From assembly GCA_963969365.1 (NCBI GenBank), contig OZ017757.1, forward strand, positions 2,232,001-2,296,000: 64,000 nucleotides of DNA. Reading direction: 5' to 3'. Origin of the DNA: Asterochloris sp. CNOR1 (Eukaryota; Chlorophyta; Trebouxiophyceae; Trebouxiales; Trebouxiaceae). Shown here in pieces: positions 1-64,000 of this stretch. Both the position numbers and the translations under genes were made by a program. Within the stretch, counting starts at the first letter, position 1. Each line of letters begins with the position of its first letter. The notes under the pieces were generated by a model. It saw only the letters and a list, made by a program, of their open reading frames with translations, was not told where the DNA came from and made no database searches.

Positions 1-459
1 GGGGTGCAGAGCCAGGGCGCTGGGGCTTCCTGGACCTAGCCAGCGCTAATGTGCAAACTGCAAAGCCATGCCAGAGCCAACAAGTGGAGTTTTGATCGAG
101 GCTTCAGGAATGCATGTGGCGGATCAGCTCTTCAATGTGCCGTGACAGCAAGATGACTCAGGACTATTGGTGAAAGTACATCATCAAGGCCTTGTTGCTC
201 TGTTGTACAGGGGCATGTGCAGCTGTCATTCCAGATGTTTACAGCCAGACATGTTCATGTCATGCTTGAGACGCCTCTGGTCTGGCAACACCTGACACAG
301 CTGTGACCTCCCTGCATGTTGAGGTGGCAGATGTCGTTATACTCTTTGTGGCAGGTGAGTTATGCGTGAGAACACTCTCAGGACCTGTTGCAGGCTGACT
401 GAGCGATTGTAGTGAGAAGTGGCCAAGATTAGGTTGGTCAAGTTTTTCAATGCTTTGGC
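1..459. other. Upstream region of RRP42, no gene seen
   Basis: No reading frame here resembles a known protein and the longest frames are short. The stretch probably holds the promoter and 5' UTR of the RRP42 gene starting at 460. No clear TATA box was recognised. Confidence 0.4.
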
Positions 460-3400
460 ATGTCAATAGCAGAGATCGAATTCAGCAGGCAGGGTTTCCA
501 GCAAGACATCAGATCAGACGGCAGAACCTGCACAGAATTTCGGCCTTTGGTCCTTGACACTGGCGATCTCAAGCAGGCCAGTGGATCTGCTCACCTGAGA
601 CTTGGTGGCACAAACATCATAGCTGGTGTCAAGGCAAGTCGTGTTGACTTGGTCGCATGACACTGTCATCTGCAGGGGAGGCTCTGCTGCACGTGGTGCT
701 GCCCCTAGCTGCAGGTAGAGCTTGCCAGCCCATCCCTGGACAGACCAGACTGCGGCCACATAACCTTCAGCGTGGAGTGCTCCCCCTGCAGCGGACCCCA
801 GTTTGAGGTGTGCGCCCTTCTGGATTTGCACGCTTGCTGACTGTGCTTGGCACACAGAGACGATGTGATGGCGACGCAACATTTGTCGCCCTGTACTCTG
901 CTAGCCCGGCGCAGGCACTGCTCATCTGTGCCTGTGGCACACCTGAAGTGCTCGTTGCTGGGCAGTGAAGTGCGTTTCAGCCTTGATACACGGACCGAAC
1001 CCAGTAGACATCACTCCCAGACTCAAACTAGACCATGTGCACAGGGGAGGGGCGGGGACGAGTTTGCCTCAGAGTTGGCTCAGGTCCTCCAGCGCACCGT
1101 CCCTGGCAGCCCCTCGGGCAAAGGTGAGGCCACTGCAGAGTCATCGGCTACTGGCTGCCACAACACGGAAGCTGGGCGTCAGGTGCTGGATAGCAGGACC
1201 CCGCGCTACTGCCTTGCTCTCCAGGCGCATTTGTTTCCTAAGCATGCCACCCGGGGCAATCAAGCCCTGCCTGCCACATGAGCTCACACAGAGCAGCAAT
1301 TGCTGTGCTTCATGTGCCAGGGCCTCTCAACCATTGTCCTCCTCACCTTGGTCAGCCTGCACAGTTGGTATTGCTGACAGGGATGTGCTCAGCCAAGGCG
1401 ACACGCTGTCCCAGCCTGGGATGTATCAACATGGGGGACACACCATGCCAACACTGCCTGCAGGCTAGGCAGGCAGCCTCTTTGCTGTCGGTCCTGCCGT
1501 CCTGTGCACTGCTGCGGGACGGGACATCAGTGGGAGTGCAGACCACAGCACGGCACTGCCAACACCTGATGCCTTGCACGCAAGCACAGCAGGTGTTGCC
1601 TCACACAGCTGACAAGCCTGTGCATGCTCACCAAACCAGACCCCTGGCAGAGGCGGATGCCTGACGTCCTTGCCTTCAGGTGCTGCCTGTGCCTGCAGGC
1701 GCTGGCCTTGACCTCACGAGCCTGTGCATCACAACCAGCAAAGCCTGCTGGCACATCTACGTGGATGCTCTTGTGGTCAGCACAGATGGGAATGTGGCGG
1801 ATGCGATCAGCATTGCAGCGCTGGTGAGCCTTTTCTCAGGGCATCGGGTGGGAGGTTTTGCTGCAATATGCTTCAGACACAGTCCACTATGGAGTGGAAA
1901 ATGATGCAGCAAGATGCTACAGAGGCAGTCTGTTATGCCTGCAGCCTGGGGCGGGCTGCCCTGCTCAGCATGGTGCTGCTTGCTGTCTCATTGCGCCAGG
2001 GCAGCTTGGGTGCAGTGGTGGCAGCGCTGGCGCAGGGGAGGTTGATTCCAGAAGCTGCACTGGGAGGCAGCTCCTGAAGGTGCCGTCTCAGCTCATTAGT
2101 GGCCCCGTCTATACAGGACGCCGTCCAGCACCATATGCTGCACTCTGTTCAAAGCTGCTGCACAGCGCTGTTGGGTTTGGTGCTGCCAAGTCTTGAGACC
2201 CCTCCAGCATATAGCTATGCCCACCCAGCACAAGAACCTGCAGAGCAGCCAGACAAAGCTCAGTGACGTTGCATGCAAGGGGTCATTGGGCCGCTGTGCC
2301 GGCAGCTCTCACTGGAGACCGCGCTCCTGTTGCAGGCAGCCTTGCATGAGAGCCTGGTACTGTGCTGACCATGCAGGCAGCTGTGCCTGACACCTGGAGT
2401 AGAAGCGGCAGCTGCAGAGGCCAAGAAGGGCTTGAACCGCAGCTGCTGCCTGCTGTGTCCATAAGACTAACTGCTGACACCCTGTGCTGTGTCTGTCATG
2501 CAGGAGAGCCCTAGCAGACAACCGCATCCCTGCCGTGATGGCGGCAGCCACAGAGTGCAGGAAGGTCCTGAGCCGCAGCTGCTGCCCGCTGGGTCCACGG
2601 GTGTAGGTGCTGACACTCTGTGCTGTGCCTGTCATGCAGGCAGCCCTAGCAGACACCCGCATCCCTGCAGTGGAGGTGGCAGCTGCAGAGGACGGGGAAG
2701 AGCCTGAGCTGGATGTGGACGATGACCCAAACAACTCAGTCAGGCTGGACTGCAGCCAGCTGCCCATGGTGGTCACTGTGTCCCAGGTCAGCTGGGATCA
2801 TATGACGCTGCAGTGTAGTCGGCTCGGCTCAGCTGCCTGATGCTGTTGCTGTGTCCCAAGTCAGCTGGGTACACTGTCCAACTGGAGTGTCATCAGCTCC
2901 GCTCAGCTGCCTGATGGTGTTGCTGTGTCCCAAGTCAGCTAGCTGCTGTGTCAGGCTGGAGTTTGATTGCTCCGCATAGCTGCCAGATGTTGCGCTGTCT
3001 CCTGTCAGCTGCTGCGGTGGTGGCGAACCTTCGCCACAGGGGCTGGGTTGCAGCTGTTGTCCTGTTCTGTGCTGGTCCTTCAAACCAGCCAAGGCAGCCT
3101 GCGGCTGTCACAGTCGACAGAGCAGCCACCACTCAGTGTGCCCAGCACTGTGCTGGAGCAAGCTGAGGAGCCATGCACTGTGGCACAATGCCTCTATGCG
3201 CCTAGCTGCCTGTTCAAGCACAAAACCCCCAGCAAGTGCACAGGACTGGCGAGCTGAACAAGCTTCTGCTTGAGCCACGCATAAGAGCCAGCAGGTGCTG
3301 GGCCTCAACCAGCGGTGGTGAACAGCATTAAGCTGTCTGGTGCAAGATGGCGCCTGGCTCAATGCCATGATGTCTCAGCGTGCAGTTATATGCCAGACCT

Positions 3401-3925
3401 TAGGGGGCCACAATCCTGCCTGCAACTTCAGGCAATGCCTGGGTGCGGGATGGAGTAGCCCCATGCACTGCTGTGCACAGGCTGCACAGCCTGTGGCTGA
3501 GAATCCCTGCTATGTGCAGGTGGGCTCTGCGCTGGCAGTGGACTTGACAGCAGCAGAGGAGGAGTGCTGCGATGCAGCTGTGCAGGTGGCTGTCACCAGC
3601 AAGGGCCAGATCTGTGGCATCACGCAGAGAGGGGCTCAGGGTGTTAGCCCTGAATACTTGCAGGCAAGTGCCGTGTTGTGTTGAGCCATTGTTGGGCAGG
3701 TGCTGCTGACAGACAGAGACCATCACAAGAGTGGATTAACCATGGGGATGCGGGCTGCACTGTGATCATGCGAGCATCCAGCTGCCCAGAACTGCTGCGT
3801 GCTGCTGCTGAAGGCACCTGCCTGGCCTGCAGGAGATGATAGCTCTAGCTGGAAAGGCAGCACCAGCCCTGCTGGCAGCACTTCATAGGCATGAGCAGCA
3901 GCATTCGACGATGGAGCTCGGCTGA
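460..3925 (+). CDS. RRP42: Exosome core subunit RRP42 (EXOSC7), RNase PH-like
   Basis: Subunit of the RNase PH-like ring of the RNA exosome, which degrades and trims RNA 3'->5' in nucleus and cytoplasm; in eukaryotes the ring itself is catalytically inactive (family knowledge). Seven exons read through in phase: 460-~633, 715-807, 1045-1123, 1699-1823, 2640-2786, 3520-3663 and 3833-3925. The N-terminus has the QQDIRSDGRTC block and TNIIAGVK. Then come HITFSVECSPCSGPQFE, GRGGDEFASELAQVL, SLCITTSKACWHIYVDAL, GNVADAISIAAL, ALADTRIPAVEV and VAVTSKGQICGITQ, all in the order seen in human EXOSC7. The protein is about 270 residues, close to the family length. The ATG at 460 lies just before the conserved start. 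Introns 1 and 6 appear to use GC rather than GT donors (AAG|GCAAGT and CAG|GCAAGT). Introns 4 and 5 carry decayed copies of exon 5. Confidence 0.93.
2333..2639 (+). repeat. Decayed tandem copies of RRP42 exon 5 head
   Basis: The functional exon begins at 2640 after TGTCATGCAG. Very similar sequence begins at 2504, after another TGTCATGCAG, and reads GAGAGCCCTAGCAGACAACC where the exon reads GCAGCCCTAGCAGACACCCG. A more decayed copy begins near 2376 and a trace near 2336. Each copy includes the 3' splice site. Spacing is 128 and 136 bases. In-frame stops and lost similarity show that the copies are not used as coding exons in this frame. Confidence 0.85.
2782..3010 (+). repeat. Tandem array of RRP42 exon 5 tail plus 5' splice site
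   Basis: The exon end and donor, TCCCAG|GTCAGCTGGG at 2781, recur as GTCCCAAGTCAGCT near 2855 and 2929 and as a worn copy near 3000. The linker between them, with CAGCTGCCTGATG and TTGCTGTGT, is shared. Unit length is about 71-74 bases. In the copies the invariant GT context has changed from CAGGTC to CAAGTC, so they are probably silent as donors. Confidence 0.85.
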
Positions 3926-4149
3926 CGCACCCTGCATTTGCATGCCCCAACCTTGCGCTACTGCATTGCCTCCCTCTTTGCCGCCAGAGAAGGTCCTTCA
4001 CATCTTGTTCATGGCTTGTAAGTGCTAGACCTGTGGCCTTCAAATGAGGCCACAAGTGTATCAGCCTGGTGGGAGTAGCATCTGTTGCTCACAGGCATGC
4101 AAAGCAATACTTCCAGAAGCAGTTCAATGTCATGTTTGGGGGTGGTACC
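3926..4149. other. Intergenic gap between convergent genes
   Basis: This is the shared 3' flank of RRP42 (+) and the methyltransferase (-). It should hold both polyadenylation regions. No conserved signal such as TGTAA was recognised with confidence. Confidence 0.4.
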
Positions 4150-7100
4150 TCAAGAGATGGGCTTAGCTTGCACAAACAAGAACAGATAGTCTGCAGGAAT
4201 GTCCAGGGCGTCCTTCACATCACTTAGGCGTGGGAAGAACATATACCTGCCTTCAGTGAGCCTCACTGTAGTCAATTCTGGGTCATCAAAAGCAACAGTT
4301 TCCCACGAGACAGATTTGAAGAAGTCTTTGGCCTGCACAGGTACAATGTGGGGTGATGAGCCAGTGCCGAAAGTGGGAATGACAGAGTGATGAGCCAGTG
4401 CCGAAGTATGACAGAGTCAGCAGAGTAAGGCATGCTGCCCCTGCTGGACGCAAAGACCAGAGACATTGTGTACCACATAAAGGACTGCACAAGCAGGTTC
4501 ATCACTTCCCTTGTGGGTGGAAGAGGCACAACATCAGTCTCTTTGTGGCGCAAAATCAAACGTGGGCTGACTTGACACTTGCCTCTTGGGTGCGGGAGGG
4601 AGCTCCCCAGGGCCTGACACTGGCCAGCTTTGCCCGCCACCCACCCCTGCGCGCAGTGCGAGCCTTCTCCCATGCCTCAGAGGAGGCTGTCACCAGCAGC
4701 AGACTGTCCTTGGTGGAGATCTGCAGCCATCATGAAGCCTTCGGAAAGCACATGCCATGACACACATGTGAACACACTCAGTTCAAGAGCTGGGGAGCAT
4801 CAGCAGGCTGTTCTTATTGACAGCCTGCAGATTTATCAGCAGGCTGTTCTGAATGACAGCCTGCAGACCCATCAGCACTCTATAGACAGCAGTGGGCACC
4901 AGAGATCAGCATGGCAGTGACTCAGTAGGTTCAGCAGAGGGGTGTCACAAGCATTGCCTGCAGATGCACACGACCAGCAAGGGAACGGGCTGCAACGATG
5001 TCTGCATGCTGTGGGGCAATGTGGGGTGCCATGCACCATAGCCAATGTGTCAGGAGCGCCCACCTCCGCCACACTGCTCAGCAGCGTACGCAAGCCAGCT
5101 TCTGGGATGTAGTTGACCAGGCCCTCTGCCAGCCAGATGGTCCGCACATTTGGGTCAAAGCCTGCATTCCGGTGTGGCAGCTCAGCAGATGCAGGCCCTG
5201 GAGCAGCTCGCAGGTGTGCTCCTGCAGTCAGCCTCACTACTGCTCAACGAGTAAACAGCAGCAACAGGTAGCAGTGCAGGCAGGCGCCAGCGTGCATGAC
5301 AGGATGGGCAGCAGCACAGCCCAGACCCGCGGTCAGCAAAAGCTGCAGGGATACTTGGGGTATTGAGGCATCCCCCACCTGCATCCAGTAAGTCCTTCTG
5401 CCATTGAGGCTGGCTGAGGTCCGTGGCAACAGCCTTCCAGCTGCTCACAGCCAGGGGGTGCTTCTTGCGTGCCTCCCCAGCCTACGAGACACCATCTTCA
5501 GTGAAGCGCACCGCCAGAGCTCTCAAGTTGCAGCACACCACTTCAAGTCACCTCATGCAGTGTCAATACTCTAGAGCTGCTAGCCAGGCTGCATTCCCAG
5601 GCCTGGCCACCCGAGGATTGCTCGCTGGAGACCTGCTGTGCGTGACTCACCCTGATGGCTGCGCCAGCAGATTTGAGGAGGCGGTGCTTGTACTGGATGA
5701 CCTCAAGCTGGTCCACCTCAAACCACCTGCAGGGCGGCAGGACAGACTGAACAAATACCCTCCTCTGCTGCGCTGTCAAAGCCTGGCATGTGCCCAGGGC
5801 TGATGCTCCAACAAGTATGCCAGAAATGCAGGGAGGAGGCTTGCAAGCTGCACAGCATTCATCAAACCACAGCTGATCTGCAAGCCGCCTGGGCAGTTCC
5901 TGACACGTGTGGTGGCAGGGACCTGCATCCCTTCCATTGCCAGGGGCAATTGCTGTAGTGCAGTTGACTCTGACAGCGAGCTGATGATCCGCTGTCATCT
6001 GGCAGCATAGTGCATCAGGGTCCCATGTGGCCGCTCCAGGCAGGTGGGTGTACCTGACTGCTGCATTGGCCGTGCCAGGTACCTGCAGCCCAACTTACAG
6101 TGCCTGGCAACATTGTGCGCCAGGGCCTGATGTCCCCTGACTGTGCCTGCACTGAGGCTTCTGTAGGCAGGAGTGTGGAGCTGATCAGTTGCTGTGCCCG
6201 CTGGTTCTAGCCCACCTGATGTTGTCTGGCAGCGTCATTCTCCAGGGCCTGGTGTCAAGGCCAGCACCCAGCAGCACCACCTGTTGAGGGCTGCCCCTGT
6301 GCGACGCCATGGCCTGCAGGGCACACGTGCAACATGAGGCTGCCTCAGCCGGGCAGGCAGCAGCAACACTTGCTTTAAAAACTGTGTTGTGCAGTATCAG
6401 GCCTGTATGGCACACATGCTATCTGAGTCTGCCTCAGCTGTCAGCAGCACCACCTGCTGTGCACCGCTGCTATGCGACGCCATGCCCTGCACAGCACCTA
6501 TGAAAGGTGAGTCTGCCTCGGCGGCCAATAGCTACATTGCTGAGCAATAGTCCTGTGTGCTGCCATCACCTGCCACGCGCACAAGCTGCATGCTCAGCAA
6601 GGCACCACCTGACCAGCACTGACCCCGCGTGACGCCATGCCTTGCAGGGCACACATGGAAGGTGAGCCTCTCTCAGCTCCCAGTGGCACATTCTGCTGCA
6701 CAATGGCCTTGTTTGATGCCTCCCCAGCAGGGCCAGGGTGCGTGCCCATGTTGATGCTGCATGCCAAATCAGTGGGTAGCCAGCACATGACCAGTGTAAT
6801 ATGCCATGGGGAGGGCAGCCAATAGTGTATCCAATCATATACCCAAGCAGCAAAGCAGGCATTGCAGCCATCCTCGGACAGCCAAGGGCATGACAGCCTA
6901 ATCGCGGTCCTGGCCAACCAGCGCAAGGCTGCCACTTTGCAAGCTGGTGGGGCAACTCAGTGTGGTGGCACTGCTGATGGGGATAGATGGCGAGTGATGG
7001 TGAGTCGCATCCATGTTCAGCCAACAGCCCACATGGCAGCATGGGACCACACATGCACATGCTCGACGGTTGCGGCAGAGCACGCACATCATGGATCGCC

Positions 7101-7777
7101 TTGTCCAGGTAGATGGTGCGTGCCTGCACCCAGCCCAGCCGGCGCTGCCGGCCCTCCACTGGCAGCAGATCCCCATACAGCTCCTTCCTTGAGTCATCCT
7201 GCAGCACTAGTAGGACCGCTTCAAGTCGCTGAGGAAAAGTAAACTGACTCCAGCTGGCGGTGTGGCCCTTATGTAGTGGCGGCAGCAGGCATCTGAACTG
7301 GACATGCAACACTCAGCCATCAAAGCTAAGATCAGGCGGGCAGAAGCAGTGCAGATGATGGGAAAAGGTCTGACATTTACCACTTCTTCAGGACTATCAG
7401 CGACCTTGCGTATGTGCTCCCGTATTGCGTGCATTGGCTCTGGGCCAGCCAGAGCCTCAGCCAGGGGGTCCACAAACAGAGGCTCCGGGTTCTGGCTTTC
7501 GATCGCCCTGACAGCTGCAACTGCTGCAGAGGTGCCTGCGACTGTGCCTGCAGATGTGTGTGGACCCGATGAGGAGCTTCGTATTCAAAAGGGCAAGCAT
7601 GCTTAGACTATGAGTGTATGCATGCATCGTCATGATCAGGATGGCAGATAGAGCATGAGCAGCATCAGGCTTGCCAAGCTTATGTGAGCTCTTTTTCCTC
7701 AGAACGGCCATGAGGAGCCCAGCTGCCAGCACTAGGCCGCCAGCAGTCAGACCAGCACGACCCCTCTCGCTGACCAT
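4150..7777 (-). CDS. Membrane-anchored SAM-dependent methyltransferase (leucine carboxyl methyltransferase-like family)
   Basis: Likely a class I SAM methyltransferase of the TIGR00027/LCM-like family; the substrate is not predictable. Exons on the minus strand: 7777-7675, 7547-7381, 7198-7088, 6313-6216, 5726-5651, 5481-5379, ~5161-5064, 4720-~4620 and ~4345-4150, with the last junctions unresolved. Exon 1 gives MVSERGRAGLTAGGLVLAAG, a single N-terminal hydrophobic anchor followed by basic residues. Next come PEPLFVDPLAEAL, QARTIYLDKAIHD, the SAM-binding block QQVVLLGAGLDTRPWRM, the acidic loop WFEVDQLEVIQYKHRLL, then IWLAEGLVNYIPEAG and KDSLLLVTASSEAW. The C-terminus reads YLFLFVQAKPIS before the stop. 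Intron 1 appears to have a GC donor (TTG|GCAAGC). The gene is divergent from the coiled-coil gene at 7960. A bacterial origin of the family is possible, but the many introns show long residence in this genome. Confidence 0.85.
6432..6640 (-). repeat. Two decayed copies of methyltransferase exon 4 head
   Basis: On the minus strand the real exon starts at 6313 with GCCATGGCGTCGCAC and continues CAACAGGTGGTGCTGCTG. Copies starting at 6486 (GGCATGGCGTCGCATAG, then CAGCAGGTGGTGCTGCTG) and 6640 (GGCATGGCGTCACGC, then CAGGTGGTGCC) lie upstream in the same intron. Each is preceded by a TGCAG- or TGCAAG-like 3' splice site. Spacing is 173 and 154 bases. The copies lose similarity soon after the first 50 bases. 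Confidence 0.8.
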
Positions 7778-7959
7778 GCTGCCGATCTGATGAAGCTGAA
7801 GGCTTGTACCGTCTGCTAATGGAGCTGACGTGAGGCTGTTGTGCCGTCCCTGAGAGGTGCGCGTTGCGCAATTGTCTACGAAATGGGATTCTAAAACACT
7901 TCAGTTTTGTTTTCTCAGCATGCCCCTCACTACATGACTATGCATGAGCTGCTGCTTCC
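7778..7959. promoter_or_regulatory. Short divergent promoter region
   Basis: Only about 180 bases separate the start codons of the methyltransferase (-) and the coiled-coil gene (+), so the two probably share a bidirectional promoter. A palindromic core TGCGCGTTGCGCA lies near 7859-7869. No TATA box is evident on either strand. The start of the + gene is itself uncertain, which makes the right edge approximate. Confidence 0.4.
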
Positions 7960-10900
7960 GTGATGATGCCGAGCTCTCAGGTGTTCAGCCTGCAGGTGAG
8001 ACGGATTGCCGGTGCATTGTTTGTTGACCAGACGCCCAAGATGAGGCTGAGCCTAGCCCACACTGCAGGTGTTTGTCCACAGCATCACAGAACCAGGATT
8101 GCCAGTACTGGTGAGAGACTTGAGACCATCTATCCATCTCTGCAACAGAGCATGCTCATCCCAGAAGATGTTGTGCAGGGCGACCAGGAGGCTCATGATG
8201 GGCACAGGCGTGCGGTCGCAATGCAGCTGCTGTCTTATCCTGTGTTGCTCATCACAGCTGCTCGCCAGGAGGTGGCCTACGCGCCCTGGGTCACGCACAT
8301 GGTCAGTTGCTGCCCTGCTGATTTTACATGGCAGCCTTCTCTGCACAAGGCATGGCCACTTATCACCCTGGGGATGCTGTTCTGTTGATGCAAAGGCTGC
8401 TGACAGCATGTCCGGCAACTTCTGCAGCCCGGTAGCGTTGCTCTGGTAGGCGAGGCCTTCGCGGAGCAAATGACATTCACACAAGCAAGCTGGGACTCTG
8501 CAGGCAGGGGAGGAGGACCAGGAGGAGGTGCAGTTCGAGCCCATGCTGGTCTTTAGGGCCGGCAAAGAGGCAGCTTTTGCGGCGGAGGCAAAGACGCTCA
8601 GGCGCAGCCTGCACAAGGTGGGGAACTCTCCTCTGCTGTCTGCCAGTGACCTGCAGGACCGCCCTGGCACGCTGGCAGGGCTGCATGCGCTTGGCCTTGC
8701 CCATAATGGTGGCTGCGGCTTGGCCTGGACAAGCTGGGAGCGGCCCCTTCGCTGTCTCATGGAGACTGCACCTGCTGCACTGGACTGCTCTGACTGGGCT
8801 GGAGCGCTGGCCTCCTTTCCTGAAGCAGGCCGCTGCGCAGTGGCACATGTACTGACAGCACAACGCCCTGCTATTCACACTAGCAAGCAGCACCAGCAAT
8901 GCCTCGTAAAAGATGTTTGTTGCAGGGCATGACTCCTTGTCACACTGACAGGAAGAAGGTAGCTGTCTCTCTGCACAACTGCAGTCCCACTCTGCTCCCA
9001 GCAAGGTCGATGTATACGAAGGCTGGCAGTTGCATGGCATGCCCATCAGCGCACATTTTGCGCAGCGAGCACCCCAGCATCCGATCCACTGATGACATTG
9101 TCGCATTGCTCCTCTGAACCCCAGCGCCGCCCACATGCCTGATGCACCAGGCCATACACCAGAGTGCCTTTAGGTCTGACTCAGATCCATCGCATGGAGG
9201 GCCCCCTCACGGCTGATGTACCTGAAGACAGCTGCTGCTTGAGAGAGGTGCAGCATCAGACCCCAGCTGGCTCTCATGGCATGCCATCATCCTTCCACTG
9301 CCTGCCCTGCAGGCCCCCCTGCGGCTGATGTACCTGGACACAGCTGCGGGCACAGCTGCCGGGCCCCGTCTGCTGGGGGTGGCCCTGCTGCCCCTGGAGG
9401 TGGCCCCTGTGGGCGCGTGGTCGGCAGACGTCCGCACCAATGAGGTCCGCACACTGCCCCTGGTCAGCCCCGGCGGGCGCACAGTGGGCTGCATCGCGGT
9501 GTCGGCGCGGGTTGTGCCCATGGAAGGGGGCGGGCAGAGGGAGAGGGCCGCCCAGGTGGGCTCATGCAGAGCAACATCACAATGCTGATGGAATCAAGGA
9601 CATGTTAGGGTGAGTCACAGCATGAAGATGAAGGCTACGGTGCCCATGCAGATCGTAACCCCAGTGTAGCACATTGGCATGTGCTGAAGGGCTGGCATTG
9701 CTTTCCCCTGGAGGGTTGTGGGGAGCCCAGCAGGCAGCTTGACCATGCTGTTGAGCCTGCAAGAGGCAGCTACCTGGACTCTTGCCGAAGATATGTTGAT
9801 CTTGGCTGCCCCAAAATCTCGGCAAGAGCTTGGCATGCCAGGTTTGGGGACTGCACAGGGGATGGGCTCCGAGCATTGCAAGTAGTTTGGCACAATTAAG
9901 TGCCTGTGCCAACCTCAATCCTGCGTGTTGGCAATGCAGGAGCAGGCCGAACCTGCGCCGGCAGTCAGTCCTGAGGCGCCCACTTCAGAGGCACAGACAG
10001 CTGTCCAGCTGCAGCACTTCTCTCAGCAAATCCTGCCGCAAGCACGGGACGCTGGGCTGCAGACCGACCCTTCGGCCGCCGACACTGCAGTGCAGTGCAG
10101 CCCGCCCAGTGTGACACAGCCATCTGAAGCTCAGGCCATGCCACCGCCAGCTCAGACTGCTGTGGGGATACAGACTGACGCTGCAATGCGGGAGCAGCAG
10201 GTTCAGACTGATGAGGGGCATGAGAGCCAGCAACTGGTGACACAGGTCAGGTCGCGCCGCACCATCGCAGCACATCCTGGTCTGTGCAGACAGTTGGCTC
10301 TGTCATGGGGTCTATGCGCTGCTGCTGCTGCAGCCAAGCTGTGAACTGAGGCTTTTATGGGAGGCTGCAGGTCCTGCATGTGTTGGCTGCATCCAAGCAC
10401 AGAGCTGCATGACCCACAAGCCACATGTCGACTTGTTACAGGTCAAAGACGTCACTCTGGTCCTGAGCTGCATCTGGGCTCTCCTGTGGCAGAGGGTCAA
10501 TGCTGATTGTCTTGATTTCAGGCAACAGCTGCCGGAGCTGAGCTGGGACCAGGCCCCACCATCATCACCATCTCCCATCCTACCATTCACCTGCTGGCGC
10601 CTTGGCAGGCTGTGGCAGGTGAGATAGCATGTCAATGCACCCCACATGCTCAAAATGTGCAGGGGCTCAGCTTTGCTCTCAGCGGGTTCCAGACACTCCA
10701 GGGTGTGACCTTATAAAGCAACCTGGGCAAGCTACATGGCTGTGAGGTGCCAGGCATTGTACCGCTGCTCAAGCTGCCCTGGCAATTGCAAGAAGCTGTG
10801 TCAGATTGCTCCAGAATCTGTGCTTCTGCGTTGCTGTTGCTCGTCAGGCCTGCTGTCCAGCCAGGCCTTCCCTGCCGCAACTTTCAACCTGTCGGCAACA

Positions 10901-13900
10901 AAGGTTTGCAGCAGGCAAGGCTTAGTATCTGGGACCAAGCCTGCAGCACTGGCAGCATGATGGCCTGGTGCACCCTGCCTGGGACCCATGCAGCTCGCCG
11001 TGCTGCATGCCCTGCAGACCACCAGGTGCCGCCAGCGCCGCCCGTCAGCACCCAGTCGCTGCCAGCTGCAGCTGTGGACGCAGCTGTGCAGGTCACAGAG
11101 CTAAAGCCCGCCTCTGTGCAGACAGATTCCTGCCAGCCAGCGGCCCCAGAGCCTGAGCAGCCTGTGCAGCCGCTGTCCCAAGCGCCCATGCTGTTCTTTG
11201 TAGGGGAGGGGCAGCCGCAAGAGGGAGGGCGGGCAGTGCGGGACGCTGCCACCTGCACCAGTGGGGCAGCCACCCCCGTGTGGGTGCCCAGCTCACCCAC
11301 CAAGCGCCAGAGGGCTCTGCCGGTGAGTACGGTGCAGATAGTGGCTCTCCATCCAGCCAGTGCTGACATGGTCATTGTGCCTACGTGCCCACAAAAATGG
11401 CCTGAGGCCTTTGTCATGCAGCAGCTGGTGCATGTGCCAAAGCTGGCGGTGTGTCAAGTTGCGCATGCAGGGGCCCTCTGCCTAGCTGGGAGGCAAGCCA
11501 GCTGCTCTGTGCATGGCACTGCCCTCATCTAGGCTGCTGTTGGCGGCCAAATCCTAGCGGCTGCTGGTCCACCTGATGGAGCACACCTGTTGACCTGCAG
11601 GCAAGGCAGGAGAGGAGCCGTGGCGTGCCAGACTACCTGCTGCCCCACCACCTGAAAAGCATGCACTCTCCCAGGTGAGTTTCAAAGCTCTGAGATTCCT
11701 GTGCCAGCTCCACTGCATGTTCACACTGGCTGGCCATTCTGTGCTCACCTGCCTTTGCTGTTTGGCTTGCCCCTGGATCAGGTAACGAGCACACCCGCAG
11801 ACGCAGCATGCATGGCCTGCTTTCCTGTACATAGGCCTGGGAGCTGGGAGACCACCTGCTGTTGCCAGGCTCAGCGACCCTTGCCCTGTTGGCACACTGC
11901 CAGCTGCCGGAGTTCGACACGACACGCAACAAGTCTTCCTGTAGGGTGGTCAGCAGCAGCACTAGGGCCGCCACAAAGGTCATCAGCTGCCACCAATCAG
12001 CGTCTCGCCCACAGCCGCCTTGCCTGCAGAGTGTCATGCAGCAGCCTGGAGCGGCCTGACTGAGAGCACATCGGCAGCAGCCTGGGGGGCGGCCTGACTG
12101 AGAAGGTTGTCAGCTGCCTGCAGCCACAGTCTGACCTGCAGCTGCCTTGCGTGCAGGGTGGTCAGCAGCAGCCCAGCCGCTGCCAGGGTGGAGGCCATGC
12201 TGCAGTCTGCAACGGCTGACCAGCGCCTGTACTGCCCAGGGTGCCTGCAGCTGACAGCCTCCCCTGGCCGCGCTGGCCGCAACCACTGCCAGGTCAGCCT
12301 GCTCAGCATGAGATCCTGAGTAGCATGGAATGTTCAGCTGTGTGCTGGGAAGTATGAATGTAACAGTGCGTTGCTCATGGTAATATGAATGCTCGCATGT
12401 CCTCATGGCTCATAACAGGCATGCTTGCTGAGGGTGTGGAAGTGTCTCTGAACAACACAAAACATTGTTTGCGTGCTGGCCAGGGCACACAATCGGCTCC
12501 AAGAGGGTATCAGGTGGAGGAGGCTGTGCTGCACGACGCAGGTTTCGCAGAGCCAGCGATGCTGGGGGCAGCAGGAAGCTGCAGGGTTGGAGGCTTGTTG
12601 CGACTGTGGCAGGACAATGCAGCAGGGAGGGGAGATGAGGGCCTTAGGGCACAGTCAAGCCGTTGCAGAGGCCACTGATCCTGGCGCGCAAGGTGTGCCA
12701 GCAGGTCGCATTGTGCCCCCACTGCATACCTCTCAGAACTGCCCCATGTGGCAATTGAAATGCCAGTGACGCACAAGCAGAGCCGTGCAGATTGTCAACA
12801 TGCATGCACAAGCCTCAGGACAGGCTGCAGCTGCAGAGTCATGTATTCTGCGAGGGGAGCCCCTTGACAGATGCACAGTGCATCTTTGGCAGCACCTTTT
12901 TCCTCTGCCTGCAAGGAGTGGCCCCACGTGGCGACCAGCAGCCAGGCTCTGGGGCTGGCCAGGGGGCAGGGGAGCTGCATCAGCTGCTGGCAGACCTGCG
13001 GCGGGGGCTGAGCGACGTGCATCACCTGAGAGCAGGGCTGCTGGGGTCACAGACCAGGCGCCTGCCACCAGAGTCAAAGCCCTCTGCTGTGCCAGAGGCT
13101 GACAGCTTACCCGCTGATCAAGGGGGTGCACAGGGTTCACAGCAGCCGCAAGCCTCCCTTATGCAGCAAGCAGCACCTGCTGCCTCTGGCAAGCTGGGCT
13201 TGCAGGCTGTGCTGCATGACCAGATTGCAGCAGTGCATAGTGGACTGGGCTCCAAAGAGGACGCTGCCAAGGCGGGCAGGCAGGGGCTGAGGGCCAGGCC
13301 GACTGGCATGGCCAAGCGGGCAGCAGCTGCCATGGCTGCTGCAGCGGCGGGGACAGGAATGGAGCTGGGGGTTGGGCACACAGGGCAACGTGTCGCAGCA
13401 CAGGGACACAGGTGGGAAGGCATGACGTGCAGACAGAATGGACTCCCACTTCAGATGCCCTCAAGGAGGTGGCTTGGCAGCAGCCTCCCCTCTGTACTGG
13501 TGATGTGCTTGGCTGCTGCCCTATCAGTGACTTTTGAGGCACAGCCGCTGCTGTGTGGCATGATCAGGGCTCTGCCACTGTCACAACATCATGAGCCAGA
13601 CTTCGAGTGCTGAGCAGGTCCACCCTGCCCACTTCTGCAGAAAGAAGATCTTCAGGCGGTGGCAGGCTGGGAGGCCTCAGCCAGGCAGCGCAGATGCCAT
13701 TCTGGAGCGGCAGAGGCAGCTGGCTGCTGCAGCCAGGGAGCAGTACCTGCAGCAGCAGGAGCAGGCGCGCCAGGACATGCTGCACAGGCGCCAGCAGGTC
13801 AGGAGCTGCTTTCCAGCCGCTATAGAAGCAAGCATCTGTCCACATGTGCAGATTGACAGTAATGCTTGCCCCGCTGCCTCTTGCACCCTGTCTCAGCAGC

Positions 13901-16900
13901 TCAGCCTCACCATCACCAACTGCCGCCCTCAAGCAAGCTCATGTCTTGTGGCTGGCATCAGCACTTCCAAGCAGTGGTCGCATGCTGCATGCAACCACTC
14001 AGACAGACAGTTAGTGCTCCAACTCTCTGAAGGCGGCACAAGGCCAGGGCCAACTCCAAGCTTGTGCAGCGCGTTGCCTTGCAGGAGCTTGAGCGGGTTC
14101 AGGCTGCAGAGGAGCTACATAATGCAGGCAGGCAGCAGGCTGACATGGCAGTCGCTGTGACTGAAGCAGGAGCTGAACAGCAGGGGCCCTGTGAGGCAGG
14201 GATCATTGCAGTCAGTGCAGACGCGCCCAGTCTGCAGACAGCCAAGCCGGAGGTGCTGCTGGCCAGGTCAGCAGGGGAGGCTGTTGGAGGGCATGGTCAA
14301 CAGGAGGACCGAGGCAATCAGATGTCAGCCAAGCCTGAGCTGGAGGGGCAGCATGCAGAGCCACAGGCCCATCAACAGGAGGTGTGTCAACCTTGTAGTG
14401 ACATGGCAGGCCACTGACATGACGCAGGGGTCCCACATCTGCTTCATGTGGGGGATGGGCTGCCTTGTTGCCAGTCTTCCAGTGGCAAGTTGCATCATCA
14501 AATGCAATGCCTGCAGTGCCATGCACCAGAGTGGCTACAGCAAAGGAATGTGACCAGCTGGCTGCTGCTACAGACAGCCATGCTGTGCCCGGTGCAGGTG
14601 GGTGCTGAGTCTGAGGCTGCAGCTCAGCCCAGGCGACGCCACCCCGGTCGCCAACATGCTCACTATCCCTGGAGGGAGGCTTCAGACTCTGACAGCGAGG
14701 CTGAGCCACCCGAGCATGCGCAGTCCAGTCAGGGCGGGCAGCAGCAGCTCCAGGCACAGGGGCATCAGGCCAGGGCAGCGCTGCAGGATCCCCTAGCGAC
14801 TGCAGCTGGCAAGGAGCATCAGCAGCTGCAAGAGCAGGCAGACATTGCTGCCAGGCCAGGTCAGGGCCTGCAGGGCAGTGTCTCGGCATTACCCAGCTCA
14901 GAGGAAGATGGGGATGGCTCTCAGATTGCAGGCATCTTTGCGCGCGTGGCAGCTGACTGGGACAGGGCGGTGGGCAGCCTGCAGCAGGCCGCAGCAGCCA
15001 GCGCAGCAGCCGTGCTGGAAATTGCTGACGGGGCCAGCGAGTTGTCTCAGGCCGCTGCTGTGCAGTCGCCAGCAGAGGGTGGCCCTGTGAGCAGGTGGCA
15101 GCACGCGTCTGAGGGGAGTGGGGAGAGCAGTGCTCTAGCACAGTCCCCTGTGGCATATTCAGCCATCTACAGCCCTCTAGGGCTGCCTGGGGGCAGCCAG
15201 CAGGGCCACGGGCACCGGCAGCATGCAGACGCTGCTGGCCTGCACTCGGACAGGGGATGTGGCGAGATGCAGCAGCCTGGCAGCATGAGCGACAGCGACA
15301 TCCCTGATGCCAGATCAGAGGCCTCATTTGCCTCGGCAGCCAGCGAGCTGAAGCACCTGCAGCAGGCCAACCTGTCCTGGAGCGCTGCTGAGGTGAGGCG
15401 CACTGACCTGCAACAACTTTGCTTGAGGTGAGCTCGGCTTGTGCCGTTTGGATGGGGAAGGTACAGCGACAGTTAGCTGGCTGCAAGCTTTAGGGACAGG
15501 CATGATGGGATGCTGCCTGCCTGCATGTTTGCTAACCTTACTTTGACCTGGTTTGTCTTTTGCGCATGATGGAGTACTTGGCGGTCGCACAAGCTGGCAG
15601 CCTAAGGCACTTTATCGTAAGCCATGCTTCTTGCAGAGATTTCAGGGGCCCCTGTCAGGTTTGCGGCAGGCGACTCAGCAGCATAGCGGCCTCAGCCAGG
15701 CTGCTGGGTGGCCCTCTGCGGGACCGCACGCTAATGCAGATGCTGCACAGCAGCCCAGCAGAAGCAGTTTAGTAGAGAGCCCCAGGCATCTGCCAGAGGA
15801 GCAGCTCGGTGCAAGCCTGGTGGGCGACCACAGGACATCGGGAGGAGCCGGTGCAGCCATGAGCTCTGCAGCCAGCCATTCAGACCAGTACCACCAGCAG
15901 CACTCCTTGCCTGCAGCTGCCGGTGGCGACTCTTATCTGCTGTCAGAAGTCAGGTCAGGCTCACCTGCGCCAGCCGTTATCAGGCCACAGCCTGCCCAAC
16001 GTGATGGTGCCAGCATGTCAGCGACCGGCGCGCCTGCAGTCATCAGGTCGCAGCCTGCCAAGCCTGCAGCAGCTGTCTTGGGTGCTGCCTTTGCAGCCCC
16101 GACGGTGATCAGGCCCCAGCGTGCACCACAGCACCTGCCCACTCTGGCTGAGGACCACCCTGCAGGCGGTGAGGCTGCAGGGGCGCTGCCAAGGGAAGCT
16201 TCGCGGCAGGGCTCCCCAGAGCTTCAGGCGGCGCGCTCTGCTGCTTCGGTCGTGTCTGAGGCGCTCAGCAGGGAGTCACAACCAGGTGGGTATGTGCATG
16301 GATGGACCACGCCTGTGCTGCATCCTTCGATCGTCCCAGAATTGGTGCCTTTTGCTGAGACTACGTGCCCATGTCTGCTGGGTCCTAGGCATTCAGCCCC
16401 TGTGCGGGCAGGGATGCGCTTCCTGACATGGCAAACACGCAGAATGTCTCCCAGGCAGCCTCTGTATGTTACTTTGGGTCCCACATGGGTCCCTGCAGGG
16501 ACCCAGAGCAGCAGGGGGGCGGCCATGCACCGCCAGGAGTCTGTGCTGTCTGTGGCCTACTCTGAGACCTTTGAGGAGGCCTTCTCGTCCCCCACAGCGC
16601 TGTCCAGACACAACTCTCTGCTGGAGTCTGTGCATGATGAGGATGCTGAGATGCTAGGGGAGCCCCACGCGGCGGACTCTGGCGGCTATGTCCCATCTTT
16701 CCTGACCACAGGTGTGTGCACTGTCAGTTTGCTGCTGTCGCTCTGAGCCCTACTGCTTGACAGGTGTCCTGCAGAGCCCCCGCTTCGGTCTGCCTCAGCA
16801 GTGTGCATAGTGGAAATCATAGTGCTGCATCTTCATTTGATTCATTCATGTTTTCACATGTTATGTGCCTGTCACGCAGGCGCCACAAGGAGCTTCACTT

Positions 16901-16947
16901 CTACAGCCAGGCCCAGTGTCACTGTCAGGCCCAGGCTGGCAGCGTGA
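7960..16947 (+). CDS. Long C2-like, Gln/Ala-rich coiled-coil protein with QTD motifs, function unknown
   Basis: No family was recognised with confidence. The firm exons are ~8514-8621, 9313-9555, 9940-10245, 11026-11322, 11601-11674, ~12920-13400, ~13645-13797, ~14065-14380, ~14600-15392, ~15640-16285, ~16502-16720 and ~16880-16947. The start is tentative. Exon 9313-9555 (81 codons) resembles the second half of a C2 beta-sandwich, with RLLGVALLPLEVAPVGAW and GGRTVGCIAVSARVV. The next two long exons hold GLQTD, VGIQTD, QVQTD and SVQTD. A coiled coil follows (ILERQRQLAAAAREQYLQQQ), then an acidic Ser-rich region, three VIRPQ-type repeats and phosphosite-like serines (MHRQESVLSVAYSETFEE). The mixture suggests a scaffold of the cytoskeleton, centrosome or cilium; this is inference. 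Several introns hold decayed exon copies. The stop at 16947 assumes one last short exon. Confidence 0.6.
9201..9312 (+). repeat. Decayed copy of the C2-like exon head
   Basis: GCCCCCTCACGGCTGATGTA followed by CCTGAAGACAGCTGCTGCT at 9201 repeats the exon start at 9313, GCCCCCCTGCGGCTGATGTA then CCTGGACACAGCTGCGGG. The spacing is 112 bases. The copy has a weak splice acceptor and drifts after about 45 bases. Confidence 0.75.
11935..12200 (+). repeat. Degenerate tandem array in the coiled-coil gene
   Basis: AGGGTGGTCAGCAGCAGC occurs at about 11942 and again at about 12157, each after a TGTAG or TGCAG acceptor-like site. Between them lie related pieces with CAGCAGCCTGG, GCGGCCTGACTGAGA (twice) and GTCAGCTGCCTGCAGCC. 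The array resembles the exon-head duplications elsewhere in the window, but the functional exon here is not resolved. Confidence 0.5.
16486..16505. repeat. Perfect 20-base palindrome across a 3' splice site
   Basis: TGGGTCCCTGCAGGGACCCA is its own reverse complement. It spans the acceptor ...CCTGCAG|GGACCC of the penultimate long exon of the coiled-coil gene. A further TGGGTCCC lies just upstream at about 16476. Confidence 0.85.
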
Positions 16948-16979
16948 AAGAGAGGCTGCTGGCCCTTGCCTCACTAGCG

Positions 16980-17319
16980 CTACAACAAGAACGAGTACCA
17001 TGCTTTTGGCTTCTGCTGCACATCAGCAGGGACATCCAGCGGCGGCAGCCAGGGCAAAGGGTGCTTTCGATACCAGGACCAGCTGGGCAGCGTAAGCAGC
17101 GCTGCTATGGCAGAGCCAGCCAGAAATGTGTGGAACAGCACAGTGAAATCGTCCTGAACATAGCCTGCAGGCAAGTAGCTGAGCAATGAGCTCTATGCAG
17201 ACAAATGTGCTGACATGACTTCTCAACTTGACTGCACCTGCAACGAAGGCAATGATCGAGGTGGCTATCACAATGACGAAGCTGAGCTCCTCTGCAGCCT
17301 TCTGACCCGTGAAATCCAT
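16980..17319 (-). CDS. SPCS1: Signal peptidase complex subunit 1 (SPC12)
   Basis: Small non-catalytic subunit of the ER signal peptidase complex; two membrane segments place both termini in the cytosol (family knowledge). Exon 1 is 17319-17238 and exon 2 is 17164-16980, joined in phase 1 across a 73-base intron. The protein has about 88 residues, normal for the family. It starts MDFTGQKAAEELS, matching the conserved MDFxGQ start. Membrane segment 1 is FVIVIATSIIAFVAGYV. Segment 2 is TFLAGSAIAALLTLPSW. The hallmark SWSWYRKHPLPWLP follows, then a short tail ending AWYSFLL. The stop lies about 30 bases from the predicted end of the convergent coiled-coil gene, so their 3' UTRs must overlap. Confidence 0.93.
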
Positions 17320-18266
17320 GCGAAACGTATTCGCCTTTCTTGCTGAGAGATCTGCCTCTATGAGCTTGACATCATCTTAATCGAGCTTTCGCCTTTTCCC
17401 CCTTCCATCTGCCTCTGGGATTCAGGCACCCTAGGCATGAAACATCTGGAATCAAAGCCAGCATGTTAGCAGTCGTGTCCCAGCATGGGCGGGCTTAGCA
17501 GGGCTGCAGGTGGCCTGTGCCGCTCTGCAGTGCACGGCTGACTGTTTACAGTCAGAAGAAGACAGGCAAGCGGTTTTTGCCTGCAATCTTGTGGCTGCTG
17601 AACCATTTTGGGGTGGCCTGCTGCAGGTGGCATTGCATGTGCATCTGGCTCATGCACTGCATGTCAGGTCTCTGCCACCTGGCTGCCCTGCAGGCTGCAA
17701 GCTTGCTTCCTTGCTGAGATTGGAGGTCTTGGTTGGATTGTGCCGAGGGCTGCATTGCCACCTTGAATAGGCTCAAGACACTTTCAACAGCACTTTGTCA
17801 AGTAGGCCACAGATTACAGAGCTGATGCACCATGTTGCACCTGACAAGACCTCCGTAACGTGGCATGCCTCAGCCCACCCTGGCTTTGAAACAAGCTTAT
17901 GCCATGCAGGAGATCGCTCCCAGCTTCAGGTCATGACGGAGAGGGTCCCCAGCTTGTGTGAGGCAGGAGAAGCTGTCCATCAAGGACGTAGAGCTTTGAT
18001 ACCAGTCATTCACCGGTATCCCCTCATCTCACTGCCCCTCCTCGACATCATCTTTGTACGTTTGTACAACATCTACCAAACTGCTGAGGACCAGACAAGG
18101 ATCGACCGTCCAATGACTGCATTGAGAACCTGTCACAGCCTGATGACATCCCACCATGCCCATACAGTTGGAATGCATGATTTTGGACAGGCCTGCCACC
18201 ATTGTGCAGCTCATCGTGAAGGGGCCCGTCTTGCAGCTAGTCTCGCAATTGGACCCAGACGGCAAT

Positions 18267-18317
18267 TGCAGCGTCCAGTGTTGCCTCACGCTACACGAGG
18301 CAACACTGGACGCTGCA
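18267..18317. repeat. Perfect inverted repeat, 21-base arms, 9-base loop
   Basis: The left arm 18267-18287 begins TGCAGCGTCCAGTG. The right arm 18297-18317 is its exact reverse complement, ending CACTGGACGCTGCA. The loop is ACGCTACAC. As RNA this would be an uninterrupted 21-bp hairpin on either strand. It is not followed by a T-run that would mark a terminator. Confidence 0.95.
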
Positions 18318-18500
18318 GTGAGCTATGCCTGTCCTTTCTTTCATTTCACGTTATTTTTGTCACTGTAATATGCAACGCTACTCAATATGACAGGTCAAAA
18401 CCATGGGGCTTGTATTGTCACAATTGCACCTCACAGCAGAGGTGTGATGCAGCTACCTCAAGACACCAGGGTTCACAGAACGTTGTTGAACTACAGGGAG

Positions 18501-18790
18501 CTAGTGCATTGCCAGTTGGGATGGCATTCTTGCAACAGAAGGAGAGCTGCGCCTCAGTCGCCCATTCAGCCGCATCAACTGGCGCTCAAGCTCTGCCTTG
18601 CTTTGCAGGAGAGCCTCATGCTGCTGGGCACCCTTCTGTTCAGCAGCTGCAGCCTTGTGCCAAGGGGTTTGGTCCTCAGTGACAAGCCTGAGCTGCACAT
18701 CATGCAGCTGCCTTTGCAGCTGGTGGTGTGCGTCATCTCAACCTCAGTACTGAGGCGCTCAAAAGCTGCCTCCAAATCGTTTTACATGTT
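18501..18790 (-). pseudogene. Remnant of a coiled-coil protein gene
   Basis: On the minus strand one frame gives NDLEAAFERLSTEV. A neighbouring frame continues the heptads with DDAHHQLQRQLHDVQLRLV, KAELERQLMRLNGRLR and a basic tail. The two join if the GA within GTTGAGATGACG is read as a 2-base duplication. Upstream, a frame with ANEKAGNM meets a stop just before NDLEAAF. This looks like a decayed host coiled-coil gene. A small sequencing error in a real exon is the alternative. No splice sites or start were found. Confidence 0.35.
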
Positions 18791-19252
18791 GCCAGCCTTC
18801 TCATTAGCACACTGACCTTTGGCAATGTCGGCCGAAAGTATCATGCAAGTCTATTCATTAGAAATTTCAGTTTCAGTTACTTGTAGCAGCTCATAAATAA
18901 GCATTTTACAGGAGTGTCATGTTTTGAGAACAATGTGGCATAAAGCCCATCGTCGACAGCTTCTGTACAGGCCAGCAGCTTGCTTGGCGTCATGAATGGT
19001 TAAGATATGTTCAGCTGCCATCCTGTGCTGACAGCACTGTCAGCAGAGGACACAAGTGCTGCATGCCTTGCTTGCTGCTCTGCCTTGTGCCTGACTTCTG
19101 TGCAGCAGCCTGGCTTGCAATGCATCCTCATTAGGCAGTCACACATTGAGCAGCATAGAATACAGTAGCCAAATCATCGTGCTGAAGGCCTGTGCATTTG
19201 AAAGCAGATGAAGGGGGCTGGACTGACTTGAGACAGGCCCAGACGTCACGAC

Positions 19253-22200
19253 TCAGGAGAGATGTGGCATCTGGACCATCATCTGGATGCCGCTCCACTG
19301 CGCCACCTGAGTGGGCACCTGGCAGGCCAGCATCTGGCCAGGCTCCAGGCGCAGCAGCCCATGCTGCGCAGCCAGCTGCAGTGCTTGTTGAAACCCGCCA
19401 TTGGCAGACACGCCGGCGCCGGCCTGCTGCCCAGTGCGCATCATCTTCAGTACTGCCTCCACCGCGTTCTGGGGCTTGGGGAGCGCCTTGATCTGCACTG
19501 CATCATCCTGCAGCAGCACTAGCCGACCTTATGGGCTAGCTGCAGCTAAGAGTCTCCAAGAGAACCCAGTGATGCCAGTCACCCCGCAGAGCATGCAGAG
19601 GCAGGAAGGCATCAACATTGAAGCAGGGGTTTTACGCTGGCAATGTCGTGTCTGGCTGCAACCCAGCCTTGCAGGTGAGCTCAGCCGCAGGAGGGCATGC
19701 ACAAGCCTCCCCAGGGCAGTCCTGCTGACGACTAAGCCAGCATCTGCCTCCAGTGGCAGTCCAGCCCCCTGCTTTGGTCACCAGACGCAGGCAATGGGGC
19801 CTGCAAGGCTGCAGCTTGTTCTGCACCTCCAGTGGCAGTCCAGCCTCCTGCTTGGCCAGGCGCAGAGCTGTCTGCAGGCCCCCCAGCTCATCCACCAGAC
19901 CATGCTTCAGCGCGGCGTCGCCAGTCCAGATTCTGCCCTGGGCCACCTTCCGAACCTCTGCCAAGCTCATGTTGCGCCCCTTGCCAACCTGCACAGAGTG
20001 CATGGCAAGGCATGGGCTCTGCGGGGGGCTGCTTTCGATGCCCTAGCTCATTCTGCAGGATCAGGGGTCACCTCATGTTGAAGGCCTTCAAGCATGCAGA
20101 CCAAGCATCATGTGAATGGCATACACCCGCAGCACTGAGTGACAGGCAGCTTGGCTCAGCAGAATCTGGCAGAGACTGCTTCTGTGAGCCACTGGTGGCA
20201 GGTCTCAGGTTCCCCTTGTTAGCCTGCCGCCCTTCAAGTTGGCGATGCAAGCCAACTGCTGCACTTGCTGAGGCAGCATCATGCATTTCCCCCCTTCTGC
20301 AAGTGTATGCAGGACACAGGCACTGCGTCCCCGCACCTTGTCCATCAAGTCGATGTAAACGTCATCTACTGTTCTCTCCAGGATAGCTATCTGGGCCTTG
20401 GTGAAGTCAGCAAAGGGGGAGCCTGCATTGCTGTTGGCCCCAACCTCGACGCTGTCATGGGAGACGCCCTGGTCTGCAAGGGCTGGTCCATAATTCAACT
20501 TCCCGTTGAGTACACCAATGGAGCCTGTGAGGGTGCCTGGCTGGGCCACAATCTTGTTGGCTGGAGCTGCACAGCATGGCAGCAGGGCCTGTTGATGCAC
20601 TTGATGAATTGCACTTCATGCAACTAGCCATGGTGATGCTGGGCATGCGCAGATGCTGTGATTGTGAAGCTGGCAGGGCAAGGGCAGACTGAGTGGTCCA
20701 CCAAAGGAGCTGAGCCATGATCTGCAGCAGCAGTGATGAGTGTTGACTGACGAGAAGGGCCCGCAAGACCACACCTCCTGAATTTGTGACCCCAACCCAG
20801 CAGGATGCTGCTTCGTATGTACAACAGCACAGCCCCTTATGCTTCATGTTGAAGTTGGGGAGAACATCACCTGAAATATAATAGCCGCCTGAGACTGCCA
20901 CATTGCCCATGGAGACCACCACAGGCTTGCCTGCCTCCTGCAGGCGCTGCACCTCCCGGTAGATTGCATCAGCAGCAATCGATGAGCCACCTGCAGGACA
21001 CCAGAGGTCTTGCAGAGGTGATGGATGGCAATGATCCCAGCATTCAGGCTTCCTGTATGAATGCCTCTCAGCAGCATGGCCCTGGGTCCCTGACTTGGAC
21101 CAGGCATGCAGGCAGCCAGGCTATGGTGACAAGAGGCCGGGCTGTTTTCGTGGTTGCCCTCTGTGCTTGACAGGAGGATTGCTGGATTGGGGTGCACCAG
21201 GTTACTGGAAAGCAAGTGCAGTCCAGGCAAACACACACACACACACATACAGGCCCTGTGGCAGTGTGCTACCCACCTGGCAATAGGCTGTCAACATTGC
21301 AAGGCCTGTTGCCAGGTGGGAAGCACAGGCAGAGCTCATGGGAAGCCATGCAGGGTGCACCTGGTACAGGTGGGGAGCACAGGCAGAGCCAATGGGCTGC
21401 CATGCAGGGTGCACCTGCTGCCAGGTGGGAAGCACAGGCAGAGCTCATCGGCTGCCATGCAGGGTGCACTGGGTGCGCACCTGGGCTGTCCACCCGCAGC
21501 ACCACTGCACGGACTCTCCTGTCAGCTCCAGCCTCCCGCAGCACCTCGCAGAGGGGCGTGCTCAGAATGGCATCTGACCGGGGGCTGTGGGTACTGGGTG
21601 GAGCCTTGCCTGCCGTGGGAGGGCAGAGTGCAACAGTCAGCATGCAGCAATGCACGTACTAGGACACAAGTAAGGAGCCAAAAGACTGTGACTGAGCAGG
21701 ACACGGCTCACAAAGGGGGGAGATGATCTCAGCAGCCTGCTGCACTCATACAGACGAGCACAAAGGCCACATCCCATCCAGCTGCCTGCACCAGGCCACC
21801 TGACATTGCGCACATACAAGCTGCCATGCAGCTTGCCTCCAAAGATCTCCCCTGAGGCAGTGATCACAGCGACCGCAGGCTTGCCAGGCTGCATGCTGCG
21901 CACACTGGAGTCCGTATCGGGCAGGTGATCGCTGGACTCAGCATCACCCCTGAGAAACTGCCACCGCTCAGACATGGGCAGCTTCTTGCTCTCCAACTTT
22001 TCTAGGTGCCTGCATGTGTGGCAATGACATGTTGTCTCTACGTGTGAGATGTGTGTGCCCCATGCCAGTCAATTCTGAGCTCCAAATCCCTCCAAAATAG
22101 CATTTCATGGTTTGTGAAGGGAGGCAGAAGCCACTGACATGGCCGGGTACCATCCAGCAGGGGTGAACTGCTTGTTGACGCCATCTGCTTGCTTGGCCCA

Positions 22201-25013
22201 TGACTGGCAGTCTCGAATAGTTGGGGTGCTGTCTGCACCTCCAAATGAGCGTGGTGCATGAGCATGGCCACAAAACCAGGGTGGGCCCACCTGATGTAAT
22301 TGCGCACAGGAACCTGCTGCAGCTGCGCCTCTGTCCCGTCAGGCTGCACCACCCGGGTCTTCCCTTCGCGCACAGGCAACAGCTGGCCGGCGCCCTCAAG
22401 CCCTGCTGCAGCAGGGCACAAAGTCACATGGTGATTGTGCTGTGCAGCATCTAGCAGCATGTTGTACTGACCGCCTGCTAGGGACAATTTGCAGCTCTCC
22501 ATCACCATCTCCATCGCTGCACCGAAGCACTGATGCCAGCTGCACAGCAATGGAAAGCCTGACTTCGTTTGGGACTAGGCATATGGCAAACCCCTCTGCA
22601 GCCCATCATTCAACCACAGTGCTGCACCGCACTCACCTGCAGCAGCACCCTTTGGTGCAGCAGTATCTTGGACAGGCAGTCCACTTAGAGTGCTGATTGC
22701 CTCTGTCCTGTAGAGCAGCCCATCCAGCAGGCCGAGCTTAACAGCCTCTTCGCCTGTGAAGGGGGCTGCATCAAGGGCAGCCCTCACCTGCAGCATGCAG
22801 ACTGTGCTGCATCTGTGCCTGACCCCACACGAGGGCCGGTCTGCCCCTCACACTGCCGACAGGGTGCCTCTAGACAGTGTGACATGCACACAGCAGGGGC
22901 CCCCGAGCCCTGCATATTGCAGGCTGCTGAACACAGTGCGGGCGCTGGACTTGGGGCGCATCACAGGGGCTCCCTCTACCTCTACCTTCTGTTGAGACAG
23001 CCCACGAGCTTCAGCGACGCCTGACACAACCTGGTCAGTCCAGCCCTGGAGGAGTGCAGTCCAGTTCTCCCTGTTGGACTGGTTGTACCCCTTGTCCCTT
23101 CACTGGCAATGAAAGCGCCTCAATACATGTGGATAGGTACAACAAGAGGCAACAAACAGCTTGCAGCGTTCTGAAGGCCGCAGGACGTCACCATGTTGGC
23201 CCACCTGTACATTGCTATCTGGTTCTTGTAGGACTCTCTGGTTGTGAAGAAACTGCAAATGGCAACATAATACATGAGCAGAAGCATATGCAAGACTGAC
23301 ACTGCTGCCAGCAGCCTCACAGCAGCTTCTTTGTACAAGCAGCGCTGATCACCTGCGGACTTTCCACTTGTCGAGTAGGCCTCTAAGGAAGATGCTATTG
23401 GCAGCAAAGCCTGCAGGTGGGGAGTACCCATCTCAGCGCACAGATCCTCAACCCTGGACTGAGACAAGCTATATCATGCACCAAGAGCAGGCACAACTGT
23501 GCAGGCCGTTTACCCAGCTCTCAGACTGCAGCCACAGCAGCGGCTGCTGCATGATGCAGGGTGCCGCAGCTGCGCACCTGTGAAGCCCAGAAGCCCTGAC
23601 TTCTGCATCCACATCTGCTCAAATGCAGTCCTGCATGGGCATGCATCAGGGGATATATGTGGGGCGGCAATCAAATCGAAGGCCACCATTGCTGTCAGGA
23701 CCTTGCCCAACAGAACTTTGTGGCCCCCTCACCCCAGATAGTAGCTGGCGGTGCCATTGCTGCTGAGTTCCCCAAAGGTCTCTGCAAAGGCCAGGGTGGG
23801 CACACGTGCATCTCGCCTGCAGTGAGTGCAGGAAACCTCTCAGCAGACCCAGACAGAGGGCGCAACAGACAAGGGGCTGGAGTATGAGATATCGAAAGGG
23901 CCCAGGCTCGCAGGAAGTGCACTGTCTTCGACCCTTCTTGGCCGCCAGGGCCAGGGTGAGAGGCGGCGCCCCTCCTTATGAGGCAGAGCAAATCTGATTC
24001 TTGTAAAGGCTGAGGGCAGCACCGCCAGATACTTGACAGCCAGGCAGCCTGCAGGCACCTGAAACGCAGCACAGCGTCGCGCAGCTCCTGGATCTGGGCC
24101 ATCTGCCCGGCTGGCTGGCCGCCCAAGACGCCTACCAAGCCTCTCACACGACCATCCTTGCCAGCTTCTTTCAAGGCATGCACCACCTGCAGCAGCATGC
24201 CTGGTCGATGTCAGCATCATCACCTTGATGGTGCCAGATGGCTCTTGCAGGAGCTGCACCAGTCGACCCTCGCCTAGAGGAGGCATCACCTGCAGCAGCA
24301 TGCTAACCTCCTCTCTGTACCAGCTGCATGTTACCAGCAGTGGGCCCTCAAAGAGGCATAGGCAGGGCTGCACAAATGCATCTATGTAGGGGCCATGGGC
24401 CGTCCTCAACAATGAAGTCACAACATGTTGAGGCACAGCCCCAACTGTGTGTCAAATGCGTTATGGGCTGCAGGACGGCACCTGCGGGAGGTGCAGCGGG
24501 GCTGGACTGCCCCCACTGGCCAGAAATGCAAAGGGGCTGGGCTGCTGCTCCACAACTTGCACATCCTCCAGGTCCAGCTCCAGCACAAAGCTGTCTGGCA
24601 GCTTGATGGCCTTCTGGGAGCGCTTCTGCAGGTGGCAGGGAGCCTGCTGGGTCTTAGGCTTCATGGCAGAGGCAGGAGGGCAGGCAGCTTCATGCAGGTG
24701 TGCAAGAAGGGGCTCTGCTTACCTTTGAATTGCTCACAGCGACTGCTGTCCCCAGCAATGACAGGGTGCCCTGCAGCCAAGATTCACTGTTAGTGTGACA
24801 TATGCATGCATGTCAGCTCCACAGGTCCTCTAAACAAGCAGGATGCATTGCAGCTGATGGATTCTTTTGAAACGCGTGGCCCTCTTGTGGATTGCAGCAG
24901 ATTTGCAGTGCTGCCCTGCTGCTCACTGTGGCGATGAGAGCGCCCTTGCCATAGCGCACAATTCCTTGAAGAAGCCTAGCCTGTGGGCCAGCAACTGTAT
25001 GCCCTCCTGACAT
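19253..25013 (-). CDS. sppA: Signal peptide peptidase SppA (protease IV), plant type
   Basis: Membrane-associated Ser/Lys-dyad protease that cleaves membrane-bound peptides; the plant homologue is thylakoid-bound (family knowledge). Exons 25013-24927, 24770-24723 and 24625 onward join in phase and give a hydrophobic segment, [19 protein letters not shown], near residue 25. Then come [63 protein letters not shown] (candidate catalytic Lys, ~23360), [31 protein letters not shown] (~21890), [14 protein letters not shown] (~21500), [19 protein letters not shown] (nucleophile Ser, ~20890), [37 protein letters not shown] and a final exon 19519-19253. Both tandem SppA domains are present in order, so the protein is full length. 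The exon around the Lys is the least well resolved. The start at 25013 is chosen because exons 1 and 2 join to build the membrane anchor. Confidence 0.92.
21228..21248. repeat. CA microsatellite
   Basis: A short (CA)n run, AAACACACACACACACACAT, lies inside an SppA intron. It is simple sequence with no evident function. Confidence 0.9.
21325..21490 (-). repeat. Three-unit tandem repeat next to an SppA donor
   Basis: GCACAGGCAGAGC, GCCATGCAGGGTGCACCTG and CCAGGTGGGAAGCACAGG recur in order three times with a unit of about 54-56 bases. On the minus strand the array begins at the intron's 5' end, directly after the exon ending RVDSPG. It is a donor-side array like that in RRP42. Confidence 0.85.
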
Positions 25014-25500
25014 GGCTCCTTGTCAGGCACTGGCTGCCTGGCGCTGAAAGGCAGCTTTTAAAGGCGGCCTCCAGGGTCTTTCTCAAGATGGCAGGTTAAT
25101 CCAGGGATGCAGCCTGTTGTGCATGTGCTGAAGGCTTAATGCTCCATGTAGTGGTCTTATTCTCATGGGACACTTTCCTGTGGACTGGTCAAGACAGTTT
25201 CTGGTTTGCAATCATTGATCAAAGGCAATGCATGTCCTGACAGATGCGTCGCCCAGTCAACGCCGGAACGAAACCTGGCTCGCGCATCTGATGGCGGTCT
25301 GGTCCTGGCAGTGGGAAGGCTTCACCAAGCTGTCCAGTGCACAGGAGTTGGTCTGCAGCGATACTGCACTGGACCTTTGCAGCCACGACCTGGACTGTGT
25401 CGCTCGAGAAAAGGGGTGCTGTCCAGCCTGGGCGGATCTATAAGAGTTTTGCCGCGATCTGCAATTTTTGTAAAATTGCTAGCTGAACAAGGCACTCAAC
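25014..25500. promoter_or_regulatory. Divergent promoter region of SppA and ARGLU1
   Basis: This is the gap between the start codons of SppA (-) and ARGLU1 (+). A TATA-like element, TCTATAAGAG, at about 25437-25446 lies some 55-65 bases before the ARGLU1 ATG and suits a + strand promoter. No matching element was recognised on the minus strand. Confidence 0.5.
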
Positions 25501-27982
25501 ATGCCTAGCAGAAGCCGCAGTCCTTCCAGTGGGGAGGGACACAGGTATTGACTACATGCTGGTGAAGTGCTTGTGCATCCTCTGGCACTGCCCAACCCCA
25601 GCCTGACATGCTGCCGCATGCGCTGAAGAAAGCGCAGGCGTGTATCTGGGTCACGCAGCCCTTCACGCAAGAAGCAGGTCAGACGGTGAGGCCAGGCTGG
25701 ACTGCAGTGGCGCCTCGTGCACTTGCCGTGCTACTTGGGAGTGGTCAGCAGGTTGAGATATGCTGCAGGCGGTACCGCCGGCGCTCAGTGGACAAAGCAG
25801 CTGATGAGGAGCAGCGCAGGTACATACATCGCCGACGGCAGCCTGTGCGTGTCACACATTGGGGGCATTGCCAGCTGACTGCAGAGCTCAGCAAGACTTT
25901 GCCTGTGCACAAGGCATCTCACCCAGACCAGGGCAGCCCAGTGAACCCTCTTGCGAATCTGATGGAGCCTACACAGTGGTCCGGCCTCTGCGTCTGCAGG
26001 CAGGCAAATGCAGCAGCTAAGGCACGGCGCACACAGGAAGAGGATGAGCTGGCTCTGGAGGTGGCTGAGGCTGTGAAGGCACGCGTGGAGGAGGCCATGA
26101 AGTCTGAGGCTGTGGCCCAGAGAATACAGACAAGACTGACAGAGGAGCGCGCCAAGTTGGAGGAGAAGGTGAGGGACCTCCTGAACAGACAGGGTTGTTT
26201 GCTTGAACGTGGATGGGTGAATCTGGGGGCATAGAGCAGCTGCATGAGCTGCCCGTTGAAGTCAGCAGCACGCCAACTGAAGGCAAAGGTGTGAGACCTG
26301 CTGAGCAGATAGCAACATTAACATGACTGTAGCCAATGCCTGATGAGTGAAGGCCTGACTGAAGCAGTGAAGGTTGTGTGTTGGGGCAGGAGCATGGCAG
26401 CGCAGCCCAGGAGAGGCCTTGCAGGGGGTGCTTGGCACCAGACATGGTGCTGTGGAGCGCACAAACGCACTTCATAGGCAGCAGGACTGCGGTGGAGCTC
26501 GGTTGCCAGCATTCTGCAGGTGATGCTTGGTGTAAGACACTCCATGATAGGAGCTGCTGTGGGCCTGAGGCGGGGCGGCAACACCACAATATGTATCAAG
26601 GCAGTGGCAGGGTGCATGAGCAGCAGCCCTGCAGACGTAAGATGTCCACAGATCAGTCCTTCTGTGCATCAGCGTGCCTGCAACTCACGCCACCTGCTGC
26701 AGCCGGCTTCCCTGCTGGTGGCATGCAGAAGTGCAGATGGCTGCTTGCAGGTCGAAAGGTTCCTGCAGCAGCTGCCCAAGAATCTCCCAACAACCTGTGA
26801 GCATGGATCTGCAGCTCATGCTACAGGTGCAACAGTGCAGACCCTGCACGCTTGCATTTTCTATATGCAGTTCTTTAAGCCCGGGCCTGCCTACATGCAG
26901 GGCATGCAGCAGAGAGAACCCTGATGTCATCCTGTGCAGTGAGGATCCTGCCTGCTTGTGGGTGACACACGGCAGATGCAGAAAGAGAGACGAGCCCTTG
27001 CCCGGTGCTGACTGAAGCTGGTCGCACCTGACTGCAAGACAGCTGTCATCTTGCATTCCTGCCTGCAGGTCACGCAGCAGCTGCAGAAGGAGAAGGAAGC
27101 CCTGATGGACAAGAAGCGGCGGGAGCAGGAGGAGCGTCAGCGCAAGCAGCTGGAGCTGGAACAGATTCTAGAGGACAACCGCAGAAGGGTGAGGGCAGCC
27201 TGCGCATGCACGATACAGGGGCAAGTCGCAGGCAGGGCGCCAGAGTGTACACCTTTGTGCCGCCTCTCGGCGAGGCAGGGGAGGGTCACAGGAGACGCAG
27301 TGTTCGATACCTGCGCATGCAGCTGCCCTCAGAGGCAGGATTGGACCTGAAGCAGCCACTGGAGGACGACTGGAGACAGCTGAGGGATAGCCTGCCCCAA
27401 AGTCTGGCGGCAGTTTCTGCTTTTCCTAGGGCGCCTGGGCATGCTTGTGTCTGTGCCTGGCCATGATTGAGGAAGACAGGCCAGGCTATGCTGCGTGCAA
27501 CAAGAAGCATGTTGCATTGCACCTGCGGAAGCATCCTCCAGCCTTGTGGCTAGGAACTTGCTTGCCCAGGCTGGCAGCAAAACCTGCACACCAGCTCTCA
27601 GGCCTGTGTGATCAGATGCCCCAGCCCGCACACCGCGCTATGCAGGTCGAGGATGCCCAGCGCAAAGCTGCTGACGACCGGCAACGGCGTGAGAAGGAGA
27701 GGTGCGGCTGCCTCTGCTCTGCTGCAGTAACACACCAAGCCTTGCCTTCCCATGTGTTTTTGGCAACATCTGTTGCTGCCCTGCAGGACCAGCGATCATA
27801 TAGAGGCAGTGCCTGCAGCACCACCCAATAAACATGCAGCCATGGTGAGAATCGCTACCCCTCAGGGGTGTCATCCCGCTGCTGCACCTTACCAAAATGA
27901 CTCAGGTACCTGCCTTGCAGGGCATCCGTCTGGTGGTGGACTAGTCACACAGCCTAATTGTACTTCTCATGATTCATTCTAA
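25501..27982 (+). CDS. ARGLU1: ARGLU1-like arginine/glutamate-rich nuclear protein
   Basis: Homologue of ARGLU1, a nuclear protein linked in animals to splicing and transcription through its RS-like head and Glu/Arg-rich coiled tail (family knowledge). Exons: 25501-25546, 25769-25819, 26000-26168, 27069-27188, 27646-27701 and 27787-27982, all joining in phase. The head is MPSRSRSPSSGEGHR then RYRRRSVDK. The tail has EEDELALEVAEAVKARVEEA, RLTEERAKLEEK, KKRREQEERQRKQLELEQIL, EDNRRR and EDAQRKAADDRQRREKER. This follows the human pattern RQRQAEL...ERILEENNRK. The usual C-terminal ILGKGxxRPKLSF was not found. A last exon giving GIRLVVD and a stop near 27945 is an alternative end to the one listed. 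The protein is about 220 residues, a little shorter than the human one. Confidence 0.85.
26163..26312 (+). repeat. Copy of ARGLU1 exon 3 donor
   Basis: The donor region AAGGTGAGGGACCTCCTGAA followed by CAGACAG at 26166 recurs as AAGGTGTGAGACCTGCTGAG followed by CAGATAG at about 26286, some 120 bases downstream in the intron. The copy keeps GT but in a weaker context. Confidence 0.65.
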
Positions 27983-28271
27983 GAACAACCCGAGTTGTTC
28001 TACACAAGAGTTGACTACAGCTGCGGGCGGTAGTAGGGTGGGTTATGCGCTGTTGAAAACGCCAGTTGAACGAGCGGCACCATCAAGCGCCCAAACATCA
28101 AGCCCTGGCATCGAAAATCCGTTGAGCCCCACGTGTCCGGGGAAAATGCTAGCATCTTGAGTTGGCATGTCTTGAGCACCAGAGGCCCATCCGGGCAGGC
28201 AATTGCCGGGGCTGGGATCTGACTTCCAGCCGTGGCCAACGATAGCAAGTTTGCCCTCTGAGCAGAACTCC
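27983..28271. other. Gap between ARGLU1 and the kinase gene
   Basis: Both flanking genes are on the + strand, so this should hold the ARGLU1 3' end and the kinase promoter. A frame opening after TTCCAG at about 28228 runs into the kinase start. It may be a 5' extension of the kinase rather than UTR. Confidence 0.35.
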
Positions 28272-31200
28272 ATGGAGATTGATGAGACTGATGGCCCCGC
28301 ATCCAGACACAACAGCGAGACGCGCAGCAACTTCAAGCCAGAGCACTTCAGGGATCACACAGTGATTGGCAAGGGCAAGTGAGCTATGCACAAGCACCTG
28401 GCGCCATGCCTCTTGCACAGAGAGCACTTAGTGCACAGCAGGCAGGCACATCCGCAACAGCTGCCCAGTCATGCAGAGGTTGTACAACATTGGCCCCAAA
28501 TGGGGATTAATGCGCATACTTCTACAAGTATCAGACAGCCAGCCGCTGCCATGAAAGCAACACAGCACATAACGTTCCATGTGTGTGCGACAACAAACTT
28601 CTGCTGCACCATCGGACAGGCTGCTCAGCAAGACCAAAAGTGCTCCAGCAGCAGGCAACAGCACTGAGGACGTCTTTGGTCCCCTGAGAGAGAGAGCAGC
28701 CCTGTTTTCTGGTGACACGGCACAGACCCGGAAGCAACAATGCAGGACGCTGGCCTCGCAGCCCCATGCCCATACAGTCGCTGCAAGCAGCCTTCTTCAA
28801 CCTTGCAGAGAGAAGCCTGGGCTTCTGGACAGCATCCCGGACACAGAGCATCTGCCATCGCATCAGCCCGGCCACCTGCATGGCTAAGCCAGTCTGGCTG
28901 ACCAGGGTGGAGAAGTCTGCCCATCAAGCTGCCTGCCAGGCCTCAGGATCACCGCTCAGCAGCCTGGGTGAATGCTGCACATTCATTGTCCCAGCTGGCA
29001 TGCAGGCACAGCCGCTCTGTCTGGCCTGCATGGCGTGGCCAGCCTCGTCCACCCTCTCAATCCACCCTGCAGGGACTCTCTCACCTGCAGGGCGTTCTCC
29101 GGCCACATCGATGGAGCCCTGCGGCCATCAAGGCGTACAAGGAGCCGGTCTTGCTGCTCGATATCAGTCCACCTTGGCCTGCAGGGACTCCATCATCTAC
29201 AGCGCGTTCTGCGACCGCATCGGGGACGCCCCGGTGGCCATCAAGGTGTACAACAAGGCGAAGCTCAGCACCTCCAAGCTGCGCGCCATCAAGCGAGAGG
29301 CGGCCATGATGATCTACATGTCACGCAAGAAGTGAGCAGGGTTGGCGCAGGGGGAAAAGACTGTGGGTGCCAGCGACAGACAGCGTAGCTTGGTCCCCAG
29401 AGGGCTGAGCAAGCAGCAGGCGAAGGTGGCAGCAGGAGTTTTGATGTGAACTCGAAGGCTGCCTAGGTTGGACCCCAAGTGGCTGCTTTAGGCAGCAGGT
29501 GACCAGAGGAGCTGAAGGCGAGCTAGTCCTGGTTGCGGCTCCAGGCGATTGGGGAGGGATGGCGCCACCTGCATCTGCCTGGCTGGCCCAAGCCAATACA
29601 AAGCCTTAAAAGCACCTTGCTCGCTTGGCTCAGCCCTGGTGATCTGCCCAGTGCCCAGGAAGTGAGCAGGGGATGGAGCAGCGGCAGATGTTGTGGGGGC
29701 CATCCAACTGCTTCCTCAGGCAGCCACATGCTTACTTCAGGCAACAGGTGCCCAGATGCACCCAATTCAGGTTTAGGGCCAGCTCATTGTGTAGCCGACA
29801 TCATTGCCCTAGCTGAGACTTACTCCGTCTCTGTCTGCAGGGTCCCTCTCATCACGCTGTTCTTGGCCAGCCCTTGTGTAGCCGATCGCCCAGGTCGCCA
29901 GGCACTGAGACTTGCCGCCAGGCACTGAGACTTGCTCGGCCTCTCCCTGCAGGGTCCCCCTCATCACGCTGTTCCACTGCGCCTTCCAGGACAGCAAGCA
30001 CATCTACATTGTGATGGAGCACTGCACAGGCGGCGACCTGCTGGAGCGCCTGCTGAAGGAGGGGCGTGCCATGCATGAGCATCGGGTGGCGCTCGAGGTC
30101 GCGCACCCCCTGCTGTCAGCACTGGCCCGCATGCACCAGCTGAGGATCATTCACAGGTGGGATCGCGTCCTGCAATGTGGGGACTCTGGCACACATGCAG
30201 CGCCTGCACGCCAGTCGCTGCTGCAAGGCCCTGCAAGTGCAGGATTGTGCAATGCTTGCAGCTGGTGAACAGAAAGCCTGCCGCTTTGCCCACCTTTTGC
30301 AATACTTCCATCTGTGGATAGTCCTCCGCTGGTGCATGGATTCATTGACGCAGACACCAGGGCCAGTGCAGACAGCAAGGCCTCCAGGCACCATCTAAAG
30401 ATCACCCACAAGTTGAATACATGTATGAGAGGCGTGGTTGTCTTCGGGGACACTCCGCTGAACCCGCGCTGGTCCTTGACAGATGGTAGCCTTCTGCACA
30501 TGTAAGGCTGTACATGGCCCCTGTGGGCGCAGTGCTGCATGCCAGCTGCAGATGCTTTACTGGCTGCCAGGCTCATACTGGAGGTTTCATGCTTTTGTTT
30601 CTCATTCAGCAAGCCATTTGTGGGCATCAGCTGAGGGACCCAATCCTGTTGCGCCTTTCCACCCCGCATCCGCCAATGGACGACACCACTGCTTCGGCTT
30701 GGTTGATTCCTCATGTGTCATCACTGAGCTGCACAACAGGAGTGTCCCAGTTGCTGCCTTGCAGGGACATCAAGCTGGAAAACATCTTCCTGGACGGGGA
30801 AGGGCGGGTCAAGCTGGGCGACTTTGGGCTGACCATGAGCATGAAGCAGGAGCTGGCCATCAGTCCTGTGGGGACAGTCGAGTACATGGCGCCCGAGGTA
30901 GTTGCAGGCCTGGCAATGTTCTTGAGCCCTCCGTTACCTGCTGGAACACGTCTGCCGGCGCTTAACAGCCTGCAGCTTGGCCCACCCCCTGCATCGCCTG
31001 AGAAGCCCACCTTTCATGCAGCCTTGTCTGGCGAGTAGTCAATGCACAACATGCTGAGGATGCCAGGAAATTTCCTGGCCCCTGGAGCCAGAGGGCCGCA
31101 GCAGCGCCCTGCCAGCCAAAGCAGCCTCACAAACTTGCAGCTTCAAGTTCTGGGCATGAGCTGCTAACTGAGCACCCAGCTGCCATCATTCCTGGTCTCA

Positions 31201-34200
31201 TACCATTTATCATGCTGCTGCAGGTTGATGGCCTGCCGGGGGTGGACCCAATGACCAGTAAGCAGGGGTGACTCACCCCATGTGTCCTTGACGGGCTCTC
31301 AATGTTCCATGCGCTGCCGCAGATTGTGGCGCTGCCTGCGGTGGAGCTGGTCACCAGCGGCCAGGTGCAGGCGCGCGACATCAAGGCCTGCGATGAGAAG
31401 GTGGACATCTGGGCCCTGGGGGTGACACTGTATGAGCTGCTCACCGGTGAGCTCAACGCCTGCTGAGTGTTGTGTGGAGCTGTGCGCATAATGGCAGTAA
31501 AGTGGTCTGGCCATGTGCGACAGAACCAAAGCAACAGCGCGCTGCGCATACTGTCCCTGTGCGTGCTGCCACTGTTCTTGCCATGATTTTGTCCTGGCAT
31601 CTTGATTAAGTATGGTCAGGCGGTACTCTTGACATCAAGCTGCTAGACTGCAAGTGTCATGTAGGGCAGAGCTGTACACAGATCTTTGGGCTCGCAGGCC
31701 ACTATATCTTGTCGGGCAATGACAAGCAGGCCTGTCAGCACACATGTGCATCTGCCAGCTGAGCACGCATGTGGCCTGTGTGTGGCGAGCGCTTCTGCCT
31801 GCAAGCCACCTGCCCTGCAGTGGCAAGGACAGCCCGGCAACTGTGTTCCTGCTGGCTGAGGACCCACATGGCCTGTGTGAGACGACAGAGTCTGTCTGCA
31901 GGCCACCTGCCATTTTCGGGCAAGGACAAGCAGGCCATCAAGAAGGCCATCGCAGCTGGGCAGGTCAAGCCCATGCCGGCCTCCCTGAGTGGCCCCTGCG
32001 CGGCATTTGTGGAGGCCATGCTCACCCAGGACCCGCTGCAGCGCCCCTCCGCAGAGCAGCTGCTGCAACACCCCTTCCTGCAGGTGGGCAGGCTGCCTGC
32101 TCCTGGGCGCAAGCTTTGACTCTCATGTTTGCGGGGGTCATGCTCTGGTGGCGACACGTGGCAAAGTTTGCCTTCCCTTTCTTGAGGGCACATCTCCCTG
32201 TTAGGTCCATAGCAGCCCATCATGGGCAGTGCCCAGGTAGAGACAGCAAGTTGTGAGGGGGCAGGGTGGCACCTGGCAGTTCTGCGTGCTGCCAGACGCC
32301 TGATGAGCAGCTGGCATGCAGATGCTTCTGGCAGCTCTCTGGTGCAGTAGACAAGTCCACAAGTGGGATGGTTTCTGTTGAGCATCTTCTGTTGTGGCTG
32401 CAAATGCATGTCATGCAGCGGCAGCGCGAGCTCAGCCTGACACCTGGCCTTGCTTGCTAGGGGCATGGCAGGAGGGGATGCAGCCTCACTTGCTCCATGC
32501 TGCCTCTACAGATGTACCTCATGCGGCGGCAGGGCAAACACCAGCAGCCGGCGGCAGTGGCAGCCCCGCCTGTGCAGGATCGTGAGCCCAAGCCCCCGCG
32601 TGTGGAGGAGCTGCTGGCAGCCGGGAGCAGCCTGTCAGACAGCTTCACAAGCTTGGACAGCAGGATGAGGGAGCTGCAGGTGCGGGTTGAGGGAGCTGGT
32701 CTGGAGACAGTGCGGCTCCACACTGGTGCTCTGTCTCCATGCAGTCAGCAGCAGCAGCGCTGCCCTGTGTGTGCCGCCTCCTGTGTGCTGTGCAGCTGTG
32801 TCTGCCAGCAGCAACAGAGGTGTAGGGGCTAGCTGTGCTTGTGGACACATCTGCAAGCTGCACTAGCTGCATAGCGCCTGCTGTGCAGCTGTTGTTGCAG
32901 GGGGTGTGGCGGTGCTGCAATAAGAATAATATTGGCCATCAAAGCCACCTGATGGACAGCAACAACCCTAGAACCGCACCGCAGTGCCTGCACACATTGC
33001 TGCAGCGCTTTGTATCCACCTGCCAGTCATTTGCCAATCCCGACCACCGTTGGAGGTCTGGAGGACCTCTGGAGGAGGACTTCCGTGGATTCCACAAGCA
33101 TGGGGACCATCGAAGGATGTGGAGGTCTCGTAAGGGCAGATTGCTACGAGGTGCTTGAATGGTGCTCCTGCCACCAAGTGAAACCTGGTGTGACGGCTGC
33201 CGTGCAGAGCCGGGAAGGCAGCGCCACCAGCCAGATGTCCCTGCCCCTGCTGCCCCCCAGCTTCACTCTGCGGCACAATGAGGTAGCGGACTCCACGCTG
33301 CCAGAGGCCACAGTCGTAAAGGTGAGCAGCCATCAGCTGAAGCGCATGCTGCAGGCGCTCGATTCCATCACAACAGCACCTCCCGCGCACATGCAGCTGC
33401 TGACAGTGGTGTGGTGCAAGAAGCTCCCAACGCATACCATACGTCAACCTGCAGCTCAGGCAGCTTGGCTGAGCAGACAGAGCAGGACTTGATGTTCACA
33501 TGGTCGTTTGCACCATGCATCTCTGCTAGCCTGCAGGTCACTGCACAGCCAGTCTGCGCATGGCTCCTCCCAGTCCCTCTGCCCTGCACCAAGTGCTGCA
33601 AATGAACAGCTGCACCCACACCTCAGCAAATCTCACTCTTAGCCCTTTGAGGCGACACGGATGGAGTGCTGCACCTGGGAGGTCTCCAGCCTGCACTGTG
33701 TGCTATAGATGAAGCACTGCACCCACATCTAGCACTGCACCCATGACTCAGTCTATTCCCCTCGCGCAGCACATCAAGCACTGAAGGCACACCTCAGAGC
33801 ACCCCACCTCTCCCCTCTGCACTGCAGATAGAGTGCGGCGCCCGCGACTCCACCGACAGCCTGATCCGTGCCCGCCACGCTGCCCTGATGGAGTGCGGCA
33901 GCTCCACGTCCAGCGGCAGCAGCATGTCCCTCCCAGCGGGGCAGTTCGATCTGAGTACCGCTGCAGGGCCCACCAATAGTTCCCCCAGCAAGTCCCGCAA
34001 CCTGCGCATGAAGAAGAGCCCCCTGCAGGTGGGTTCGCTGCTATGGGTGCAATGTGCGGCCTGCACGTCCAGGGCATGGCGGGGGACAATGTTACACGAT
34101 GGTACTATACAAGAGTTGCTCTGTTGCATGCTGGTGCAAACACCACACAACAGCAGGTGCAGCCGGAACACAGCCAGAAGCAGAGCTGGACGGCGGGAGG

Positions 34201-35089
34201 GTGGAGTGTCTGGGAGGCGCCTGCTATAGATGCTGCAGCTTTGGGCTGTTGGCAGCCTTCCACGCAGCACAGACATGCAGCCCTGTGCACTTGGCGGAAG
34301 AAGATTCTCTTATGTCTCGGATCAGCAGCCAAGCTGTGACTGCAGTATGTAACATGCAAGGGGACGGGGGTGGCTGCAAGCGGCTTGCTGAGTCCACAGC
34401 TTCCCTCTGTGAAAGCCACCGCGCTGGTGGCTTCAGCTGCTCTTCAGGCCAGCTTCTGCATCCTATCCCATGAAGAGGCGGTCATTGGTGCTATCTGGTG
34501 TTGGGCATGCCTCCCTGTGGTGCGGCTTGGGGCCTGCTGTGCTGCCGCCTCCAACCCATATCTCTGCAATTGCGCATGCAGATTTTGCATGGCAACATAC
34601 CTGTCCTTAACCACTGCCGCCTTGAGGGTACCACTTGATGCTTGTGTGATCTGCAGGTGGAGACCAGGTCTGCCTCGGCCGACCAGATGCGTGCCATGAC
34701 CACCAGCCGGTCTGCCTTCCTGCCTCAGCCTGGCTCCCCAACTCTGTTTAGAAAGGTGTGGCCCTCCCTCAGGACAAGGTCCCAATTTGTGCTGGGCCAG
34801 CTTTGTCATCAGCAAGGTCTTCAGCAGCTAGGTCCAGCACAGCTCTCCTCCTACAGAGCCTCTGTGTCAGCACCAAGACAGACATTTTCAACAGCTGCCT
34901 GCGCAGCTTTAGATCCTCTGTGTGTGCCTCAAAGCAGGACCTCGGCAGCAACCCAGTTGTGACATATATACTCTGCAGGTTGGCTTGTACTTCAAGAGCA
35001 TGCTGGGACGAGACGAGCTCCCAGAGAAGTCTGCTGTCTCAGCCGATCAGCTACAGCTGCCAACCAATTCACATTCTCGAGGGTTCTGA
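28272..35089 (+). CDS. Serine/threonine protein kinase with Ser-rich C-terminal tail
   Basis: Active-looking protein kinase; the subfamily is unclear, with an Aurora/CAMK-like core, and the substrate is unknown. Exons: 28272-28378, 29185-29331, 29953-30156, 30765-30897, 31323-31446, 31902-32083, 32512-32679, 33208-33321, 33828-34028, 34657-34755 and 34979-35089. Phases agree across the kinase core. Visible motifs: [13 protein letters not shown] (nucleotide loop, third Gly replaced), [13 protein letters not shown] (Lys), KREAAMM (alpha-C Glu), [84 protein letters not shown]. The tail has [20 protein letters not shown] and several Ser-rich stretches ([14 protein letters not shown]), probably phosphorylated. 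At least four exons are preceded by decayed copies of themselves. The last exon lies antisense to a coding-like exon of the opposing gene, so the C-terminus is less sure. The start at [15 protein letters not shown] may have an upstream extension. Confidence 0.88.
29073..29184 (+). repeat. Decayed copy of kinase exon 2 head
   Basis: GGACTCTCTCACCTGCAGGG then CGTTCTCCGG and GGCCATCAAGGCGTACAAGG at 29073 match the exon at 29185, GGACTCCATCATCTACAGCG, CGTTCTGCGA and GGCCATCAAGGTGTACAACA. Spacing is 112 bases and both follow CTGCAG. About 75 bases are recognisable. Confidence 0.88.
29841..29952 (+). repeat. Decayed copy of kinase exon 3 head
   Basis: CTGCAG then GGTCCCTCTCATCACGCTGT at 29841 repeats CTGCAG then GGTCCCCCTCATCACGCTGT at 29953, 112 bases away. 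The unit also shares GTGTAGCCGA and GAGACTT upstream of the acceptor. Confidence 0.88.
31698..31901 (+). repeat. Two decayed copies of kinase exon 6 head
   Basis: The exon at 31902 reads GCCACCTGCCATTTTCGGGC then AAGGACAAGCAGGCC. Copies begin at 31698 (GCCACTATATCTTGTCGGGC then AATGACAAGCAGGCC) and 31805 (GCCACCTGCCCTGCAGTGGC then AAGGACAGC). Spacing is 107 and 97 bases. GTGGCCTGTGTG-type sequence upstream of the acceptor is part of the unit. Confidence 0.88.
32404..32511 (+). repeat. Decayed copy of kinase exon 7 head
   Basis: ATGCATGTCATGCAGCGGCA at 32404 repeats ATGTACCTCATGCGGCGGCA at 32512, 108 bases away. The copy's acceptor has become GCAA, so it should not splice. Confidence 0.75.
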
Positions 35090-38000
35090 GGAAGCTGGCT
35101 GCCCTGCTGAGCAGCATCTTCAAGACAGCAGCCTTGTCAACCCACCCCGCTCTTTCTTTAAACTTTGCTCCCGGCTTTGCCTGCATCCTCAACAGCGTCA
35201 CCACCTCCAGAAACAGTTTGCATGACAGTAGAGGGGAATGACACAACCTCTGTGGTCAGTCTACGGTGCACTCAGTCAATGTGCACCTTGCTTGTTTATA
35301 CAATTCTTACATTCTTCAGCCTTTATCATCGCAGCCAGGGTGCATGCAGCTGCCACACTTGCTGATCACTAAATGATGCATTCACATGAAATGGGGGAAG
35401 CCTGTCACCATCAATTCTGAAGCTCCTGTTGGTATAGTAGGGCACCGCTGCTAGTATCCTCCCACCCCTAGCAAGCATGCAACACAACAGATGAAAAGCA
35501 ATACCTCTGCTGGCCACATCAGCAGCAAGCACAAGAACATCATGAAGCAAACACTATATAGGCCAGATAATGCAGATGTGCACAGTGACACCCTGGGCAA
35601 CAAGTGGAACTGCAGAGAAGCATGACGCCATCCTACACAAGTCCCGCGCAAACACAGGGGCCATTTGCCACATGTAGATCACACTTGGAGCAGAGCAGAC
35701 TTGCTGACCTGCATGACCACAATATGGGTCTTGATGGAGTGTGCAGCCACCAGCTTTCGGCCGCCTAGCTTGGTGTTCAACTCGCGTAGGAAGGCGCTCA
35801 GTCTGTGCTGGAAGTCGCGTGACAGGCCGCCAGCTCCTGCACATTGGAAGCGGGGCAGCACTCGAACCGCTGTAGCAGCTTGGGGGCAAACAGGCTATGC
35901 ATGGCATAGCAGCTTCACGCCCAAATCCAAGTGGAGCACAACCTGAGCCCAGTCATGCAGGCAGTTGGAAATTGGGACAAAGTACCAACTGTGGCAGACT
36001 AAAGCCGCCTGCAGAGACTGCCTGTGCGCGGGCGCTGCCCAGGCCCTGGAAGGGGCCGCAACCAGGGTCCCACCTGTCTGCTTGAAGGCCTTGACCTGGG
36101 GCCACAGCAGCATGTCCAGCCCCTGGAGAGCCATGTCTATCTCCCACAGGTTGAACGCGGTGCCTTCACCCTTCAGCGCAATGCTGACCAGCTTGCCTGC
36201 GCCGGCCTGCAGTTAGCACATGCAATGAGAGACGACAGGTGCAACACTGCGCATTGGACTGCTTCTGGCTCACAGCTGACGCAGCAGGTCACTGCGGAAG
36301 GAGAAGGCCCCCAGGCTAGGGCACAGCCAGCGCAGCAGGGCACAGGGCCTCTGTGCTGGCTCACAGCTGTTGCAGCAGGCCCATGCACAAGCAGAAGGGT
36401 CTTGGAGGCCACTGGCGCTCCACCGGCAGACAGTACTGACATGTGCAAACCAGACACAGGACGGGCATTACAGCTTCAATGTGAGGCTCCTGCAGCTGAG
36501 GGACAGCATGAGGTTGCCCCTGCTGAGGTGACAGCTGGGTGGCCCTGCTCCACCCCTGAGCTGCCAAAGGCAGCAGGTGGTGCGTGACCTCACCTGGAAC
36601 CATGCACATTGCTGCACTGCATCCTCTGGGCTGCAGATCTTGGAGGGCTCTTTCCTGGGCTTGCCCTGCAACCAGGGAATTATGGGCATTGAGAGTGGCA
36701 GGGTCGTTCGAGGCAGTCCACCAAGCCCAAGCCCTGTAAGTCTCAGCAACTCAAGCTGTCTGAAGTTCAGTCAGGGTGCAACATGTAGCCCCAGCATACA
36801 CACATCCGGCACCAAGCTTTTTGGGTTAGGCAGTTGAGCACACATCGGAACCAGCCATGGCTCAAGCTCACCGGCATCTTGAGAAGCTGCGCCTGTAGCA
36901 TCCAGCCCACCACGGACTGCTGCAGCTGCAGGCCCCGTGGCGTGTGCACAGGCAGGCACTGCAGGGCCAGGAGGCGGGCCCTGCTGCTCGACCCCCCAAC
37001 CTGGCCACCAATGGCCTTGGCCAAAGGCAGTTGGCTGCCCACCCACTCTGCCCCCTCGAACGTGTCAAGCAGCGCTCTGAGAGCCACCTGCAAGGCAGGC
37101 TGCAAGCGATGGTCACTGCATGCGTCTGCCTCAGGCACCTCAGGTGACTCAGACTTTGTCCAGGGTGAAAGTGCTTTGTAAAGGCGGCATCTGCAGCACC
37201 TGTGCAGTGCTCCTGCCGTGCTCTCCAACATGCTGGTCAGCTCGGAAGCAGTCTTCAGAGGCTGCAATCAAATTGTGGTCAAGTGCTGCTCTGCCACTCA
37301 CACTCCTAGCACGAACCACATGGCCCACAACAAGCAGCAGGCGCTGGGTGACTCAAGGTGGGAGCACTTGGGTACTGGCAGCGCACCTCAATGGGCCCAG
37401 CCAGCAGCTGGGCAGCAGGATCCCTGGTCAGCTGCAGCATGACCACTACCAGGCGCTGCAGCCCTGAGCAGGACAGCCCGCCTGACGCCTTGCCACCCTG
37501 CAGCATCAGGACCAGTGGGGGCCATCAGCATATGGCAGAGAGGCAGCTTTCTGGGGCAAGCCAAACGACAGCTGCCACCTGCTGCCAGGTGCAGCAGCTG
37601 TTGACGCTTTTGCAAGGTGCAGCGCGGTCTCTGGTCTGACCGTAGACAACATGCACCACAGCTGTGGCCCTCAAAGGAGCTGGACATGCGGAGGCGTCAT
37701 CAGCACACAGGGATGCAGAACATGACTGCTGCCATGAGAGGGGCAGCAGAGGGTTGCTGTCCTCACAGAGGCCTGACAGGAGAGGAAGGCAGTCTCACTT
37801 GTTGGATCCTGCAGATGGCCGCCACAAGCCGTAGCAGCATGTACAGCCGCTGCAGAGCCCCATTTTGAGGAGGCCCATGATCAACTGCTTGCTGCTCAAC
37901 TGTGCTTGCAGCGCCCCCTGCAGGCCAACAGCGGCAGTCAGCCTGCGACCTGCCTCCCAGATACGTACATGGCAGATCGGGCATGGATGTTCAGAGTGAG

Positions 38001-41000
38001 TGAGGAGCACAGCCACTCAGTAACGAGAGGCAGCGGCTTGCAGGTCCAGCTTCTGGCTCCCATCAAAGGCCAAATTGCTCTGCATATGGGTTGCTATGCA
38101 CACAGCGCCTGAGCACCAAGCGCGTGCAGGGTGGGATCAGAAGCATGCCTGTCACGCTGCTGCCTCAAGAGACTCACCTTGGACGCCAATGGTGGTGAAG
38201 GTCTCCAAGAGGATGCTGTCACCGGGCAGAGCCTCCAGGCACTGCGATGCCTCTGCCTGCTCCCTGTACAGCTTGGAGTCTGCACGCATGACAGCCTCAA
38301 ATAAGGCAGTGCAGTGCCATGCTCGACTCCTGGAGCTTTGACACTGTCTTCACCCAAGCCCTCAGTGTGGCACACAGCTCAGGTGGCCTTACCTGACGGC
38401 AACCCTAGGGCAGCCTGCATGAGGGCCCCGCCCACCGCGCTGTCCCCCAGCACCTTCAGCAGCGCCCTGCACGCTGCCCCTGCCACCTGCAGGCTGGCCG
38501 CGCCCGCCACCAGCCGCAGGAGGTGACTGCTCACCTCCGGCGGGCATGCCTTGAGCCTGTAGCCACACAATGTATTGCGTCAGGAAGACACTCTCAAAGG
38601 GCTGCTGCTAGCCTGCGCAGTGCACACAAGGCGGAGTGCTGAGGGCACTAGGGTATGGTAGGGTGCAGGCTGGCATTTTCAGGCTGCAGGGGAGCCCTGT
38701 AGCTGGCAGGCCCGCTCCTAGTCTGCACAAGGCACTCAGCGCAAGCTGCTCTCCGAGGGGCTCAACAGTGCATGCCTGGAGTCCTTTGCTTGCTTGTGGT
38801 TTGCACAACTGTAGGTGAGGCAGCAACAACAGACAGAGGAGGGTCCCACCGCTGTCCCCAGTGCTGGAGCTGTGGCAGACACCCAGGCCTGGTCCCCAGC
38901 AAATTGTTGGCAGCAGCAGCCTGGGGCACAGAAGCTCTGCCACCACATTGCATGCCCCGAAGGGTGCACAAGCCGCCACCAGAGATGCTCACCCACCCCA
39001 TGCCAAGCAAAGGTTGTTTTCTTGTGGTGCATCTCGTGCTGTCAGCACAAGCTCACCGGCTGTAGTGCAGCTCCACCCAGCCCTGCTCCAGCAGCATCTC
39101 GTGCATCTCAGGGCTGGTCTCCGTACCAGGGGCCAGCTGCTGGAACTGCTCAAGGCACTCCTGGGCCAGTGAGGTGCCTGAGAAGTCCGGCACCAGACAA
39201 TCAGCCTGCAGCAGCAGCAGCAGGCTCAGGGAGGGGGCAGCTTGATTCTGCCAGGCTGGTGCCATGTGCGGCCTGGCTGCAGCGCTTGGTAGAGGGGAGG
39301 CGGCACATGCTCCCCAGGATCTGCAGTGGTTGCGGCTGAATGGCGCCACAAGCCCAGCAGGGAGCAGCCTAATGCAAGGAGGGACTTGGTTGCATTGTCA
39401 GGAACTGCCTGGGCCTGGCCCCGTTCACAGAGAGCCACACAGTGTGCTGGCCGCAGGCGGCCTCATCAGGCACGTGCCAGCATGCACAGGGGCAATGCCT
39501 GTTAGACCGCATGCAGCAGAGGACACTCACTACGCCTGGCATGGAAGCCCCGTGATGCAGGGCCTGCATCTTGACAAGATCCGCACTACTGCAGCGTCTC
39601 CGGCTGCGTGACTGGTTCAACCAGGTCCGCATCCAGCTGAGCAGCAGGAGCTGCAGCACTTCACACAGGCGCGACAGCTTCGAGCCAGGCAGGGCGCCAA
39701 CCCACCTGGGCAGGGACAAGCACTCGATGCAGCGTCTCCGGCTCTGTGTCCTGCCCCATCAGGTCTGACGCCATCTCAGCTGCCTCCGCCAGGCTGGGGC
39801 CCTCCACAGCCCTGATGGGCTGCACCTCGGCCGCTGCGGTCACGGCTGGTGCACTGCTGGCTGCTGCCTCCATCTGGCGACTCTTCTCCTGGTTCTGTTT
39901 GTGTAGTTTGACAATGCTGGCCATCTGCTTTTTGCTTTTCTGAAAACTGCAGGCACGGCATTTGGAGCTTGGCCAGCTGGAGTGGACCAAGAGGTGAGTC
40001 CACAACCCTGACCATGTTGACCGGCAGCTACTGGCCCTGCGAGCAAGGGCAAATGGTGGCATGAGGTAACTGGGTCTGGTGACCTGGCCTTCCGCTGCAT
40101 GCCATTGAGTGAGCTGCAGGCACGGCATGGGAGTTGATTGTTGGCCTGCATCAGCCGATTGCTGACGTCTTTGACCTGTGGCCAAGGTTTGTGCCCTGCT
40201 AAAACTTGCATAGGGGCCGATGGTGGCGTGAGAGTTCGCTAGAGGTCTTGATGACAGCGGCCAGATTGGCCAGCATCTCGCTCATGGGAACACTGCAAGG
40301 ACGTCAGAGTGCAAAGGTGCTCGGACCATTTATGCATTGCCGTACTTGGGTGCCTGCCGGCTGGACTTGGTGGGGCCTCTGCAGCACCGGAGTGGGCCTT
40401 GCGGTACGTTGCACGACAAGAGTGTCAGTGCACCCAGCATGGCTGCCCGCATGTCATCAGCTGCAACTGCCGGTCAGACGCAAGATCAGGTGCGCTCAGG
40501 CACAGCCACTGTACCTTGTGTCCCGACGCCTGCATCACAGTGGCCACTGAAGTGAGGCTGTCCACAAAGGGTCTGATGCGTTGTGAGGGAGGCCAGGCCC
40601 TTGTCTGCAGGTCACCCCAAGAATGTTAGACACGTCAGTAAGCAGCAGGTACCCAATCAGCCCTGGCAGGTAGGGACTTGCCCAGCATTGGCTTGCCTTG
40701 CACAGGTGCAGATGAGACAGACACCAGTGGCTTCAGTAATGAGTCTGGGCCCAGCTGAACGTTCAACTTACTCTAGCTCCAGCTGGGGATCCAGCTCATC
40801 ATCGCTGTCTGACAGGTTCTGAGCGCCCACAGGCCGTCCCTGCTTCTTGCTGGCCCGCTTGGCACCTGCTGAGGTTCCATGCGCTCCCGCTGGGTCCAGC
40901 TGCATGTTCAGGCTGGCCAGCACGCCGTTGCTGCCACTCAGTCTCTTGCTGCAGCAGGGAGAGGGAGCACTCTGGCGATCAAGCAATTTGTGCCCAGGCA

Positions 41001-41073
41001 TGGCCAGTCTGCTGTGATCATATTGAGTGTCACCTGGTTCCCAAGGCCACAGCTGCCTTCCTCTTGCTCATGC
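34769..41073 (-). CDS. Large helical-repeat protein with basic N-terminal region, weakly FANCI-like
   Basis: The gene reads from about 41073 down to a stop at 34769. Its start ATG-AGC-AAG gives MSKRKAAVALGT, which joins a spliced exon SKRLSGSNGVLASLNM, then KRASKKQGRP (a nuclear-localisation-like patch) and acidic LSDSDDELDPQLELE. Later exons are helical: MSEMLANLAAVIKTSSELS (~40250), KSKKQMASIVKLHKQNQEKS (~39920), SLAQECLEQFQQLAPGTE (~39150), ASLQVAGAACRALLKVLGD (~38480), GDSILLETFTTIGVQ (~38210), ALQGLDMLLWPQVKAF (~36110), LSRDFQHRLSAFLRELNTKL (~35800) and [19 protein letters not shown] then [15 protein letters not shown] (~35100). The last block resembles the Fanconi protein FANCI region ending EVDWLITKLKG. 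The N-terminal half of FANCI was not found, so the name is not assigned. Another frame upstream (MSSDNIMFEKLLPANA, ~41470) could be an earlier exon. Most junctions are unresolved. Confidence 0.5.
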
Positions 41074-41395
41074 TGGACAAGCTGTTGCGGGAGTGTAGCG
41101 TTGGAGTTACACTCCTAGATCAGCCAGCAAATGGCCCTGCTGACTGAGACCTTGCTGCAGTAGCTTAAAACAGGGAGCTTCGGCCAGTGTAGAAAAACGC
41201 AGCAAGGCAAGAACGGGAAATAGTTTCAACTTCATGCCGGATCAGTGCTCCAAGTGATGTTGTTGCGCGTGACACTGTCAACCGCTGGGACTGGAAGATG
41301 TCGCTTGGGGTCAGGCTCGCTGGTGACAGCACTCAGCAGCATCTGGCCGCTGCACCTTCCCAGCAGCCTGGTAAGACACATACAGCCCATCAGGA

Positions 41396-42001
41396 ATGCC
41401 TGAGACGTACTGGCTGCCTGCTGCTGTCAGGCTCAATCATGCATTTGCCGGCAGCAACTTCTCAAACATGATGTTGTCTGATGACATCAAGCCGTCTCGC
41501 TTGGACATGTCTTCTGCTGCTAGCACTGAGACTGCTGCTTGCCTGCCCTTTGCCAGAGCATCAGTGCTGCCACAGATGCTAAGCCAATGCCAGCATCAGC
41601 CAGCAATGCTCAGCACCCTTTGCTACTACTTGAGCCAGTTCCATCTGTCAGCCAAGTCCAACTTCACTTGTATTAATGCAGCACAGCCAGCCATTTGCCC
41701 AAGGTGCCTGGGTAAGACAGCATCGCCGTACCGGCAACGGCAACTTGGTGTGGCAGCATTAGTCCAGGGCAGCCTGCAACTCCAAGTCATCCATGCAGAG
41801 TCTCAAGGCGGCGGTCAGCCACATGCATGTCTGGCCAGGCAGCCTAAGAAGGGCCTGAAGCAGCGCAAGAGCAACCAGCAGGCAGCTTATGGGGCACTCA
41901 CAGCGCAAGCGACAGGTCTGGCAAATGCTTCAACCACTTCGCATGACAGGGCTGTGTGCATGCAGGCCTCTGCACCTCCTCCTCCTCATGACGTCATCTG
42001 A
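41396..42001 (+). CDS. Possible single-exon protein of 201 residues, unknown
   Basis: The frame opens with MPETYWLPAAVRLNHAFAGS, ends PPPPHDVI and has a Lys/Gln-rich patch, KKGLKQRKSNQQ. No domain was recognised. It lies in the gap between two divergent genes, and a minus-strand frame (AAEDMSKRDGLMSSDN) crosses it. It may be an antisense shadow of an unresolved exon of the minus gene. Confidence 0.18.
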   Translation: MPETYWLPAAVRLNHAFAGSNFSNMMLSDDIKPSRLDMSSAASTETAACLPFARASVLPQMLSQCQHQPAMLSTLCYYLSQFHLSAKSNFTCINAAQPAICPRCLGKTASPYRQRQLGVAALVQGSLQLQVIHAESQGGGQPHACLARQPKKGLKQRKSNQQAAYGALTAQATGLANASTTSHDRAVCMQASAPPPPHDVI

Positions 42002-42065
42002 CAATATATGTTTGTGACCTAAAGAGCCCACACCTGTATTTGTGACCTCTAAAGCCCACAAATCT
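41989..42065. promoter_or_regulatory. Amidase promoter elements: CRE-like palindrome and direct repeat
   Basis: TGACGTCA, the perfect bZIP/CRE palindrome, sits at 41989-41996. It is followed by two copies of TTTGTGACCT(CT)AAAG with GCCCACA, about 30 bases apart (about 42009 and 42039). The amidase ATG is at 42166. bZIP binding is known for this palindrome; the role here is inferred. Confidence 0.5.
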
Positions 42066-42165
42066 TCATTCACCAATCACTTTGACATCAGATCTTCTCA
42101 GTGAGCTTCTGTGTGCTTCTTGCCAGGCAGCAGCTTGACTGAGGAAGTCAAAGAAGGCACCTGCC

Positions 42166-45100
42166 ATGACTCTTCCGAAAGTGGCCCTTTCGCTGCCGCT
42201 GCTGGCAGCCAGCGTCTATGCTGCGCCATATGTGAACCTCACCTATGTACCGGGTGAGGGAGGACATGACCTGTGAACTGCGAGCATGATGCTGAATTCA
42301 AACAGTTGTGTTGCACCATACTATCGCATGAAGCTTGCAGCAGTGCTTGTCACTCTGCCTGCTGTTGTAGAGCTCGGCATTTGCAGGCAAGAGAGAGCAG
42401 CTCACAAGCCCCAATCAGCATCCTAAGGTGCTAAATGCCAGATCTGTCCTGTCCATGCAGGGCCTCCACAGGTGCTCTACAATGGTTACACAATTATGCA
42501 GATCACCAAGCAACAGGCACAGACCTACTGCAACACCGGTGCACCAGCCTTCTCTGTGGTTGACGCCACCATCGATGATGTACACTCGGTGAGACTGCTG
42601 GATGCCACGCCTGCAAAGCTGGCACATCCACATGGGAGGCAGCCTGATGGGTGCTGAGTGAGCTGCACAGCAGCCCAGCTGCACAGCTGCAGCGTTGCCT
42701 TGGAGGACATCCCACACCTCTGCATGACAACATGCTGACCTCGCTTTTGGCTCAGCGAGGGCTGATGCTTTGGGATCAGGCTCCCCAAGCCTTCTGGATG
42801 TGGCTGTTCTGCTGCTGTGCTCCCATGAGGGCATGCACCAGGTGTTCAACAGTTGCTGCTGGGCTGTCCTGGCAAGGACTGCAGACGTGGGGCCCTAAGG
42901 CTCCTGTGCGTCACAGTAGGGCCTTCCTTTGTCCAGCAGCAGTGTCACTGCGTCCCACTGCCTGTGAGAGGGTGCTTCAGCTCAACGGTGCCTCAGCCGC
43001 TTTCATCCTAACATATTGGCTTATGCACTCTGACACACCCACTTGTTCGTGCATACACAGCTGAGTTGTTGTGTCTGTGTTGCAGGCCATGATGGATGGC
43101 TCCCTGACTTGCTCGCAGCTGGTGGAGAGCTACTTGCAGGTGAGGGCCATCAGCATGGTCTCTGTGGCACTGTTACAGTCCACTGATGACAAATAGTAGC
43201 TAAGAGGGTCGTCCATGCAGCTTGTTCCGGGCGTGGTTTCATTCTTCAGTCCTATTTGGGCTTCCTGCAATCACTTGGTGTTGAGCTGCCAGTTGCTTGC
43301 TGCTGCAGTGCATCAATTGGTGCTGGGACATACATCTGCCCATTGGTCCTTCGTGCGGCATGTCAGCTTCATTCGGTGCAGCTCGTTGCTCATGTCTACC
43401 TGCTGCCTACAACACCACATGAATGCAGATGATCTCCACTTCAATGTCTGAAGCTGGACTGTAGCGTGCCCCTCATGCCCAGGTCAACCATGACCTGCAT
43501 GAAGCGCATGAGCTGCAGTGTTTAGCCACCAGCTGTCTTGCAATATGCCCTCCTGCCCCCCTCCAAGTCTTGCGCTCACCTACGGCCTGCTGTAGCGCAT
43601 GAGCGCGTATGATCCCCAGATCAACGCAATCCGGGAGGTCAACCCTGACATCATGGCTGAGGCTGCTTCCATGGATGCCATGCTGCCAGCCTACCAGAGC
43701 GGCGCGGAGGAGATGCCCCTGCTTTTCTGTGTGCACATGCTCATAAAGGACAACTTTGACACAGGTGGGAAGAGTCGTCCATCAGCTCTGTCAACTTTTG
43801 CCAGCCTCTGTGGCTGCAGTGCGTGCAGCCTGCTGGGTCACCCATGAGTTCAGCTTCAGTCTGCCACTGTACAATGCTTCAGATAGCCCCCTGCGCCTCA
43901 CTAGTGAGCTGTTTCTGTGTTGTCGACATTATCGCAGCTGCAAGCGGAAGGTGCTCTGATGCACTGCTGCACCAAGGCCCTCCCGCCTGCCCTGCAGTGG
44001 GGATGGCCACGGCCAACGGCGCTGTGGCCCTGCTCGACAACATGCCTCCCCAGGACGCAACAGAAGTCATGCAGGTCAAGAAGTATGGAGCCCTGGTGCT
44101 GGCCAAGGGCAGCATGGCTGAGTGGGCCTTCTCCAACGCCATCTCCATTGGCTCAGGCAAGCTGGCTTGTGCTGTCTTCTTGCCTTTGGAAGGTTGAACC
44201 AGCAAATGGCAGCACGTCCTCTCGTTCTGCCTCCAGCACAGCCAGATGCAGCTGCCACGTGGCAGCTGCACCCCCAGGATGCCCTGCACTGGGTAGAGAA
44301 GTCTTACCCTGACACCTGCGTGTTGGCTTCATGTCGTACCTTTCTGGGTTTGTTTGCATGACTCTGCAGCTTTCTGCATGGTGCATGCACCCTCTGTCAA
44401 GGCCCGCTGTGGCACTGTTACCTGCTGCATGACCTTCCCTGTGTATGGTTCCCACATGCTTCTCACACTTAGGTCCTGAGCAACATCCTTGCTATTGTGC
44501 AGCCTTTGGTGTTGTGCAAACCCCAATGACATAAACTGGAGCATGGCTGGTAGCTTGCAATCATCCACAATTCCTGTTCCGCTCCGAGCCTAGTCTCTAT
44601 CTGCCTGCAGCCTTTGGTGTTGTGCGCAACCCCTATGACCTGGACCGCAGCACTGCTGGCAGCTCAGGTGGCCCTGCAGCTGCAGCCTCTGCCAAGTTTG
44701 GCATGATCTCTTTGGGCAGCGACACAGGCAACTCCATTCGCGGCCCCTCAGGGCACAATGGCTTGGTGGGCATCCGCTCATCCATTCGACAGACCAGCAG
44801 GTGACTGGACACTGTGATGCAGTGATCAGTTGCATTTGGCTGCCTTCAGTGTTTGATTGTAGTGGACCGGAGATATAAAGGGTGAGCCTGCAGGTGTTGC
44901 GCGTAGCAAATGCGTGCATCGCCCTCTTGACAGGCGAATGCGGCGCCCATGCGGGCGCAGGTGCTCAGCCCAAAGCCGGCAGCCACTGGTTGCTGCCTGG
45001 CTGTTCGATATGTTGCCCTGGTTTCGGCATCTCTTGCAAGGCCACCTATCCAGAGTGGCAGGGCATCAGACCCCTTGCTGTGCTCTGTCCAGTGTGCTGC

Positions 45101-48100
45101 ACCTGCTCACAGTGGCAGAGAACCTGTGAGGACCCTCCAGCTTGCTCAGCAGCGTGCACAGGGCTCTAGTGTGTGTGCCCCGCAGGCAGGAGCTGCGTGC
45201 ACTCAGCTGACCTTCATGGAGAGCCATCCCTGGATGCACACTTGTACCCTTCCAGCCTCAACTTCTTGTCAATGCCTCAGGCCAGGGATGCTCAGCCCTC
45301 CTGAATCAAAGAGTGCATTGCGCATGTTCCTTGCTTCCAGGCCTCATACTCACCGGTCGCTGCCTGTCTGTCCTCAGTGTGCTCCTTTGCTTCAGGGCTG
45401 GTATCATCCCCCTGGTCCTGAACAGGGATATCGGCGGTCCCATTGGGAAGTCCCGTCTCTGATGTGGCCAAGGTGTTCACTGCCCTCACCGACTTCTCCA
45501 TGTTCCCCAATGGCGTGGACCCCAGGTCAGTCGGCCTGCTGCTGAAGTGCATTCCAGCAGCTGTACACATGGAGGCCTGCTGGCAGTGACACTCAGTCCC
45601 TGTGTCCAAGCATCCAAGTACAGTGCTTCTCATGCCACAATCAGTGGGGTGCCTGGAGAGTACTCCAGCAGCCAGCTGCTGCATGCTTGACAACTTCCAT
45701 TCATATATACATATATATCCTATATATATACATAGGAAGTCTTCCAGTGTGCCCATCTGCCTGAGGGCGTGGCAATACATGTTGCTTCTCGAGTGCCACT
45801 GCGCAGCAGCTCTGTTGTCAGGTCAGGTGGCTGGCCATGCTTTGACACAATCGACAACTGCTTCTGTATATAGGATCTGACTTATGCATTATGCCTCCAG
45901 GGACACAGTGACCGCCTTCAGGAACAACTACACTCACCCAGCCAACTATACCTCCCTGCTCAATCCAAATGGCCTGGAGGTGATCTTGACAGCATTGCAT
46001 TGCATGCAGTATCTGCAGCCTGCAACGAGCAAGCTGCGCACATTGGTGGGGGGTGCTGCCTGCACACTTGCAGCATTCATGGCATGCTTGGCCAGCAGAT
46101 GCTGCCAGAAAGATGTCACCTCTGTTGCCTGCACAAGCAGGCACAAGCAGCGGCGTGCCACGCTGTTGTCAAACATGCCTCGGCGCAGCACAGCAGAAGC
46201 GGCCAAGCTTTGCAGCTCTGTCCATCTGCAGAGGCACCATCTGCTTGCTACTGCAGGGCAAGCGCATTGGCATATTTCGATCGTATGTCAACATTGCAAC
46301 CAATGATCAGGAGATTGTGCGCCTGTTCAATCAGGCAGTGGCTGACCTGGAGGCTGGAGGTCAGCTAATGAGCTCTCGTCTCGTGTTGTGCATAATGTGC
46401 ATGATAATGTGCGTGTGTCAGCTCTCTTGTCTTGTTGGGCACCATGTGTCTCGCATTGTGCATGCATGCACAAGCAGCTTCATCAGTCTTTGAGGCTGCA
46501 GCTTGAAGGAGAGCGGGGGCCGATTCTCCGCATATGCCCCTGAAGCTCCCGCTAACACAGATGTGCATGCACATCAAGCAGAGCTCTGTCATCTTCAGCC
46601 TGAAGTCTGCCACAGCTGCAAAATGTGCCTTGCCTGTGCCCCTACGGTGCCTTGTGATGCTGGGTTGCTGTTGCAGATTGAAGCTGCGCTGCAACAGGTT
46701 ATGTTTTACTGCCCCTCACCTGTTGCACAACAGCTCCCTGCTCAATTTGCAAACATGCTGATGCTGCTGTCAGCTTCGCCATCTGCTGGCGTCCAGGGCA
46801 TTCCATCATGTGAGCTCACACCAGCTCGCTGGCTTGTTCCCAGGTGCTGAGATCGTTGACAATTTCACCATCACTGGCAACAGTCTGGGCGACCAGAGCT
46901 GGAGCGGGTACATCCCAGTCACTGCAACTGCTAGCAACGGCTCTATCGTCAATACTGGCGCATATGGCTACAACAATGGCAGCTGGTGAGGCATGTCCTG
47001 GGGAAGTCAGTCATGCCGCTCTGCTTGTCATGTGTTGCAGTCAGCCTGGCAGACCTCCGAAGAGGTGCTGTGCAGCTCACTACAGCAAGTGACGCAGCCC
47101 AGTCAGTCCCAGTAGTCCAGATGCAGGAAGGCAGATGATCTGTTGCTCTGCAACACCTTTGCACAACAGCCAACGAGCGTGTCAAGGCAATGACGTTTGG
47201 CCAGGAGCCACCCAGTCGCCACTCCCGCCCCCCGCCATGACCTTGCCTCCATGCTGCAGGTATGTGGGCTTTGGAGCCGAGGGGCACTGGGAGCCTGCAA
47301 GCGCCAATGCCTGCCCCAACTTCAGGGAGGACCTGGAGGCCTACCTGAGCACGAGTGGCTCCCACTACAGGACACTGCAGGTAGGCACCATCAATGGTAA
47401 TCCAGCCATCTGATTACCAGCATCTTGAATGTGCTGCCGATGTGTCTTGTGAGGGAGAGCAACAGCCATGTGGCTGTGCTGCTCTGCAGGAATTTCCAGC
47501 ATTCCACAGCGTCATGCTCATTGTTGCCTGCCAGCATCATGTTGGCATGGAATGGCGGTTGGCTGCGTCATGTGCACCTCCTGGGCACCTTGACAGGGTT
47601 CTTTCTTGATCAGATCAGTCCAACAGGCAACCATCCCTTGCAGGGACCATACTCTAGCAGATCAAGTGCAGGACATGCCCGCTGTACAAGACTAGTGTGC
47701 CAAAGCCTCCTTGGCCTGCCTGCAGCAAATCTACGTGGATGGGCTGTTCCACCCCACTGTCACCAGCAGCATGGCCTCTCCTCTGTACCAGAACAACTTC
47801 TCCACCTCAGCCATCCTGCAGCAGCCTGCCAGCATCAAGGCTAACCTGACCTGCACCTGCGGCCAGTTCTACGACAACCCCTGCCGCGTGGAGATGCGCA
47901 CGGTGAGAGATGGCATCAGTGAGAGTCCTCTGCAGTTTGCTCTGCTAAGCTGTAGGTGATATGTGTGCCCCGAGGCACTGCATCACCTGAATTCTGTCCG
48001 TCGCTTTGTAATTGAAGCTGCAATATGCTTCATCCTGCCTGACAGCAGGTTAAAGCATTGCTAAACTGCCTGCAGAGGTTGATTGAAAGCATGGACGCTG

Positions 48101-49295
48101 AAGGTATCGATGCCTTCATGTACCCAGGTGGGTTCGCATGCCTGCTGTGCCCAGAATCAAAAGGTGTCCAGCAGTCTTTCAAGCAGCCTCTGCGCATGGC
48201 TGCCATGATGGACTGCGCAGCCCCAACGCCTAAATGCTTTGATGCCTGTGTGCCTGGCAGGTGGGGCAATGCCCCAACTCCCTACACTGATAGCTGCACT
48301 CCCTTGGGAGATGATGTGCCTGGCAGGCCAAGGGGGCTCCCTCTCATGGCCCCACCAGCACCTCCCACAGCTGCCTGCGTGTGCCCTGCAGGCTGGGGCA
48401 ACCCCCCTCGCCTGATTGGTGACCTGTCCGAGACTGGCGCCTCCCCTCTCGGCGACTTTTCCCAGGGCCTCCTGCCCGCCACAGGCGTCCCTGGCATGGT
48501 GGTGCAGATGGTGAGTCCCATGGCGCCACACTTTTCCGTTGTGGGCAGCATGACCGCAAAGTGGTGTTGCCTGCCACGGGCGTTCCTGGTTGTGCTGATA
48601 GTGCGCCTGGCTCACCTCCACAAGGCTGATGCGTCAGCAAGCCTTGGGCTGCTGCTGTCTGGCACCTTTGCAAGCTGATCCAGCATGGCGCACCCTACCA
48701 AAGAGCTGGTGGCGTTGCTGGCTGCTACGCTGGCAGGCATGTCCCATGTAAGGGTGGGTGAATGCCATGCTCCGCTCTCAACAGTCCTCAGCTTACAGTA
48801 CATTGATTGTAGTCCCCTAGCCGTCTGCTTGCAGGGCTTGCATGCCAACCTGAGCACCTCAACCGCTCTCCAGATTGGTGCTCGCCCCTTTGACGAGGCC
48901 ACGCTGTTTGAAATTGGCTACGCTTATGAGCAGCTGGTGAGCCATGTGCTGTGAATGATATCCTGGCTGCACCCCAGGTTGGCCTACTCGACTTGGTTGA
49001 TTTACTTCTCAATCAGGAAGCATCTCTCATGGCATGTTTTGTGAAGTGTGCATCACACACAGGCACCTGCTCGTGCGCCAAGGCTGGAAGTATCATCATG
49101 CTTTCTACAGAGCGCCCGGCCTGACTTTCACCTTGCTCCCTGCAGACCCAGCACCGTGTGCCTCCCCCGCTCTTCCCTGAATGCACCGGCCCTGCCACCG
49201 CTGCAGCAGCCCCTGCTGCCCAGCTGTCAGCAGTCTCTGCTTCAGGATGTGGCCTCAGGCAGCTCTTGGGATGGAGCACTGGGTGGACAGACTAG
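42166..49295 (+). CDS. Secreted amidase (amidase-signature family)
   Basis: Amide hydrolase of the amidase-signature family, probably exported; the substrate is unknown. Exons: 42166-42253, 42461-42588, 43086-43139, 43596-43764, 43998-44156, 44611-44800, 45396-45525, 45901-45979, 46257-46359, 46844-46985, 47260-47380, 47726-47902, 48049-48127, 48392-48510, 48835-48936 and 49146-49295. The start MTLPKVALSLPLLAASVYAA is a signal peptide. The Ser-cisSer-Lys triad is visible: Lys in MLIKDNFDT, cis-Ser in TAGSSGGPAAAASA and nucleophile Ser in SLGSDTGNSIRGPSG. Many N-glycosylation sequons (VNLTY, NNYTH, DNFTI, KANLTC) support secretion. The exon after 44156 follows a GC donor. In exon 45396-45525 the expected reading GGPIGKS then VSDVAKVFTAL needs one C fewer in the run at 45452-45454. 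All other exons are open, so this may be an assembly error or a recent frameshift. Confidence 0.92.
44500..44610 (+). repeat. Decayed copy of amidase exon 6 head
   Basis: GTGCAGCCTTTGGTGTTGTG then CAAACCCCAATGACATAAAC at about 44498 repeats CTGCAGCCTTTGGTGTTGTG then CGCAACCCCTATGACCTGGA at 44605. Spacing is about 109 bases. The copy continues with CATGGCTGGTAGCTTGC, matching CACTGCTGGCAGCTCAGG. This exon carries the catalytic GSSGG motif. Confidence 0.88.
45705..45734. repeat. AT dinucleotide run
   Basis: TATATACATATATAT and TATATATATACATA form a simple AT-rich run of about 30 bases inside an amidase intron. It is strikingly AT-rich against the GC-rich surroundings. Confidence 0.85.
48261..48391 (+). 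repeat. Decayed copy of amidase exon 14 head
   Basis: GCCTGGCAG then GTGGGGCAATGCCCCAACTC at 48261 resembles GCCCTGCAG then GCTGGGGCAACCCCCCTCGC at 48392, with GCCTGTGTG or GCCTGCGTG before the acceptor. Spacing is 131 bases. A second worn piece may start at 48326. Confidence 0.6.
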
Positions 49296-49882
49296 GAGGG
49301 CTCCGTACTGCTCATGACTTTGCCTGCTGTCGCTTGTCTGCTTACATTCTCAGCTCCTCAAAACCACTCTGGGCGATTGGACCTGACCCGAAGCGTCTGT
49401 ATCCGCTGGCAGGACCCCTGCCTTATTCCCCTCTGTACATGCTCAGTCTGCTATGGACTTCATGGTCAGACATCTGTAGGGTTTGCACACCAGGTGGGCT
49501 GGTGCCTGCTTCTGGCATTGTCTGGAGCTTCTGATGAGCGTGCTCGGCGTGTGACGCTTGCTAGTCCCCTTTTATCAAACAATCGTTCTAGCTGGTATAT
49601 GCTTCTGTCAGGTGTGCCAGTGGCCAGTGTACTAAATGCTCCAGGCTCTAAATGATTTGCTTCAGGCCCTTGGCACCCACAGAGGAATGCCGCCAATAGA
49701 CCCGGACGGCAGCTAATTGCATTGCATGACCATGCCATTGCTGTCACTGTGTAGCTAGCAGGGAGGAAGCATCAGCAAGCGGAGGCGGCATTTGGAGGCA
49801 TGCAAATTTGCAGGGTTTCTGTGCTGAAATTTTCAAGGACTGCCTACAGTGTCTAAACATCGACGGTCACAAAACCTTATAT

Positions 49883-49985
49883 CGTGTCCTGTGCAGAATA
49901 CACTGGCAGAGTGTTAGATTCGAACTCACGCCCCTTTCGGGACCAACTTAGCAGGCTGGCGCCTTAACCGCTCGGCCAAAGACAC
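49883..49985 (-). tRNA. tRNA-Ser(GCU) with a 22-base insert in the T stem (copy 1)
   Basis: Read on the minus strand from 49985. The acceptor 5' strand is GTGTCTT and the D arm follows (GCC/GGC). The anticodon stem CCAGC/GTTGG carries the loop CTGCTAA, so the anticodon is GCU. The long variable arm CCCGAAAGGG is that of a serine tRNA. The T arm is GTGAG-TTCGAAT-CT. The expected CAC comes only after 22 further bases (49894-49915), and is followed by AGGACAC and discriminator G. Removing the insert restores a perfect T stem (GTGAG/CTCAC), a 7-bp acceptor stem with one G-T pair, and G73. A pol III TTTT terminator lies a few bases after G73. A and B boxes are intact. Confidence 0.9.
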
Positions 49986-50300
49986 CTGCCCATATACCAT
50001 GTATTCCATAACAACAACCAAAGTTGGTTTAGTCTGCAACAAGAACAGCTCATTCTGAAATGCGTCCTTTCGCCTGAACAAACTGTATAGGCCCCCTCCG
50101 GCAGCCACATGCTGTCTGAAGGCGCCTCTAGTTTGTTGCTGTCCATTGGTTGATCCAGGCCTCTGCCCCACTGAACCTCTCCCTCCTTCTTACCCATGCT
50201 AACGTGTGCTCTGGGATGGACAGGCTTCTGAGATTTACACTGAGATGGGGTGTCCAGGGCTGAGAGGTGGCACATTAGTGGTTTGTCTGGAAAGAGAAGC

Positions 50301-50482
50301 TTTGCAGCAAACAGGCTTAGACCTTGCAAGCAGCATAGCCTAACTGTTGGGCTTTTTCGTGATTGACCACCCTCTACCTCCCCATATCGCCTTTGCAGCA
50401 AACAGGCTCAGACCTTGCAAGCAGCATAGCCTAACTGTTGGGCTTTTTCGTGATTGACCACCCTCTACCTCCCCATATGGCC
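50301..50482. repeat. 91-base direct tandem duplication
   Basis: Two units, 50301-50391 and 50392-50482, start TTTGCAGCAAACAGGCT and end CTCCCCATAT plus four bases. They differ at about two positions (CTTAGA/CTCAGA and TCGCC/TGGCC). The near identity indicates a recent event. The unit lies between the two tRNA genes and contains no recognised gene. Confidence 0.93.
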
Positions 50483-50498
50483 TTTGCTAGCAAAACAT

Positions 50499-50599
50499 CG
50501 TGTCCTGTGTAGAACACACATTCCGTGTTAGATTCGAACTCACGCCCCTTTCGGGACCAACTTAGCAGGCTGGCGCCTTAACCGCTCGGCCAAAGACAC
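50499..50599 (-). tRNA. tRNA-Ser(GCU) with a 20-base insert in the T stem (copy 2)
   Basis: Identical to copy 1 in every mature position read, from GTGTCTT at 50599 to AGGACAC plus G at 50499, with anticodon GCU. The insert (50510-50529) sits at exactly the same place, after CT of the 3' T-stem strand. It is 20 bases long and its centre differs from copy 1. A TTTT run follows G73 on the minus strand. Flanking DNA outside the tRNA is not shared with copy 1, so the unit of similarity is the gene itself. Confidence 0.9.
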
Positions 50600-51060
50600 G
50601 TGGTACCATCAAAGTTGTTGATGTTGCAATGCAATCAGCAAAGCTGTCCGTCCCTACTGGCAGGCTGCTGGAGCTGGGAACATCATTGCTGGTCCAGCTC
50701 CTGCGCAGGGCACTGTATGAGCAGAACAGGGAGTACGCAAAGGACAGGTACATGACAGTGTCCACCAGCAGTGCGGCTGCCAATTGGGGGTCCAGCACAA
50801 GCATAACAAAGAGGACCCTGTCAATGATGAGCTGAATGGTACGGGGGGACAGCCTTCGCCAATGGGAACCCGCCCAGAAAGCAGCAGGCAGGCTGGGAAG
50901 AGCAAGCAGCAAACTCTACAGCAGCAATTTGACAACAGAGCTGGCAGCGAGTCCCTCAGTGGGCCTGACGGGCTGACCAAAGAGCAGAGGCCGGCACTTC
51001 ATGCACAGCATGCCCATGGAGTAACAAGCTTTTGCGCACCAATACTGCGGGCGCCTCAGT
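50562..51060 (-). CDS. Possible small membrane protein, unknown
   Basis: A minus frame gives RTIQLIIDRVLFVMLVLD and LLVDTVMYLSFAYSLFCSY, two hydrophobic stretches, then a Ser-rich tail. The frame closes inside the tRNA gene at 50499-50599, which argues against the C-terminus as read. An upstream piece, MGMLCMKCRPLLFG, may be an earlier exon. No family was recognised. Confidence 0.2.
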
Positions 51061-51359
51061 GATGGCCATGACGTCCCGGCTGCCAGGTGGCCCAGTAACT
51101 GCTTGCCAACAAGTTAGCACACTGCACGGCGGCAGCAGCCAGGAGGGATGCCAAGCCACAGATTTGGACTGCAGTGCATCTTTGCAACATGCACAAGAAT
51201 GGACATCGGGATCTCGAATCAGAGGCTTTCGTGCATCGTTGATTTCTGTGCCCGATGATGGACAGCCATGAAATGTGACCTTGAAGCAAGAAAGTAGAAC
51301 AAGCTGCAGCCCGTCCATTTGCATGGCCATGCCAGCTTGATTGCACAAGGCCAGCAAAC

Positions 51360-54300
51360 ATGCAGGGATCTCTGCCAGGCCAGCTGCCAAGGCTGCCGGT
51401 GGCCAATCCCCTGAAAAGATGCAGGGCCCGTCCCCTCCCCCTGTCCAGGTGCCAGGCCGCCCAGAGGACTGAGGTGAAAGGTCCAAAGGTGGATACAGCT
51501 TCCCTGCCGAAGGCCAAGCCAGAAGTGTCCACAAATAGCAACGGTGCAGTCTCAGACCATGCGCAGACGCACGTTGACATCAGGCAGCCTCCCCTCACAA
51601 ATGCAGACCATGTGGCAGCTAATCAGGACCTGGAGGTGGACAGTGTGCTGGCCAAAGAGCTCAATGACAATGGTGAGTTCTTGCTGGATCATTGTTTCAG
51701 TCTGGCTGTGTGGCTGCCAGCCAGGCTGCTGGTCCTATGTTTGGCTCTTTGAATGGACTGCGTGGACAGCACAGGAGGCCTTTGGTAGAGCTTTCAACCT
51801 GGGCATTGGGTGGCTTGGAGCATCCTGCTGCAATCAAGTTGGTATCAAAACATTGTCTGGTGCTGTTAGCATGCACACTGCCCTGGAGCGCTATCACGAC
51901 CAGGTGCATTGAGTGCTGCATGCCTGGGCCAGCATCTTGATTCCTCTTATGACAAAGCCTTGCCTGTGCTGCTTGCTGCTCAGGAAATGGGGTACTGCCC
52001 GTCATGGCAGGTGGTGTGGCCTTGCTGCAACTCTACTTGCATGAGACAATACATTAACAACAGTGAACCCTTTCTGGCTGCTTTCAGGGCATATTTGGTC
52101 TGTCGGCAGAAATGTGTAGCACGCTGTGGCACCAAACCTCAACATGTGCAGCTTTGACATGATAGCACATTTGCTGCTAGAGTGCTCCTAAGAGCCAAAG
52201 CGTTGACCTGTCTTCAAATTCGGCAAAGCATGCAGCAATCCAGGCCACTCCCTATAATAAGCAGCATCATATCCTGTACCTTCATGGCTGCAGGCTTCCG
52301 CAGCACGCGGCGCACCAAGATCATCTGCACAATTGGGCCCAGCACAGACTCTTTGGAGATGCTGGCCACCCTGGCAGCTGGGGGCATGAATGTGGCCCGC
52401 CTGAACATGTGCCATGGGGACCTCAAGTGGCACAAGACAATCATCGACCGCATCCGCAAGCTGAACAGGGACAAGGGGTGAGACAGCTGCACTTGCTTGA
52501 CCCTGTGCTGTTACAATGCATGGCATGGGGATGAACCCTTGACACAGGGGGGACTAGCAGTAAGCCCACCCTTTGCTTGAGGAGGGTTCCCTGTTAGCAG
52601 GCAGCACACAAGATCATGGTTAACCACGTCTGCAAGCTCAGCAGGGACAGGGGAACCCTCTGGTGTGTGTCAAGGGGGCAGGGACAGGCGCGAGGGGGCA
52701 GCACAAGGTTGCCATGCTGGTCTGGTACCAGATTACCAGTTTGTTGTGACACTGTTAGGATGCCAGGTGGTGCTGCAACTCTGCAGCGCTGTGTCCAGCT
52801 AGTGCGGAGTGATGCAGCCTTGCCTCAGCACCTGATGAGCTGCAGGAGCTGTCCCCACTTCAAGTGTGCTTCATAAGATTGCACTGTCTGCAGGTACTCA
52901 GTTGCCATTATGCTGGACACAGAGGGCAGCGAGGTGCACACCTCAGCGCTGAAGCAACCTGTCAAGGCAGAGGTGGGAGCTGCTTGAGCACTGTGTCTTT
53001 TTGCTGCTTGATCTCCTTGGGGCGTCCTGGAGCATGTCAATTTCAAAGGATTACACTTCTTTGCTCATTCTAGGTTCCTGCACTGACAGGTGTTAGTGCC
53101 TACCAGACATGCACAGCCCTCAGCAAGCCTGCTGATTGCTGCTGCTGCAGACTGGTGAGGACTTTGTCTTCACGGTGAGGGACCCCGCCACAGTCGAGGG
53201 CCAAGCTATCGGCGTCAGCTATGCCGCCTTTGTGGACGACGTGCAGGTGGGACAGCCGCATTGTGTCACTCAACTTGTCTGCAGGCAGCAGGCGCCCTTT
53301 TGATGCTGAGGAGCTTGCTCACCAGGGCAGCCCAGCCCTGCACCCCGAGGACCACTTTCCACTGCTGTAAAGGCTGCATTGCAGAGCCTGCAGAAGGCTA
53401 GCGGGAGGCGGCACGACACCGTGTCAATGTGTCAGGCCTGCCTCTCTATACATCACGCCCTACCGCATCCTGATGCTGTGTCTAGTGGCCACTGCCTTTG
53501 TGGTGCCTTTGCCAAGCCCACACTTCTGCCTGCGCAAAGCAACACCCCAATGTGCAGACCGCACCCTTTGTCAATGAGCCACACTCAAGCCTCTTTCAAG
53601 CCCTCTACCTGTGCACCGATCACAGCAGCCACAATGTCTGCAGGTGGGCGACCAGGTGGTCGTGGACGGTGGAATGGTCTCCCTGGAGGTCGTCTCAAAG
53701 GCCGGCCCCGACACCCACTGCAAGGTGGTGGACCCAGGGCTCATCCTGTCGCGCGCCAACCTCACCTTCCGTCGCGGGGGCGAGATCATCCGTGCCCGCA
53801 ATGCCATGCTGCCCGTCTTGTCCTCCAAGGTGCGTGCTGGCGCCAAAGTGGAGTCTGCAGCGGCAAACCTGGGACTGCCCCTAAGCTGTAAGTGAGGTAT
53901 CTGGCAGGTGCCTTGGTGCTTCTGCTGTCCTCTGGACGAGGCATCAATGCACCTCGTTCCTTCCTGATGCAGCAGACACTGATAACAACCTTGGCCTGCC
54001 ATGAGCCACAGAAGCTTGGCTGGCACTTGCTACAGCAGGGGACACAAACTTCCCTCATGGGGCAAAGGCGTCATCATGTTGTCCTGCAGGATTTCCTCTG
54101 ACGCCCTTTGCAACAAATGACTGCTGACGTGGGTCTTTCTCTGACAGCCCTACTGTGCTGCTGCAGGACTGGCTCGACATCGACTTTGCCATCAAGGAGC
54201 AGGTTGACTTCATTGCTGTCTCGTTTGTCAAGACCAGCGATGTCATCAACAACCTGAAGAGCTATGTGGAGTCGCGGTCAGCCAGGGTGAGCACATGCAT

Positions 54301-57300
54301 GTCCAGCAGCAAGTTTTCTCAATCTGGCACGTCCAAGCCGGGGCAAACATTAACCTGTGCGCATAGCATCTGCCCTGCAGCAAGTGTCTGGCAGCTCACA
54401 ACCTGGGCTGTGGCAGCCGGCACCTGCAGGTCTCAACAGCAGGGCCCCGCCTATGCAGTGGCAATTGGCGCATGCTGATCCGCGCACCATTTGCATGAGA
54501 GGCTATCATCTATCCTCGTAAATCCTGGCGTGCCATCGTTGCGGCCAAGTCCTCCTGCAGTATAGCTGAGGGTCAGCACTTTAGGCACCCTGTCACCTGG
54601 CACTGGCCTCATTTTGCATGCTGCCATGACAGACTGCTGCAAACCTCTTATCAAGCTGGCCAGTTGAGTCTCCTGTCATTCCTGGCTACAGACAATCGAA
54701 ATCATTGCCAAGGTGGAGTCCTTTGACAGCATCCCTAACATTGTGGACATCGTCGACGCCTCGGATGCCATCATGGTCGCCAGAGGAGACCTGGGTGAGC
54801 CAGTTGGATGCTCAGCCAAGGGCAGCCACGGTGCACGTCTTGTGCACTGCCCATGCACAGCACTTGGGTGACGGCAGGCCATACACACCTGTTGGTTGTC
54901 AGAGGACCTGGGTGAGCTCTGCAAGGCATTTGGAGCTGCATTCAGGGTTGGAGCCTGTAAGTCCATGTGGCACATCCACGCCAGGCAGGGACCATGGTGC
55001 TTGGCAAGTGATCTTGTGCAATCAAGCAAGACCTGCACTGCAAGAGCTCGCGACAAGTCCTTCGTCTGCATCCCTCTCTGGAGCTGAAGCCACTTGACCC
55101 TGCAGCTGCCCTGGTAGCCTGTATGCAGTCTTTGTAGAGGTGATGCAGCCTCAAGTGCTGCCATGTGCCCACAGTCATCTGAGGCATTTCCTGACTTCGT
55201 CGGCAGCTGCTCACCTGCCACCTGTTGCCTCTGCAAGGCACCCACATTCCGCTGAGGGTGACCCCTGCATTGATTGCTAGCAGCCTGCCTGCTCACCTGG
55301 CCCCCTATCTGTGCTCAGGCCCCCCTGAGGTGCTGAAGGAGGTGGCAATGAAGCTGTGTGCTGCCCCTGCTGCGCCTGCAGGCGCCTGACGACAGCTTTA
55401 CAGGCATTTATTTAGTTGCGTGACCTGCAGAAGCGTTCATTTTTGCAAACTTCAAACACAGCAGACTCCTGCTGCCTTTGCAGGCGCCTGACGACAGCTT
55501 GACAGGCATTTCTCCTGATGTGTGACCTGCAAAAGCACCTGATCTTGCAGACTTTCAAGCAGTGTACCCCTGCTGCCCCTGCAGGGGCCCAGATCCCCCT
55601 GGAGGACGTCCCCTCAGTCCAGAAGGAGGTGGTGATGCGCTGCCGCCAGGCGGGCAAGCCCGTCATCGTGGCCTCCCACCTCCTGCAGTCCATGATTGAG
55701 TACCCCACCCCCACGCGGGCAGAGGTGGCTGACATCTCGGATGTGGTCCGGCAGCGGGCGGATGCGCTCATGCTGTCGGGCGAGAGCGCCATTGGGGAGT
55801 ACCCGGACAAGGCTGTGGGGGTGCTGCGGGCGGTGGCCGCCCACATCGAGGAGTGGTGCAGGTGAGATCTGTTGCAGCCCCTGATCAACAGTAAGAAGTT
55901 GTGCAGATGCTGTGGGTGCAGGCCACGCATGTTCTGAATTTGGGACTCGTTTCGGTGGCCAACAGCCAGCTGTGTATGTGCCTTGCTAAAAGGTCCAGAC
56001 TGGGAATTAAGAGGAAGAGAGATGTCCATGCCCGTTGAAGGAACTGGTAGCATGTGGTGCTTCAAGATGAAGCGGTGGCTGACTGCATGCAGTGCCTTTG
56101 ACTGTCAAGCAGAGGCATGTCAGGGCACAGCAGCGTCTGCTTGGCAAAAGCAATGCTGCAGGCCAATAGTCACTTTGCTGAGACTGCAGGCATGTATGTC
56201 AGCTTGCACGCAAGCTGGCAGCTCTTCGTTGCCACTACACCCTGTCCAGTGCGCAGCGCGCCTCTTCACGCTATGCATGAGAGGGTTGGCAGACCACCCT
56301 GTGCCCCAGGACTGTAGACTTGTTTGCCTTGGTCCCTTCCACTGCACCATCAGACCTCAGATTTTTGGACCCATGCTGCTGCCTGTCTGTTGCTGCAGGC
56401 AGGAAGCATGACCAGATGCTCCGTTGCACCTTGTGCTTATCACAAAAGAGCGCGCCAGATTCCGTAAGACCTCTTGACATGCCCTCCCCTGCCCTCCTGC
56501 AGGCAGGAGACATATGGTCAGATGGGGGGCGATCCAGACGAACGGCATCCCTGATGGTCTCATCAGCTTTGCAGGACCAGCACCTGACAGGGTCTCCCCT
56601 CCCTGCAGGCAGGAGAAGTATGGGCAGATCATGCTGCCCCAGCTGACAGGCATCGCCGATGGGCGCGTCAGCGAGGAGCTGTGCGCCAGTGCGGCCACTA
56701 TGGCCAACAACCTGAATGCACGCGCAATTTTTGTGTACACTCGGCGGGGCTACATGGCCAACTTCCTGTCTAGGTGTCGCCCAGACTGCCCCATTTTTGC
56801 ATTTACAGGTGGGCCCAGATGCATTTGTGAGATCCTGTTGCTGCAGCTCTGTAATTTAAACACTAAACAAGACAGAGGTGGCGCCACCCTGCCAGTATCT
56901 GCCATCACAGATGGCAGGTTCGTCCCTGGCAGTCTGTTGGGCAGAGGCCTTGACAGCCCACTGCACTGCCTTCCGCACCCAAGCTCCAGATGATTCTGGT
57001 GGCTGCCCAAGCTAGCAGCAGCATTGTGTGCAGTGGCTGATGGCATTCAGCAGCTTGAAGGGAGGCTGACTGCCTCCTCTGCCTTCCTGAATCAGCATGA
57101 AGGCACTTCGAGCAAGGCTAATCTTACTGCTGCGGGTGTTACAAGAACCAGTTCTGTGCACCACTTGACGACCTTGGCCTGCTCTCCTGGGCCCACTCAT
57201 CTGCTCAGGCGGCCGAGCTCCTCAAGGCTCACACCAGGCTTTTTTCCTCTCACCTGCGCTTTTCACATCAGCAAGATGTGCTTCACTCTGTGTCAGATTC

Positions 57301-57907
57301 CAGCATTCTCAGGGCCTCCACATGCTCTCTGGGTACTCGGACAATCTGCCTCTGACCATGCATACCAGCAAGGCGTGCGGCAGCGCATGCAGCTGTGCTG
57401 GGTGGTGCCACCCCTCCGTCAGGTCCTGGCACTGAGGTGCACCGCTTGCTGCCCTGCAGACCAGCAAGACGTAAGGCAGCGCATGAACCTGCGCTGGGGG
57501 GTGATGCCCTTCCGTCTGGACTTTGCCGACAACCCAGAGGAGAACATTGAGCGTACATTCAAGTGAGGCACAAGGGTGCTGCATAGGGATCGTTCAGCTG
57601 GGAATCTGCCGGCGGAGGTCTGGCTGTCCTTGTTTTCTGCCGCGAAAGGCCACTGCTGGCCTGGCCAGCAGGGGCTTGTCTGTTGCTGGTAGCCCTCTCT
57701 CCTGGGTGTGGAGCCGTATGGAGTGTAGCTTGGTCATGTCCACAGCACAAGCCAGAACCGGGCACCATCTCACCACCACAGCACTGCTGCAGGTTGCTCA
57801 AGAGGAGGGAGCTGGTGCGCAAGGACGATGTTGTCATTGTTGTCAGTGACATCAGGCCAGATGATCAGTCTGTCGTGCGCTCTGTCCAGATTCGCCGTGT
57901 GCCCTGA
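51360..57907 (+). CDS. PKP1: Plastidial pyruvate kinase, alpha-type subunit
   Basis: Converts phosphoenolpyruvate and ADP to pyruvate and ATP in the plastid, feeding fatty-acid synthesis (family knowledge). Exons: 51360-51672, 52294-52477, 52894-52972, 53151-53246, 53644-53829, 54167-54286, 54692-54794, 55585-55861, 56609-56808, 57460-57562 and 57793-57907; phases agree throughout. The N-terminus, [20 protein letters not shown], is transit-peptide-like. Alpha-type markers match plant PKP1: ARLNMCHG instead of the usual [55 protein letters not shown] (catalytic Lys), [18 protein letters not shown] (metal site), [20 protein letters not shown] and [13 protein letters not shown]. The C-terminus ends with [15 protein letters not shown]. 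Length is about 590 residues, as expected. Introns before exons 8, 9 and 10 hold decayed copies of those exons' heads. Confidence 0.95.
55382..55584 (+). repeat. Two tandem acceptor-side units before PK exon 8
   Basis: CCTGCAG|GCGCCTGACGACAGC occurs with acceptors ending at 55381 and 55483, and the real acceptor CCTGCAG|GGGCCC ends at 55584. Spacing is 102 and 101 bases. The units share GACAGGCATTT, GTGACCTGCA and CTTGCAGACTTTCAA-like blocks. Just upstream (~55325) GAAGGAGGTGGCAATGA resembles exon 8's GAAGGAGGTGGTGATGC. Confidence 0.88.
56400..56608 (+). repeat. Two decayed copies of PK exon 9 head
   Basis: The exon at 56609 reads GCAGGAGAAGTATGGGCAGA then GGCATCGCCGATGG. Copies begin at 56503 (GCAGGAGACATATGGTCAGA then GGCATCCCTGATGG) and 56400 (GCAGGAAGCATGACCAGATG). 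All three follow CTGCAG. Spacing is 103 and 106 bases. Confidence 0.9.
57364..57459 (+). repeat. Decayed copy of PK exon 10 head
   Basis: ACCAGCAAGGCGTGCGGCAG then CGCATGCAGCTGTGCTGGGT at about 57364 repeats ACCAGCAAGACGTAAGGCAG then CGCATGAACCTGCGCTGGGG at 57461. Spacing is about 96 bases. The copy's acceptor has become GCAT, so it should not splice. Confidence 0.88.
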
Positions 57908-59255
57908 GCCTGGCGCCGTCCAATCAATGTTTAGTTTACAGCCAGCAAGCGTCCAACCATGCTACCAAGTCAGCAAGTGGCCCCATTCTTTTGAGATTCG
58001 TCCACCTGATTGTTACACAATTATGAGCGCTTTACATTCTTTTGTGTGACTGAGTGACCAAGATCTAGCAGTTTTCTAGCGTCCTCATGAGGATCAGCCT
58101 GAGATGTAACATCATAAACACTTCAGCCATGCAACACATCACAGCTGCTCTGATGATACACGTGGCTGCATCAGCGGATGGACTGGAGAAATTGCTGGCT
58201 GCAGGAGACAGTCCTTAAGCACATGATTTGCAGAGTCCTGTGGGGCTGCCAGACTCACCGTAAGCTCTTCTTGAACATGACTGGGTGCTGCAGTCAGGCT
58301 TCTGCGTTTTCTCAGACACAAAGGTGGACTACTTGATCACCGAGCATGGCATGGGTTACACTGTGTCGGAGCATGCCAGCGCGACAACTCCTGTAGGCGG
58401 CTTCCTTGCCACCACCTTGTTCTGAAGGCAGCTGCTGCAGAGCACCTGAAGCAAACCCCAATTAGTGCATCACGCAGTGCACCACTGCAGAGAAACTGCT
58501 GCTGGCCTGCAATGTCTGCCTCAATATCAAAACAGCTGTGAGATAGGACCACTGCTGCACCTGGGTAACCCACTCCATGCTGGGCCACGTTTGGACCAGC
58601 AGCATGTCACCTAAGCCCTGTCACCTGCAAAGCAAGCGCCCTGACCCATTGCGCAGCCCATGTTGCTCAGCCAAGCCAAGACCTTCCTTGGTATGGGGGG
58701 TCAGCGCACAGGAGGACATGCCATGGCACAGCAGCATGTCGATAAATTGCAGCCAGGCACCAAGCAGTGGGCTTCCAGAGGGCAGACGCCATTAATGGTG
58801 AGCACTCCCTGCGGCCAGGCTTGCTGACAGTCTGAGGACAGCTCAGCCTCCAGCCAATTGCTGCAAAGCTTGCAGCACATCAGCCTCCCTGGAGCACAAA
58901 CGCTGATGACCTGGGGCTTACAGGCTCACAGCTTTCGCAGCAGAGGTGACAAGTGCAGCAAAATCCAACAGCAGGAGTCTGGGCCTGACACTAGTACTGT
59001 CATAAAATTGCACCAGATGCTTTTATTTGAATTCAGCCTGCATCTGAGCATGGCTGGTACAGCAGTATCGGCAGACACTGGCACCAGGAGGGCAGCTTAT
59101 TTAGAATGCTGCAGGCCAGCCTCACATCCGTCCCACCTCCGCAGCTGTCTGCCGTACGGGATGCAGACTCTGACCTTCCATGTAAAAGGCAGACCCTTTT
59201 TCGGAAAGTACGAAACTTCGCCACATTTCTCCTGGCTGTCTGATGATACATTTGA
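57908..59255. other. 1.3 kb gap, no firm gene
   Basis: This holds the 3' flank of pyruvate kinase and the promoter of the next + gene. A 29-codon frame at about 58130 (MQHITAALMIHVAASADGLE) has an ankyrin-like look but no partner repeats. A 138-codon + frame at 58858 and a minus frame with HGMSSCALTPHTKEGLGLAE were noted without recognisable family. Confidence 0.35.
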
Positions 59256-62200
59256 ATGCCTGCAGTGCCTGTGACCAGCAGCACAAACCTGAAGAGCCTG
59301 AAGGAGCTCGTGCATAAGAGACACAGCTTTCGAGATGCTGCACCTTCTGGCAGTGACCCGAAGTCCAGGCATTCTGCTGCTCAGGTTGGAGAGCAGCAAC
59401 TGATATGCAATCTCTGCTTAAACATGATTGTGGCAAAGCATGTGGTGTCACCTGCCTGCAGCTGTCTGCGGCGCTGGGGGGCGCTCTGCAGACTCTGCAG
59501 GACCAACTCCATGTTCTAGAGATCCTAGACTCTGGCCCCGCAGCCTCCTGGCCAGGTGTGGGCCAGGTGTGCCACCCCCTTGGCTGAACAATGTACACAG
59601 TCTGTCTTCAATCCATTGCGTTGCTCCATGCTGAGAGCTTTAGTGCCCTCAGGGGAGCCTTCATGGCATGCAGCACTTTTGGCACTGGCACCGGCAGGCG
59701 CTGCTGTGATACAAACACCGGCGTCATGCAGCTGTTCATTCCCTAATTTCACACTGCAGGCTTTGAAGGATGTTGGCGCTCTGGCATGCATGGTGGCAGA
59801 GGGTGCATCCTTGGCTGAGCGAGAGGCTGCCTCAGAAGCTGAGCAGCGCCGCGCCGCAGCACAGCAAGCTCAAGCCGCCAGCGACAGGGCTGCTGCCAGT
59901 GAGCAGGCCCTGGCTGCCAGCAAGGCCAGGGCTGCCAAGCTGCAGCAGGAGCTGCAGGGCAAGCAGCAGGTGCGCTTTGCTTTTGAGTGCTGCTGCCGCT
60001 CCCATACACGTGTGATCAGTGTCTGGGCAAAGAAAAACAGAAGAAGACAGAAAGCATCAGAGGCGCCATTGAAGACAATGGCTGCAGCGGCTGGACTGCA
60101 TGCACCTCCTCCCAAAGCCTGAGTCTGTCTTGCAGACACAGCCACATCCCACACGTGGCCATTGCTGCTGTGTTGTGATGCTGCAGGACGTCAAGCAGAA
60201 ACAGTGCTGTGACCTCAGTTGTGCTGCAAGGCATCAGCTCCCAGCAGACATAGTTCACCTGACTTGCCCCACGCGGTGCTCCCCTTTCGCATGGTGCTCA
60301 CAGTGCGGCACGACATGCTGCAGGAGGCGGCATCCGCGCAGCAGAGCCTGGCAGCTGCAGAGGAGCACAGGGAGGAGCTGCAGACCAGGTGCAGCGACCT
60401 GCAGGCGCAGCTAGCAGGGTCAGAGGCGCAGCATCAGGCTCTCTATGGCGAGCACACAGCCCTGCAGGTGTGGCCTTGCTGGGCTACACGCATGTGCACA
60501 CCTGGCCCTGCTCATTGAGCACACGCGCGGCCAACTTGCGCTTCACACATGTGCATGCCATGCCCACTACATACATCCTTGCAGTTGGGGGCCGCGTGTG
60601 GGCACTGCAGTGAGTTGGGGGTGCAGGTGGCCTTGCCACAAGGGGGGTGAGTGGGGCCCAAGATGCTGCAGTGTGCCCCATGTAAGCCTGGACGCATTGA
60701 TCATGTCAGACTGTGCAGCACACTCTGCTGCAGCACAGACTGATTGCAGCAGGCTCATTCCAGTGCCCCTTCCCACAGCAGAAGCACAGCCTTGGTGACG
60801 CGGCTGCTGGGGGCCTGGGCACATCGACTTGCCACCCCAAAAGCAGTACCTCTGTGACCCTGCAGAAAGACCACACCAGCCTCAAGCAGCAGGCAGATGG
60901 CCAGGCAGCCCAAGTGTCTGACCTCAAAGCAGAGTTGCGTGGCAGCATGGCAGAGTGCGAGCAGCTGGAGGTGCGTCTCAATGAAAAGGACTGCCAGCAG
61001 GACGCCCTGCAGCAGATGGTGCAGCAGCTGCAGCAGCAAACTGCAGCTGTGCAGCAGGAGCTGGCAGCTGCCCACAGCCGACAGGGCAGGATGCAGGCGG
61101 AGATGGCAGCCCTGGAAGGGTAAGCCATGAGCCCTGCTGCTCAGCGATCTGGCTGCAATGACAGCCCCGGAGGCTGATCCGAGGGCCGATGGGCTATGTG
61201 CATACTTGCAGATGGCAGCGCTGAAAGGGGAGCTTGGCGGGCTTTGCTTGCCCCATTTGATCTGTGCAGGGGGCGTGTCAGGACGCAGGCGGCGCAGGAA
61301 GGTTGAGTTGGCAGGTGTTGCTTGCCAAGGGTGCAAGGTGCGCTGGGAGATGGTGTATTGGAGCACTCAAGTGCCGGTGTGGCTGCCATCAGCAGGGCAG
61401 AAAATGGCAGCTGCACATGGCCACAAGGGGCAGGATACAGGCAGAAATGGCACTGCGTGTGGGCAGTGGCAGTGGGTCCATGGCTCACATTGACTGGCTC
61501 AAAGCCTGTGATGGTGCAGCCTGTGGAGTGGGGTGTGCTGGTAGCTCTGCTTGATGGTGATACTCAAGACATTGGAGACCAGGGCCTGCATTCAACGGGT
61601 GCTCACAGGGGCCAGGCACCTCAGCACAGGATGCTAGCAGGCATCTGCATGCAGTTCTTTGCCTGGAGCTCGAGTTGTGTGCAGCATCCATCAAGCAGCT
61701 GCCCAGCTGCCTTTACCCAAGAGGGTGTTGTGCTGGTGTTTTGGCCACTGGCAGCTTGTGCTCCATTTCTGGAACACGCTTGCTGGCCTCAGGCTTGTCT
61801 CGGGGTTTGGTTGCCCTCAGACGGAGGGATGAGCTGCAGCAGCTTCTGCGGCGTCTACCTTGGGCTGGCTGCACGTTCACACCTGTTGGGCTCAGTCTTG
61901 CTGGTCAACAAGCTGCAGCAACACCTGCTTGCACTCAGGTGGACCAATGTGTGCTCATTTCAGCACTCCCTTGCCCCTGGCGCCTGCAGGCAGGTCGATG
62001 AGCTGCAGCAGCAGCTGAGGCACAGCCAGGGTGAGACTGCCAAGCTGCGGGACTGGCAGGACATCACCAAACAGGTGCACGCAGACCGCATGCAGGAGGC
62101 AGGGCAGCTGGCGCAGGCAGAGCAGGCCAAGCTGCAGGCCCTGGTGCATCAGAGGTGGGCTGGTTCGTCGACTTGGCTTGCAGGCCTTATGCGGCATGTC

Positions 62201-64000
62201 ATGCCTCTGCAGCATGCCTGCTGCCCAGATGAGCAGCCTGTTGTGGAGTGACACACATGAGGGCCGCTGCTCAGCATGGGCTCCTGGTGCAGGGGCGGGC
62301 TGCCTGCAGCTGTGTCAGTGAGGTGGTCCTGCTCACACAAGTCCCCCAGACCTCTGTGACTGCCTCTGCACAAGCTGCACATCCATACAGTCCTTGCTTC
62401 AAGCGTCTCTCTGAAGTACCACCCATGGCAGGGAAGCCCCCTGAGACTGCCACAATCAGGTGTGAGCAGAAGTCGGAAGCTGGCTTTATTCTACTTCATG
62501 ACCCAGGTCATTGGCGGCCACAGCAGCCCACACTGAGCCTGCAACAGGACATGGCCTGCAGGGATCTCCAGCTGGAGCGCTGGCGAGCCGAGTTGACAGC
62601 CCTGCAGCATCAGCATGATGCTCGGGGGATAGAGTTGGTGGCGTCCAGGCAGGAGCAGCAGGCCCAGATGGCCAAGCACCAGCAGGCACAGGCGGCCACC
62701 GCAGAGCTGCAGGTGTGCAGGGCTGCTGCTGGGAAGCCAGGGAGGGAGCAGTCCGTGTGAGATTCTGCTGAAGTGTCTGCCGTGCTGTCAGGCAAGGTCT
62801 GCTAGCTTGTGACAGGCAGCTGAGCTGGACTGGGGATGCCGCCTGCACTGTGTGACAGGCACCGAGCTCTACCCCGAGAGGCCCCACGGAAGCAACATGC
62901 AGGCATGACATTTGCATCGATCACCTGGCACAGGAGCAGGTGGCAGGCATGGCTGGACTGTCTTGTCCGGCAAGGCAACATCTGATATCAGTCCCCACAA
63001 GGTCCATATGGTGGCCCTTAACCCCCATCAAGCAGCAGCTGCCACCTCAGCACTTGCTGCATGCCCCTAGCCACACTTCCTGTCTGGCGCAGGGGCGGGT
63101 GGCCGAACTACAGCAAAGGGCTGCTGAGCGGCAACAGGAGCACAGCCACCTGCAGGAGCGGATCAGGCAGCTCCAGCTGCACGTGGAGCATGTGCAGGGG
63201 GAGAAGAACTTGGCGCAGGTGGTCAGCAGGCAGGAAGCGGCCGCAGAGGTGGCGAGTCTCAAAGCCAAGGTGCTCTGCTGTGCATGTGGCACTCATCTTG
63301 CTTCTGCTGCATCTGCATGGGGGTGGTCTGGCCTGGGCAGCCTGTCATGCAGGTAGGAGTAATTGGCTGGGACAAAAGCCCTCAAGGGTCAGGTGCTGTA
63401 CACGGGTGCAGGTGGCATGCTTGCGGTCACCAGCTCTGCATGTCAAGCGCAGCAGCTGGATGCTGCACGCCCTCACATCGTCTGACTGCTCTCCAAGCGC
63501 TGCTGGCGTGCCTACTATGTGGTGGGCAGGTGGATGACCAGGGGGAAGCAGGCAGCCGCCGCGCAAAAGGATGCAGCAGCCAGGTCTGCCATCTCCAGCC
63601 TCTGGGTGTGCATGGTGTGCAGGCAGCTGAGTCTACCATGTCAGACGTCGTCTGGCGTGCTGTGCAGGCAGCTGACGCCCAGAAGGAGGCTGCAGTGAGA
63701 TCTGCCATTGCAGACGGGTGGCAGCGCGAGATGCAGCGCCTGGAGGCGCAGCTGCAGGACCTGCAGCATGAGCTGCGCCGAGAGCGCGAGCAGGTGGGTT
63801 AGCAGGCAGCAGAGTGCTGCTGGCCGGCCATGCGGGGACTGGGGCTGTGGGGGCTGGTCCTCAGTGGTGCAGTGGGTGGTTCCGTGGCTGCAGTGGCATC
63901 TGCCCGTGCACCGCCTGTGCAGCTCTGCCAGGAAGGGGAATGGGGACTGCAGCACCAGCTTGGCAGTGAGCGGAAGCAGGTGGGTCAGCAGACCCACCTG
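59256..64000 (+). CDS. Large coiled-coil protein, 5' part only
   Basis: The gene runs off the window. The ATG at 59256 gives MPAVPVTSSTNLKSLKELVH in exon 59256-59384. Later exons are almost pure heptad repeat: LSAALGGALQTLQDQLHVLE (~59461), 59760-59969 (EREAASEAEQRRAAAQQAQA), ~60305-60468 (SDLQAQLAGSEAQHQALYGE), 60866-61119 (DALQQMVQQLQQQTAAVQQE), 61990-62154 (ELQQQLRHSQGETAKLRDWQ), ~62540-62712, ~63093-63270 (LQERIRQLQLHVEHVQGEK) and ~63670-63795 (MQRLEAQLQDLQHELRRERE). A long Gln/Ala/Glu-rich rod like this suits a cytoskeletal, centrosomal or Golgi tether; the exact family cannot be told. Introns hold decayed exon pieces. Several junctions are approximate. Confidence 0.7.
61409..61453 (+). 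repeat. Downstream copy of a coiled-coil exon tail
   Basis: GCTGCACATGGCCACAAGGG then GCAGGATACAGGCAGAAATG at about 61410 repeats the 3' part of exon 60866-61119, GCTGCCCACAGCCGACAGG then GCAGGATGCAGGCGGAGATG. It lies about 340 bases downstream in the next intron. Confidence 0.65.
61821..61989 (+). repeat. Decayed copy of a coiled-coil exon head
   Basis: CCTCAG then ACGGAGGGATGAGCTGCAGC at 61821 resembles CTGCAG then GCAGGTCGATGAGCTGCAGC at 61990. Spacing is 169 bases. Only about 40 bases are recognisable, and the CAG-rich composition makes chance similarity possible. Confidence 0.5.

Follow-up and report, generated by a model that had tools for sequence, protein, structure and literature searches.

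The window, a 64,000-nt stretch of contig OZ017757.1 of the green alga Asterochloris sp. CNOR1, carries two tRNA-Ser(GCU) genes on its minus strand, each with a short insert in the 3' strand of the T stem. The genes and the elements discussed below are:

49985-49883, minus strand: tRNA-Ser(GCU)-1, full gene, 103 nt
49916..49985, minus strand: 5' exon of gene 1, nt 1-70, positions 1-62
49894..49915, minus strand: putative intron of gene 1 at 62/63, 22 nt
49883..49893, minus strand: 3' exon of gene 1, positions 63-73, CAC AGGACAC G
49918..49921, minus strand: gene 1 central helix, exon strand GAAT, positions 57-60
49896..49899, minus strand: gene 1 central helix, intron strand ATTC
49911..49914, minus strand: gene 1 inner helix, 5' strand ACAC (partner GTGT, 49900-49903)
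49871..49874, minus strand: gene 1 TTTT, likely Pol III terminator (40-nt control run)
50599-50499, minus strand: tRNA-Ser(GCU)-2, full gene, 101 nt
50530..50599, minus strand: 5' exon of gene 2, nt 1-70, positions 1-62
50510..50529, minus strand: putative intron of gene 2 at 62/63, 20 nt
50499..50509, minus strand: 3' exon of gene 2, positions 63-73, CAC AGGACAC G
50532..50535, minus strand: gene 2 central helix, exon strand GAAT
50512..50515, minus strand: gene 2 central helix, intron strand GTTC (the U-A of gene 1 is U-G here)
50525..50528, minus strand: gene 2 inner helix, 5' strand ACAC (partner GTGT, 50516-50519)
50492..50495, minus strand: gene 2 TTTT, likely Pol III terminator (40-nt control run)

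An earlier sequence-only reading of this DNA had reported 22 and 20 extra bases at 62/63, restoration of the T stem, the acceptor stem and G73 upon their removal, and a TTTT run after the restored end. All of this was confirmed. The insert follows nt 70 of the 81-nt tRNA, corresponding to 62/63 in standard numbering, and this placement is unique in both genes; neither insert lies at the canonical position 37/38. Excision results in one identical 81-nt sequence from both genes, with an acceptor stem of 7/7 pairs, a T stem of 5/5 pairs (12/12 in total in each gene), G73 and the anticodon GCT, and TTTT is present at 49874-49871 and 50495-50492. As a chance control, the 5' part was kept and followed by random nuclear DNA; removal of one segment of up to 22 nt then yielded 12/12 pairs in 14 of 3000 trials. 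The B box comprises positions 52-62; the insert starts directly after its end, and the B box is intact in both genes. The GC content of the window ranges from 55 to 63% per 2 kb, and a 91-nt unit is repeated twice in tandem (98% identical, window 50300-50481) between the two Ser genes.

The same reading had named an intact tRNA-Ser(GCU) gene elsewhere as part of what would speak against it. Searching the 56.4-Mb genome with the gene region, the D arm and the spliced tRNA revealed no uninterrupted tRNA-Ser(GCU), although a diverged copy with a disrupted D arm could have gone unnoticed. Besides the two window genes, the gene-region and spliced-tRNA queries hit one Leu gene in the whole genome; the D-arm query, with two mismatches allowed, recovered the window pair together with three Ser genes of other anticodons and four non-tRNA matches. 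AGC and AGU codons are decoded by tRNA-Ser(GCU), and the two window genes should therefore be needed.

Splice motif and splicing endonuclease genes

In tRNA introns with a bulge-helix-bulge motif, exon nucleotides -6 to -3 relative to the 5' splice site pair with intron nucleotides -6 to -3 relative to the 3' splice site; the geometry used here was derived from the 37/38 case. Both window inserts form this motif in the register fixed by the cloverleaf. The central helix is paired at 4/4 in both genes (GAAU/AUUC in gene 1, GAAU/GUUC in gene 2), and the change from U-A in gene 1 to U-G in gene 2 keeps the pairing. The inner helix, between intron nucleotides +2 to +5 (ACAC) and -10 to -7 (GUGU), is also paired at 4/4 in both, and the 5' bulge of 3 nt consists of C61, U62 and the first intron base. 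The outer side of the motif is relaxed, since only the pairs G49-C65 and U50-A64 can form. For neither precursor is the minimum-energy fold predicted by ViennaRNA the bulge-helix-bulge form (-35.7 and -32.7 kcal/mol for the precursors vs -19.1 and -18.4 for the motif form, written without the D stem); the minimum-energy fold of the mature tRNA-Ser(GCU) likewise departs from the cloverleaf.

A tRNA_int_endo profile search of the genome resulted in two loci. The SEN34-like exon matches the Sen34 chain 6z9u_A (E = 4.8e-7), retains Tyr, His and Lys, which we take to be the catalytic triad, and has 10 homologues in a large protein set, two of them with 91-92% identity. The SEN2-like exon matches the Sen2 chain 8iss_B (E = 5e-4). 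A candidate for the Sen54 N-terminal domain is weak (25.6 bits at a cut-off of 24) and contains an internal stop. A Sen2/Sen34 endonuclease, of which one exon per subunit was read, appears to be present in the genome.

We consider it very probable, judging from the sequences, that the window inserts are true protein-spliced tRNA introns at the ectopic site 62/63. Pol III would transcribe the tRNA-Ser(GCU) genes from their A and B boxes, both of which the insert leaves whole. In the precursor, GAAU before the 5' splice site would pair with AUUC or GUUC before the 3' splice site, and the beginning of the intron would fold onto its middle part (ACAC/GUGU); the result would be a bulge-helix-bulge motif with a relaxed outer side. 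The tRNA splicing endonuclease, with Sen2 and Sen34 as catalytic subunits, would cut both sites, and a tRNA ligase would join the exons. The 22 to 24 further ectopic introns in 17 more nuclear tRNA genes may depend on the same machinery for their removal.

Ectopic inserts in nuclear tRNA genes across the genome

The assembly comprises 56.4 Mb including organelles in 21 contigs, two of which, C20 (110,056 nt) and C21 (215,390 nt), look organellar from their size and tRNA density. Using sequence and pattern searches and a local scan, we read through 34 nuclear tRNA genes; the catalogue is partial and represents a lower bound, it is biased to genes with an intact D arm, and many isoacceptors, among them initiator Met, Glu and most Leu, are absent from it. 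Introns away from 37/38 are found in 19 of the 34 genes, with up to three per gene, so that 17 nuclear tRNA genes besides the window pair have inserts off 37/38. Altogether there are 26 ectopic and 11 canonical introns, or 24 ectopic introns if each Gly T-arm insert is counted once. The genes are distributed as follows:

Ser-GCU (two genes): 62/63
Leu-CAG-2: 11/12
Trp-CCA: T arm, 7 possible shifts
Ile-UAU: T loop
Thr-UGU: 69/70
Met-CAU: 65/66 and canonical
Ala-AGC-2: T loop
Phe-GAA (two genes): T loop, 56 nt
Asp-GUC: 59/60 and a second near 65-67
Pro-AGG (two genes): canonical, 47/48 and T loop
Gly-GCC (two genes): canonical and T arm
Tyr-GUA: canonical and 51/52
Ile-AAU-1: canonical and 47/48
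Ile-AAU-2: 32/33, 44/45 and 50/51
Arg-CCU: canonical and 50/51
Canonical intron only (3 genes): Lys-CUU (two genes), Val-UAC
No intron (12 genes): Leu-CAG-1, Ala-AGC-1, Ser-CGA, Ser-AGA, Arg-ACG (two genes), Asn, Cys, His, Gln, Pro-UGG, Thr-AGU

The best placements include 11/12, 32/33, 44/45, 47/48, 50/51, 51/52, 58 to 60, 62/63, 65/66 and 69/70. Three introns are present in both Pro-AGG genes and in Ile-AAU-2, two in five other genes, and two or three in each of the two Gly genes. After excision, all 12 acceptor and T-stem pairs are formed in 22 of 24 gene models (22 interrupted genes and two uninterrupted controls), the exceptions being the T stem of Phe-2 (4/5) and the acceptor stem of Arg-CCU (6/7). 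As excisions were picked to restore the stems, the weight rests on the controls with random DNA and with shifted motif registers. For the other single-insert T-arm and acceptor cases, the random-downstream control gave, out of 3000, 8 hits for Trp, 1 for Ile-UAU, 5 for Thr, 0 for Met, 0 for Ala and 3 for Pro, and for Phe 0 out of 800. A TTTT run lies within 40 nt downstream of 23 of the 24 modelled genes (Trp lacks one), compared to 808 of 20000 random nuclear 40-mers.

Solutions with two excisions are found too readily; their use was confined to Gly, where the model is doubtful, and Asp, where both inserts were read by eye. In the two Gly-GCC genes (L071, C8:134417; L072, C17:1466054), the T arm closes fully only when two introns are taken out and a 2-nt exon, CC, is kept; between the copies, the first part of the insert is 75% alike and the second 47%. 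The two Phe-GAA genes (L073 and L075) carry T-loop inserts of equal length, 56 nt. One excision leaves a G53-U61 wobble in Phe-1 and a T-stem mismatch in Phe-2, and the boundaries of these inserts may therefore be more complex.

Several candidates were left out of the 34. A Ser-UGA locus (L043, C10:822993) has intact D, anticodon and T arms, and no matching 3' acceptor strand was found downstream of it with one excision; it is permuted, multiply interrupted or dead. A Trp-like and a Gln-like fragment near other genes look like pseudogenes. The fragments L099 and L100 were set aside, as was L105, for which there is no ARAGORN call. Fifteen Cys-like copies (L022-L027, L046, L048, L050, L053-L055, L065-L067) were treated as a repeat, with ARAGORN calling tRNA-Cys for several of them; if they were counted as genes, the ectopic share would be 19/49. 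These dispersed tRNA-Cys(GCA)-like copies have a conserved tail, approximately CACCCCCACCCAGGGTATAAATTGGG in the copies examined with their flank, and look like a tRNA-derived SINE, while the true Cys gene is probably L031. L056, L058, L059, L060, L110 (judged by eye) and L114-L122 (nine, checked) are pattern matches and not tRNAs, and a pattern search for initiator Met gave two matches, L112 and L113, neither of which resembles a tRNA gene. A Pro-AGG gene, the Ile-AAU gene with three introns and a Gln-like fragment are clustered within 0.65 kb (C17:1838430-1839073).

Seventeen ectopic introns have a unique placement. Four were dropped for a motif-guided choice or a doubtful model (Ile-AAU-2 introns 1 and 2, placed with guidance from motif and paralogue, and Gly T-arm introns), leaving a strict set of 13. 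In this set, the central helix is paired at 42 of 52 positions, compared to a null mean of 19.9 in random nuclear DNA (0 of 20000 draws reach 42), and the inner helix at 33 of 41, compared to a null of 15.5. Complete central pairing (4/4) is found in 7/13 introns at the predicted register and in 0/13 at each of seven other registers. Without second paralogues, 10 introns retain 32/40 central pairs (0/20000 draws). The 11 canonical introns are without the strict motif (mean 2.45 of 4; 4/4 in 1/11).

It appears very unlikely that the inserts are removed by an activity other than the splicing endonuclease, for example an unknown nuclease or self-cleavage. The inserts measure 11 to 56 nt, well below the size of group I or II introns, and in 10 of the 13 unambiguous introns the motif forms 3 or 4 of 4 central pairs exactly in register. 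Such an activity would find support in the inserts without a good motif, namely those of Phe (Phe-2, 2/4), Thr (2/4), the second insert of Tyr (1/4) and the Gly T arm (3/4 in the best of four introns), and in the introns of the Guillardia nucleomorph, described as spliced and in many cases without a defined motif (PMC3978253, PMC4090602).

Paralogue pairs and the status of the interrupted genes

The mature sequences of paralogues are identical for Ser (81/81), Leu (82/82), Ala (73/73), Pro (72/72), Gly (71/71) and Lys (73/73), and agree at 72/74 positions for Ile-AAU and at 69/73 for Phe. Their flanks (up to 50 nt) are 39 to 61% alike, compared to 50.6% (s.d. 5.5) for random 50-mers, and ectopic introns at matching sites are 47 to 75% alike, compared to 47% for random 20-mers. 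Both differences in Ile-AAU are the two sides of pair 29-41 (G-C to A-U), and two of the four in Phe are the two sides of pair 6-67 (C-G to U-A); through the remaining two, a wobble becomes a pair and Phe-2 is left with one T-stem mismatch. The inner helix of Pro intron 2 differs between paralogues by G-C to A-U. Leu-CAG and Ala-AGC each have one intact and one interrupted copy with identical exons, 0.4 kb (Leu-CAG) and 1.1 kb (Ala-AGC) apart. Since exons are identical or nearly so, some changes are two-sided and flanks are at random level, the exons appear to be under selection as the spliced product.

That comparison bears on the alternative that the window genes are pseudogenes carrying a small insertion, with the genuine tRNA-Ser(GCU) located elsewhere or absent from the assembly. 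An insertion in one of many synonymous copies is usually read in this way (PMC4090602); our catalogue is partial, and the searches may have overlooked a gene whose D arm is broken. However, the window genes show no pseudogene-type decay in their stems or copy identity: the acceptor and T stems are kept, the exons agree at every position next to random-level flanks, and the motif is exact in both genes. Three whole-genome searches found no intact tRNA-Ser(GCU), and the same verdict would also strike the only catalogued genes for Trp, Phe, Asp, Ile and elongator Met. We regard the pseudogene explanation as very unlikely indeed. Hardly credible is an insert kept in the mature tRNA as an odd T-arm extension, in a molecule that works or is processed otherwise: the Rfam tRNA family does align to the unspliced gene at 50599 across the whole model (35.4 bits, with non-standard acceptor pairs), but the acceptor and T stems of the unspliced genes fail (zero-intron scores of 2.5 and 7.5 of 24.5), and Leu and Ala paralogues without the insert exist.

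Splicing of the inserts remains our preferred explanation. The earlier proposal that a non-canonical tRNA intron system operates in this green alga is supported by the motif, the 17 further genes and the paralogues; that it operates, with transcription, cutting, ligation and use in translation, we infer from the restored cloverleaves, the exact-register motif, the paralogue comparison and the exons of two endonuclease subunits.

Interrupted genes of this kind were poorly recognized by ARAGORN and the Rfam tRNA family. ARAGORN found no tRNA in the window; it called Ser(gct) from the spliced window genes and made no call from the unspliced ones. The gene at 49985 matched the Rfam tRNA family with 31.2 bits over model positions 7-64 only. 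All 24 spliced models were called by ARAGORN, with Val, whose model was then one base short, lacking a proper anticodon. Among the 24 precursors, 11 were called: the two uninterrupted genes, the three with only a canonical intron and six with ectopic introns (Leu-2 and Phe-1 with shifted ends, Ile-AAU-2 misread as Val, and Tyr, Ile-AAU-1 and Arg with the canonical intron recognized). With introns allowed, nothing was returned for 13 of the 19 genes with ectopic introns, and algal tRNA gene sets from standard tools may therefore be incomplete. A whole-genome Rfam tRNA search, in which 63 of 857 candidates were scored, missed the window genes and is thus of no use for counting nuclear tRNAs.

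Relation to known tRNA intron systems

The sequence-only reading had assigned T-arm introns mainly to archaea and some red algae, to which nucleomorphs (Guillardia) have to be added; the closest system is that of Cyanidioschyzon merolae. Introns are reported in over 62% of the nuclear tRNA genes of this red alga, at least 12 of which have several (PMC9602550). Both algae have short introns, several per gene, that are spread across the D, anticodon and T arms (PMC3978253, PMC9602550), with bulge-helix-bulge or relaxed motifs and a eukaryotic Sen2 and Sen34, whereas Sen54 is described in C. merolae and has only the weak candidate here. Unlike C. merolae, the host here is a green alga with a 56-Mb genome. 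Permuted tRNA genes are a further feature of C. merolae; the comparison here covers the interrupted genes. Multiple putative introns per gene at scattered positions, the C. merolae-type trait, are seen here in a green alga.

In the nucleomorph of Guillardia theta, studied by Kawach et al. (2005), a gene can likewise contain up to three very short introns, which occur in the D and T arms (PMC4090602, PMC3978253). Insertions of 3 to 24 nt at non-canonical sites are reported to be excised (PMC4090602), as confirmed by sequencing of RT-PCR products (PMC4090602, PMC3978253). Its introns sit in a reduced relict nucleus, many without a defined motif, whereas most of the unambiguous introns here (10/13) pair at 3 or 4 of 4. 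Archaeal non-canonical introns, described in several Crenarchaeota, share the motif logic and the sites off 37/38 (PMC3978253); the host and the endonuclease architecture are different.

Nuclear tRNA genes in an odd arrangement are also described for the green algal prasinophytes and Auxenochlorella, but these are permuted (PMC3978253, PMC12636532), and permuted genes in the tabulated green algae are nearly always so at 37/38 (PMC3978253). Those of Auxenochlorella were found after a tRNAscan-SE set proved incomplete (PMC12636532), and tRNAscan-SE is the annotation tool named in the genome papers on Trebouxia A48 and Coccomyxa viridis (PMC12712428, PMC10693582). A 2014 review states that green algae have almost no atypical introns, its table containing one case at 27/28 in Ser(TGA) of O. 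lucimarinus, and that Cyanidioschyzon is unique in combining permuted and variously interrupted genes (PMC3978253). Among titles and abstracts, mostly of non-subscription literature, we found no report that ectopic tRNA introns are widespread in the nuclear genome of a green alga. The mechanism has a precedent in Cyanidioschyzon; for its scale in a green alga, this search gave no earlier report.

If the introns are spliced, a green alga carries the ectopic-intron trait on a wide scale. This would add one more exception to the idea that the eukaryotic endonuclease, by measuring from the tRNA body, is confined to 37/38. Tentatively, and with some doubt, we suggest that this core green alga may have acquired on its own, or retained, a freedom of tRNA splicing like that of archaea, with most of its nuclear tRNA genes interrupted at many positions, intron gain or loss still going on, as in the Leu and Ala pairs, and an exon as short as the two bases in Gly-GCC. 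With their intact and interrupted copies, the Leu and Ala pairs make the gain or loss of tRNA introns directly testable.
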